A DNA stretch of 36,418 bases from the NCBI GenBank assembly GCA_017412705.1, contig JAFPWS010000066.1:1-36418 (forward strand), written 5' to 3'. A program made the translations under genes and the position numbers. The stretch is from Prevotella sp. GTDB taxonomy: Bacteria > Bacteroidota > Bacteroidia > Bacteroidales > Bacteroidaceae. This document shows, in pieces, positions 1 to 36,418 of the stretch. Below the pieces are notes generated by a model. The model had not been told where the DNA came from. It saw only the letters and a list, made by a program, of their open reading frames with translations, and did no database searches. Each line of letters opens with the position of its first letter. Within the stretch, counting starts at the first letter, position 1.

Positions 1-401
1 ACAAGATGGTGACAGTGGCTGAGGAGACGGAGCAGTCCCTGCCTGATGATGACAGCACACCGTCAGCGTATAAGCGCGTAGAAGAGGCTGAGGCACAATG
101 GGTTGCCACAGGAGGACACCTGCATCAAGGTCTGAACATTCAGGCGGTTGCCGACGAGATGCACCTGCCACGTCCGTTGCTTACGGCATGGCTGAAGACC
201 ACCGAGTGGGAACTCTTCGCTACCTGGCTCAATCAACTGCGTATAGAAGAAGCCAAGAAGGTGCTGCGCGAACACCGCGACTGGAGCAATGACTACGTGG
301 CCCAGCACTGCGGCTTCAGCAATCGCCAGTATTTCCACAAAAAGTTCAAGGAGCTGACAGGCCTTACACCCTCTGAATGGCAGGAAGGCAAGGGTGAGTG
401 A
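1..401 (+). CDS. AraC-family transcriptional regulator, C-terminal part (cut by window edge)
   Basis: The reading frame is open to the left edge, so only the C-terminal ~130 residues are visible; the first in-window ATG at base 6 need not be the true start. The visible part is an AraC/XylS DNA-binding domain. A first helix-turn-helix lies around LNIQAVADEMHLPRPLLTAW, followed by the linker helix with the typical LRIEEAKKVL motif, and a second helix-turn-helix around VAQHCGFSNRQYFHKKFKEL ending in the family hallmark GLTPSEW. It probably binds DNA as a sugar- or signal-responsive activator. The missing N-terminus could be a membrane sensor, a hybrid two-component sensor or a soluble ligand domain; the sequence does not tell which. 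It ends 80 bases before the tRNA gene, which is on the opposite strand. Confidence 0.85.
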   Translation, partial: KMVTVAEETEQSLPDDDSTPSAYKRVEEAEAQWVATGGHLHQGLNIQAVADEMHLPRPLLTAWLKTTEWELFATWLNQLRIEEAKKVLREHRDWSNDYVAQHCGFSNRQYFHKKFKELTGLTPSEWQEGKGE

Positions 402-408
402 AAAGAAA

Positions 409-446
409 ACACCCAACTTTACATTTTTGGGTGTAAAATTGGGTGT
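409..446. terminator. Probable bidirectional terminator hairpin between the AraC gene and tRNA-Ser
   Basis: ACACCCAA at 409-416 can pair with TTGGGTGT at 427-434 or with a second copy of the same arm at 439-446. The two copies belong to a 12-base direct repeat (TTGGGTGTAAAA then TTGGGTGTAAAT). The element lies between converging transcription units, where a shared terminator is expected. The duplicated right arm allows two alternative hairpins. There is no long uridine tract, so strength is uncertain. Confidence 0.5.
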
Positions 447-481
447 AAATTCTGTAAATCACTGATAACCAAGTGATATTG

Positions 482-566
482 CGGAGAGAGAGGGATTCGA
501 ACCCCCGGTACCTCTCGGTACGGTAGTTTTCAAGACTACTGTAATCGACCACTCTACCATCTCTCC
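482..566 (-). tRNA. tRNA-Ser (anticodon UGA)
   Basis: On the minus strand an 85-base class II tRNA folds: the acceptor GGAGAGA (560-566) pairs with TCTCTCC (483-489), with discriminator G at 482. The anticodon stem GTAGT/ACTAC encloses loop CTTGAAA, giving anticodon TGA at 530-532 (plus-strand tca). The T loop is TTCGAAT with a five-base-pair stem. A long variable arm with pairing GGTACC-type ends is present, as required for serine tRNA. The CCA end is not encoded. It reads UCA serine codons. Confidence 0.95.
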
Positions 567-592
567 TGAGGTGACTTTCTTGAAACCGGCTG

Positions 593-600
593 CAAAGGTA
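593..600 (-). promoter_or_regulatory. Bacteroidetes-type -7 element for tRNA-Ser
   Basis: The minus strand reads TACCTTTG, a match to TAnnTTTG, about 27 bases upstream of the tRNA 5' end. An ATTG lies 21 bases further upstream and could be a weak -33 element. Orientation and distance fit transcription of the tRNA. Confidence 0.6.
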
Positions 601-718
601 CTACTTAAAATTGAAAATTGGCAATTGAGAATTGATTATTGTCTGTGAATTAAGTTTTTTTAACTGCATAGAGTGTTTAAAACTCTTAATGTATCGTGTC
701 AGAGTGGCATTTTCTTCG
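601..718. other. AT-rich intergenic spacer between tRNA-Ser and mutS2
   Basis: Together with the tRNA, bases 402-731 contain no protein gene. This part is AT-rich, with short repeated AATTG/CAATT words around 610-640 (AATTGAAAATTGGCAATTGAG) that can pair with each other. Apart from the promoters listed separately, nothing else is recognisable. Confidence 0.5.
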
Positions 719-726
719 TAATTTTG
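719..726 (+). promoter_or_regulatory. Promoter -7 element of mutS2
   Basis: TAATTTTG matches TAnnTTTG. It ends only five bases before the conserved ATG at 732, so the mRNA would be leaderless or nearly so, unless translation starts at the in-frame ATG at 744. No clear TTTG lies at -33. Confidence 0.6.
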
Positions 727-731
727 CAGGC

Positions 732-3434
732 ATGATTTATCCTATGAACTTTGAGTCGAAGATAGGCTTTGACGAGATACGGCGTTTGCTTCGGGAGTTG
801 TGCCTGTCGACGTTGGGCAAGGAGAGGGTTGACGAGATAGCCTTCTCTGCCGACGCTGACGTGGTGAATGAGCTGCTGGAGCAGGTGCATGAGTTCCGTA
901 TGCTTCAGGAGGCTACAGAGAAGCCCGAGCTGAACTTTTTCTTCGACGTGCGCGAGTCGGTGACCCGCATCAGGCTGGAGAACACGCATCTGGAGGAAGC
1001 TGAGTTGTGGGACCTGCGGCGCTCGCTGGAGACGATAGGAAGAATCGTGGATTTCCTTAATAAGGACGAAGGTGGAAGGACGAAGGAGGATGTAGCGGGG
1101 TCGAAGGACGAAGTACAAAGTACGAATTCTACATCCAACATCAACCTTGATACTTCCAACTTCCGAAGGAACACATCGTCCTTCCTATCTCAACCTTCAA
1201 CCTTCTCCTATCCTGCCCTACACCGCTTGGCTGAAGATGTACAAACGTTCCCGGCCATGATACGGCGCATAGACTCGATACTGGATAAATTCGGAAAGAT
1301 AAAGGACTCTGCCTCGATGGTGTTGGCTGGCATCCGTCACGACATGGAGCAGACGGCGGGTTCGATTTCGCGTACGTTATATACTATACTCCACTCGGCG
1401 CAGCGTGAGGGTCTGGTGGCTCAGGACGTGGCTCCAACGGTTCGCGACGGCCGACTGATGATTCCTGTGGCTCCAGGCATGAAACGCAGGATTAACGGCA
1501 TTGTGCACGACGAGTCGGCCACGGGTAAGACGGTGTTCATAGAGCCTGCAGAGGTGGTGGAGGCTAATAACAGAGTGCGTGAGCTGGAGGCTCAGGAGCG
1601 CCGTGAGATAATCCGCATCCTGACGGTGTTCAGCGATGAGCTACGTCCGCAGGTACCGCAAGTGCTGGAGTCGTATAGGTTCCTGGCCCAGATTGACCTA
1701 CTTCAGGCCAAGGCGGCGTTGGCTGAGCAGATGCAGGCCTTCGAGCCACAGGTGAAGGACGAGCCGTATATAGACTGGATCCGGGCCGTTCATCCCTTGC
1801 TGCAGCGTTCGCTGGCAAAGCAGGATAAGAAGGTAGTGCCGCTGGACATTCGCTTGGAAGGCGGAAGTAAGAAGGAAGACGGAAGTAATAAGAACTTAGG
1901 CCGACTGCTGATTATCTCAGGTCCTAATGCTGGCGGCAAGTCGGTGTGTCTGAAAACGGTGGGCCTGTTGCAGTATATGTTGCAGTGCGGACTGTCGATA
2001 CCCATTGGCGACCGTTCTACGTGCGGCGTGTTTCGCAATCTGATGATAGACATCGGCGACGAGCAGTCGATAGCTGACGACCTGTCGACCTATTCGAGCC
2101 ACCTGCTGAACATGAAGAACATGATGAAGCAGGCCGACGCCCATACACTGCTGCTGATAGACGAGTTCGGAGGCGGCACGGAGCCCACTATCGGTGGAGC
2201 TATTGCCGAGGCGGTGCTGAAGCAGTTCTGGCAGAAGCAGGCCTTCGGCGTCATCACCACCCACTACCAGAATCTGAAGCACTTTGCCGAGGACCATCCG
2301 GGCGTGGTGAACGGAGCCATGCTCTACGACCGCCACCAGATGCAGGCGCTGTTCCAGTTGTCAATAGGGCAACCGGGTTCGAGCTTCGCCATCGAGATAG
2401 CCCGCAAGACAGGCATCCCCGAAGAGGTCATCAGCGACGCCTCGGAGATAGTAGGTTCGGAGTATATACAGAGCGACAAGTACTTGCAGGACATCGTTCG
2501 CGACAAACGCTACTGGGAAGGCAAGCGCCAGACCATTCACCAGCACGAGAAGTCGCTGGAGGGCAGCATCGCCCGCTACGAGACCAACCTGGAAGAGATA
2601 GAGCGCGAGCGCAAGCAGATACTGAAACGTGCCCAGGAGCAAGCCGACGAGCTGCTGCGCCAGGCTAACCAAAAGATAGAGAATACCATTCGCGAGATAC
2701 GTGAGACTCAGGCCGAGAAGGAGCGTACGCGCATCGTACGCGAGGAACTGCAACAGTTCCGCGAGCAGGTGGTCAGTGACGACACCCGCGGACTGATGAG
2801 CGAGGAGGACTTTGCACGTAAGCTGCGCCAGATGGAAGAACGCAAGGCCCGCAAGGCTCAGCGTAAAGAGAAGAAAGGCGCCGAGCAGAAGGCTGTCAGC
2901 ACGAAGCTGGCCGAGCGTGCCAAAGCCAGCTTGAACGATGCCAACTGCCCCTTGGCTCCAGGCGACAGCGTACGCATCAAGGGCACCAGCAGCGTAGGCC
3001 AGATAGAAGCCATACAGGGCAAGCAGGCAACGGTCATCTTTGGCGGCCTTAGAAGCAAGGTGAAGCTGGAACAGCTGGAGCGCTGCGAGAAGAGCAAGGC
3101 TGTCGGCAACGTAACGACTGACAAGCATGCGCACCTGGCTATTCAGACCTCGAAGGTGACGCGCTCTACGATAGAAGACCGCAAGCAGAACTTTCACCAG
3201 GACATAGATGTCAGGGGCATGCGCGGCGACGAGGCCATAGACACCGTGATGCACTTCATTGACGATGCCATCCTGATAGGGCTCTCGCGCGTGCGTATTC
3301 TGCATGGTACGGGTACTGGCATCCTGCGGCAACTGATTAGGCAGTACCTGAACACCGTACCCAACGTGACCAGGGCCAAAGATGAGCATGTGCAGTTCGG
3401 CGGCGCCGGCATCACCGTGGTAGATCTGGAGTAA
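732..3434 (+). CDS. mutS2: Endonuclease MutS2 (MutS-family ATPase with Smr nuclease domain)
   Basis: MutS2 proteins bind branched or stalled nucleic-acid structures, including recombination intermediates and collided ribosomes, using a MutS-type ATPase and a C-terminal Smr nuclease. The start MIYPMNFESKIGF matches the family N-terminus; an upstream in-frame ATG at 696 lies before the promoter and is unlikely. Walker A GPNAGGKS is at about residues 397-404, followed by the DLSTYSSHLLN segment and Walker B LLLIDEFGGGTEP. A long charged coiled coil (about residues 590-730) precedes the Smr domain, which starts with DIDVRGMRGDEA near residue 823 and contains LHGTGTG. At 900 residues it is longer than usual. 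The excess is explained by two low-complexity insertions, at about residues 110-161 and just before Walker A (described separately). Both keep the frame, so the gene looks functional. Confidence 0.95.
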   Translation: MIYPMNFESKIGFDEIRRLLRELCLSTLGKERVDEIAFSADADVVNELLEQVHEFRMLQEATEKPELNFFFDVRESVTRIRLENTHLEEAELWDLRRSLETIGRIVDFLNKDEGGRTKEDVAGSKDEVQSTNSTSNINLDTSNFRRNTSSFLSQPSTFSYPALHRLAEDVQTFPAMIRRIDSILDKFGKIKDSASMVLAGIRHDMEQTAGSISRTLYTILHSAQREGLVAQDVAPTVRDGRLMIPVAPGMKRRINGIVHDESATGKTVFIEPAEVVEANNRVRELEAQERREIIRILTVFSDELRPQVPQVLESYRFLAQIDLLQAKAALAEQMQAFEPQVKDEPYIDWIRAVHPLLQRSLAKQDKKVVPLDIRLEGGSKKEDGSNKNLGRLLIISGPNAGGKSVCLKTVGLLQYMLQCGLSIPIGDRSTCGVFRNLMIDIGDEQSIADDLSTYSSHLLNMKNMMKQADAHTLLLIDEFGGGTEPTIGGAIAEAVLKQFWQKQAFGVITTHYQNLKHFAEDHPGVVNGAMLYDRHQMQALFQLSIGQPGSSFAIEIARKTGIPEEVISDASEIVGSEYIQSDKYLQDIVRDKRYWEGKRQTIHQHEKSLEGSIARYETNLEEIERERKQILKRAQEQADELLRQANQKIENTIREIRETQAEKERTRIVREELQQFREQVVSDDTRGLMSEEDFARKLRQMEERKARKAQRKEKKGAEQKAVSTKLAERAKASLNDANCPLAPGDSVRIKGTSSVGQIEAIQGKQATVIFGGLRSKVKLEQLERCEKSKAVGNVTTDKHAHLAIQTSKVTRSTIEDRKQNFHQDIDVRGMRGDEAIDTVMHFIDDAILIGLSRVRILHGTGTGILRQLIRQYLNTVPNVTRAKDEHVQFGGAGITVVDLE
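1060..1215 (+). repeat. Low-complexity palindromic insertion inside mutS2
   Basis: This segment encodes a Ser/Thr/Asn/Asp-rich stretch that interrupts the conserved N-terminal domain. At DNA level it has a purine-rich left half and a pyrimidine-rich right half. GGAAGGACG (1074-1082) pairs with CGTCCTTCC (1177-1185), and nested inside, GGATGTAG (1088-1095) pairs with CTACATCC (1129-1136), with GTACAAAGTAC between. AAGGACGAAGG occurs twice in the left half. It looks like a small inserted element or repeat expansion that stayed in frame. Confidence 0.65.
1857..1895 (+). repeat. 18-base tandem duplication in mutS2 just before Walker A
   Basis: CGGAAGTAA occurs at 1862-1870 and again at 1880-1888, an 18-base period. 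It encodes a Gly/Ser/Lys-rich linker (EGGSKKEDGSNKN) between the strand LDIRL and the strand RLLIISG leading into the Walker A loop. The composition resembles the larger insertion upstream in the same gene. Confidence 0.6.
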
Positions 3435-3487
3435 GAGAGCAGAAAACAGAATAATAAAGAGAGAACCTAACTAAAAACATAACGACT

Positions 3488-5200
3488 ATGAACATGAGAC
3501 CCCTAAGCTGTGTAGTTATTGCAGCCGTCAGCGGCTTGCTGACAACGGCATGTAACCGTCAGGCAACAGAAGAAACGGCGGAGCAGACTACCGTAATGAA
3601 AACCGTAGGCAACCCCTATCTGCCCCTGTGGGAACACATACCCGACGGTGAGCCCTACGTGTTTGAAGACCCTGACCAGCCCGGCAAACAGCGCGTATAC
3701 ATCTATGGCTCGCACGACACACGCATCAGCGACTACTGCGGCTTGGAACAAGTGGTGTGGTCGGCATCGACAGACTCGCTCAATTATTGGCGCTACGATG
3801 GCGAAATACTGCGTATCGACAAGAACGCCAAAGGCGAGCCCTTCGACTCTGCAGGTACGGCTGACGTGCTCTTTGCCCCCGATATAGCCTTGGCAACCGA
3901 TGCCAACGGCAAGAAGACCTACTACTTCTATCCCAACGACCAGGCGTGGGGCCGCAACGGACTGGTGGCTAAGAGTAGTCGCCCAGACGGACCTTTCGAG
4001 GTTGTCAACTGGAGCAAGGACGACGCTAACAAGACCGACGGTGTGCTGCAGTTCGACCCAGCTGTCTTTGTCGACGACGACGGGCGTGTGTATGGCTATT
4101 GGGGTTTCCAGCGCTCGTACGCTGCCGAACTCGACCCTGCCACGATGGCTACTGTCAAGCCTGGCACGAAGGTCATAGAGGATATGGTGTCAGGTCGCGA
4201 ACAAGAGGGCGTCTTCCGTTTCTTCGAGGCATCGTCCATTCGCAAAATCAAAGACAAGTATGTGTTCATCTACAGTCGTTGGACCAAGGATGGCGAGTTC
4301 GGGCTGCCAGGCACAAACTACACGCTGGCCTACGCCTACAGCGACCAGCCGTTGGGACCGTGGACCTATGGCGGCACCATCATCGACGGACGTGCCCGCG
4401 AAAAAGACGAGCAGGGCAATACGATAGCCTCGGCCAATGTCAGCGGTAACACACACGGCAGCATCTGCCAGATCAATGGCCAGTGGTATGTGTTCTATCA
4501 TCGCCAATCGGGACTGAACGAATTTGCGCGGCAGGCCATGGTGGCACCCATCAGCGTCAGCGTTGAGGAGGGTCTTGGCGGCAAGGTGGAGATATCAGAG
4601 GGTGAGTATACGTCAGAAGGCTTTGCCCTGGAAGGACTCGACCCCTTTGAGCGCCATTCGGCGGGTATCGCCTGCTGGTACACGGGTCCGAAGGTGGCCG
4701 AGCATAAGTGGCCCAACAACATATTCAGCGGCTCTTACGTAGAGGCCGGCTACGGCGGGACACGTGAGATGGGTACGGAAAAGGCCCTTGCCTCCACCGA
4801 CAAGTTCAGCGCACCCTACGACCTGCGTTACAACACAAACGACGTGGTGAACAATACCGACGGATCCATTGTGGGATACAAGTACTTCAACTTCGATGCT
4901 GAGCGGCTGGCCAATTCCGGCAACCTGATGCTTATCCTGCGGGCCACACCGGCCGGCATCAACGGCACCATCGAGGTCATGATGGACCGTCCATGGACAT
5001 CGCAGGGCGGCAGGAAGATAGGCCACATAGACTTGAAGGGCGATATGGAGAAAAAGGAATGTGACCTGGCAATAGGCATTGCCAACGACGCCAAGGAGAA
5101 TGGTCTCGCAGGAAAGCATGCCCTGTTTTTCGTTTTCAAGTCAGACGTCAAGGAGCAGTCGCTCTGTACACTTCACAACTTCGTATTCCAATTCCAATAA
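3488..5200 (+). CDS. GH43-family glycoside hydrolase, lipoprotein
   Basis: A five-bladed GH43 enzyme, expected to release arabinose, xylose or galactose units from plant polysaccharide side chains. The N-terminus is a lipoprotein signal with lipobox LTTAC (acylated Cys22), so it is membrane-anchored. Candidate catalytic residues: general base Asp53 in HIPDGEPYVFED, the pKa-modulating Asp190 in FDPAVFVDDDGRVYGYWG, and catalytic acid Glu247 in RFFEASSIRK; a GNTHGS segment supplies the conserved His. After about residue 380 comes a C-terminal beta-rich domain that may bind carbohydrate. Total 570 residues. It follows mutS2 by 53 bases and precedes GH97 by 12, so the two glycosidases form an operon. 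The subfamily, and hence the exact substrate, cannot be assigned by eye. Confidence 0.85.
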   Translation: MNMRPLSCVVIAAVSGLLTTACNRQATEETAEQTTVMKTVGNPYLPLWEHIPDGEPYVFEDPDQPGKQRVYIYGSHDTRISDYCGLEQVVWSASTDSLNYWRYDGEILRIDKNAKGEPFDSAGTADVLFAPDIALATDANGKKTYYFYPNDQAWGRNGLVAKSSRPDGPFEVVNWSKDDANKTDGVLQFDPAVFVDDDGRVYGYWGFQRSYAAELDPATMATVKPGTKVIEDMVSGREQEGVFRFFEASSIRKIKDKYVFIYSRWTKDGEFGLPGTNYTLAYAYSDQPLGPWTYGGTIIDGRAREKDEQGNTIASANVSGNTHGSICQINGQWYVFYHRQSGLNEFARQAMVAPISVSVEEGLGGKVEISEGEYTSEGFALEGLDPFERHSAGIACWYTGPKVAEHKWPNNIFSGSYVEAGYGGTREMGTEKALASTDKFSAPYDLRYNTNDVVNNTDGSIVGYKYFNFDAERLANSGNLMLILRATPAGINGTIEVMMDRPWTSQGGRKIGHIDLKGDMEKKECDLAIGIANDAKENGLAGKHALFFVFKSDVKEQSLCTLHNFVFQFQ

Positions 5201-5212
5201 ACATAAATCATC

Positions 5213-7108
5213 ATGCGAAAACTACTACTGACACTTATGACAGCATTGGCTGTCAGCATACAAGCCAAAGACTACACGCTGCTGTCGCCCGACGGACAGC
5301 TGCAAGTGACGGTACACGCAGGCAGTAACGGCCTGACGTGGGAGGTTCAACACGGTACAACCACCGTGTTGGTGCCTTCAGAGATTGCCCTCAACGGTCC
5401 GCTGAGAAAACTGTCGGGAAAGGTGAAGGATAACGCCCTGATGGTTAGCAATGGCCAGTACGGCATTGAGTTCCGTGCCGACAACGATGCTGCCGCCTAC
5501 CGTATCAGCGTGCTGGGCAAACGAGGCATCACCGTCAGCAGCGAGACCGCCGAGTTCAACTTCGCTGGCGACTACGAAGCTTTTGTGCCCTACGTGAACG
5601 ACAACCGTGGCGGTGAGCGCTATTGCTTCTCCTTTGAGTCGTACTACGACCAGCAGCCGCTGTCGAAGCTATACAAAGACTCGCTGGTCATCAATCCGCT
5701 GGCCGTACGTCTGCCGGAGGGGAAACTGGCTGTCATTGCCGACATGGGTGCCATTGACTATCCGGGAATGTTCCTGGTTAAGTATGGCACACACGGCTTA
5801 AAGGCCGACTTCGCACCTTATCCTACCAGGGATGTCATTGGTGGCTATGCCCGTCTGAACCTGGTGCCTGCGGAGCGTGCCGCCTATATTGCCAAGGATG
5901 TCAAAGGCTGGCTGCCCTGGCGCATCGTACTTGTCACCACAAAAGACCGACAGTTGCTCAATGCACAGCTGCCACAACGTTTTGGCCCCAAGTGCCAGAT
6001 GGAAGATACCTCATGGATTCGTCCAGGCAAGGTGGCCTGGGACTGGTGGAACGCCACCATGCTGACAGGCGTCGATTTCCGTGCCGGCATGAATACCGAC
6101 ACCTATCTCTACTATATAGACTTTGCAGCGCAGAACAAGCTGGAGTACATCATCGTAGACGAGGGCTGGAGCGGCAAGGAGTCGCTGCGCAACGAGCTTA
6201 ACGAGGAGATAGACCTGAAGCGGCTGCTGGCGCATGGCAAGGAGAAAGGCGTGGGCATCATCCTGTGGTCGTCGTGGCGTAATGCCATCAAGGATACAGA
6301 GGCTGTCTTCAAGCACTATGCCGACATGGGCGTGAAGGGTTTCAAAGTCGATTTCTTTGACCGTGACGACCAGGTGGTCATGCAGTCTGCATGGCAGTTG
6401 GCGGAGTGTGCCGCACGTCATCAGCTGCTGCTTGACTTCCACGGCTATCGTCCTACGGGTATTCATCAGGCTTGGCCCAACATTGTCAACTTCGAAGGCG
6501 TGAAAGGCCTGGAGAACTCGAAATGGGAGCCACGTGTGGGCGACGGTCCGTTGCACGACCAGCCCCGCTACGACGTCACCATACCCTATCTGCGTCAGTT
6601 GGTAGGTCCGCTGGACTATACGCCAGGGGCTATGAGCAATGCAACAAGGGCACAATTTTTTGGAAACAATGACCACCCAATGAGTCAGGGTACCCGAGCT
6701 CATCAGGTGGCAATGTATACTGTTTTTGACGCTCCTCTGCAGATGCTGGCCGACTCGCCCTCGAAGTATATGAAGGAGCAGGAGACCACCGACTTCATCA
6801 GTCAGATACCTACCGTCTTCGATGAGACCGTTGCCATTGACGGCAAGTTAGGCGAATACGTGGCGGTGGCCCGCAGGAAGGGCACTACATGGTATGTTGC
6901 GGCCATGACCAACTGGCAGCTGCGCGACCTTGACATCCGTCTCGACATGCTAAGCGAGGGCTCGCACCAAGCAGAGGTTTTCGTTGACGGAGTGAATGCC
7001 GACCGCGACGCTACTGACTATCAGAAACGCTCATGCCGGGTAGCGAAGGGCGAAACACTGAAGGTCAGGCTGTTGCCTGGTGGAGGTTGGAGTGCCATTA
7101 TCAGATAA
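5213..7108 (+). CDS. GH97-family glycoside hydrolase (retaining type, alpha-galactosidase-like)
   Basis: GH97 contains inverting alpha-glucosidases (SusB) and retaining enzymes such as alpha-galactosidase or beta-L-arabinopyranosidase. This 631-residue protein has a cleavable signal peptide (MRKLLLTLMTALAVSIQA), an N-terminal beta-sandwich, a (beta/alpha)8 barrel from about residue 255, and a C-terminal beta domain. The barrel motif GFKVDFFDRDDQ places Asp380 where retaining members carry the nucleophile, whereas SusB lacks it. Glu428 in NFEGVKGLENSKW is the likely acid/base by analogy. I infer a periplasmic retaining exo-enzyme. It is co-transcribed with GH43, suggesting joint removal of side-chain sugars from a pectic or arabinogalactan substrate. 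Its stop codon directly abuts the stop of the convergent gene. Confidence 0.88.
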   Translation: MRKLLLTLMTALAVSIQAKDYTLLSPDGQLQVTVHAGSNGLTWEVQHGTTTVLVPSEIALNGPLRKLSGKVKDNALMVSNGQYGIEFRADNDAAAYRISVLGKRGITVSSETAEFNFAGDYEAFVPYVNDNRGGERYCFSFESYYDQQPLSKLYKDSLVINPLAVRLPEGKLAVIADMGAIDYPGMFLVKYGTHGLKADFAPYPTRDVIGGYARLNLVPAERAAYIAKDVKGWLPWRIVLVTTKDRQLLNAQLPQRFGPKCQMEDTSWIRPGKVAWDWWNATMLTGVDFRAGMNTDTYLYYIDFAAQNKLEYIIVDEGWSGKESLRNELNEEIDLKRLLAHGKEKGVGIILWSSWRNAIKDTEAVFKHYADMGVKGFKVDFFDRDDQVVMQSAWQLAECAARHQLLLDFHGYRPTGIHQAWPNIVNFEGVKGLENSKWEPRVGDGPLHDQPRYDVTIPYLRQLVGPLDYTPGAMSNATRAQFFGNNDHPMSQGTRAHQVAMYTVFDAPLQMLADSPSKYMKEQETTDFISQIPTVFDETVAIDGKLGEYVAVARRKGTTWYVAAMTNWQLRDLDIRLDMLSEGSHQAEVFVDGVNADRDATDYQKRSCRVAKGETLKVRLLPGGGWSAIIR

Positions 7109-7819
7109 TCAGAAGTTCCATTTAACAGCCAGCGTGGGGTTCCAGAAGAAGGTCTTCGTGCTCTCAGGGTCGGTGTTGTAAACGAAGTTGTTCGAGAACT
7201 CCCACTCTGTACCTACGCTGAAATGCTCGGTGAAGTTATACCAGAGCTGTGGCTCAGAGAGTATGACGAGACAGCCATGTCCGTTAGCTTTCTCGCCACG
7301 CCAGAAATCGATGAAGCCCGCAAAGCGCAGCTTGTTATTCAGGAAATTCAACCCCCATACACCTGTCAGCTGAGCGCTGGCATAAGAGTGGGTGTTGTCG
7401 TAGCTCTTGAAAAACTGCTTATACAGCAGTTGGACGGACCATGTCTTTGAGAAGTCTTCCGTGTGCCCATTGTAGGCTGCACCCAGAAGTCCCGCCTGTT
7501 GGAAGCTGCCGCTACGACTCAGACCACCGTTGTACTCCACATGGGCGGCAAAGGGCGACTGCTTGCCAAGGTTGAACTCACGCGAAATCTCTGTGTAAGC
7601 ATTCTCAGTGAAGTGGCTTGAGAGGTCTACGTCTACAAAGTAATACCACGAACCCCATTTGTCTGCTTTGAACTGTTCGAGGGTGATGGTTACCTTCTGG
7701 CGATTCGACTCCTCGCCAGTGTAGATGTTACGACCGAAGTCGTAGTGTAACTGAATGTTTTGTGCGCTGGCAGTCATGCCGATAGCCAAGCAAAGCAACG
7801 AAAAGATAGTTTTCTTCAT
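7109..7819 (-). CDS. Outer-membrane beta-barrel protein, DUF5020/Tsx-like channel
   Basis: A 236-residue protein with signal peptide MKKTIFSLLCLAIGMTASA and alternating aromatic/hydrophobic strands typical of a 12-strand barrel, ending in an aromatic residue (KWNF). The opening QNIQLHYDFGRNIYTGEESNRQK and the WGSWYYFVDVDLS segment match my memory of the Bacteroidetes DUF5020 family, distantly similar to the nucleoside channel Tsx. It lies 24 bases downstream of the purine permease on the same strand, so I infer nucleoside or nucleobase passage through the outer membrane. Function rests on family resemblance and context only. An alternative is a structural barrel of unknown role. Confidence 0.65.
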   Translation of the reverse strand: MKKTIFSLLCLAIGMTASAQNIQLHYDFGRNIYTGEESNRQKVTITLEQFKADKWGSWYYFVDVDLSSHFTENAYTEISREFNLGKQSPFAAHVEYNGGLSRSGSFQQAGLLGAAYNGHTEDFSKTWSVQLLYKQFFKSYDNTHSYASAQLTGVWGLNFLNNKLRFAGFIDFWRGEKANGHGCLVILSEPQLWYNFTEHFSVGTEWEFSNNFVYNTDPESTKTFFWNPTLAVKWNF

Positions 7820-7843
7820 AAATTCTTTATCAGATGGGTTAAG

Positions 7844-9157
7844 TTAAATCATTGGAGCAATATATTTCAGTACGAAAAGTACACCTAAGATATACATGAA
7901 CAACGACAGTTGCTTGCCTTCGCCGATGCAGACCTTCACGATGATATAAGAGAGCATCCCCAGGACGATACCTTCAGAGATGCTGGCTGTGAAAGGCATC
8001 ATCATCATCGTAACGAAACATGGCATTCCGGTGCGGAAGTGCACGAAGTCGATGTGCAACACTGGGCGCATCATCATTACACCTACCAGAAAGAGCGCAC
8101 TTGTGGTGGCTGCGGCAGGAATCATCAGGAAGACTGGCGAGAAGAACAGGGCTACAAAGAAGAGCATGGCTACCGTAAACGACGTTAAACCCGTTCGGCC
8201 ACCCTCGGCAATACCTGTTGTGCTTTCTACATAGGTGGTAACGGTTGATGTACCACAGAGAGCACCAACCGTCGTACCGACGGCATCAGCCATCAGGGCT
8301 TTGTTCAGGTTGGGCACGTTGCCGTTCTCGTCGACCATTCCTGCGCCAATCGAGGCACCCATTAGTGTGCCGATGGTGTCGAACAGATCCATGAAGAGCA
8401 GCGTCATCACTACGATGATGTAGTCGAGGTCGAGAACCATGAAGCGTGAGAAGTCAACGTGGAAGGCAATGGGCTCTAACGATGAGGGCAGGCTGACGAG
8501 CGAGAAAGTCTTGGGCATCTGCGTCACTCCGAAGGGAATGCCGACGACGGTCATCAGCAGAATGGTATAGAACAACGCGCCTCTTATCTTCATGGCCAGC
8601 AGTACTGCACCCAGCAGCACACCACCCATAGCCACCAGCGAAGTGGCACTCCAGGGAGCCAGACCTGTTACCGTGGCTTCGCTGGCAATAATGATGCCGC
8701 CGTTCTTCAAGCCGATAAAGGCAATGAACAGGCCGATACCAACGGAGATAGAGTAGCGAAGGTCGAGTGGGATACAGTTGACAATGGCCTCGCGGACTTT
8801 GAAGATGGTCAGTACGATGAACACCAAACCTTCCAGCAGTACAGCCGCCAGAGCCTGTTCCCATGTGTAGCCCATCGTGATGACCAGCGTATAGGCGAAA
8901 AAGGCGTTCAATCCCATACCGGAGGCCAGTGCGAAAGGCATCTTGGCATAAATGGCCATCGTCATTGTACCAACGACGGCAGCAATGATGGTTGCAGAAA
9001 AAACGGCTCCCTTGTCCATGCCCGCATCGCTGAGGATGATGGGGTTGACGGCAAGAATGTACGACATGGTTAGAAACGTGGTCAGTCCTGCCAGCATTTC
9101 TGTCTTGACGTTGTGCTTCTTCGGATTGAAGCCAAAAATAGATAAATGCTTCATCAT
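7844..9157 (-). CDS. NCS2-family (AzgA-type) guanine/hypoxanthine/adenine permease
   Basis: An inner-membrane purine-base/proton symporter of 437 residues with about 12-14 hydrophobic segments. Diagnostic sequences are TEMLAGLTTFLTMSYILAVNP at the N-terminus, ALASGMGLNAFFAYTLV in the third transmembrane region, and VESTTGIAEGGRTGLTS late in the protein, all characteristic of the AzgA/PbuG/PbuO branch. The start may be Met1 or Met2. It sits between lpxB (23 bases upstream) and the DUF5020 channel (24 bases downstream), probably in one transcript with surE and lpxB. The exact base specificity cannot be read from sequence. Confidence 0.92.
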   Translation of the reverse strand: MMKHLSIFGFNPKKHNVKTEMLAGLTTFLTMSYILAVNPIILSDAGMDKGAVFSATIIAAVVGTMTMAIYAKMPFALASGMGLNAFFAYTLVITMGYTWEQALAAVLLEGLVFIVLTIFKVREAIVNCIPLDLRYSISVGIGLFIAFIGLKNGGIIIASEATVTGLAPWSATSLVAMGGVLLGAVLLAMKIRGALFYTILLMTVVGIPFGVTQMPKTFSLVSLPSSLEPIAFHVDFSRFMVLDLDYIIVVMTLLFMDLFDTIGTLMGASIGAGMVDENGNVPNLNKALMADAVGTTVGALCGTSTVTTYVESTTGIAEGGRTGLTSFTVAMLFFVALFFSPVFLMIPAAATTSALFLVGVMMMRPVLHIDFVHFRTGMPCFVTMMMMPFTASISEGIVLGMLSYIIVKVCIGEGKQLSLFMYILGVLFVLKYIAPMI

Positions 9158-9180
9158 AATAGCGTATGTTTAAATGTTGA

Positions 9181-10302
9181 TTATCGTTTTAATAGTTTCA
9201 GCATGATATCTGCTGCACGGTCGGGGGCTTGGCTCTCGCCAAGTCGCTGATGCACCTCCTCGTAGTCGTCGAGCATCTGTTGGCGGTGCTTGCCGCCAGG
9301 GAGAATGGCCTCCAGCTTACGCTTGATATTCTCTGCGCCAAAGGTCTCTGCTACCAGCTCAGGAACTACTTCGCGGTTGACTATCAGGTTAACCAGCGAG
9401 ATGTACCTGACCTTGATGAAATGGCGTTTCAGGAAGCCGATCAGTTGGGGTAGGGGCGTCTCGTAGCATACTACTTGCGGCACGCGGAACATGCAGGTCT
9501 CGAGTGTTGCTGTACCACTGGTAACCAGGGCTGCCGTGGCTTGTGAGAGTAGGGAGTAGGTCTGGTTCATTAGCAGCCTGACGTGACTGCCGGCAAGGAA
9601 CTTGCCATAGTACGACGGCTCGATAGAGGGAGCACCTGCCAGTACCAGGTCGTATTGGTCGGCCAGATGGCTTGTAGCTTCTATCATGGCGGGCAGGTTA
9701 TCCTTTATCTCTTGCATCCTGCTTCCTGCCAGGAGGGCAATGATGGGCTTTGTCTTGGCGATATCCTGCTTCTTGCCCTCGTTCTTCAGGAATTCCCTGA
9801 CCTCCTGTGCCGTAGGATTGCCCACGTAGTGAATAGGGTAGTGGTGTTTCTGCTCAAAGAAATCGACTTCGAACGGAAGGATGGAGAACAGCTCGTCAAC
9901 GTCGCGCTTGATGTTCTTGATGCGATATTCCTTCCATGCCCATATCTTTGGCGAGATGTAGTAGTAGACAGGGCAGATGCCCTCTTGGTGCACGTATTTG
10001 GCGATGCTGAGATTGAAGCCTGGGTAGTCTACGAGGATGACGACATCGGCTTGCCACTGCTTGATGTCCTGCTTGCACATCTTCATGTTCTTCAAGATGG
10101 TTGGCAGGTGCAGCAGTACGGGTACGAAGCCCATATAAGCCAGCTCACGAAAGTGTTTCACCCGCAGGCCGCCTACTGCTGTCATGAGGTCGCCGCCAAA
10201 GAAACGAAACTGGGCTTCCGGGTCGCGTGCCTTCAGCGATTGCATCAAGTGCGATGCATGTAAGTCGCCCGAGGCTTCACCGACTATCAGATAATACTTC
10301 AT
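9181..10302 (-). CDS. lpxB: Lipid-A-disaccharide synthase
   Basis: LpxB (GT19, GT-B fold) joins UDP-2,3-diacylglucosamine and lipid X into the beta-1,6 disaccharide of lipid A, on the cytoplasmic face of the inner membrane. The N-terminus MKYYLIVGEASGDLHASHL carries the GEASGD signature. The FFGGDLM, ELAYMGFVPVL and YYISPKIWAWKEYRIKNIKR motifs follow, then the C-terminal half with LAGSRMQEIK and VTSGTATLE, which contribute to the UDP-sugar site. Length of 373 residues is normal. Its ATG overlaps the surE stop by four bases (ATGA), indicating translational coupling. Confidence 0.96.
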   Translation of the reverse strand: MKYYLIVGEASGDLHASHLMQSLKARDPEAQFRFFGGDLMTAVGGLRVKHFRELAYMGFVPVLLHLPTILKNMKMCKQDIKQWQADVVILVDYPGFNLSIAKYVHQEGICPVYYYISPKIWAWKEYRIKNIKRDVDELFSILPFEVDFFEQKHHYPIHYVGNPTAQEVREFLKNEGKKQDIAKTKPIIALLAGSRMQEIKDNLPAMIEATSHLADQYDLVLAGAPSIEPSYYGKFLAGSHVRLLMNQTYSLLSQATAALVTSGTATLETCMFRVPQVVCYETPLPQLIGFLKRHFIKVRYISLVNLIVNREVVPELVAETFGAENIKRKLEAILPGGKHRQQMLDDYEEVHQRLGESQAPDRAADIMLKLLKR

Positions 10303-11114
10303 GTGCTACTTGGCTCCTTTCTTTTCTGTAGGTTCCAACCTTTGAGCAAATCGATGGCCTCGTAGGCTGTCACATCGACGCGGGTAGGCGTAATGGCCAC
10401 ATAGCCATGGTCCAATGCCCAACGGTCTGTGTCTTCGGCTTCAGGCTCATCGTTCTGGAAGTGTCCAACCATCCACCAGTAGTCATAACCGCGCGGATGG
10501 TGGAACTTGCTGACTTCCTGGTCCCAAGTACCCTTGGACATGCGGCAAACCTTGACGCCATGATAGCCCTTGGCATCTTTGCCTTCTTTCGTCAGCAGCG
10601 GGAAATTGATATTGAGGCATACACCGAGCGGCAGTCCGTCGCTCAGCACCTGCTGCGTTACCTTTTCTATATAAGGACGTAAGGGCTCGAAATCGGCATC
10701 CTCCCGATGGTCGCATAGCGAGAAGGCTACACTTGGAATGTGTTTCATGCACCCCTCCATCGTAACGCCCATCGTGCCGGAGTAGTGTGTGTTGACCGAC
10801 GAGTTGTCGCCGTGGTTGATGCCGCCAATCACCATGTCTGGCTTCCTCGGACATAGTTCCGCCAGCGCCATCTTTACGCTGTCCACAGGTGTTCCGTTGC
10901 ACGACCACACCTCGACACCTTCCTCCTTGTGCCTCAAGGTCAGCGTAAGGGGAATGGTGGCAGAGAAAGCACAGGCCATGCCGCTGCGGGCGCCATCCGG
11001 CGCACAAACCAGCACGTCGCCATAGCCACGCACCATGCGAACCAGTTCATTTATACCCTTGGCTTGATAGCCGTCATCGTTCGAAATCAGTATGAACGGT
11101 CTCTTATTTTTCAT
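10299..11114 (-). CDS. surE: 5'/3'-nucleotidase SurE
   Basis: SurE dephosphorylates nucleoside 5'- and 3'-monophosphates using a divalent metal. I place the start at the ATG at 11112-11114 (MKNKRPFILISNDDGYQAKG), because upstream in-frame codons lie within and before the promoter. The metal-binding pair is Asp13-Asp14 in ISNDDG, and the second conserved segment GGINHGDNSSVNTHYSGT holds the other ligands (Asn, Ser). Total 271 residues, a normal length. It is the first gene of the minus-strand operon and is divergent from parA, with 111 bases between the two starts. Confidence 0.95.
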   Translation of the reverse strand: MKNKRPFILISNDDGYQAKGINELVRMVRGYGDVLVCAPDGARSGMACAFSATIPLTLTLRHKEEGVEVWSCNGTPVDSVKMALAELCPRKPDMVIGGINHGDNSSVNTHYSGTMGVTMEGCMKHIPSVAFSLCDHREDADFEPLRPYIEKVTQQVLSDGLPLGVCLNINFPLLTKEGKDAKGYHGVKVCRMSKGTWDQEVSKFHHPRGYDYWWMVGHFQNDEPEAEDTDRWALDHGYVAITPTRVDVTAYEAIDLLKGWNLQKRKEPSST

Positions 11115-11135
11115 TAAATATCTACTATTTGGCTG

Positions 11136-11143
11136 CAAAATTA
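11136..11143 (-). promoter_or_regulatory. Promoter -7 element of surE-lpxB-permease operon
   Basis: The minus strand reads TAATTTTG (TAnnTTTG), 21 bases before the surE ATG. The divergent parA element lies about 43 bases away, so the two promoters share a short control region. Confidence 0.65.
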
Positions 11144-11185
11144 CTAAAAAAGGTTGATATTTGGAAAAATCTCGCAGAAAATTCG

Positions 11186-11193
11186 TACCTTTG
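11186..11193 (+). promoter_or_regulatory. Promoter -7 element of parA-parB operon
   Basis: TACCTTTG matches TAnnTTTG. A TTTG at 11160-11163 may be the -33 element, at 22 bases instead of the optimal 19-21. The element is 32 bases before the parA ATG. Confidence 0.65.
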
Positions 11194-11225
11194 CAACCTA
11201 TTATGTACACAAGGCAAGAAAGAAT

Positions 11226-11990
11226 ATGGGAAAGATTATTGCATTAGCGAACCAAAAAGGCGGTGTTGGCAAGACCACCACGACCATTAATTTGGCTGCC
11301 TCACTGGCTACGCTGGAGAAGACCGTCCTCGTTGTTGATGCTGACCCACAGGCTAACGCATCCAGTGGCTTAGGTGTTAACATACAAGAGGTGGACTGCT
11401 CATTGTATGAATGTATTATCAACGGGGCAGATGTCCGTGATGCTATCTATACTACTGATATTGAGGGACTTGATATTATTCCAAGTCATATAGATCTGGT
11501 AGGCGCCGAGATAGAGATGTTGAACCTGCAGAACCGTGAGAAGATTATCGGTGAGGTGCTGAAGTCCGTTCGCGACGAGTATGACTTTATACTCATAGAC
11601 TGCTCTCCGTCGTTGGGACTCATTACGGTAAACTCACTGACAGCTGCCGATTCGGTGATTATTCCTGTACAGTGCGAGTATTTCGCGCTGGAAGGTATCT
11701 CCAAGTTGTTGAATACCATTAAGATTATAAAGCAGAAACTGAATCCGAAGCTGGAGATTGAGGGTTTCCTGCTGACCATGTATGACTCGCGTCTCCGTTT
11801 GGCCAACCAGATATATGATGAAGTCAAGCGCCATTTCCAGGAACTGGTGTTCAAGACCGTCATCCAGCGTAACGTAAAGCTTTCGGAAAGTCCTTCGCAC
11901 GGTTTGCCTGTCATCTTGTACGACGCAGAGTCTACAGGAGCCAAGAACCACTTGTCGCTGGCCAAGGAGATAATTTCGAAGAATGCATAG
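11226..11990 (+). CDS. parA: Chromosome-partitioning ATPase ParA (Soj)
   Basis: ParA is a deviant-Walker ATPase that forms an ATP-dependent gradient on the nucleoid and, with ParB, moves replicated origins apart. The start MGKIIALANQKGGVGKTTT carries the deviant Walker A with signature lysine Lys11 and phosphate-binding Lys16. Further motifs: VLVVDADPQANASSG (Walker A') and YDFILIDCSPSLG (Walker B). Total 254 residues, as in chromosomal Soj; there is no extra N-terminal DNA-binding domain of plasmid type. An in-frame ATG at 11154 lies upstream of the promoter and is rejected. parB follows after 15 bases. Confidence 0.96.
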   Translation: MGKIIALANQKGGVGKTTTTINLAASLATLEKTVLVVDADPQANASSGLGVNIQEVDCSLYECIINGADVRDAIYTTDIEGLDIIPSHIDLVGAEIEMLNLQNREKIIGEVLKSVRDEYDFILIDCSPSLGLITVNSLTAADSVIIPVQCEYFALEGISKLLNTIKIIKQKLNPKLEIEGFLLTMYDSRLRLANQIYDEVKRHFQELVFKTVIQRNVKLSESPSHGLPVILYDAESTGAKNHLSLAKEIISKNA

Positions 11991-12005
11991 TTTTAAGGAA
12001 CCATT

Positions 12006-12932
12006 ATGGCTGTAAAGAAGAAATATGACAGAAGCGTTTTAGGGCGCGGCCTTGATGACCTCAGTTCAGGCCGCGGCTTGGATGCCCTGATAGATACACA
12101 TAGTGATGTGAAGACCGAGGGTTCGTCAAACCTCAATGAGGTGGAGATAGCCCTGATAGAACCCAACCATAACCAGCCTCGCCGTGAGTTCGACCAGGAG
12201 GCTTTGCAGGAGCTGGCCAACAGCATTCGCGAGCTGGGCATCATCCAGCCCGTAACGCTGCGCAAGGTCGAAGGCGGGAAATACCAGATTATTGCCGGTG
12301 AGCGCCGTTGGCGTGCCTCTCAGTTGGCTGGACTCACCAAGATACCCGCCTATATTGTTTCGGTGGAGGACCAGGGTGTGATGGAGATGGCGCTGGTGGA
12401 GAATATCCAGCGTGAAGACCTGAATGCCATTGAGATAGCGCTGGCTTATCAGCATTTGGCGGAGGCTACAGGCATGACACAGGCAAAGATATCGGAGCGT
12501 GTAGGCAAAAGCCGTGCGGCAGTAACCAACTACATGCGCCTGTTGAAGTTGCCGGCACAAGTACAGATGGCACTGAAGAATCATGAGATAGAGATGGGCC
12601 ATGCTCGCGCCTTGTTGGCTATCGACAGTCCCTCGCAGCAGATTAAACTGTTCAAGGAGGTGCAGCAGGGACAGCTCTCCGTCCGTAAGGTCGAGGAAAT
12701 GGTTCAGACGCTGAAGAGTGGTGACGAGGTGAAGACAGCCAAAGGCAGGATTTCCTCCAAGAGACAGCTTCCCGAGGAGTTTAATGTGCTGAAGGAGCGT
12801 CTTGCCCAGTTCTTCCAGACCAAGATACAGATGACCTGTTCGCCCAAGGGAAAAGGTAAAATCAGCATCCAGTTTGACAATGAGGAACAGCTGGAGCGCA
12901 TTATGAACGCACTGGATGGAGCGAATGGGTAA
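12006..12932 (+). CDS. parB: Chromosome-partitioning protein ParB (Spo0J)
   Basis: ParB is a CTP-dependent DNA clamp that loads at parS and spreads. The protein has an N-terminal LGRGLDDL motif duplicated as SGRGLDALI. The CTPase/N-terminal domain contains NQPRREFDQEALQELANSI, GERRWRA (CTP-binding box) and ENIQREDLNAIE, followed by the helix-turn-helix MTQAKISERVGKSRAAVTNY, and a C-terminal dimerisation region near QIQFDNEEQLERI-like sequence. 308 residues is normal. AAGGA lies nine bases before the ATG, a rare visible ribosome-binding site for this genome. Its 3' end overlaps the next gene. No canonical parS is visible in the window. Confidence 0.95.
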   Translation: MAVKKKYDRSVLGRGLDDLSSGRGLDALIDTHSDVKTEGSSNLNEVEIALIEPNHNQPRREFDQEALQELANSIRELGIIQPVTLRKVEGGKYQIIAGERRWRASQLAGLTKIPAYIVSVEDQGVMEMALVENIQREDLNAIEIALAYQHLAEATGMTQAKISERVGKSRAAVTNYMRLLKLPAQVQMALKNHEIEMGHARALLAIDSPSQQIKLFKEVQQGQLSVRKVEEMVQTLKSGDEVKTAKGRISSKRQLPEEFNVLKERLAQFFQTKIQMTCSPKGKGKISIQFDNEEQLERIMNALDGANG

Positions 12933-13644
12933 GTGGTTTCTGATAGTCATGATGCTCACGACGGGCATGACCTGTCTGGCTCAGACGGAAGACTTGGCCG
13001 TTATGGACTCCGTGGCCAAGGCTGACGCCAAAATCCTTATGGGAGACACCCTGTCTGTTGCCGGCGACTCCTTGTCGGTCATGGCCGATACAACCTCCGT
13101 GGTCGTCAAAAAGGAAAAGAAAAAGCGTGACTGGAACACCTGGAAGCCCAATCCGCAGCGAGCCTTGTGGCTGGCTCTGGTGTTGCCCGGGGCAGGCCAG
13201 ATATATAATCGCAAGTTCTGGAAGCTGCCGATTATCTATGGCGGATTCATTGGCTGTATCTATGCGCTGACGTGGAACAACATGATGTATAAAGACTACT
13301 CCCAGGCTTATTTGGACATCATGGACGACGACCCCGGCACGGCTTCGTATAACAAGTTCCTGCACCTGGGAAGGGTTATCACGCCGGAAAACGAGGAGAA
13401 ATACAAGGAAATATTCAAGAGCCGTAAGGACAAGTACCGCCGTTGGCGCGACATGAGCTTCTTTGTCATGCTGGGTGTCTATGCCATCTCGGTGATTGAC
13501 GCCTACGTGGACGCTGAGCTCTCGGCATTCGATATCTCAAAAGACCTCAGCTTGAAGGTTGAGCCTACCGTCATTCCCAATCATGGCGGTGGCAGCTTGT
13601 TGGATTCGCAGTCCTTGGGTTTGAGTTGTAAACTGAACTTTTAA
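12916..13644 (+). CDS. DUF5683-type membrane protein
   Basis: A 242-residue protein (or 239 if ATG 12925 is used). The N-terminus KWFLIVMMLTTGMTCLAQ is a signal peptide or anchor. A Ser/Asp-rich linker follows, then WNTWKPNPQRALWLALVLPGAGQIYNRKFW, which I recognise as the core of the DUF5683 family in Bacteroidetes. Two further hydrophobic segments (PIIYGGFIGCIYALTW and FFVMLGVYAISVIDAYVDA) suggest an inner-membrane protein. The start overlaps parB by 17 bases (or eight). It is followed after 21 bases by the lytic transglycosylase, an order I recall from other Bacteroidales. Function is unknown; an envelope role is inferred from the neighbours. Confidence 0.75.
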   Translation: MERMGKWFLIVMMLTTGMTCLAQTEDLAVMDSVAKADAKILMGDTLSVAGDSLSVMADTTSVVVKKEKKKRDWNTWKPNPQRALWLALVLPGAGQIYNRKFWKLPIIYGGFIGCIYALTWNNMMYKDYSQAYLDIMDDDPGTASYNKFLHLGRVITPENEEKYKEIFKSRKDKYRRWRDMSFFVMLGVYAISVIDAYVDAELSAFDISKDLSLKVEPTVIPNHGGGSLLDSQSLGLSCKLNF

Positions 13645-13665
13645 AGTGAAAACATATAAAGAACG

Positions 13666-15024
13666 ATGAAGATAAATAGCAATATGGTGTTTTGGGGCAA
13701 GGCGGCAAAAAGGTGCATGCTTTCAGCCTTCCTTGTCATGACGCCTCTGTCCATGAGTGCCCAGGTGGTAACGACAGTGGAGGAGGAGAGCGACGACGAA
13801 GACGAGATCATAGTGACTGACCAGGAAGGCAACGAGGAAGTGATTGAGTTCCCGGAGGCCATGACTTATGACTTGGATTCCCTGCTGAACCTCTACATGT
13901 CGAAAACCTATCTTGAAGAGGATGCAGACTGTCGTACGAGCGACGTCAATCCTACCTATTCAAGAGAGGAGTACATTGAGCGTCTGAGCCGCATGCCATG
14001 TATCATGGAGATGGCTTACAACGATGTGGTGCAGAAGTTCATCGACCGCTACAGCGGGCGCCTTCGCCACTCTATCAGCTATATGTTAGGCGCCTCAAAC
14101 TTCTATATGCCTATCTTTGAGGAGGCACTGGAAATCTATCAGCTGCCCTTGGAGCTGAAGTACCTTCCCGTCATAGAGTCAGCGCTGAACCCGAAGGCTG
14201 TTAGCCGTGTAGGTGCCACTGGCCTGTGGCAGTTCATGCTAAGCACCGGTAGGCAGTATGGCTTGAATGTGAACTCGTTGGTAGACGAGCGCCGCGACCC
14301 GCAGAGGGCTTCGCTGGCTGCCGCCCACTACCTGAGCGACTTGTATAAGATATTCGGCGACTGGAACTTGGTGATAGCCGCCTATAACTGTGGCCCGGAG
14401 AACATCAACAAGGCTATCCATCGTGCGCAGGCAGCCAACAAGGACTCGGTTGCCAACGTGAAGGACTATTGGAACATCTACCCCTATCTGCCTAAGGAGA
14501 CACGCGGCTATGTGCCGGCCTTTATAGCAGCCAACTATATCATGACCTACTACTCGCTGCATAACATCTGTCCCATGAACACCCGTCTGCCGGCCAAGTC
14601 AGACACCGTCATCGTTCACCGCAACGTCCATCTGGAGCAGGTGGCGGAGGTGGTAGGCATTAATATCGACCTGTTGCGCTCGCTGAATCCCATGTACCGC
14701 CGCGACGTGGTGCCTGGAGCCACGGCACCGTCACCCCTGCGACTGCCGCAGACAGAAGTGGGCAGGTTCATCGACCTGGAAGACTCTGTCTACAACTATA
14801 AGGCTGCCGAGTTGCTGGGCAACCGTCTGGAGGTGGAGGTTAAAGACGACGTCCCGACCTATTACCACAAGAGTAAACGCTATGCACGTGGCAAGAAGGG
14901 CCGTTACAGCAAGCGCAGCAAGTACAGCCGTCGCCGTGCGTCAGCAAGCAAGCGCAGCAAGTACAGCCGTCGCAGTTCCGCTTCGGCCGGCAAGAAACGC
15001 AAGTCAACGAGAAGAAGGAGATAA
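13666..15024 (+). CDS. mltD: Membrane-bound lytic murein transglycosylase D-like (GH23) with basic C-terminal tail
   Basis: This enzyme cleaves the MurNAc-GlcNAc bond of peptidoglycan to a 1,6-anhydro product. It has a signal sequence (ends near MSAQ), an acidic linker (residues 38-64), and a GH23/SLT domain with catalytic Glu171 in YLPVIESALNPKAVSRVGATGLWQF and the AAYNCGPENI motif near residue 238. A single degenerate LysM-like region follows (about 325-370). The usual C-terminal LysM repeat of MltD homologues is not seen. Instead, residues ~395-452 form a tail of Lys, Arg, Ser and Tyr, with one 13-residue unit repeated and ending RRRR. Such a tail could bind anionic cell-wall polymers or nucleic acid. 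The stop is five bases before relA/spoT. Confidence 0.88.
   Translation: MKINSNMVFWGKAAKRCMLSAFLVMTPLSMSAQVVTTVEEESDDEDEIIVTDQEGNEEVIEFPEAMTYDLDSLLNLYMSKTYLEEDADCRTSDVNPTYSREEYIERLSRMPCIMEMAYNDVVQKFIDRYSGRLRHSISYMLGASNFYMPIFEEALEIYQLPLELKYLPVIESALNPKAVSRVGATGLWQFMLSTGRQYGLNVNSLVDERRDPQRASLAAAHYLSDLYKIFGDWNLVIAAYNCGPENINKAIHRAQAANKDSVANVKDYWNIYPYLPKETRGYVPAFIAANYIMTYYSLHNICPMNTRLPAKSDTVIVHRNVHLEQVAEVVGINIDLLRSLNPMYRRDVVPGATAPSPLRLPQTEVGRFIDLEDSVYNYKAAELLGNRLEVEVKDDVPTYYHKSKRYARGKKGRYSKRSKYSRRRASASKRSKYSRRSSASAGKKRKSTRRRR
14908..14973 (+). repeat. 27-base perfect direct repeat encoding the basic tail
   Basis: Bases 14908-14934 and 14947-14973 are identical over 27 positions (starting AGCAAGCGCAGC), a 39-base period equal to 13 codons. 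The unit encodes SKRSKYSRR followed by an RASA-like linker. This indicates recent tandem duplication within the 3' end of the transglycosylase gene. Confidence 0.9.
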
Positions 15025-15029
15025 AAGCT

Positions 15030-17306
15030 ATGGATGAGGATAAGATGATGCGTGACGACGCTGACGAGAAACTGGTGAACGACGCGTTCCAACGACTGTT
15101 GGACAGCTATCTGGCTTCTCGCCATCGCAAGAAGGTGGATATCATCACCAAGGCGTTCAACTTTGCCCGGCAGGCCCATAAGGGAGTACGTCGTCTCTCC
15201 GGCGAGCCATACATCATGCACCCCATTGCCGTTGCCCTGATAGCCTGCGAGGAAGTGGGGCTGGGCTCTACCAGCATCTGTGCCGCCTTGTTGCACGACG
15301 TGGTAGAGGATACCGACTATACCGTAGAGGACCTGGCTAACATCTTCGGCCCCAAGATAGCCCAGATTGTCGACGGATTGACCAAGATCAGCGGCGGCAT
15401 CTTCGGCGAGCAGGCTTCAGCCCAGGCGGAGAACTTCAAGAAGCTGCTGCTGACCATGAGCGAGGACATCCGTGTCATCCTCATCAAGATTTGCGACCGT
15501 CTGCACAATATGCGTACCCTGGCCTCGCAGCCCGCCAACAAACAGTATAAGATAGCCGGCGAGACGCTCTATATCTATGCTCCGCTGGCCAACCGCTTGG
15601 GACTCTACAAGATCAAGTCCGAGCTGGAGAACCTCTCGTTCCAGTACGAACATCCCGAGGAATACAACAGCATCAAGGAGAAGCTGAAGAATACGGAGGC
15701 TCAGCGCCATGAGCTCTTCGACAGCTTTACGGCACCTATCGAGGAATCGCTTCGGCAGATGGGCATCAAGTATGAGATAAAGGAGCGCGTCAAGACCCCT
15801 TATTCCATTTGGACCAAGATGCAGAACAAGCATGTGACGTTCGAGGAAATCTACGACATACTGGCGGTGCGCATCATCTTTACCCCGGCCAGGCGAGAGG
15901 AGGAAATCAACGAGTGCTTCAACATCTATGTGGCCATCTCGAAAATCTACAAGTCCCACCCGGACCGTCTGCGCGACTGGCTCTCCCATCCCAAGGCCAA
16001 CGGCTACCAGGCACTGCATGTCACGCTAATGTCGAAGCAGGGGCGCTGGATAGAGGTGCAGATACGTTCCGACCGCATGGACGAGATAGCGGAGCAGGGC
16101 TTTGCCGCCCACTGGAAATACAAGGAGGGCGAGGAGAACGAGGAATACACGGAGGATGAGAACGAGCTGAACGACTGGCTGCGCACCATCAAGGAAATCC
16201 TGGACGACCCCCAGCCCGACGCCATGGACTTCCTGGATGCCATCAAGCTGAACCTCTTTGCCTCCGAGATTTTCGTCTTCACCCCCAAGGGCGAGATTCG
16301 CACGCTGCCTGCCGGTTGTACCGCACTCGACTTCGCCTTCAGCATTCACACATTCTTAGGCTCTCATTGCATCGGTGCCAAGGTCAACCATAAGTTGGTG
16401 CCCCTGAGCCATAAGCTGGAGAGCGGCGACCAAGTCGAGATACTGACCTCGAAGTCGCAGCACGTGCAACCTGCATGGATTAACGTCGTCAGTACGGCCA
16501 AGGCAAAAGCCAAGATTCAGGCCGTCCTGCGTCGTGACAACCGCGAGATGCAGAAGAAGGGCGAAGACCTGGTCAGCGAATTCCTGAAGAAGAACAACAT
16601 CGAGAACACGCCCGCTGTCATCGACCAGCTGGCCATGTTCCATGATGTCAGCCGTCGCGAGGACTTCTTCCTAGCCTTGGGCGAGAAAACCATACTCTTG
16701 GGCGAGAAGGACATCGACGAGTTGAGCGGCAGGAACAGCGGCGGCGGCAAGAAAGGCTGGCGCAAGCTAGTGCCCTTCCTGGGACGAAGCAAGGGGCAGG
16801 GGGCAAGGGACAAGGACCAGGAGAGGGAACTGTTTACCGTGCCTGAGAAGTTCAACCGCAAGAAGCCCATCTACATCAGCGAGGAGAACATCGGACAGTA
16901 CAAGTTCAAGCACTGCTGCCACCCCATCCCCGGCGACGACATCCTGGGCTATATCGACAACAAGCACCAGATAGAGATTCACAAGCGTGCCTGTCCCGTG
17001 GCCGACAAGCTTAAGAGCGGATTCGGCAACCGCATCCTCGATGCCAAGTGGAACATGCACAAGCAGATGTTCTTCGATGCCACCATCCGCCTGCAGGGCA
17101 TCGACCGTGTGGGCATACTGATGGACGTGTCGCGCATCATCTCCTCACAGATGAATGTCAACATCCACAAGCTGACCTTCAACAGTGAGGACGGCGTCTT
17201 CGACGGCAGCATAGAGCTGCGGGTCCACGACCGCGAGAACGTGGGCGAGATCATGAGCGCCCTCAAGGAGGTCGAGGGACTGCAGGAAGTCATGCAAATC
17301 ATGTAA
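15030..17306 (+). CDS. relA: Bifunctional (p)ppGpp synthetase/hydrolase, RelA/SpoT family
   Basis: Controls the stringent response by making and degrading (p)ppGpp. Domains in order: HD hydrolase (His64, His89-Asp90 in AALLHDVVEDTDY, and KICDRLHNMRTL), which looks intact; synthetase with RVKTPYSIWTKMQ, YDILAVRIIF, NGYQALHVTL and EVQIRS; TGS domain from about residue 415 (IFVFTPKGEIRTLPAG); a zinc-finger/CC region with HCCHPIPGDDILGY; and a C-terminal ACT domain (GIDRVGILMDVSRIIS). 758 residues is a normal length for a long RSH protein. The linker near residues 587-600 holds a Gly/Lys/Asp-rich insert (SKGQGARDKDQE) whose DNA resembles the intergenic repeat just downstream of the gene. Last clear member of the par-mltD operon. 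Confidence 0.95.
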   Translation: MDEDKMMRDDADEKLVNDAFQRLLDSYLASRHRKKVDIITKAFNFARQAHKGVRRLSGEPYIMHPIAVALIACEEVGLGSTSICAALLHDVVEDTDYTVEDLANIFGPKIAQIVDGLTKISGGIFGEQASAQAENFKKLLLTMSEDIRVILIKICDRLHNMRTLASQPANKQYKIAGETLYIYAPLANRLGLYKIKSELENLSFQYEHPEEYNSIKEKLKNTEAQRHELFDSFTAPIEESLRQMGIKYEIKERVKTPYSIWTKMQNKHVTFEEIYDILAVRIIFTPARREEEINECFNIYVAISKIYKSHPDRLRDWLSHPKANGYQALHVTLMSKQGRWIEVQIRSDRMDEIAEQGFAAHWKYKEGEENEEYTEDENELNDWLRTIKEILDDPQPDAMDFLDAIKLNLFASEIFVFTPKGEIRTLPAGCTALDFAFSIHTFLGSHCIGAKVNHKLVPLSHKLESGDQVEILTSKSQHVQPAWINVVSTAKAKAKIQAVLRRDNREMQKKGEDLVSEFLKKNNIENTPAVIDQLAMFHDVSRREDFFLALGEKTILLGEKDIDELSGRNSGGGKKGWRKLVPFLGRSKGQGARDKDQERELFTVPEKFNRKKPIYISEENIGQYKFKHCCHPIPGDDILGYIDNKHQIEIHKRACPVADKLKSGFGNRILDAKWNMHKQMFFDATIRLQGIDRVGILMDVSRIISSQMNVNIHKLTFNSEDGVFDGSIELRVHDRENVGEIMSALKEVEGLQEVMQIM
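16788..16828 (+). repeat. G/A-rich repeat insertion within relA/spoT linker
   Basis: The segment starts AGCAAGGGGCAGGGGGCAAG and is built of GGGCAAGG-type words. Almost the same words occur downstream of the gene at 17316-17342. It sits in the variable linker between the TGS domain and the HCCHPIPGDD motif, so it probably does not disturb catalysis. Confidence 0.55.
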
Positions 17307-17408
17307 TTCAGATTAGGGGCAAGGAGCAGGGGGCAAGGAGCATTGCATTGCAACGCCACACTCTCAAAGAGGGAAGGGGCAAGAAACTTAAATAAATAAC
17401 TAAAAATT
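17307..17408. repeat. Repeat-filled spacer between relA/spoT and the pectin methylesterase gene
   Basis: GGGGCAAGGAGCA at 17316-17328 is followed directly by a near-identical copy at 17329-17342. CATTGCATTG follows, and then a 22-base segment at 17350-17371 that recurs exactly at 23373-23394 and contains the palindrome CTCTCAAAGAG. No TAnnTTTG promoter is seen. The downstream gene may be read through from relA/spoT or use an unrecognised promoter. Confidence 0.75.
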
Positions 17409-18383
17409 ATGAGAAAACTAATCAGCATTATCTGTATTCTGTGTGGTGTGGGCACCATGCAGGCAAAAGACAGTTACGACAACCCCGACACCCTGGTCGT
17501 CAGCCGTGACGGGACAGGACAGTTCCGCAACGTGGCAGAGGCCCTCGAGGTGTGCCGTGCCTTCATGGACTACCACAAGGTCATCTACGTCAAGAAAGGC
17601 ACCTACAAGGAAAAGCTCGTCGTTCCCCAGTGGCTTACCAACATAGAAATCTGCGGCGAGGACCGTGACAACACCGTCATCACATGGGACGACCATGCCA
17701 ACATCCTCCTTCCCGCGACAGGCAAGGGAATGGGCACCTTCCGCACCTATACGCTGAAGATTCAGGGCAGCCGTATCACCCTGAAGAATATCACCGTCGA
17801 GAACAACTCGGCCCGCTTGGGACAGGCCGTGGCACTGCACACCGAAGGCGACTGCCTGACCTTCGTCAACTGCCGCTTCCTGGGCCATCAGGACACCATC
17901 TATACGGGCAACGCCAAATGCCGTCACTATTTCAGGGACTGCTACATAGAGGGCACCACCGACTTCGTCTTCGGCCCATCGACGGCGTGGTTCGAGAACT
18001 GCGACATCTTCTGCAAGGCCAACTCGTATATCACGGCGGCCTCCACGCCGCAGGATGTCCCTTATGGCTACATATTCAATAACTGCCGCGTCACTGCAGC
18101 AGAGAACGTCGACAAGGTCTATCTTGGACGTCCTTGGCGCGACTATGGCTATACGCTGTTCATGAACTGCGACCTGCCTCGCCAGATCAGACCTGAAGGT
18201 TGGCACCAGTGGCGTCCGGAAGCCGTCAAGACAGCCCGTTACATGGAGTACGGCAACCGTGGCGAGGGTGCTGTTACCGACAGCCGGGTCGCCTGGAGCC
18301 GCCAGCTGACGAAGAAAGAGGCACAGCAGATTACGCCCGAGCGCGTCTTCACCCTTCACGACACGTGGAATCCTAACAACTAA
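17409..18383 (+). CDS. Pectin methylesterase (CE8), secreted
   Basis: Removes methyl esters from homogalacturonan, releasing methanol and exposing galacturonate for lyases and polygalacturonases. Signal peptide MRKLISIICILCGVGTMQA is followed by a right-handed beta-helix. Catalytic motifs are all present: Gln139 in GQAVAL, Asp162 in GHQDTIY, Asp185 in IEGTTDFVFG, and Arg241/Trp243 in YLGRPWR. 324 residues is the size of a single-domain bacterial enzyme. No type IX sorting tail is visible, so it is probably periplasmic or exported otherwise. It lies six bases before the S41 protease gene, with no obvious shared function. Confidence 0.94.
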   Translation: MRKLISIICILCGVGTMQAKDSYDNPDTLVVSRDGTGQFRNVAEALEVCRAFMDYHKVIYVKKGTYKEKLVVPQWLTNIEICGEDRDNTVITWDDHANILLPATGKGMGTFRTYTLKIQGSRITLKNITVENNSARLGQAVALHTEGDCLTFVNCRFLGHQDTIYTGNAKCRHYFRDCYIEGTTDFVFGPSTAWFENCDIFCKANSYITAASTPQDVPYGYIFNNCRVTAAENVDKVYLGRPWRDYGYTLFMNCDLPRQIRPEGWHQWRPEAVKTARYMEYGNRGEGAVTDSRVAWSRQLTKKEAQQITPERVFTLHDTWNPNN

Positions 18384-18389
18384 TAGCTT

Positions 18390-21300
18390 ATGAAGAAACT
18401 TTTCTCAGCCGTCATGCTCATGACGGTCTCTTTGGCCGTCTCTGCACAAACAACTCCGCTGTGGATGCGCTATCCGGCCATTTCTCCCGATGGTCAGACC
18501 ATCGTGTTTTCATACAAAGGCGATCTCTTTACCGTATCTTCTGGTGGTGGACAGGCACGCCAGTTAACCACCAATGCTGCCTACGACGCCATTCCCGTAT
18601 GGAGTCCTGACGGCCAGCAGATTGCTTTTGCTTCCGACCGTGAGGGCAGCATGGACGTCTATGTCATGAATCGTCATGGTGGTTCTCCCAAGCGACTGAC
18701 CACTCATAGCGCCAATGAGATACCCATTGCTTTTCTCGATAATGAGCATGTGCTCTATAGCAGTGCCCAGATGTCAACCGCTCAAACCAGCCTGCTGCCT
18801 GAAACTGTCTTTCCGCAAGTCTATGAGGTAAGTACCAAGGGCGGACGCCCTGGCTTGTTCTCTGTTGTCACCATGGAGAATATCAGTGTCAATGGGCGGG
18901 GCGATATACTCTACCATGACTGTAAGGGCTATGAGGACTGGTTCCGTAAGCACCATCAGAGTGCTGTCACTCGTGACGTCTGGCTGAAGCGGGGCGACCA
19001 GTTCCAGAAGCTGACAACCTTCCGTGGCGAGAACCGTAATCCGGTGTGGGCTCCCGACGGACAGTCTTTCTACTACCTGACTGAGCGCGACGGTACGTTT
19101 AATGTCTGGCAGCGCAACCTTGACGGGACAGACGAGCACCAGGTGACACACCACCAGAAGAACCCTGTTCGTTTCTTGACCGTTTCCAATGACGGTACAC
19201 TATGTTATGGCTACGATGGCGAGGTCTATATAAACAGGAAAGGGACGGAACAGAAGGTTGGCGTCTGTATTTTGGCAGACCGTACTGACCAAGACCTGGT
19301 ACGCCGTATTGTGGACAGCGGAGCAACGGAAATCTGCGTGTCACCCAAGAACAAGGAAGTGGCCTTCGTCCTTCATGGCGATGTCTATGTGACCTCCGTT
19401 GACTATAAGACCACCCGTCAGATTACCAATACTCCTGAGCAGGAGCGTAACCTGAGCTTTTCGCCCGACGGGCGCAGTCTGGCGTATGCCGCGGAGCGTG
19501 CCGGCGTATGGCAGATATATCAGTCGACGATAACCGACAAGCAGGAGAAACAGTTTGCCTATGCCACTGACATCAGGGAGGAACGGCTCACCAATACCAG
19601 TGTGACTTCGCAACAGCCCCAATACAGTCCTGACGGCAAGGAACTCGCCTTCTTCGAAGACCGGGGCGACCTGAAGGTCATGAACCTGGCAACAAAGGCT
19701 GTTCGCACCGTGCTCGACGGCAAATACCAATATTCTTACTCTGATGGCGACCTCTGGTTCGAGTGGAGCCCTGACAGTCGCTGGCTGCTTTGCAGCTACA
19801 TCGGCGTAGGCGGCTGGAACAGTCCTGATGTGGCTATGGTCAGCGCTTCAGGCAATGGTGAGGTCCATAACCTGACTAACAGTGGTTACAGCGATTCCAA
19901 TGCCAAATGGGCGCTGGACGGCAAGGCCGTCATCTATTCCAGCGACCGTGCTGGCTATCGCAGTCATGGCAGTTGGGGAGCCGAGGAAGATGTCTACATG
20001 ATGTTCTTCGACCTTGACGCTTATGAGCGTTTCCGTATGACCAAGGAGGAAAAGGAGCTTCGCGACGAGGCCGACAAGGAAGCCAGGAAGGCCGGTAAAG
20101 ACAGCGACAAGGACAAGGGCAAGAAGAAGGACAAGAACAAGAAGGAACAGGAGAAACCCGCTCCTGTCCTCGCGTTTGACTTTGAGAATGCCCGTGACCG
20201 CATTGTCCGACTGACAGCCAACTCCAGCCATTTGGGCGATGCCATTCTCTCGCCGGGTGGCGATACGCTCTACTACCAGGCGGCTTTCGAAGACGGCTAC
20301 GACCTGTGGATGCACAACCTTCGTGAAAAGAAGACGGAGCTGGTGATGAAAGGTGTTGGCCGGGGCAATATGCAGGCTGACAAGGACTTCAAACACCTCT
20401 ATTTGGTGTCGCGAGGCATCAAGAAGCTGGACCTTGCCAAGAACAAGCAGGAGTCTGTCAGCTTCGAGGCTCCCTTCTGCTGGCAGCCCTACCAGGAGCG
20501 TCAGTATCTGTTCAACCATGTTTGGCGGCAGGTCAAGGACAAGTTCTACGACCCTCACATTCATGGGGTCGACTGGGAAGGCTATCGCAAGGTCTACGAG
20601 CGTTTCCTGCCTCACATCAACAACAATCACGACTTCCGCGATATGCTGAGTGAGATGCTGGGCGAGTTGAACGGTTCGCATACGGGAGCCCGCTACTATC
20701 CGGAAGGTGCCGCCCTCAAGACTGCCAGCCTTGGCCTGTTTTTCGATTCCTCTTACCAGGGCGATGGCCTGCGGGTGCAGGAAGTCATCAAGCGTGGCCC
20801 CTTTGCCGTTAAGAAGACAGGTGTCACCCCGGGATGTGTCATCGAGCAGATTGACGGTCACGCCATCAAGGCCGGCGAGGACTATAATTGGATGCTGGAC
20901 GGCAAGGCCGGCAAGCCCGTCCGTGTCACCGTTCGCAAGCCGCAGGGAGGACAGGCCTTCGACGTCGTCGTCAAACCTGTCAGCCAGTCGCAGCTCAGTA
21001 CCCTTGTCTATAAGCGCTGGGTTGACCGTAACCGCCAGCTGGTCGACAGCCTGTCAGACGGTCAGGTGGCTTATGTGCACATCAAGTCCATGAACAGCGC
21101 CGGCTTCCGTGAGGTCTATAGCGAGTTGCTGAGCGACAGGAACCGCAATCGCAAGGCGGTTATCGTGGACGAACGCTATAATGGCGGGGGCTGGCTTCAC
21201 GACGACCTCTGTACCCTGCTTAGCGGACGCCTCTATCACAACTTCGTGCCCCGAGGGCGTTATGTAGGCCGTGACCCCTTGAACAAGTGGGTGGGAAAGT

Positions 21301-21611
21301 CGTGTGTGCTGATGAACGAAGACTGCTACAGCAATGGCTCAGGTTTCCCGTGGGTTTATCGTGAGCTGGGCATCGGTCCTCTCATCGGCTCTGCCGTAGC
21401 AGGAACAGCAACCTCCGTATGGTGGGAGACACTGATGGACCCCACTATGGTTTTCGGTATTCCGCAGGTAGGCAAGAAGGATATGCAGGGCCGGTATATG
21501 GAGAATCATGAGCTACAGCCTGATATCGAGGTCTATAATACCCCAGAAGATTATATCAACGGACGTGACCCGCAGCTGGAAATGGCCATCCGGAAGATGA
21601 TGGAGCCCTAA
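18390..21611 (+). CDS. Tricorn-like S41 family protease with beta-propeller and PDZ domains
   Basis: A 1073-residue exported peptidase. Signal peptide MKKLFSAVMLMTVSLAVSAQ is followed by beta-propeller repeats with recurring SPDGQ and WSPDG motifs (about 25-540 and 600-690). Next come a helical N-domain near NHVWRQVKDKFYDPHIHGVDW, a PDZ-like region (about 785-870), and a C-terminal S41 domain with catalytic Ser981 in NEDCYSNGSG and VDERYNGGGW. The propeller and PDZ domains gate peptide access in tricorn proteases. Residues ~555-595 form a Lys/Asp/Glu-rich insert (KDSDKDKGKKKDKNKKEQ). It probably degrades peptides in the periplasm. It starts six bases after the methylesterase stop and is likely co-transcribed. 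Confidence 0.92.
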   Translation: MKKLFSAVMLMTVSLAVSAQTTPLWMRYPAISPDGQTIVFSYKGDLFTVSSGGGQARQLTTNAAYDAIPVWSPDGQQIAFASDREGSMDVYVMNRHGGSPKRLTTHSANEIPIAFLDNEHVLYSSAQMSTAQTSLLPETVFPQVYEVSTKGGRPGLFSVVTMENISVNGRGDILYHDCKGYEDWFRKHHQSAVTRDVWLKRGDQFQKLTTFRGENRNPVWAPDGQSFYYLTERDGTFNVWQRNLDGTDEHQVTHHQKNPVRFLTVSNDGTLCYGYDGEVYINRKGTEQKVGVCILADRTDQDLVRRIVDSGATEICVSPKNKEVAFVLHGDVYVTSVDYKTTRQITNTPEQERNLSFSPDGRSLAYAAERAGVWQIYQSTITDKQEKQFAYATDIREERLTNTSVTSQQPQYSPDGKELAFFEDRGDLKVMNLATKAVRTVLDGKYQYSYSDGDLWFEWSPDSRWLLCSYIGVGGWNSPDVAMVSASGNGEVHNLTNSGYSDSNAKWALDGKAVIYSSDRAGYRSHGSWGAEEDVYMMFFDLDAYERFRMTKEEKELRDEADKEARKAGKDSDKDKGKKKDKNKKEQEKPAPVLAFDFENARDRIVRLTANSSHLGDAILSPGGDTLYYQAAFEDGYDLWMHNLREKKTELVMKGVGRGNMQADKDFKHLYLVSRGIKKLDLAKNKQESVSFEAPFCWQPYQERQYLFNHVWRQVKDKFYDPHIHGVDWEGYRKVYERFLPHINNNHDFRDMLSEMLGELNGSHTGARYYPEGAALKTASLGLFFDSSYQGDGLRVQEVIKRGPFAVKKTGVTPGCVIEQIDGHAIKAGEDYNWMLDGKAGKPVRVTVRKPQGGQAFDVVVKPVSQSQLSTLVYKRWVDRNRQLVDSLSDGQVAYVHIKSMNSAGFREVYSELLSDRNRNRKAVIVDERYNGGGWLHDDLCTLLSGRLYHNFVPRGRYVGRDPLNKWVGKSCVLMNEDCYSNGSGFPWVYRELGIGPLIGSAVAGTATSVWWETLMDPTMVFGIPQVGKKDMQGRYMENHELQPDIEVYNTPEDYINGRDPQLEMAIRKMMEP

Positions 21612-21655
21612 GGTGCTGTCACCAAAGAAAAAGGGAGGAGGCTGAAGGGACTTTT

Positions 21656-21743
21656 GCCCCGTCCTCTGCCGTGTCGCGCCCCGTCCTCTGCCGTTTCGCG
21701 CCCGGTTTGCTGCCAAGTTGTGCCCCGTCCGCTGTCATGTTGC
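21656..21743. repeat. Four-copy 22-base tandem repeat upstream of exbB
   Basis: Units at 21656-21677, 21678-21699, 21700-21721 and 21722-21743. Units 1 and 2 differ at one position; units 3 and 4 are diverged. Consensus begins GCCCCGTCCTCTGCCGT and ends with a TNTCGC/TTGC-like end. No unique spacers separate the units, so it is not a CRISPR array. It fills most of the spacer between the protease stop and the exbB promoter, whose -33 element starts 32 bases further on. Bases 21612-21655 and 21744-21775 hold no other recognisable feature. Confidence 0.9.
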
Positions 21744-21775
21744 GCTCTGGAAATAAAAGAAAAATGTATTTTTTC

Positions 21776-21806
21776 TTTGCATTTCGCTCGGTTTTCACTA
21801 TCTTTG
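21776..21806 (+). promoter_or_regulatory. Promoter of the exbB-exbD operon
   Basis: TTTG at 21776-21779 and TATCTTTG at 21799-21806 are separated by exactly 19 bases, a full match to the Bacteroidetes sigma-ABfr consensus (TTTG, 19 bases, TAnnTTTG). The ATG follows 22 bases after the -7 element. Confidence 0.85.
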
Positions 21807-21828
21807 CAGGCAAATTCAAGGAAAGCAA

Positions 21829-22707
21829 ATGAAAAGAATCGTTATTTTGTCCTTGTTGGCAGTACTGTTAGCTGTTCCAAGTGGCTTGATTGCGGCGCCA
21901 CAATCTCAGGGTGAGATGGCACAGCAGCAGCCGGCAGCGGATACAAGCATGGTGGCGGCAGACTCCGCAGCCTACGATATGCTGTCGGCAGACTCGGCCA
22001 TGGCTGCAATCAGCGAAGAGCTGTCCGGCACAGACAATGAGGCTGCGGAAGAGGGCGGCGGACTGCACAAACAGCTGAAGCGCAAGTTCATGGAGGGCTC
22101 GGCGGGCTTCATGTCGTTGGTGGCGCTGGCCTTGGTGTTAGGTCTGGCATTCTGCATAGAGCGCCTGATATACCTGACCTTGTCGGAGGTGAACGCCAGG
22201 CGGCTGATGAAGGGAATCGACGCCAAGTTGGAGCTGGGCGACGTGGAGGGTGCCAAGGACATCTGCCGCGACACACGCGGACCCGTGGCCAGCATCTGCT
22301 ATCAGGGTCTGCTGCACGTCAAGGAGCCCTTGGAACAGATTGACCGCCAGCTGACGAACTACGGGTCGCTTCAGGTGTCGAACATGGAGAAGGGTTGTAC
22401 GTGGATACGGCTGTTCATTGCCGTGGCGCCCTCGTTGGGGTTCTTAGGCACCGTCATCGGTATGGTGATGGCCTTTGACCGCATTCAGACGGCGGGCGAC
22501 ATCAGCCCGACGATTGTGGCTGAAGGTATGAAGGTGGCGCTGATAACGACCATCTTCGGCATCATCGTGGCCATCGTGCTGCAATTCTTCTATAACTATA
22601 TCCTCTCGAAGATAGAGCGTCTGACGGCTCAGATGGAGGAGAGCGCCATCACGCTGATGGATAGTATCTCACGGTTAAAGGTTAAGGACTATGAGGGAGG
22701 CAGGTAG
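21829..22707 (+). CDS. exbB: MotA/TolQ/ExbB family proton channel
   Basis: The ExbB pentamer surrounds an ExbD dimer and converts proton motive force into mechanical work for TonB-dependent outer-membrane transport or TolA-type function. The 292-residue protein has an N-terminal signal-like helix (MKRIVILSLLAVLLAVPSGL), an Ala/Asp/Ser/Gln-rich periplasmic linker, a first transmembrane helix (MSLVALALVLGLAFCIERLIYL), a cytoplasmic loop, and the two conserved helices IAVAPSLGFLGTVIGMVMAF and GMKVALITTIFGIIVAIVLQFFYNY. The GFLGTVIGM and ALITTIFG motifs are diagnostic. The 3' end overlaps a 42-codon reading frame. The missing TonB homologue must be elsewhere. Confidence 0.93.
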   Translation: MKRIVILSLLAVLLAVPSGLIAAPQSQGEMAQQQPAADTSMVAADSAAYDMLSADSAMAAISEELSGTDNEAAEEGGGLHKQLKRKFMEGSAGFMSLVALALVLGLAFCIERLIYLTLSEVNARRLMKGIDAKLELGDVEGAKDICRDTRGPVASICYQGLLHVKEPLEQIDRQLTNYGSLQVSNMEKGCTWIRLFIAVAPSLGFLGTVIGMVMAFDRIQTAGDISPTIVAEGMKVALITTIFGIIVAIVLQFFYNYILSKIERLTAQMEESAITLMDSISRLKVKDYEGGR

Positions 22708-22819
22708 TTTTCTTTTAGCAGAGGTCATGCTGTGGCTCATGTATATCGTGTTGGGTGTTGCTGTTGTTGTGACGATAGTCTCTGCAGTACGCTCGTTCTG
22801 GATGGAGAACCGTCAGTAG
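22691..22819 (+). CDS. 42-residue single-pass membrane protein in the exb operon
   Basis: An ATG at 22691 overlaps the last 17 bases of exbB in another frame and opens 42 codons ending TAG at 22817-22819. The product starts MREAGSFLLAEVMLW, has one strong hydrophobic helix (about residues 13-34, LMYIVLGVAVVVTIVSAV), and ends in a short positively charged tail RSFWMENRQ. Without this gene the 143-base gap inside an otherwise compact operon would be unexplained. The overlap with exbB suggests translational coupling. I do not recognise a family. It could be an accessory subunit of the ExbB-ExbD complex, comparable to small membrane proteins that stabilise other energy-converting complexes, but this is inference. 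Confidence 0.65.
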   Translation: MREAGSFLLAEVMLWLMYIVLGVAVVVTIVSAVRSFWMENRQ

Positions 22820-22820
22820 A

Positions 22821-22841
22821 GTTCACAGTTCATAGTTCATA
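22821..22841. repeat. GTTCATA-type short tandem repeat
   Basis: GTTCACAGTTCATAGTTCAT is made of seven-base units. The 14-base core GTTCATAGTTCATA (22828-22841) occurs again inside the m5C methyltransferase gene at 26102-26115. It lies directly before the exbD start and may have displaced the original ribosome-binding region. Confidence 0.7.
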
Positions 22842-22850
22842 TGTTGCAGC

Positions 22851-23414
22851 GTGTTCATCCGTAGAAGACATAGGGAGGTTCCCGAGCTGAATACCACGTC
22901 GACAGCAGACATCTCGTTCATGCTGTTGGTGTTCTTCTTGGTGACATCGTCGATGGACAGCGACAAGGGATTAGGACGCAGGTTAGCTCCTATAGACGAC
23001 GAGCAGCAGGAGCTGCGCGACGTGCACCGCAGCGACGTGCTCCAGATACGGCTCGACGGGCGTGACTCCCTCTTTTGCGACGACCGTGCCGTGAACTACG
23101 CGGAACTGCAACAGCAGGTGGAGTCGTTTGTGGCTTCGCGCCAGACAGACCGCCATATCATTGCCGTGCAGGCAGACCGCCACACCAGCTACGATGCCTA
23201 TTTCGAGATGCAGAACGCCGTGGTGGCAGCCTACCGTGCCTTGCGCGAGAAGATGGCACGCCGGCAGTACGGACATGCGCTGGAGCAGTGTTCGCAGGAA
23301 GAGTTGGAGGACATCATGCAGCGCTATCCACAGCGCATCAGCGAGGGTCAGCCATACGGAGACCCGGAGATGGCAACGCCACACTCTCAAAGAGAGAAAG
23401 GAGGTACGCCATGA
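22851..23414 (+). CDS. exbD: ExbD/TolR family biopolymer transport protein (first copy)
   Basis: ExbD proteins form the dimeric rotor or stator core within ExbB. The start is a GTG: in-frame sequence upstream runs into a stop at 22833 with no ATG. The product begins MFIRRRHREVPELNTTSTADISFMLLVFFLVTSSMD, containing the basic N-terminus and the single transmembrane helix with the functionally essential Asp (TADISFM). The periplasmic domain follows, and the final ~18 residues (GDPEMATPHSQREKGGTP) are encoded by a dispersed repeat shared with the relA/spoT downstream region. 187 residues in total, somewhat long because of this tail. The stop overlaps the next exbD start as ATGA. Confidence 0.9.
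   Translation: MFIRRRHREVPELNTTSTADISFMLLVFFLVTSSMDSDKGLGRRLAPIDDEQQELRDVHRSDVLQIRLDGRDSLFCDDRAVNYAELQQQVESFVASRQTDRHIIAVQADRHTSYDAYFEMQNAVVAAYRALREKMARRQYGHALEQCSQEELEDIMQRYPQRISEGQPYGDPEMATPHSQREKGGTP
23373..23402 (+). repeat. Dispersed 22-base repeat in the 3' end of exbD
   Basis: Bases 23373-23394 are identical to 17350-17371 and contain the palindrome CTCTCAAAGAG, followed in both places by a purine-rich run. Here the repeat is translated as the C-terminal tail of the first ExbD; at the other site it is intergenic. Confidence 0.85.
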
Positions 23415-23875
23415 GCCGCTTCCGTCAGACCAATCGTGAGGTGCCTGGGCTGAACATGGCTGCCATGCCCGACCTCATCTTCACCGTGCTGTTCTTCTTC
23501 ATGATTGTCACCCACATGCGTGAGGTGAAGCCTATGGTGCGCTATGCGGTGCCACAAGGTACGGAGTTGGAGAAGACGCGCAAGTCCAGCATCGTCTATC
23601 TTTTTATTGGCAAGCCTGTGAACGGGCAGGGCGAGATTGTCGGTGACGAGCCTCGCATACAGCTCAACGACCGCTATGTCACCTTGGAACAGTTGGGGAA
23701 CGAGGTTGCTGCAGAGCGTGCCAGAATGTCGGAAGACGACCGTCAGCACATGGTCGTCAGCATTCGTGCCGACCGCGATACCGAGATGGGTATCATCAAC
23801 GACGTGAAGCAGGAACTGCGAAAGGCCGGTGCCTTGAACATCAACTATTCGGCCACCAAGAAGGGCAGGAAGTGA
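23411..23875 (+). CDS. exbD: ExbD/TolR family biopolymer transport protein (second copy)
   Basis: A 154-residue second ExbD-type protein. The N-terminus MSRFRQTNREVPGLNMAAMPDLIFTVLFFFMIVTHM has the conserved Asp in the helix (MPDLIFTVLFF), a short hinge (VKPMVRYAVPQGTEL), and the periplasmic domain ending NINYSATKKGRK. Start chosen by the ATGA overlap with the preceding gene. Two adjacent exbD genes after one exbB is a common Bacteroidetes arrangement; the proteins are diverged and may form a heterodimer. It converges on folA with six bases between stops. Confidence 0.92.
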   Translation: MSRFRQTNREVPGLNMAAMPDLIFTVLFFFMIVTHMREVKPMVRYAVPQGTELEKTRKSSIVYLFIGKPVNGQGEIVGDEPRIQLNDRYVTLEQLGNEVAAERARMSEDDRQHMVVSIRADRDTEMGIINDVKQELRKAGALNINYSATKKGRK

Positions 23876-23881
23876 ATCGCA

Positions 23882-24364
23882 CTAAGCCCTTAGATAGTCC
23901 ACAAAGGCATATTCGTATTCGTGACGCTCGTCCTTCTGGTGGGTTTCCCTGCCGGCTTCCTGCCAGTCGCTGTAGTCGGGGAAGAAGGTGTCGGCCTGGG
24001 CGGGAATGTCGTCGACTTCAGTCAGACACAGCCGGTCGGCCTTGCTGATGGCCTGCCGGTAGACCCTTGCCCCACCGATGATATAGATATCCTCCTCGGG
24101 CTTACAGCTCTGCAGGGCCTCGTCGAGTGAGGGGTACACCTCACACCCGGGCAGCTCCTTGACGCTTCTTGACAGCACCACATTCCTACGGTTGGGTAAC
24201 GCACCCTTGGGCAGTGAGTCGAAGGTGTTGCGCCCCATAATGATAGTATGACCCGTGGTCAGCGCCTTAAAGCGCTTCAGGTCGTTGGGCAGCCAGTAGA
24301 TGAGCTTGTTCTCGAAACCAATGGCTCTGTTCTTGGCCACGGCGGCAATAATAGAAATCATCAT
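23882..24364 (-). CDS. folA: Dihydrofolate reductase
   Basis: Reduces dihydrofolate to tetrahydrofolate with NADPH, regenerating the cofactor oxidised by thymidylate synthase. The 160-residue protein has the normal fold signatures: ISIIAAVAKNRAIG at the N-terminus, catalytic Asp28 in WLPNDLKRFK (E. coli Asp27 equivalent), HTIIMGRNTFDSLP, and the NADPH-binding YIIGGARVY. Either Met1 or Met2 could start it. It lies 29 bases downstream of thyA in the same direction, with an AT-rich CTTTAAA repeat (24376-24399) in the gap. Confidence 0.95.
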   Translation of the reverse strand: MMISIIAAVAKNRAIGFENKLIYWLPNDLKRFKALTTGHTIIMGRNTFDSLPKGALPNRRNVVLSRSVKELPGCEVYPSLDEALQSCKPEEDIYIIGGARVYRQAISKADRLCLTEVDDIPAQADTFFPDYSDWQEAGRETHQKDERHEYEYAFVDYLRA

Positions 24365-24393
24365 TCTCTAAACGCTAAACTTTAAACTTTAAA

Positions 24394-25188
24394 CTAAACC
24401 GACACTTCTGCCTTGATGTGCGGATGGGGATCGTAGCCTTCGAGCAGGAAGTCTTCGTAGCGGAAGTCGAAGATGCTTTTCACGTCGGGGTTAAGCCTCA
24501 TGGTGGGCAGGGGTCGTGGTTCGCGGGTGAGCTGCAGGCGGGCCTGTTCCAGGTGGTTCAGGTAGAGGTGGGTGTCGCCTGTGGTGTGGATGAAGTCGCC
24601 AGGCTTGAAGCCCGTAACTTGGGCCATCATCTGCAGCAGTAGGGCATAGGAGGCAATGTTAAAGGGTACGCCGAGGAAGGTGTCGGCACTGCGCTGATAG
24701 AGCTGCAGCGACAGGCGGTCGCCGGCGACGTAGAACTGGAAGATGGTATGGCAGGGGGGCAGAGCCATCTTGTTGACCTCGGCCACATTCCAGGCAGAGA
24801 CTATCATGCGGCGCGAGTCAGGATTGGTCTTCAGCTGGTCTACCACGTATTGTATCTGGTCTATGACGCCTCCGTCGTAGTCGGGCCATGAGCGCCACTG
24901 GTGGCCGTAGACGGGCCCGAGTTCGCCATGCTCGTCGGCCCACTCGTCCCAGATGTGTACGTTGTTTTCCTGCAGGAAACGGATGTTGGTGCTGCCCTTG
25001 AGGAACCACAGCAGCTCGTAGATGATGCCTTTCAGATATAGCTTCTTGGTGGTCAGCAGGGGGAAGCCGTCGTCGAGGTTATAGCGGCTTTGTGTGCCGA
25101 AGATGCTGATGGTGCCTGTTCCTGTGCGGTCGCCTTTCCGGGTGCCTTCGGTCAGGATGCGATTCAGTATGTCTAAGTATTGTTTCAT
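24394..25188 (-). CDS. thyA: Thymidylate synthase
   Basis: Methylates dUMP to dTMP with methylene-tetrahydrofolate. 264 residues, the same size as the E. coli enzyme, and the nucleophile Cys146 falls in [14 protein letters not shown]. Other conserved sequences are [51 protein letters not shown] and the C-terminal KAEVSV. Its ATG overlaps the upstream methyltransferase stop by four bases (ATGA). thyA and folA together complete the folate cycle step. Confidence 0.97.
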
Positions 25189-26417
25189 ATCTGTTTAAGT
25201 ATGGGTTCGTATTCAGTGGGTGTATGTGTGGTCTTGATGCGCCACGGTTTGGGATAGAGGTTGTTGGCGCGGTTGCCGATGTTCTTGGCCAGTCCGAGGG
25301 GAAGGCCCATGAAGCTGAAGGTGATTTCGCCCCGTGGGGTGTCGGCAGGTAGCACGAGGGCTTCGCCGCGCAGGTAGCTGATGGCCTGAGGGTAGGAGAG
25401 TGAGACGGCCCCCTCCCTTCCTCCCCCCGAAGGGGAGGTGATGGGGACAGGCGAAACCAGACAGTGCCCTACAGCCCCCTCCCTTCCTCCCCCCGAAGGG
25501 GAAGTGATGGGGGAGGGTCTGCCTCCCTTGCGCAAGACACAGAGGAAGAGTCCTTCGCTGTGTGTGATGCCGGGAATGAAGCGGTAGACAGGCTCGTTGA
25601 AACCTTCCAGCAGCGAGCCCGTGATGTGCCATTCGGGCTTTGTGTCGACGGGTAGCACCTCTGCGTCATAGGTGTCCAGTATCCAGCGGATGTTCTCCTC
25701 GTTCTCTCTTGTATTAAAGGTACAGGTGCTGTATATCAGCATGCCCCCTTCGTTGAGACACTCCCAGGCGTCGCTGACGATGTCGCGCTGCAGCTGCCGG
25801 CACTTCTCCACCTGCTGGGGGCTCCACTCCCGGATGGTGGACTCGTCCTTGCGGAACATGCCTTCGCCCGAGCAGGGTAGGTCGCAGAGTATCAGGTCGA
25901 ACTTCATCCCGGACTTTCTGTAGTCGCGAGGGTAACAGTTGGTGACGACATGGTTTGCATAGCCCCATTTCCTGACGTTCTCTGCCAGGATGTTGGCACG
26001 ATTGCGGACGGGTTCGTTCGAGTAGAGCACACAGTCCTCGGGCAGCGCCGCCCTCAGCAGCGTCGACTTGCCGCCGGGAGCGGCACAAAGGTCGAGGGCC
26101 TGTTCATAGTTCATAGTGAACTGCCTGATGACTTCGTCCAAAAACATCGAGGCGGCCTCTTGCACATAGTAGCAGCCGGCGTGGAGCAGGGGGTCCATAG
26201 TAAACTGAGGGCGCTGTTTCAGGTAAAAGCCCTGCCGGCACCAAGGCACCGGCTCATGGCTGACTGCCAGCTGCAACCTGCCTTCCGCTGTCTTCATGGG
26301 ATTAAGACGGATGCTCACGGGAGTATCCTCCTCGAACGACCTTAGGTAGCGCTCGAAGCGTTCGTCCCCCATCAGCAGGCGGGTGGAGTCCGTGAATGCA
26401 AGAGGTAATTCTGCCAT
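25185..26417 (-). CDS. NOL1/NOP2/Sun-family RNA m5C methyltransferase (RsmF/RsmB-like)
   Basis: SAM-dependent cytosine-C5 methyltransferase acting on rRNA or tRNA. I start it at [15 protein letters not shown] (410 residues), because upstream in-frame codons lie in the promoter. Motif I is [12 protein letters not shown], motif IV is [13 protein letters not shown] and the catalytic cysteine motif is [17 protein letters not shown]-terminal PUA-like/RsmF region follows ([13 protein letters not shown] to [17 protein letters not shown]). Between the two parts sit two copies of a repeat-encoded segment ([15 protein letters not shown]), and a GTTCATA-type repeat encodes the residues just before motif I. 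The frame remains open throughout. First gene of the operon with thyA and perhaps folA. Confidence 0.9.
25408..25512 (-). repeat. Two copies of a 39-base C/G-rich palindromic element inside the methyltransferase gene
   Basis: Copies at 25408-25446 and 25474-25512 differ at one base and are 66 bases (22 codons) apart. Each contains CTCCCC-CCGAA-GGGGAG, a six-base-pair hairpin, flanked by pyrimidine-rich sequence. On the coding strand each gives [11 protein letters not shown]. The hairpin and multi-copy nature are REP-like. Confidence 0.85.
26102..26115 (-). repeat. GTTCATA-type repeat within the methyltransferase gene
   Basis: GTTCATAGTTCATA is identical to 22828-22841 upstream of exbD. On the coding strand it gives part of FTMNYEQA, directly before [11 protein letters not shown]. 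The following TAGTGAAC on the plus strand adds a partial reverse arm. Confidence 0.7.
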
Positions 26418-26424
26418 TTGCCTG

Positions 26425-26432
26425 CAAAAGTA
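26425..26432 (-). promoter_or_regulatory. Promoter -7 element of the methyltransferase-thyA-folA operon
   Basis: The minus strand reads TACTTTTG (TAnnTTTG), only seven bases before the ATG at 26417, implying an almost leaderless mRNA. GTTG lies 21 bases upstream as a partial -33 element, overlapping the divergent promoter. Confidence 0.6.
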
Positions 26433-26445
26433 CAAAAAAAAATCG

Positions 26446-26453
26446 TATCTTTG
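26446..26453 (+). promoter_or_regulatory. Promoter -7 element of the DUF6249-PspC-sigma cluster
   Basis: TATCTTTG matches TAnnTTTG and is separated from the divergent methyltransferase element by 13 bases. The transcript would have a leader of about 60 bases. Confidence 0.65.
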
Positions 26454-26463
26454 CAACTAATTG

Positions 26464-26475
26464 GCAACTTGTTGC
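26464..26475. promoter_or_regulatory. Palindrome in the leader, possible operator
   Basis: GCAAC-TT-GTTGC lies 11-22 bases after the -7 element, near the expected transcription start. Its position would suit a repressor site or a small 5' hairpin. No regulator can be named. Confidence 0.3.
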
Positions 26476-26518
26476 GTCAAACAGGTAAAATTAAACATTA
26501 TAATAAAACACTACTGAT

Positions 26519-27190
26519 ATGAAAAAAGTTCTAATGACAATGACCTTGCTGCTGACCCTCTCAAGCGGGTTGCAGGCAGCAGCACAGAAGCACCGGCACA
26601 CTCCTCAGCAGGAGGAACTGGTGGATTCGACGAACAAGGATGCCGTGGAGGTGTTCTCGGATACAACCTCGACAGCTGCGTCAACAACGGCCGACGACTG
26701 GATGGCCGACGAAGACGATGTCGACGAGCGGATAGAGAGGGCCTTCAGCCGCACTATCTTCAATTGGGATTCCAAGGACACTGCCGGCGTGCTGCTGGTG
26801 TTGGGCGTGCTGTTCATCATCTTCGTGCTGGCCCCCCTGATCATCATCATTGCGTTGTTCTACTTCATCAACAAGAACCGCAAGCAGAAGATGCGCCTGG
26901 CACAGATGGCGATGCAGCAGGGGCAGCCCATTCCCGAGCAGCTGTTGAACGAGAACTCGCCCTCCAATCTTGAAGACGAGTACCAGAAGGGCATGCGCCA
27001 GTGCTTTGTGGGCGTGGGCTTGATGATATTCCTGGGCTATGCTGCCGGCGAGGTAGGCTTCGGCATCGGAGCGCTGGTGTTCTGCATCGGGCTGGGCAAG
27101 GTGTTTGCCTCGAAGACGGCACAGAAAAGAGAAGAAAGAAATAACGACTTAATACAAAACAATTATGACAAAGAAACTTCAGCGCAGTGA
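26519..27190 (+). CDS. DUF6249-like membrane protein
   Basis: A 223-residue membrane protein. A signal peptide (MKKVLMTMTLLLTLSSGLQA) is followed by an acidic Asp/Thr/Ser-rich periplasmic segment (EEDDVDERIERAF-like), a transmembrane helix (GVLLVLGVLFIIFVLAPLIIIIALFYFI), and a short basic cytoplasmic stretch KNRKQKMRLAQMAM. Two further hydrophobic segments come near residues 160-200. The core resembles the DUF6249 family as I remember it; no function is known. The gene overlaps pspC by 26 bases and heads a cluster with a sigma factor, so a role in envelope-stress sensing is possible but unproven. Confidence 0.65.
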   Translation: MKKVLMTMTLLLTLSSGLQAAAQKHRHTPQQEELVDSTNKDAVEVFSDTTSTAASTTADDWMADEDDVDERIERAFSRTIFNWDSKDTAGVLLVLGVLFIIFVLAPLIIIIALFYFINKNRKQKMRLAQMAMQQGQPIPEQLLNENSPSNLEDEYQKGMRQCFVGVGLMIFLGYAAGEVGFGIGALVFCIGLGKVFASKTAQKREERNNDLIQNNYDKETSAQ

Positions 27191-27365
27191 TGACCGCGTA
27201 TTCGGCGGTGTGTGTGCAGGATTTGCAGAGTATATGGACTTCGACCCTGTGGCTGTGCGTTTGGGCTATGCGGCCCTGACCATCTTTACAGCCTTCGCAG
27301 GTATCCCCTTCTATATCGTTGCATGGATTATCATACCTGCCAAGAATAGCATAGTAAGGCCGTAA
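27165..27365 (+). CDS. PspC domain protein
   Basis: A complete PspC domain in 66 residues: KKLQRSDDRVFGGVCAGFAEYMDFDPVAVRLGYAAL followed by one transmembrane helix (FAGIPFYIVAWIIIPAK). In proteobacteria PspC helps to sense membrane damage in the phage-shock response; many Bacteroidetes have small stand-alone copies next to sigma factors. The stop TAA is directly followed by the ATG of the sigma factor gene, with no spacer. I infer that it works with that sigma factor or is controlled by it. Confidence 0.9.
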   Translation: MTKKLQRSDDRVFGGVCAGFAEYMDFDPVAVRLGYAALTIFTAFAGIPFYIVAWIIIPAKNSIVRP

Positions 27366-27908
27366 ATGCAAAACGCAACTGACATATCTCTCGTAGCCCA
27401 GGTGGCGGTATCCGGCAACAAGAAAGCTTTCGATGAGCTTGTGCGCCGATACCAGTCACCTGTGCGTCGCTTCTTCTTGAACCAGACACTGGGAGACAGT
27501 CAGTTGAGTGACGACATGTCACAGGACACGTTCATCAAGGCATACACTAATATAGCCTCCTTCCGCGGGCTGGCCTCGTTTCAGACGTGGCTGATGCGTA
27601 TCGCCTATAATGTGTTCTACGACTATACCCGCAGGCGGCAGCCAGCCGTCAGCGACTGGCAGTTGGCGGAAAGGCAGCAGCCGGCAATCAGCAGCCAGCA
27701 GCCCATAGCAATAGACATCTACTCCGCTCTGGCCTTGCTGAAGCCTGACGAGCGGACGTGCATCACACTACAGCTCATCGACGGCTACGACATAGCCAAG
27801 ATAGCTGAGATTACACAGATGAAGGAGGGGACGGTCAAGTCGCACCTCTCCAGAGGCAAGGAGAAAATGGCAAACTATTTAAGGAAAAATGGATATGACA
27901 GAAGATAA
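27366..27908 (+). CDS. ECF-type RNA polymerase sigma factor
   Basis: A 180-residue sigma-70 family protein with region 2 (AFDELVRRYQSPVRRFFLNQ, then LSDDMSQDTFIKAYTNIASF and FQTWLMRIAYNVFYDYTRRR). A Gln/Pro-rich linker (residues ~95-113) leads to region 4 with IYSALALLKPDERTCITLQLIDGYDIAKIAEITQMKEGTVKSHLSRGKEKM. There is no classical anti-sigma gene with a FecR-like domain next to it, so it is not the usual polysaccharide-utilisation type. The small membrane protein encoded next, overlapping by 20 bases, is the candidate anti-sigma partner. Confidence 0.92.
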   Translation: MQNATDISLVAQVAVSGNKKAFDELVRRYQSPVRRFFLNQTLGDSQLSDDMSQDTFIKAYTNIASFRGLASFQTWLMRIAYNVFYDYTRRRQPAVSDWQLAERQQPAISSQQPIAIDIYSALALLKPDERTCITLQLIDGYDIAKIAEITQMKEGTVKSHLSRGKEKMANYLRKNGYDRR

Positions 27909-28224
27909 CGACCTCTTGTTGCAGCAGTTTTTCAGTGACGCTGCCCGGCAGCAGATAGCAGACAACGGTTTCACGGAGCGGGTGATGCAGCGCTTGCCGT
28001 CGCGCATCAACTGGTTCAACAGGTTGTGGACCATGTTCTGCATCGTGGTATTTGCTGTGCTGTTTGTTGTGTGCCATGGCTGGGAACTGCTGTCTGTTCA
28101 GCTGGAGGTGTTGCTGCGCACGTGGACCATAGAGTCTGTCAGCTTCAATCCTCTGATGCTGGCTACAGTAGTGTTCGGGCTGTTGTTCGTCGGGGTGGGC
28201 GAGGTTGTCTTAAAGGTGAAGTGA
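27889..28224 (+). CDS. Small membrane protein, DUF5056-like, candidate anti-sigma factor
   Basis: 111 residues: a cytoplasmic N-terminus (MTEDNDLLLQQFFSDAARQQIADNGFTERVMQRLPSR, with Met3 as an alternative start) is followed by two hydrophobic helices (LWTMFCIVVFAVLFVVCHGW and LMLATVVFGLLFVGVGEVVL). The DNGFTERVM motif matches my recollection of DUF5056. Topology, overlap with the sigma gene and small cytoplasmic helix-rich head fit a membrane-tethered anti-sigma factor, but there is no recognised anti-sigma motif. It converges with the porE-like gene, four bases between stops. Confidence 0.65.
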   Translation: MDMTEDNDLLLQQFFSDAARQQIADNGFTERVMQRLPSRINWFNRLWTMFCIVVFAVLFVVCHGWELLSVQLEVLLRTWTIESVSFNPLMLATVVFGLLFVGVGEVVLKVK

Positions 28225-28228
28225 AGTC

Positions 28229-30280
28229 TTACTTCTCACTATTCCCTTTCGTCTTGTCAAAAAGCCCGTAGGTGGTTCGCAGCACCCTGAACTCAGTGCG
28301 GCGGTTCAGCTGGTTGCACTCCTCTTGTTCCTCTTCATCGAGTGTCTTGATGTATTCTTCCGTCAAGACATCGTTTTCTTTTAGGAAGGGATATTTCTCC
28401 GTCAGTTTTCTCTTGATGGTCTTCGGCTTCTCCTTACCATAGCCCACGGGCGTCAGGCGGTCGCTGGCTATGCCGTGTTCTATCAGGTACTTGATGACTG
28501 ACTCTGAACGACGCTGCGAGAGTCGCTTGTTGTATTCCGCAGAACCGCGATAGTCCGTATGTGCACTCAGTTCGATGGTGACGTTGGGGTTCTCCTCCAG
28601 CAGCTTCACTAACTGGTCCAGAGCCTCGGTAGACTCAGGGCGGAGGGTGGCTTTGTCGAAGTCGTAGAAGATGTTGTCTATCAAGACAGGCGCCATGATG
28701 TTGGCCAGGGGGAACTGCAGGACGTACTCTTCCGACTTCTTGACAGGCTCTACGCGCAACTGCTCCTGATGGTTGAGGAAACCCTTACAGGTTCCCAGGA
28801 ACACATAGTCCACTCCAGCCTTGATCACCTGGGTGAACGAACCATCACCCTTGACGCTTAGCTTCAGGTTGGTGCCGTCGTTGCCCACCATGTAGACCTG
28901 TGCGGCAGGCAGCTCATAGCCGTCCTGCTCATAGACCCAGCCCTTGACGGTCTGGATAATCTCGGGGTTGTAGAACGAGAAGATGTGGTCCCAGCCCTTG
29001 CCGTCGCCACGGTTCGACGAGAAGAAACCTTGGTTCTTGAGTCCCTCGAAGGTCATGCCAAAGTCGTCACCCTGCGAGTTAAGGGGGAATCCTGGGTGGA
29101 TGAGAGTATATCCTGTGGTGCGTAGTGCGAGGGAGTCCTCACTGCTGACATTATCTATGGCACGAGCGATATAGATGTCAAGGCCTCCCAGTCCTTCGTG
29201 TCCGTTGCTCGAGAAGTAGAGGTCTCCATTAGGACGGAAGGTGGGAAACATCTCGTCGCCGGGGGTGTTGACAGGTGCGCCGAGGTTCTCTACCCCTCCT
29301 ACGCCACTTGTCGTCAGGCGGACGCGCCAGATGTCGTAGCCACCCATGCCACCAGGCATGTCGCTGACGAAGTAGAGCCACTGTCCGTCGGGCGACACGG
29401 CAGGATGGGCGTAGGCCGACAGGGTGTCGCGTGACAGCTTCAGCTCCGTAGCCTTGCTCCAGGCGGCATCCGAGCGGTTGCTGGTGACGATGGTGGCGTA
29501 GCGGGGATAGCTGGGGTCGGTCTTGCACTGCGTCAGATACATGGTGCGGCCATCGGGTGAGAAGGAACAGGCTCCCTCGTCGTCGTCGGTATTCAGTTCC
29601 GAGTCGATGGCCTCGGGTTTTTGCCATTTGCCCTTGTCGTCTTTCTGGGAGAAGAAGATGTCAGCATTCTTGGTTCCTGTGATGCCACTATACTCATCGC
29701 CCTTGGCCTGGTTTCGCGTGGAGGTGAAGAAGAGCTGGTTGTTCTCGTCGCCAGCCAGCATGGGCGAGTAGTCGGCACGTCGGGAGTTGAAGAAGTTCTC
29801 TCGCTTGACAGTATAGTCTGAGCCGTCTTTCTTCCATTGCGGAGCCTTTTGCGCAGAGCGCAGGCCCGCCTTGGCTAACGAGATGAGGGGTGATTGGCTG
29901 GAGGTACTGTCGATGAAGGTCTGGAAGTGCTTGGCAGCCTCCTTGTAGTTGCCGTTCTTCATCAGCTGCTGAGCCAGATGCAGATGTGTCAGCGAGTCCG
30001 TCTGCTTATAGCGGATGGCATTGTTATAGGCAGCAATGGCCTTCTGGGTATAGTTGATGCGACGATAGCACTCAGCCATCTTCAAGGCTCGCTGTCCTCG
30101 CAGTGTACGCTCCTTGGCTGGCGTCTGCGAATAAGCCTTGCGATATTGCGTGGCCGCGTCGAAGTATTCGCCCAGCGCATAGAACTGATCGCCCTTCTTC
30201 ATGGCCTGCTCAGCACCACACCCCGTCAGGAGCATGGCCGCCACAGCTATATATATAATAAGGTGAAGTTTCTGTCGCAT
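28229..30280 (-). CDS. porE: PorE-like lipoprotein (TPR, PD40 propeller, OmpA domain), type IX secretion
   Basis: A 683-residue lipoprotein with lipobox LLTGC (acylated Cys21). Domains in order: TPR repeats (about 25-140); a beta-propeller with PD40 motifs such as CSFSPDGRTMYLTQ, HPAVSPDGQWLYFVSD and YFSSNGHEGLGGLDIY (about 160-400); a carboxypeptidase-regulatory-like beta-sandwich (about 430-520); and a C-terminal OmpA peptidoglycan-binding domain (ELSAHTDYRGSAEYNKRLSQRRS, ending NQLNRRTEFRV). This order is that of PorE, which anchors the type IX secretion machinery to peptidoglycan. Other OmpA-PD40 paralogues of Bacteroidetes share parts of it, so identity with PorE is probable and not certain. 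It stands alone on its strand. Confidence 0.75.
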   Translation of the reverse strand: MRQKLHLIIYIAVAAMLLTGCGAEQAMKKGDQFYALGEYFDAATQYRKAYSQTPAKERTLRGQRALKMAECYRRINYTQKAIAAYNNAIRYKQTDSLTHLHLAQQLMKNGNYKEAAKHFQTFIDSTSSQSPLISLAKAGLRSAQKAPQWKKDGSDYTVKRENFFNSRRADYSPMLAGDENNQLFFTSTRNQAKGDEYSGITGTKNADIFFSQKDDKGKWQKPEAIDSELNTDDDEGACSFSPDGRTMYLTQCKTDPSYPRYATIVTSNRSDAAWSKATELKLSRDTLSAYAHPAVSPDGQWLYFVSDMPGGMGGYDIWRVRLTTSGVGGVENLGAPVNTPGDEMFPTFRPNGDLYFSSNGHEGLGGLDIYIARAIDNVSSEDSLALRTTGYTLIHPGFPLNSQGDDFGMTFEGLKNQGFFSSNRGDGKGWDHIFSFYNPEIIQTVKGWVYEQDGYELPAAQVYMVGNDGTNLKLSVKGDGSFTQVIKAGVDYVFLGTCKGFLNHQEQLRVEPVKKSEEYVLQFPLANIMAPVLIDNIFYDFDKATLRPESTEALDQLVKLLEENPNVTIELSAHTDYRGSAEYNKRLSQRRSESVIKYLIEHGIASDRLTPVGYGKEKPKTIKRKLTEKYPFLKENDVLTEEYIKTLDEEEQEECNQLNRRTEFRVLRTTYGLFDKTKGNSEK

Positions 30281-30356
30281 ACTATCCTTATAAACGCAAT
30301 CCCGTCGGTTTTATTGCCTGTTTGTACGCGGGAAGAAATTTTTTACTCCTAAATCT

Positions 30357-30387
30357 TTTGCAGTGTTAGAAATAGTTCGTATATTTG
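30357..30387 (+). promoter_or_regulatory. Promoter of the first pectate lyase gene
   Basis: TTTG at 30357-30360 and TATATTTG at 30380-30387 are exactly 19 bases apart, a full Bacteroidetes consensus. The ATG is 23 bases downstream of the -7 element. Confidence 0.85.
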
Positions 30388-30409
30388 CAAACTAAACTAA
30401 CCGTGCGAT

Positions 30410-31621
30410 ATGAAACAGACTGTAGTGATTTCCCTTTTGGCATTGGCATTAACGGTCTCTGCTGCTGACTACGACCAGAACAAGCCCTTTGGCTTCTGTA
30501 CCGTTGCCTCTCGTAGCAATGCTGCTTGTACGTATCAGGTTACAGGCGGTGGTTGTTGTGCTTACCCCCTACCTGAAGGCTTTGCCGGGAAAGTGGCTGT
30601 GCTGACATCCGAGGGTGCGGATGTTGACATGGAAAAGACAATAGAACGTGCCATCAGGCATCACGATGTCATCATCCTGGACGGTTCGAAGGGCGACTTC
30701 TTTGTGGCTGGAAAGGTGGACATCACTTTAGATAACAAGACGCTGCTGGGCATCAATCATGCGCGGCTCTGTACCCGCTGGCACATGACTCCGGCCATGA
30801 AGAGGACACTGGACGAGGCAGGTGTTCCCTCGATGAGTACCAGTGGTGGCGGCGGCATCTTGCCCAATGGTGCCAGGGTACGTGAGGAGGCTGAATACAA
30901 CACACGGAAGATTTTGATCCAGATGACGGGCGACTCGACAGAGCTGTTCCGCAATGCCGGCGTGCTGTCACTTCGCAAGTGTAGCAACATCATCGTACGT
31001 AACATCACTTTCGTAGGACCGGGGTCTGTCGACGTGGGAGGCAGCGACTTGCTGACGTGCAGCGGGTCGACAAACTGCTGGATAGACCACTGTGCATTCC
31101 AGGACGGTATGGACGGCAACTTTGACATTAACAATCAGGCAGACTTCATCACTGTCAGCTGGTGTACCTTCAGCTATACTGAGCGTTCGTATATGCACCA
31201 GAACACCAACCTCGTGGGCTATAGCGACAGAGAGAAAGTCGGTTTCTTGAATACTACCTTTGCCTTCAACTGGTGGGGCGAGGGTTGCAAACAGCGTATG
31301 CCCATGGCGCGTGTGGGAAAGATACACATGCTGAACAACTATTATACCAGCACTACCGCCAGCAACTGCATCAATCCGCGCAAGAACTCGGAATTTCTCA
31401 TTGAGGGCAATTACTTCGACAAGGGTGTGAAGAGATATTACAGTCAGGACGGAGCAATAGCCGTAACCTGGACAGCAGACAACCATATCTCCGAGGCTGC
31501 CACTCTGCCTTCGTCAATCGGTGACGCTGTTACCGTTCCTTACGACTATACGGTTGCCCCATGTAGCGCAGTACCCGAAGTGGTTAAGGCCAAGGCGGGA
31601 GCCACTCTCTTTGGCAATTAG
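30410..31621 (+). CDS. Pectate lyase, PL1 family (short form)
   Basis: Cleaves de-esterified homogalacturonan by beta-elimination, leaving 4,5-unsaturated galacturonides. Signal peptide MKQTVVISLLALALTVSA precedes a right-handed beta-helix. Visible family motifs: STSGGGGILPNG, IIVRNITFVGPGSVDVGG, CWIDHCAFQDGMDGNFDI (calcium site and the WiDH motif), and QRMPMARVGKIHMLNNYY with the catalytic arginine region. 403 residues ending KAGATLFGN, with no sorting tail, so likely periplasmic. It converges with a second PL1 gene; the two share long nearly identical stretches, including 35 identical bases at 31262-31296. Confidence 0.93.
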   Translation: MKQTVVISLLALALTVSAADYDQNKPFGFCTVASRSNAACTYQVTGGGCCAYPLPEGFAGKVAVLTSEGADVDMEKTIERAIRHHDVIILDGSKGDFFVAGKVDITLDNKTLLGINHARLCTRWHMTPAMKRTLDEAGVPSMSTSGGGGILPNGARVREEAEYNTRKILIQMTGDSTELFRNAGVLSLRKCSNIIVRNITFVGPGSVDVGGSDLLTCSGSTNCWIDHCAFQDGMDGNFDINNQADFITVSWCTFSYTERSYMHQNTNLVGYSDREKVGFLNTTFAFNWWGEGCKQRMPMARVGKIHMLNNYYTSTTASNCINPRKNSEFLIEGNYFDKGVKRYYSQDGAIAVTWTADNHISEAATLPSSIGDAVTVPYDYTVAPCSAVPEVVKAKAGATLFGN

Positions 31622-31631
31622 TGCAAAATGA

Positions 31632-31664
31632 CGCAGGGCAAGCCTTTTTGTTGCCTGCCCTGCG
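31632..31664. terminator. Bidirectional terminator hairpin between the two pectate lyase genes
   Basis: CGCAGGGCA (31632-31640) pairs with TGCCCTGCG (31656-31664), nine base pairs with a 15-base loop containing a T5 run. It lies 10 bases after one stop codon and 25 from the other, in the 68-base gap between convergent genes. There is no uridine tract after either arm. Confidence 0.65.
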
Positions 31665-31689
31665 CGGATATTGTCCAGAAATCTGGTGA

Positions 31690-33486
31690 TTATTTGATGA
31701 CCTTCGTTGTGACGGTCTTGCCATTGGCCATGCGCTCCACGCGGATGTTGATGCCCCGCTGTGGTTCAGCCAAGCGACGTCCGTCGAGCGAGTAGTATTC
31801 CGTAGCGGTGACATCCGATGGTGTGGCGACGCTTTCGATGGACGATGTGCCGGCCTCGCGGACTTCCACATAGAGCACTCCGCTCTCGCCAGAGCCGCGG
31901 GTAATGTTATGCGTGCCAGCCCCAATACTGGGAATGGTGTAAACGCGCACTCCCTCACTACCTTCAGGTGTTGAGGCGGTGTTGACATCGAGTTCTGTGC
32001 CATCGAACTTCAGTGTATTGTCGCTCCATGTCGACTGCACGATGACGACCGTTGACGTAGCTGCTGTGGTAGTGAACTGGATGAGTGTCGAGCCTTCCAT
32101 CTTCAGACCTTGCTCGTAAGCGATGCCGTTGTACTTACCAGTGAATTTGGGGTTAAAGTTGTGCTTGTTGGAAGCGTCGCCGAAGGTGAAGTATCCGCTC
32201 TCAGACTCTGTGTCAGTACCGTTGAACATAACGGAATAGTTCTTTGCCTCTGTGTCGGGAGTGGGGACTTCGCTGCTGGTGTAAGGCAACGTTGCACCGG
32301 CCTGTTCCTGCACGAATGCTGGCACGTCAGCATACGGAATGACACTATAAGTGTAAGGCATTGTGACTATAGTACCCTTGGATGCAGGCAGGCTGCTGGC
32401 CTCTGCAATGTAGTTGTTGGTATCCCAGGTTACGGATGTGGCACTGCTCTCACTGTAGTATTTTTTGACTCCTGTGTCGAAATAGTTACCCTCAATGAGG
32501 AACTCTGAATTCTTACGCGGATTGATAGATGAGCTATTGCCTGCACAGCTAAAATAGTTGTTCAACATGTGGATCTTGCCCACACGGGCCATAGGCATGC
32601 GCTGTTTGCAACCCTCGCCCCACCAGTTGAAGGCGAAGGTGGTGTTGAGGAATCCTGCCGCCTCACTGTCACTGCTACCCACCAGATTCGTGTTTTGATG
32701 CATGTAGGAACGGTCGGTATAGCTGAAGGTACAATAGCTGACTGTGATAAAGTCTGACGAGTTGGTGATGTCGAAGTTGCCGTCCATGCCGTCCTGAAAT
32801 GCACAGTGGTCAACCCAGCAGTGCTTGGCACCAGTGGCCGAGATGAGGTCGTAGCCTCCCACGTCAACGGATCCAGGGCCTGCAAAAGTGATGTTACGGA
32901 TGATGACGTTTTCCTTGTTCAGTGAGAAGATGCCCGATTTTTGGTAGTTTTCACTCTTGTCGCCTGTCAGGTTGATGATAATCTGTCGGGTATTGAATTC
33001 GGCCTGCTCATTTACCGTCTTGCCGTTGCTCAGTGTTCCGCCGCCCCCACTGGTGCTCATGTTAGGCACGCCAGCTGCATCCAGTGCTTTTTTGATTTCG
33101 TCCGTTATGTACCACTTGGTGCAAAGACGTGCATTATTAATGCCCAAGATGGTCTTGTTGCCCCGCTCGAAGCCGATGCTGCTTGAAATGATGAAGTCAC
33201 CATTAGAACCGTTCAGGATAACAACGTCGTTCTGTTTGATGGCATTTTGTATTTTGGCTTTCATGTCGGCATTGGGGCCGTCGGACTTCAGTTCAATCAC
33301 CTTGCCAGAGAAATTTTCGGGTACAGGATAGGTATAGCATCCACCACCTGTAACTTCGTATGTGCTGGAGGCATCGGTGCGTGAAGATGTCGTGCAGAAG
33401 CCGAAGGGCTTGCTTGTGTCAAAGTCTTGCGCCGTTGCCATCATACTGACAGTGATGGCTGCTAATGTGAATAGTAGTTTCTTCAT
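31690..33486 (-). CDS. Pectate lyase, PL1 family, with C-terminal beta domain and type IX sorting tail
   Basis: A 598-residue relative of the neighbouring lyase. Signal peptide MKKLLFTLAAITVSMMATA; PL1 catalytic domain to about residue 405 with CWVDHCAFQDGMDGNFDI and QRMPMARVGKIHMLNNYF. An added beta-rich domain (about 410-545, starting KNYSVMFNGTDTESESGYF) could be a carbohydrate-binding module of unassigned type. The last ~40 residues (TEYYSLDGRRLAEPQRGINI, then a basic Lys/Thr/Val end) match the Prevotella style of type IX secretion sorting tail. I infer cell-surface display or secretion, in contrast to the short neighbour. It starts 37 bases after the GH28-GH105 stop, with no promoter in the gap, so the two are co-transcribed. 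Confidence 0.93.
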   Translation of the reverse strand: MKKLLFTLAAITVSMMATAQDFDTSKPFGFCTTSSRTDASSTYEVTGGGCYTYPVPENFSGKVIELKSDGPNADMKAKIQNAIKQNDVVILNGSNGDFIISSSIGFERGNKTILGINNARLCTKWYITDEIKKALDAAGVPNMSTSGGGGTLSNGKTVNEQAEFNTRQIIINLTGDKSENYQKSGIFSLNKENVIIRNITFAGPGSVDVGGYDLISATGAKHCWVDHCAFQDGMDGNFDITNSSDFITVSYCTFSYTDRSYMHQNTNLVGSSDSEAAGFLNTTFAFNWWGEGCKQRMPMARVGKIHMLNNYFSCAGNSSSINPRKNSEFLIEGNYFDTGVKKYYSESSATSVTWDTNNYIAEASSLPASKGTIVTMPYTYSVIPYADVPAFVQEQAGATLPYTSSEVPTPDTEAKNYSVMFNGTDTESESGYFTFGDASNKHNFNPKFTGKYNGIAYEQGLKMEGSTLIQFTTTAATSTVVIVQSTWSDNTLKFDGTELDVNTASTPEGSEGVRVYTIPSIGAGTHNITRGSGESGVLYVEVREAGTSSIESVATPSDVTATEYYSLDGRRLAEPQRGINIRVERMANGKTVTTKVIK

Positions 33487-33523
33487 TTCTGTTTTATTTT
33501 GCCTTTTTAGTCTTTTACCTTAC

Positions 33524-36181
33524 TTAATTATTGAACATGTTCTCGGTGTTGTAGCCCAGCATCTCCATCTCCAGAGAGGCCCAGATGAAGGGACCTACGC
33601 CCTTGGCGTCGTTGGCACGGATGGGTTCAGAGAGGTAGTACTCGTACGATCCGTCACGACGCTTGTTCTCTTTGACACTGCCCTTGGGGTTGATGCGCTT
33701 CATGGCAGCCTCCACCTCAGGAGTGGCAGCAGGACCAAGGCCTGCCACGCTGCAACAGCGCGTCAGCGAAATGGTCTTGTCGGGATGTATCTGGATGAAG
33801 TTCTTAATCATACCCTTGTAGGCACGGATGCCAGCATCGAGGTACTTCTTGCCCACGTAGCCCTTACGATAGGCTTTCAGAAGGGCGTAGGTGAACATAG
33901 CCGAGCAGGTGCTCTCCAGATAGTTGCCCTCACGCTCCGGGCTGTCCATCACCTGATACCACAGGTCAGTCTTCTTGTCTTGCCACTTCAGGATGGCGTC
34001 GAAGTCCTTCTGCAACAGGTCGATGACCTCTGAGCGCCAGGCATAGTCCTCGGGCAGGGCGTCGAGCACCTCGATGAGGGCCATGGTGTACCAGCCCTGG
34101 GCACGTCCCCAGCAATGCTGGCTCAGTCCCGTCTCCTTGTCAGCCCAGAAAGTCTTGCGTGTCTCGTCGTAGGCATGACGGTTCAGGCCTGTCGTGGGGT
34201 CCAGCGTGCGCTGGTAGGTAATCTTCAACTGGTTGACGGCATCGTCATAGATATTGGTGATGGTCTTCTTGCCACCTTTGGCCTCTGTGATGGGGGCTGT
34301 CAGCGTGCGGAAGGGCAGACCCATGAAGATGCCGTCGAGCCATACCTGATAGGCATAGATGGCCTTGTGCCAGAACACCTTGTCGGCAATGGTGCGTGGC
34401 TGGTTCTGCAGCTGCTTCATCATGGTCTGCATGGCCGTCAGGTTCTTCTCTTCGGGCCATTTCTGGTACATGCGGGTCACGAAGTGTCCGGTGCGGATGT
34501 TGTCCAGGTTGTAGTCCAGGATATTATAGCCTGTGATGTTGCCTTCCTCGTCAATCATCTTGTCCGTATAGGCCTTGCAGTACTTCAGTATGTCCTCGCC
34601 GCCATATTTGAGATAGGTGTCCAGCATGCCCTCCAGCTCGATGCCCATGACGTACGACCACTTGGGCTTGTCTGAGAAGTCCAGCAGGTAGGGCTGCGGC
34701 ACGCGCTTCATCTCTGAGTAGGTCAGCCACTCCGAGTAGTGCTTGTAGGGATACTCCTGCAGCACCAGCGAGCCGTTGACCGTCAGGTTCTCGTACTTCA
34801 CGTCCTGTGCCAGCCCCACCTGGTGGATGGGGTCGCTGTAGACACCGTCGAACTGGCAGTTCCTGACGGTGATGTTGTTGACGGTATAGGCCAGCTTGGG
34901 GTCGTCGTAGCCCACTATCATGACGCCGTACTTCGACTTCTTGCACGTCACGTTCTCCATCGTCACGTTGGTCACCGTCGGGTAGAATCCGCGGCAGCAC
35001 ACCTCGCGGGGTTCGTAGTCGGTATTGATTTTCAGCACCGCCTCGCCACACTGGCCGACGCTGATGTTGCGCATGTTGATGTTCTCAATCACGCCGCCAC
35101 GACACGAGTTGGTCTTGATGCGCAGCACGCGGTCCAGGCTCGGGGAGTCCATCTCGCAGTCCTCGGCATAGACGTTCTGGCAGCCGCCTGATATCTCGCT
35201 GCCGATGACCACGCCGCCATGGCCGTTCTGCATCTTGCAGCCACGGATGATGATGTTCTTCGACACCGTGCCGGCAAACTTGCCCTGACCACCCTCGCGG
35301 CCGTCGTTGTTACGGGCCGACTTGATGGCTATGCAGTCGTCGCCCGTGTTGAAGTGGCAGTTCTCTATCAGCACACGGTCGCACGACTCGGGGTCGCAGC
35401 CGTCGCCGTTGGGGCCGTCGTTGTTGATATGTACGCCACGCACGGTGATGTCCGTCGACAGCAGGGGGTGAATGACCCAGAACGGCGAGCGCAGCAGCGT
35501 CACGTCCTCTATCAGTATGCCCTCGCACTGGTTCAGGTTAATCATCTGTGGGCGCAGACCGTCCTGCGGTCCGAAGCGGCGCTCGTCCATGGGCACGCCG
35601 TCCTCGGCGTACTTCAGCAGTCGGGCACGGGCACCCTGGTTTTGGGCTATGCCGCCCTCCTTCATGCCAAAGCGCTTGTTGCCACACCAGGGCCACCACG
35701 TCTCGTTCGAGCCGCCACCGTCGATGGTCCCCTTGCCCGTAATGGCTATGTCCCTGGCCTGGTAGGCATAGATCAGCGGCGAGAGGTTCCAGCAGTCCAG
35801 CCCCTCCCAGCGCGTCGGTACGATGGGGTATAGCTCCGGTTTGAAGGCAAACTCCAGTACGGCACCCTCCTCTACCACGAGGTTCACGCCGCTCTTCAGC
35901 TGGATGGCAGCCGTCACGAACTTCTGCCCTGCAGGGACGACCACCCGTCCGCCACCCTTCTTCGAGCACTTGTCAATTGCCTTCTGGATGGCTTTCTGGT
36001 TCTTGGCCGCAGCGTTTGCGGGCTTCGCTCCATACTTGGTGATGTAGTACACCTTGTCTGCAAACTGAGGCATGCGGATGCTCTGCTCAATCTGTCTGTA
36101 CTGCTGGTCATCCCAACCCCTGGCCTGTGCTGTCAAGGCCGCAAGGGTGCAAACGAGCAGCGCCTGAAATAGTCTTTTCAT
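33524..36181 (-). CDS. GH28 polygalacturonase fused to GH105 unsaturated rhamnogalacturonyl/galacturonyl hydrolase
   Basis: An 885-residue bifunctional pectinase with signal peptide MKRLFQALLVCTLAALTAQA. Residues ~40-475 form a GH28 beta-helix with all catalytic motifs: Asp260 in NGDGCDP, Asp281-Asp282 in NTGDDCIAIKS, His321 in NGHGGVVIGSE, and RIK at 354-356. Residues ~500-885 form an (alpha/alpha)6 barrel of GH105 (YteR-like), with Asp616 in YQVWLDGIFMGLPF and the WGRAQGWY motif at 691-698. GH28 hydrolyses saturated galacturonan or rhamnogalacturonan links; GH105 removes the unsaturated uronic acid left by lyases. Fusion in one chain would let one secreted enzyme finish both product types. 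The reading frame is continuous through the junction. No sorting tail is visible. Confidence 0.93.
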   Translation of the reverse strand: MKRLFQALLVCTLAALTAQARGWDDQQYRQIEQSIRMPQFADKVYYITKYGAKPANAAAKNQKAIQKAIDKCSKKGGGRVVVPAGQKFVTAAIQLKSGVNLVVEEGAVLEFAFKPELYPIVPTRWEGLDCWNLSPLIYAYQARDIAITGKGTIDGGGSNETWWPWCGNKRFGMKEGGIAQNQGARARLLKYAEDGVPMDERRFGPQDGLRPQMINLNQCEGILIEDVTLLRSPFWVIHPLLSTDITVRGVHINNDGPNGDGCDPESCDRVLIENCHFNTGDDCIAIKSARNNDGREGGQGKFAGTVSKNIIIRGCKMQNGHGGVVIGSEISGGCQNVYAEDCEMDSPSLDRVLRIKTNSCRGGVIENINMRNISVGQCGEAVLKINTDYEPREVCCRGFYPTVTNVTMENVTCKKSKYGVMIVGYDDPKLAYTVNNITVRNCQFDGVYSDPIHQVGLAQDVKYENLTVNGSLVLQEYPYKHYSEWLTYSEMKRVPQPYLLDFSDKPKWSYVMGIELEGMLDTYLKYGGEDILKYCKAYTDKMIDEEGNITGYNILDYNLDNIRTGHFVTRMYQKWPEEKNLTAMQTMMKQLQNQPRTIADKVFWHKAIYAYQVWLDGIFMGLPFRTLTAPITEAKGGKKTITNIYDDAVNQLKITYQRTLDPTTGLNRHAYDETRKTFWADKETGLSQHCWGRAQGWYTMALIEVLDALPEDYAWRSEVIDLLQKDFDAILKWQDKKTDLWYQVMDSPEREGNYLESTCSAMFTYALLKAYRKGYVGKKYLDAGIRAYKGMIKNFIQIHPDKTISLTRCCSVAGLGPAATPEVEAAMKRINPKGSVKENKRRDGSYEYYLSEPIRANDAKGVGPFIWASLEMEMLGYNTENMFNN

Positions 36182-36227
36182 AACGTTGTTTGGTTCTTTT
36201 TTGAGTTTGGTTCAGTAGATTTGGTTG
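36182..36227 (-). other. 5' leader of the GH28-GH105 transcript
   Basis: About 40 bases of T/G-rich leader (as read on the plus strand) lie between the promoter and ATG. No riboswitch-like structure is seen. Confidence 0.4.
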
Positions 36228-36235
36228 CAAAGTTA
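36228..36235 (-). promoter_or_regulatory. Promoter -7 element of the GH28-GH105/pectate lyase operon
   Basis: The minus strand reads TAACTTTG (TAnnTTTG), 46 bases upstream of the ATG. No TTTG is found at the expected -33 position, so an activator may be needed. Confidence 0.65.
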
Positions 36236-36239
36236 ATAA

Positions 36240-36265
36240 AAAAGCGTGAAAACCACGACGCTTTT
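36240..36265 (-). terminator. Rho-independent terminator of a gene beyond the right edge
   Basis: AAAAGCGT (36240-36247) pairs with ACGCTTTT (36258-36265), with a 10-base loop that allows further CGTG/CACG pairing. On the minus strand the stem ends in a run of six T, as in an intrinsic terminator. It is placed just upstream of the GH28 promoter and would insulate it from transcription entering from the right. Confidence 0.6.
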
Positions 36266-36418
36266 ACATTATTTATGATTGAGCCCACTTTAAAAAGTGG
36301 CAGTTTTACATAAATCCTGATATTCGGTTTTGTCATTGGCTGACATTCCGAGTGAAACATAGCTGACGACTGGTATTCGGATTATGTTTGTAAAAAACAC
36401 CTCCAGCCTGCAGGAAGC
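36266..36418. other. Right-end intergenic DNA, no gene seen
   Basis: No convincing reading frame. A short palindrome CCACTT-TAAA-AAGTGG lies at 36285-36300, and a half-parS-like GTGAAACA at 36352-36359 has no partner arm. The sequence ends in a G/C-rich CTCCAGCCTGCAGG stretch. Confidence 0.5.

Follow-up and report, generated by a model that had tools for sequence, protein, structure and literature searches.

A conserved small membrane-protein gene between exbB and exbD suggests a possible undescribed part of the Ton motor in Bacteroidota

Introduction

What is encoded between exbB and exbD in Bacteroidota? Members of this phylum depend heavily on TonB-dependent glycan import, and structural models of the Ton motor are, to our knowledge, based on proteobacterial ExbB and ExbD. 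For glycan import by Bacteroides, the available portion of a 2024 review names only TonB, ExbB, and ExbD as needed by SusC (PMC11658791). Here, we analyze a 36,418-nucleotide stretch of a Prevotella sp. contig (JAFPWS010000066.1, positions 1–36,418; hereafter, the window), in which exbB is immediately followed by a 42-codon reading frame and then by exbD1, all three on one strand. A preliminary description of the window had drawn attention to this frame as a small membrane protein that, if conserved, would be a new component of the motor. We use the name family X for the gene family found between exbB and exbD in Bacteroidota operons and ask whether the frame in the window is a genuine member, how it relates to longer forms, and what its product may do.

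Results

Window X occupies the gap between exbB and exbD1. The window encodes ExbB at 21829–22707 (+; 292 amino acids; Pfam MotA_ExbB, E 9.5e-28), with a signal-like N-terminal segment recognized by eye. This is followed by exbD1 at 22851–23414 (+; 187 amino acids, GTG start; Pfam ExbD, E 2.9e-20) and exbD2 at 23411–23875 (+; 154 amino acids; Pfam ExbD, E 7.8e-15), which begins within exbD1 in an ATGA overlap. By eye, the N terminus of exbD1 aligns with an internal ATG (MFRHRKHR) of the ExbD ORF at locus L328. Window X (22691–22819, +) runs for 42 codons from the ATG at 22691 to a TAG ending at 22819. Since exbB ends at 22707, the two genes overlap by 17 bases, and since the GTG of exbD1 lies at 22851, window X occupies the gap except for 31 bases. 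The length and overlap given in the preliminary description are therefore exact, and its view that the frame fills the gap is correct apart from these 31 bases. The assignment of window X as a 42-amino-acid, single-helix form is based on the reading frame, a family profile, purifying selection, and a helix model.

Two further features of the window were observed. Besides the signal-like segment, its ExbB (21829–22707) has a long stretch before the first core helix, and both are also present in L201, L230, and L239; the long stretch is absent from the more distant X-bearing ExbBs inspected. A palindromic element, CCTTCGGGGGGAGG, occurs in two copies (25420–25433 and 25486–25499, both on the minus strand), each in frame within a methyltransferase-like ORF (25185–26456; function assigned by eye), which yields a repeated peptide. 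There are seven exact copies of the element in the window's own genome, with another close pair on contig C24.

The operon type can be recognized from its neighborhood. At locus L324, tonB (TonB_C, E 3.5e-22) lies three genes upstream of exbB, and a polyprenyl synthetase gene and tatD also lie just upstream of this exbB-X-exbD1-exbD2 cluster. The presence of tonB indicates that exbB-X-exbD1-exbD2 encodes a Ton-type motor. The genome's second ExbB locus (L002:1303–3460) has the arrangement exbB-exbD-exbD without X; its pair of ExbD genes (Pfam matches at E 6.6e-22 and 1.9e-19) begins 42 bases after exbB.

Window X is almost certainly a real gene of family X. Relatives were gathered by ExbB match and the downstream region was then inspected, such that the small frame was no selection criterion. 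A profile built from 20 full-length X proteins of other genera recovers 193 of the 198 testable loci described below and matches window X at E 2.2e-6, with the best non-X frame at 0.033. To assess selection, 43 short frames were reduced to 38 distinct blocks of 27 central codons, window included. This block is ungapped and open in all 38 sequences in the X frame, while the other two frames contain stops in 38/38 and 8/38. Thus, the stops or indels in relatives that the preliminary description named as counter-evidence are absent from the block.

Codon changes point the same way. The pN/pS ratio is 0.185 in the X frame, compared with 0.93 and 2.46 when the sequence is read in the two alternative frames (365 pairs with at least 72% nucleotide identity; uncorrected proportions from non-independent pairs). 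Anchoring these blocks on a protein motif favors conservation, so we recounted the ratio on columns 11–27 only; without the motif columns, it is 0.25 (bootstrap 0.16–0.35). Across all 42 codons, the window and L061 differ by 12.5 synonymous differences over 28.2 sites and 5.5 nonsynonymous differences over 97.8 sites. The conserved frame with synonymous bias that had been predicted between exbB and exbD is thus found, and a lack of such bias, the second proposed ground for rejection, gives way to a clear synonymous excess. These comparisons indicate that window X is under purifying selection at the protein level. A chance ORF is disfavored by the profile match from other genera, the open block in 38/38 sequences, and the pN/pS of 0.185.

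X is present at every testable locus of the genus and family searches. Using one iterated profile, we find X in the exbB-exbD gap of 198/198 such loci. The genus search gave an ExbB match at E 1e-40 in 91 of 100 genomes, from which 90 loci were used (G097, a contig-edge fragment, was excluded); the family search gave a match at E 1e-20 in 172 of 201 genomes and contributed 29 loci, nine of them from the window's genus. A named-genome set supplied 80 loci, by title mostly Prevotella or Prevotellaceae, many of them from the ruminant gut. Two of the loci L001–L200 were set aside, L002 being another ExbB paralog and L139 ending at the exbB stop, which leaves 198. Some organisms appear twice among L001–L200, from two collections, and there are 183 distinct ExbB rows.

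Broader searches show that X extends well beyond the family. In the order search, a three- or four-helix gap ORF is present in all 69 loci examined (66 with four helices, 3 with three), out of about 110 listed matches of this ExbB type; one of these loci, L201, actually falls within the family. In the phylum search, X is present in 39 of the 49 loci examined, out of 63 listed matches of this ExbB type, with the remaining genomes having distant ExbBs or none. Both sets are non-random, being chosen mainly from the best-scoring rows. This ExbB type is itself not universal, and 63 sampled phylum genomes besides the window's have one. The ten X-less phylum loci (L309–L318) have exbB-exbD gaps of 10–48 bases. 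Their ExbBs belong to the same subfamily (43–46% identical to that of the window), which indicates that the motor can exist without X. Comparing L309–L318 with X-bearing lineages could reveal what X changes.

Gap proteins from these different ranks can be connected. Held-out profiles recover the gap ORFs in 69/69, 24/24, and 15/15 cases, with 1, 0, and 0 recovered by reversed controls. Profile-profile comparisons link family to order (99.5%), order to class (99.9%), class to phylum (96.2%), and order to phylum (91.0%), with reversed controls at or below 13%; the direct family-phylum comparison fails (1.4%). Identity between X groups is 16–26%. Given this low identity and the family-phylum failure, the most distant forms are linked through intermediates. 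X is accordingly a single, rapidly changing family, found with most of the examined ExbBs of this type but not with all. An alignment of 43 X proteins (A1), searched against 20 whole genomes, gave a match in 14, exactly one in each and beside exbB. The six genomes without an A1 match are all from other families of the order, and at least two of them carry X on gap inspection (L229 in G306 and L294 in G302).

X has no convincing match among known families or folds. Window X has no match in Pfam or NCBIfam. Among the 43 proteins of A1, any given Pfam family matches at most one (best DUF2339, E 1.6e-6), and any NCBIfam family at most three (TIGR03943, 3.7e-4; AmaP in two; KwaA in one). The A1 matches are given without curated cut-offs, and the rows of the other family searches lie below theirs. 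We read these scattered matches as generic membrane-helix matches. A profile search with X against PDB sequences returned nothing at E 0.1, and a four-helix X model found no convincing fold match (the rank-7 Foldseek row, a TolQRA chain at E 6.6, was treated as noise). Compared with ExbB and ExbD profiles, X reaches an hhalign probability of at most 2.7%, and descent from either protein was rejected at this sensitivity.

Window X keeps one helix of a longer protein. The alignments indicate that the 42-residue protein is a reduced derivative of a larger membrane-protein family. The usual X has three or four helices with a TM2/TM4 repeat (93.5%, E 2.2e-7, over 29 columns; reversed halves 1.4% and 8.0%), and window X aligns on TM2, the second helix of the long form, and retains it alone. 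At the 198 genus and family loci, X has 32–67 residues in 48, 76–82 in 4, 92–136 in 58, and 151–183 in 88; after exclusion of L150, because of its start choice, and of L066, which a contig end truncates, the short set comprises 46 loci with 33–66 residues. The X proteins of the order and phylum samples range from 86 to 316 residues, with three or four helices. Close three-helix relatives (e.g., L104 and L082) start near-identically (M..xGxYLLAEVMLWLMY) and continue into TM3 and TM4. A second single-helix lineage (L133, L164, and L184, with 33 residues) retains a similar helix. By eye, the TM2 helix is common to one-, two-, and three-helix forms.

The ExbB tree suggests repeated reduction. A minimum of 18 size-class changes is required on this tree (194 rows, FastTree), which is based on a short protein, and the single-helix forms fall in two separate places, with local support of 93 and 68. 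Reduction to TM2 alone has thus apparently occurred at least twice, in some ruminant-gut Prevotella. Since the three-helix L004 and L080 nest among single-helix rows, there may have been more than two origins of the single-helix form, or X may have been exchanged. From the ExbB tree, we infer that change ran toward reduction: window X would descend from a longer protein that lost TM1, TM3, and TM4.

Other size variants were also observed. Two-helix X proteins of 76–82 residues (L027, L152, L196, and L198) consist of TM1 and a second helix, a reduction route unlike that of the window. In L027 and L152, the second helix starts TM2-like and ends TM4-like by eye, and may therefore be a hybrid. Four of the 69 order-search X proteins (L264, L281, L294, and L297) are much longer, at 204–316 residues; a large segment separates their TM1 from TM2 and would lie in the periplasm.

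Helix models give one helix for window X and four for a long form. Window X is predicted to form one helix (residues 2–41, mean pLDDT 90.5), in line with the single transmembrane helix first proposed; the basic end noted at the same time corresponds to R34 and R41 in the C flank, the N flank being acidic apart from R2, a charge distribution that suggests an N-out/C-in helix. For the X protein of Segatella maculosa, a model lacking the last residue has helices at 12–38, 52–83, 97–118, and 134–173 (pLDDT 84, pTM 0.61). The core helix follows the pattern A..MLW.MYI....A......S. Many long forms carry a basic segment after TM2, and the short ones have R or K there, from which we infer that the core helix is oriented N-out/C-in. 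With the first ATG taken as the start, X begins at most 30 bases from the exbB stop in 172/198 loci and overlaps it in 109/198. Starts near or within the exbB stop suggest translational coupling. By the moment of variability at 100 degrees, conserved positions do not cluster significantly on one helix face (p = 0.42), and a docking face is therefore not demonstrated.

Discussion

We consider it likely that X is a functional partner of this ExbB-ExbD motor, either as a subunit or as an assembly factor. Its constant position, single copy, apparent coupling, and specificity for one ExbB type make ExbB the most likely partner. The preliminary description had raised a new motor component as a possibility; the conserved gene is indeed there, and physical membership in the motor is what its genome context suggests. 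We lean toward X being a stable auxiliary subunit of the Bacteroidota Ton motor encoded by exbB-X-exbD1-exbD2. Translated from a start inside or beside the exbB stop, X would be made where and when ExbB is made, if the two are coupled as their overlap suggests. The essential part of X would be one predicted membrane helix, probably N-out/C-in. Because one helix is common to all forms, packing against the ExbB ring is the likeliest action; placed against the outside of the ring, the helix may stabilize it or shape the place where TonB docks. A specific role in TonB docking is doubtful. Several observations count against X as a subunit: the ten phylum loci with a related ExbB and no X; the repeated loss of most of the protein, which means that most of it is not needed; the low identity between groups, with the most distant forms linked through intermediates; and, for the neatest form of this proposal, the failure to find a conserved face of the helix on which docking could occur (p = 0.42).

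X could instead be an assembly or stability factor that helps to insert, fold, or protect ExbB and ExbD during their synthesis and then leaves. This is fairly unlikely, although it would agree with the placement of X between the two genes, with its overlapping starts, with the tolerated loss of most helices, and with the lineages that lack X. Nothing speaks directly against it; genome data do not separate a transient from a stable partner. We regard as improbable a reading in which X, as a regulator or transporter-like membrane protein (for example, a sensor of membrane state), merely shares the operon and acts elsewhere. The common three- or four-helix form, with no consistent known relatives, would suit such a protein, but in the 14 genomes (of 20) that gave a match, X lies beside exbB and nowhere else, and a form reduced to one helix could hardly hold a channel, enzyme, or binding domain. 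That the 42-codon frame is a decaying remnant is very improbable: it is clearly derived from a longer protein by deletion, but none of the 38 distinct sequences has a stop in the 27-codon block, the pN/pS is 0.185, and a second lineage (L133, L164, and L184) has kept a similar single helix, apparently independently. Equally hard to sustain is a pure translational coupler between exbB and exbD1 with a functionless peptide, which the overlapping starts and short distance to exbD1 would allow, since variation falls on synonymous sites and the amino acids are conserved, a conserved helix is unnecessary for coupling, and most forms have at least 86 residues.

Riemerella belongs to the Bacteroidota and offers a comparison for the preferred arrangement, that of a Ton motor with X as a subunit. 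The accessible part of one study describes exbB-exbD-tonB and exbB-exbD-exbD-tonB operons in Riemerella and likens the paired ExbD to that of Xanthomonas (PMC4446302). Two exbD genes follow exbB there, as in the window, but that part describes no gene between exbB and exbD (PMC4446302). This may be the X-less ExbB type, or X may have been overlooked. In Maribacter forsetii, ExbB (P177_RS03305) and two ExbDs (P177_RS03315 and P177_RS03320) were found in the proteome (PMC11345257). One tag number (03310) is left free between them, where a gene such as X would fit, which is suggestive only; the available portion of that paper does not mention an intervening gene (PMC11345257). In hmu heme operons, a DUF2149 protein is given as a partner of ExbB in the available text (PMC10434189). 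Like X, it is encoded with an ExbB-family gene in Bacteroidota (PMC10434189), but DUF2149 is absent from all 43 A1 X proteins, window included, in Pfam at E up to 0.001. With the canonical ExbB-ExbD-TonB motor, X shares an operon and probably a complex, and tonB lies nearby in L324, yet X resembles neither ExbB nor ExbD. In full-text searches of the open literature, we recognized no description of X; a prior mention is possible in subscription papers and preprints, which were outside this scope. A 2026 review contains neither "Bacteroid-" nor "accessory" (PMC12905483).

With no Pfam or NCBIfam model consistently matching X, automatic annotation has no name for it. The balance is even on whether many Bacteroidota have a four-gene Ton motor, ExbB-X-ExbD1-ExbD2, with an unrecognized membrane subunit X; its single-helix core would be apparent from lineages, the window's included, in which X is reduced to 33–66 residues. 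The naturally occurring forms, from four helices down to one, provide minimal constructs for structural studies. The additional conserved membrane gene in the operon means that Ton motor models may not be complete for a phylum that is dominant in gut and marine settings, and suggests that the nutrient-import motor of these Bacteroidota may have an undescribed part. If the four-gene motor is real, X may let one motor serve many TonB proteins and SusC-type transporters.
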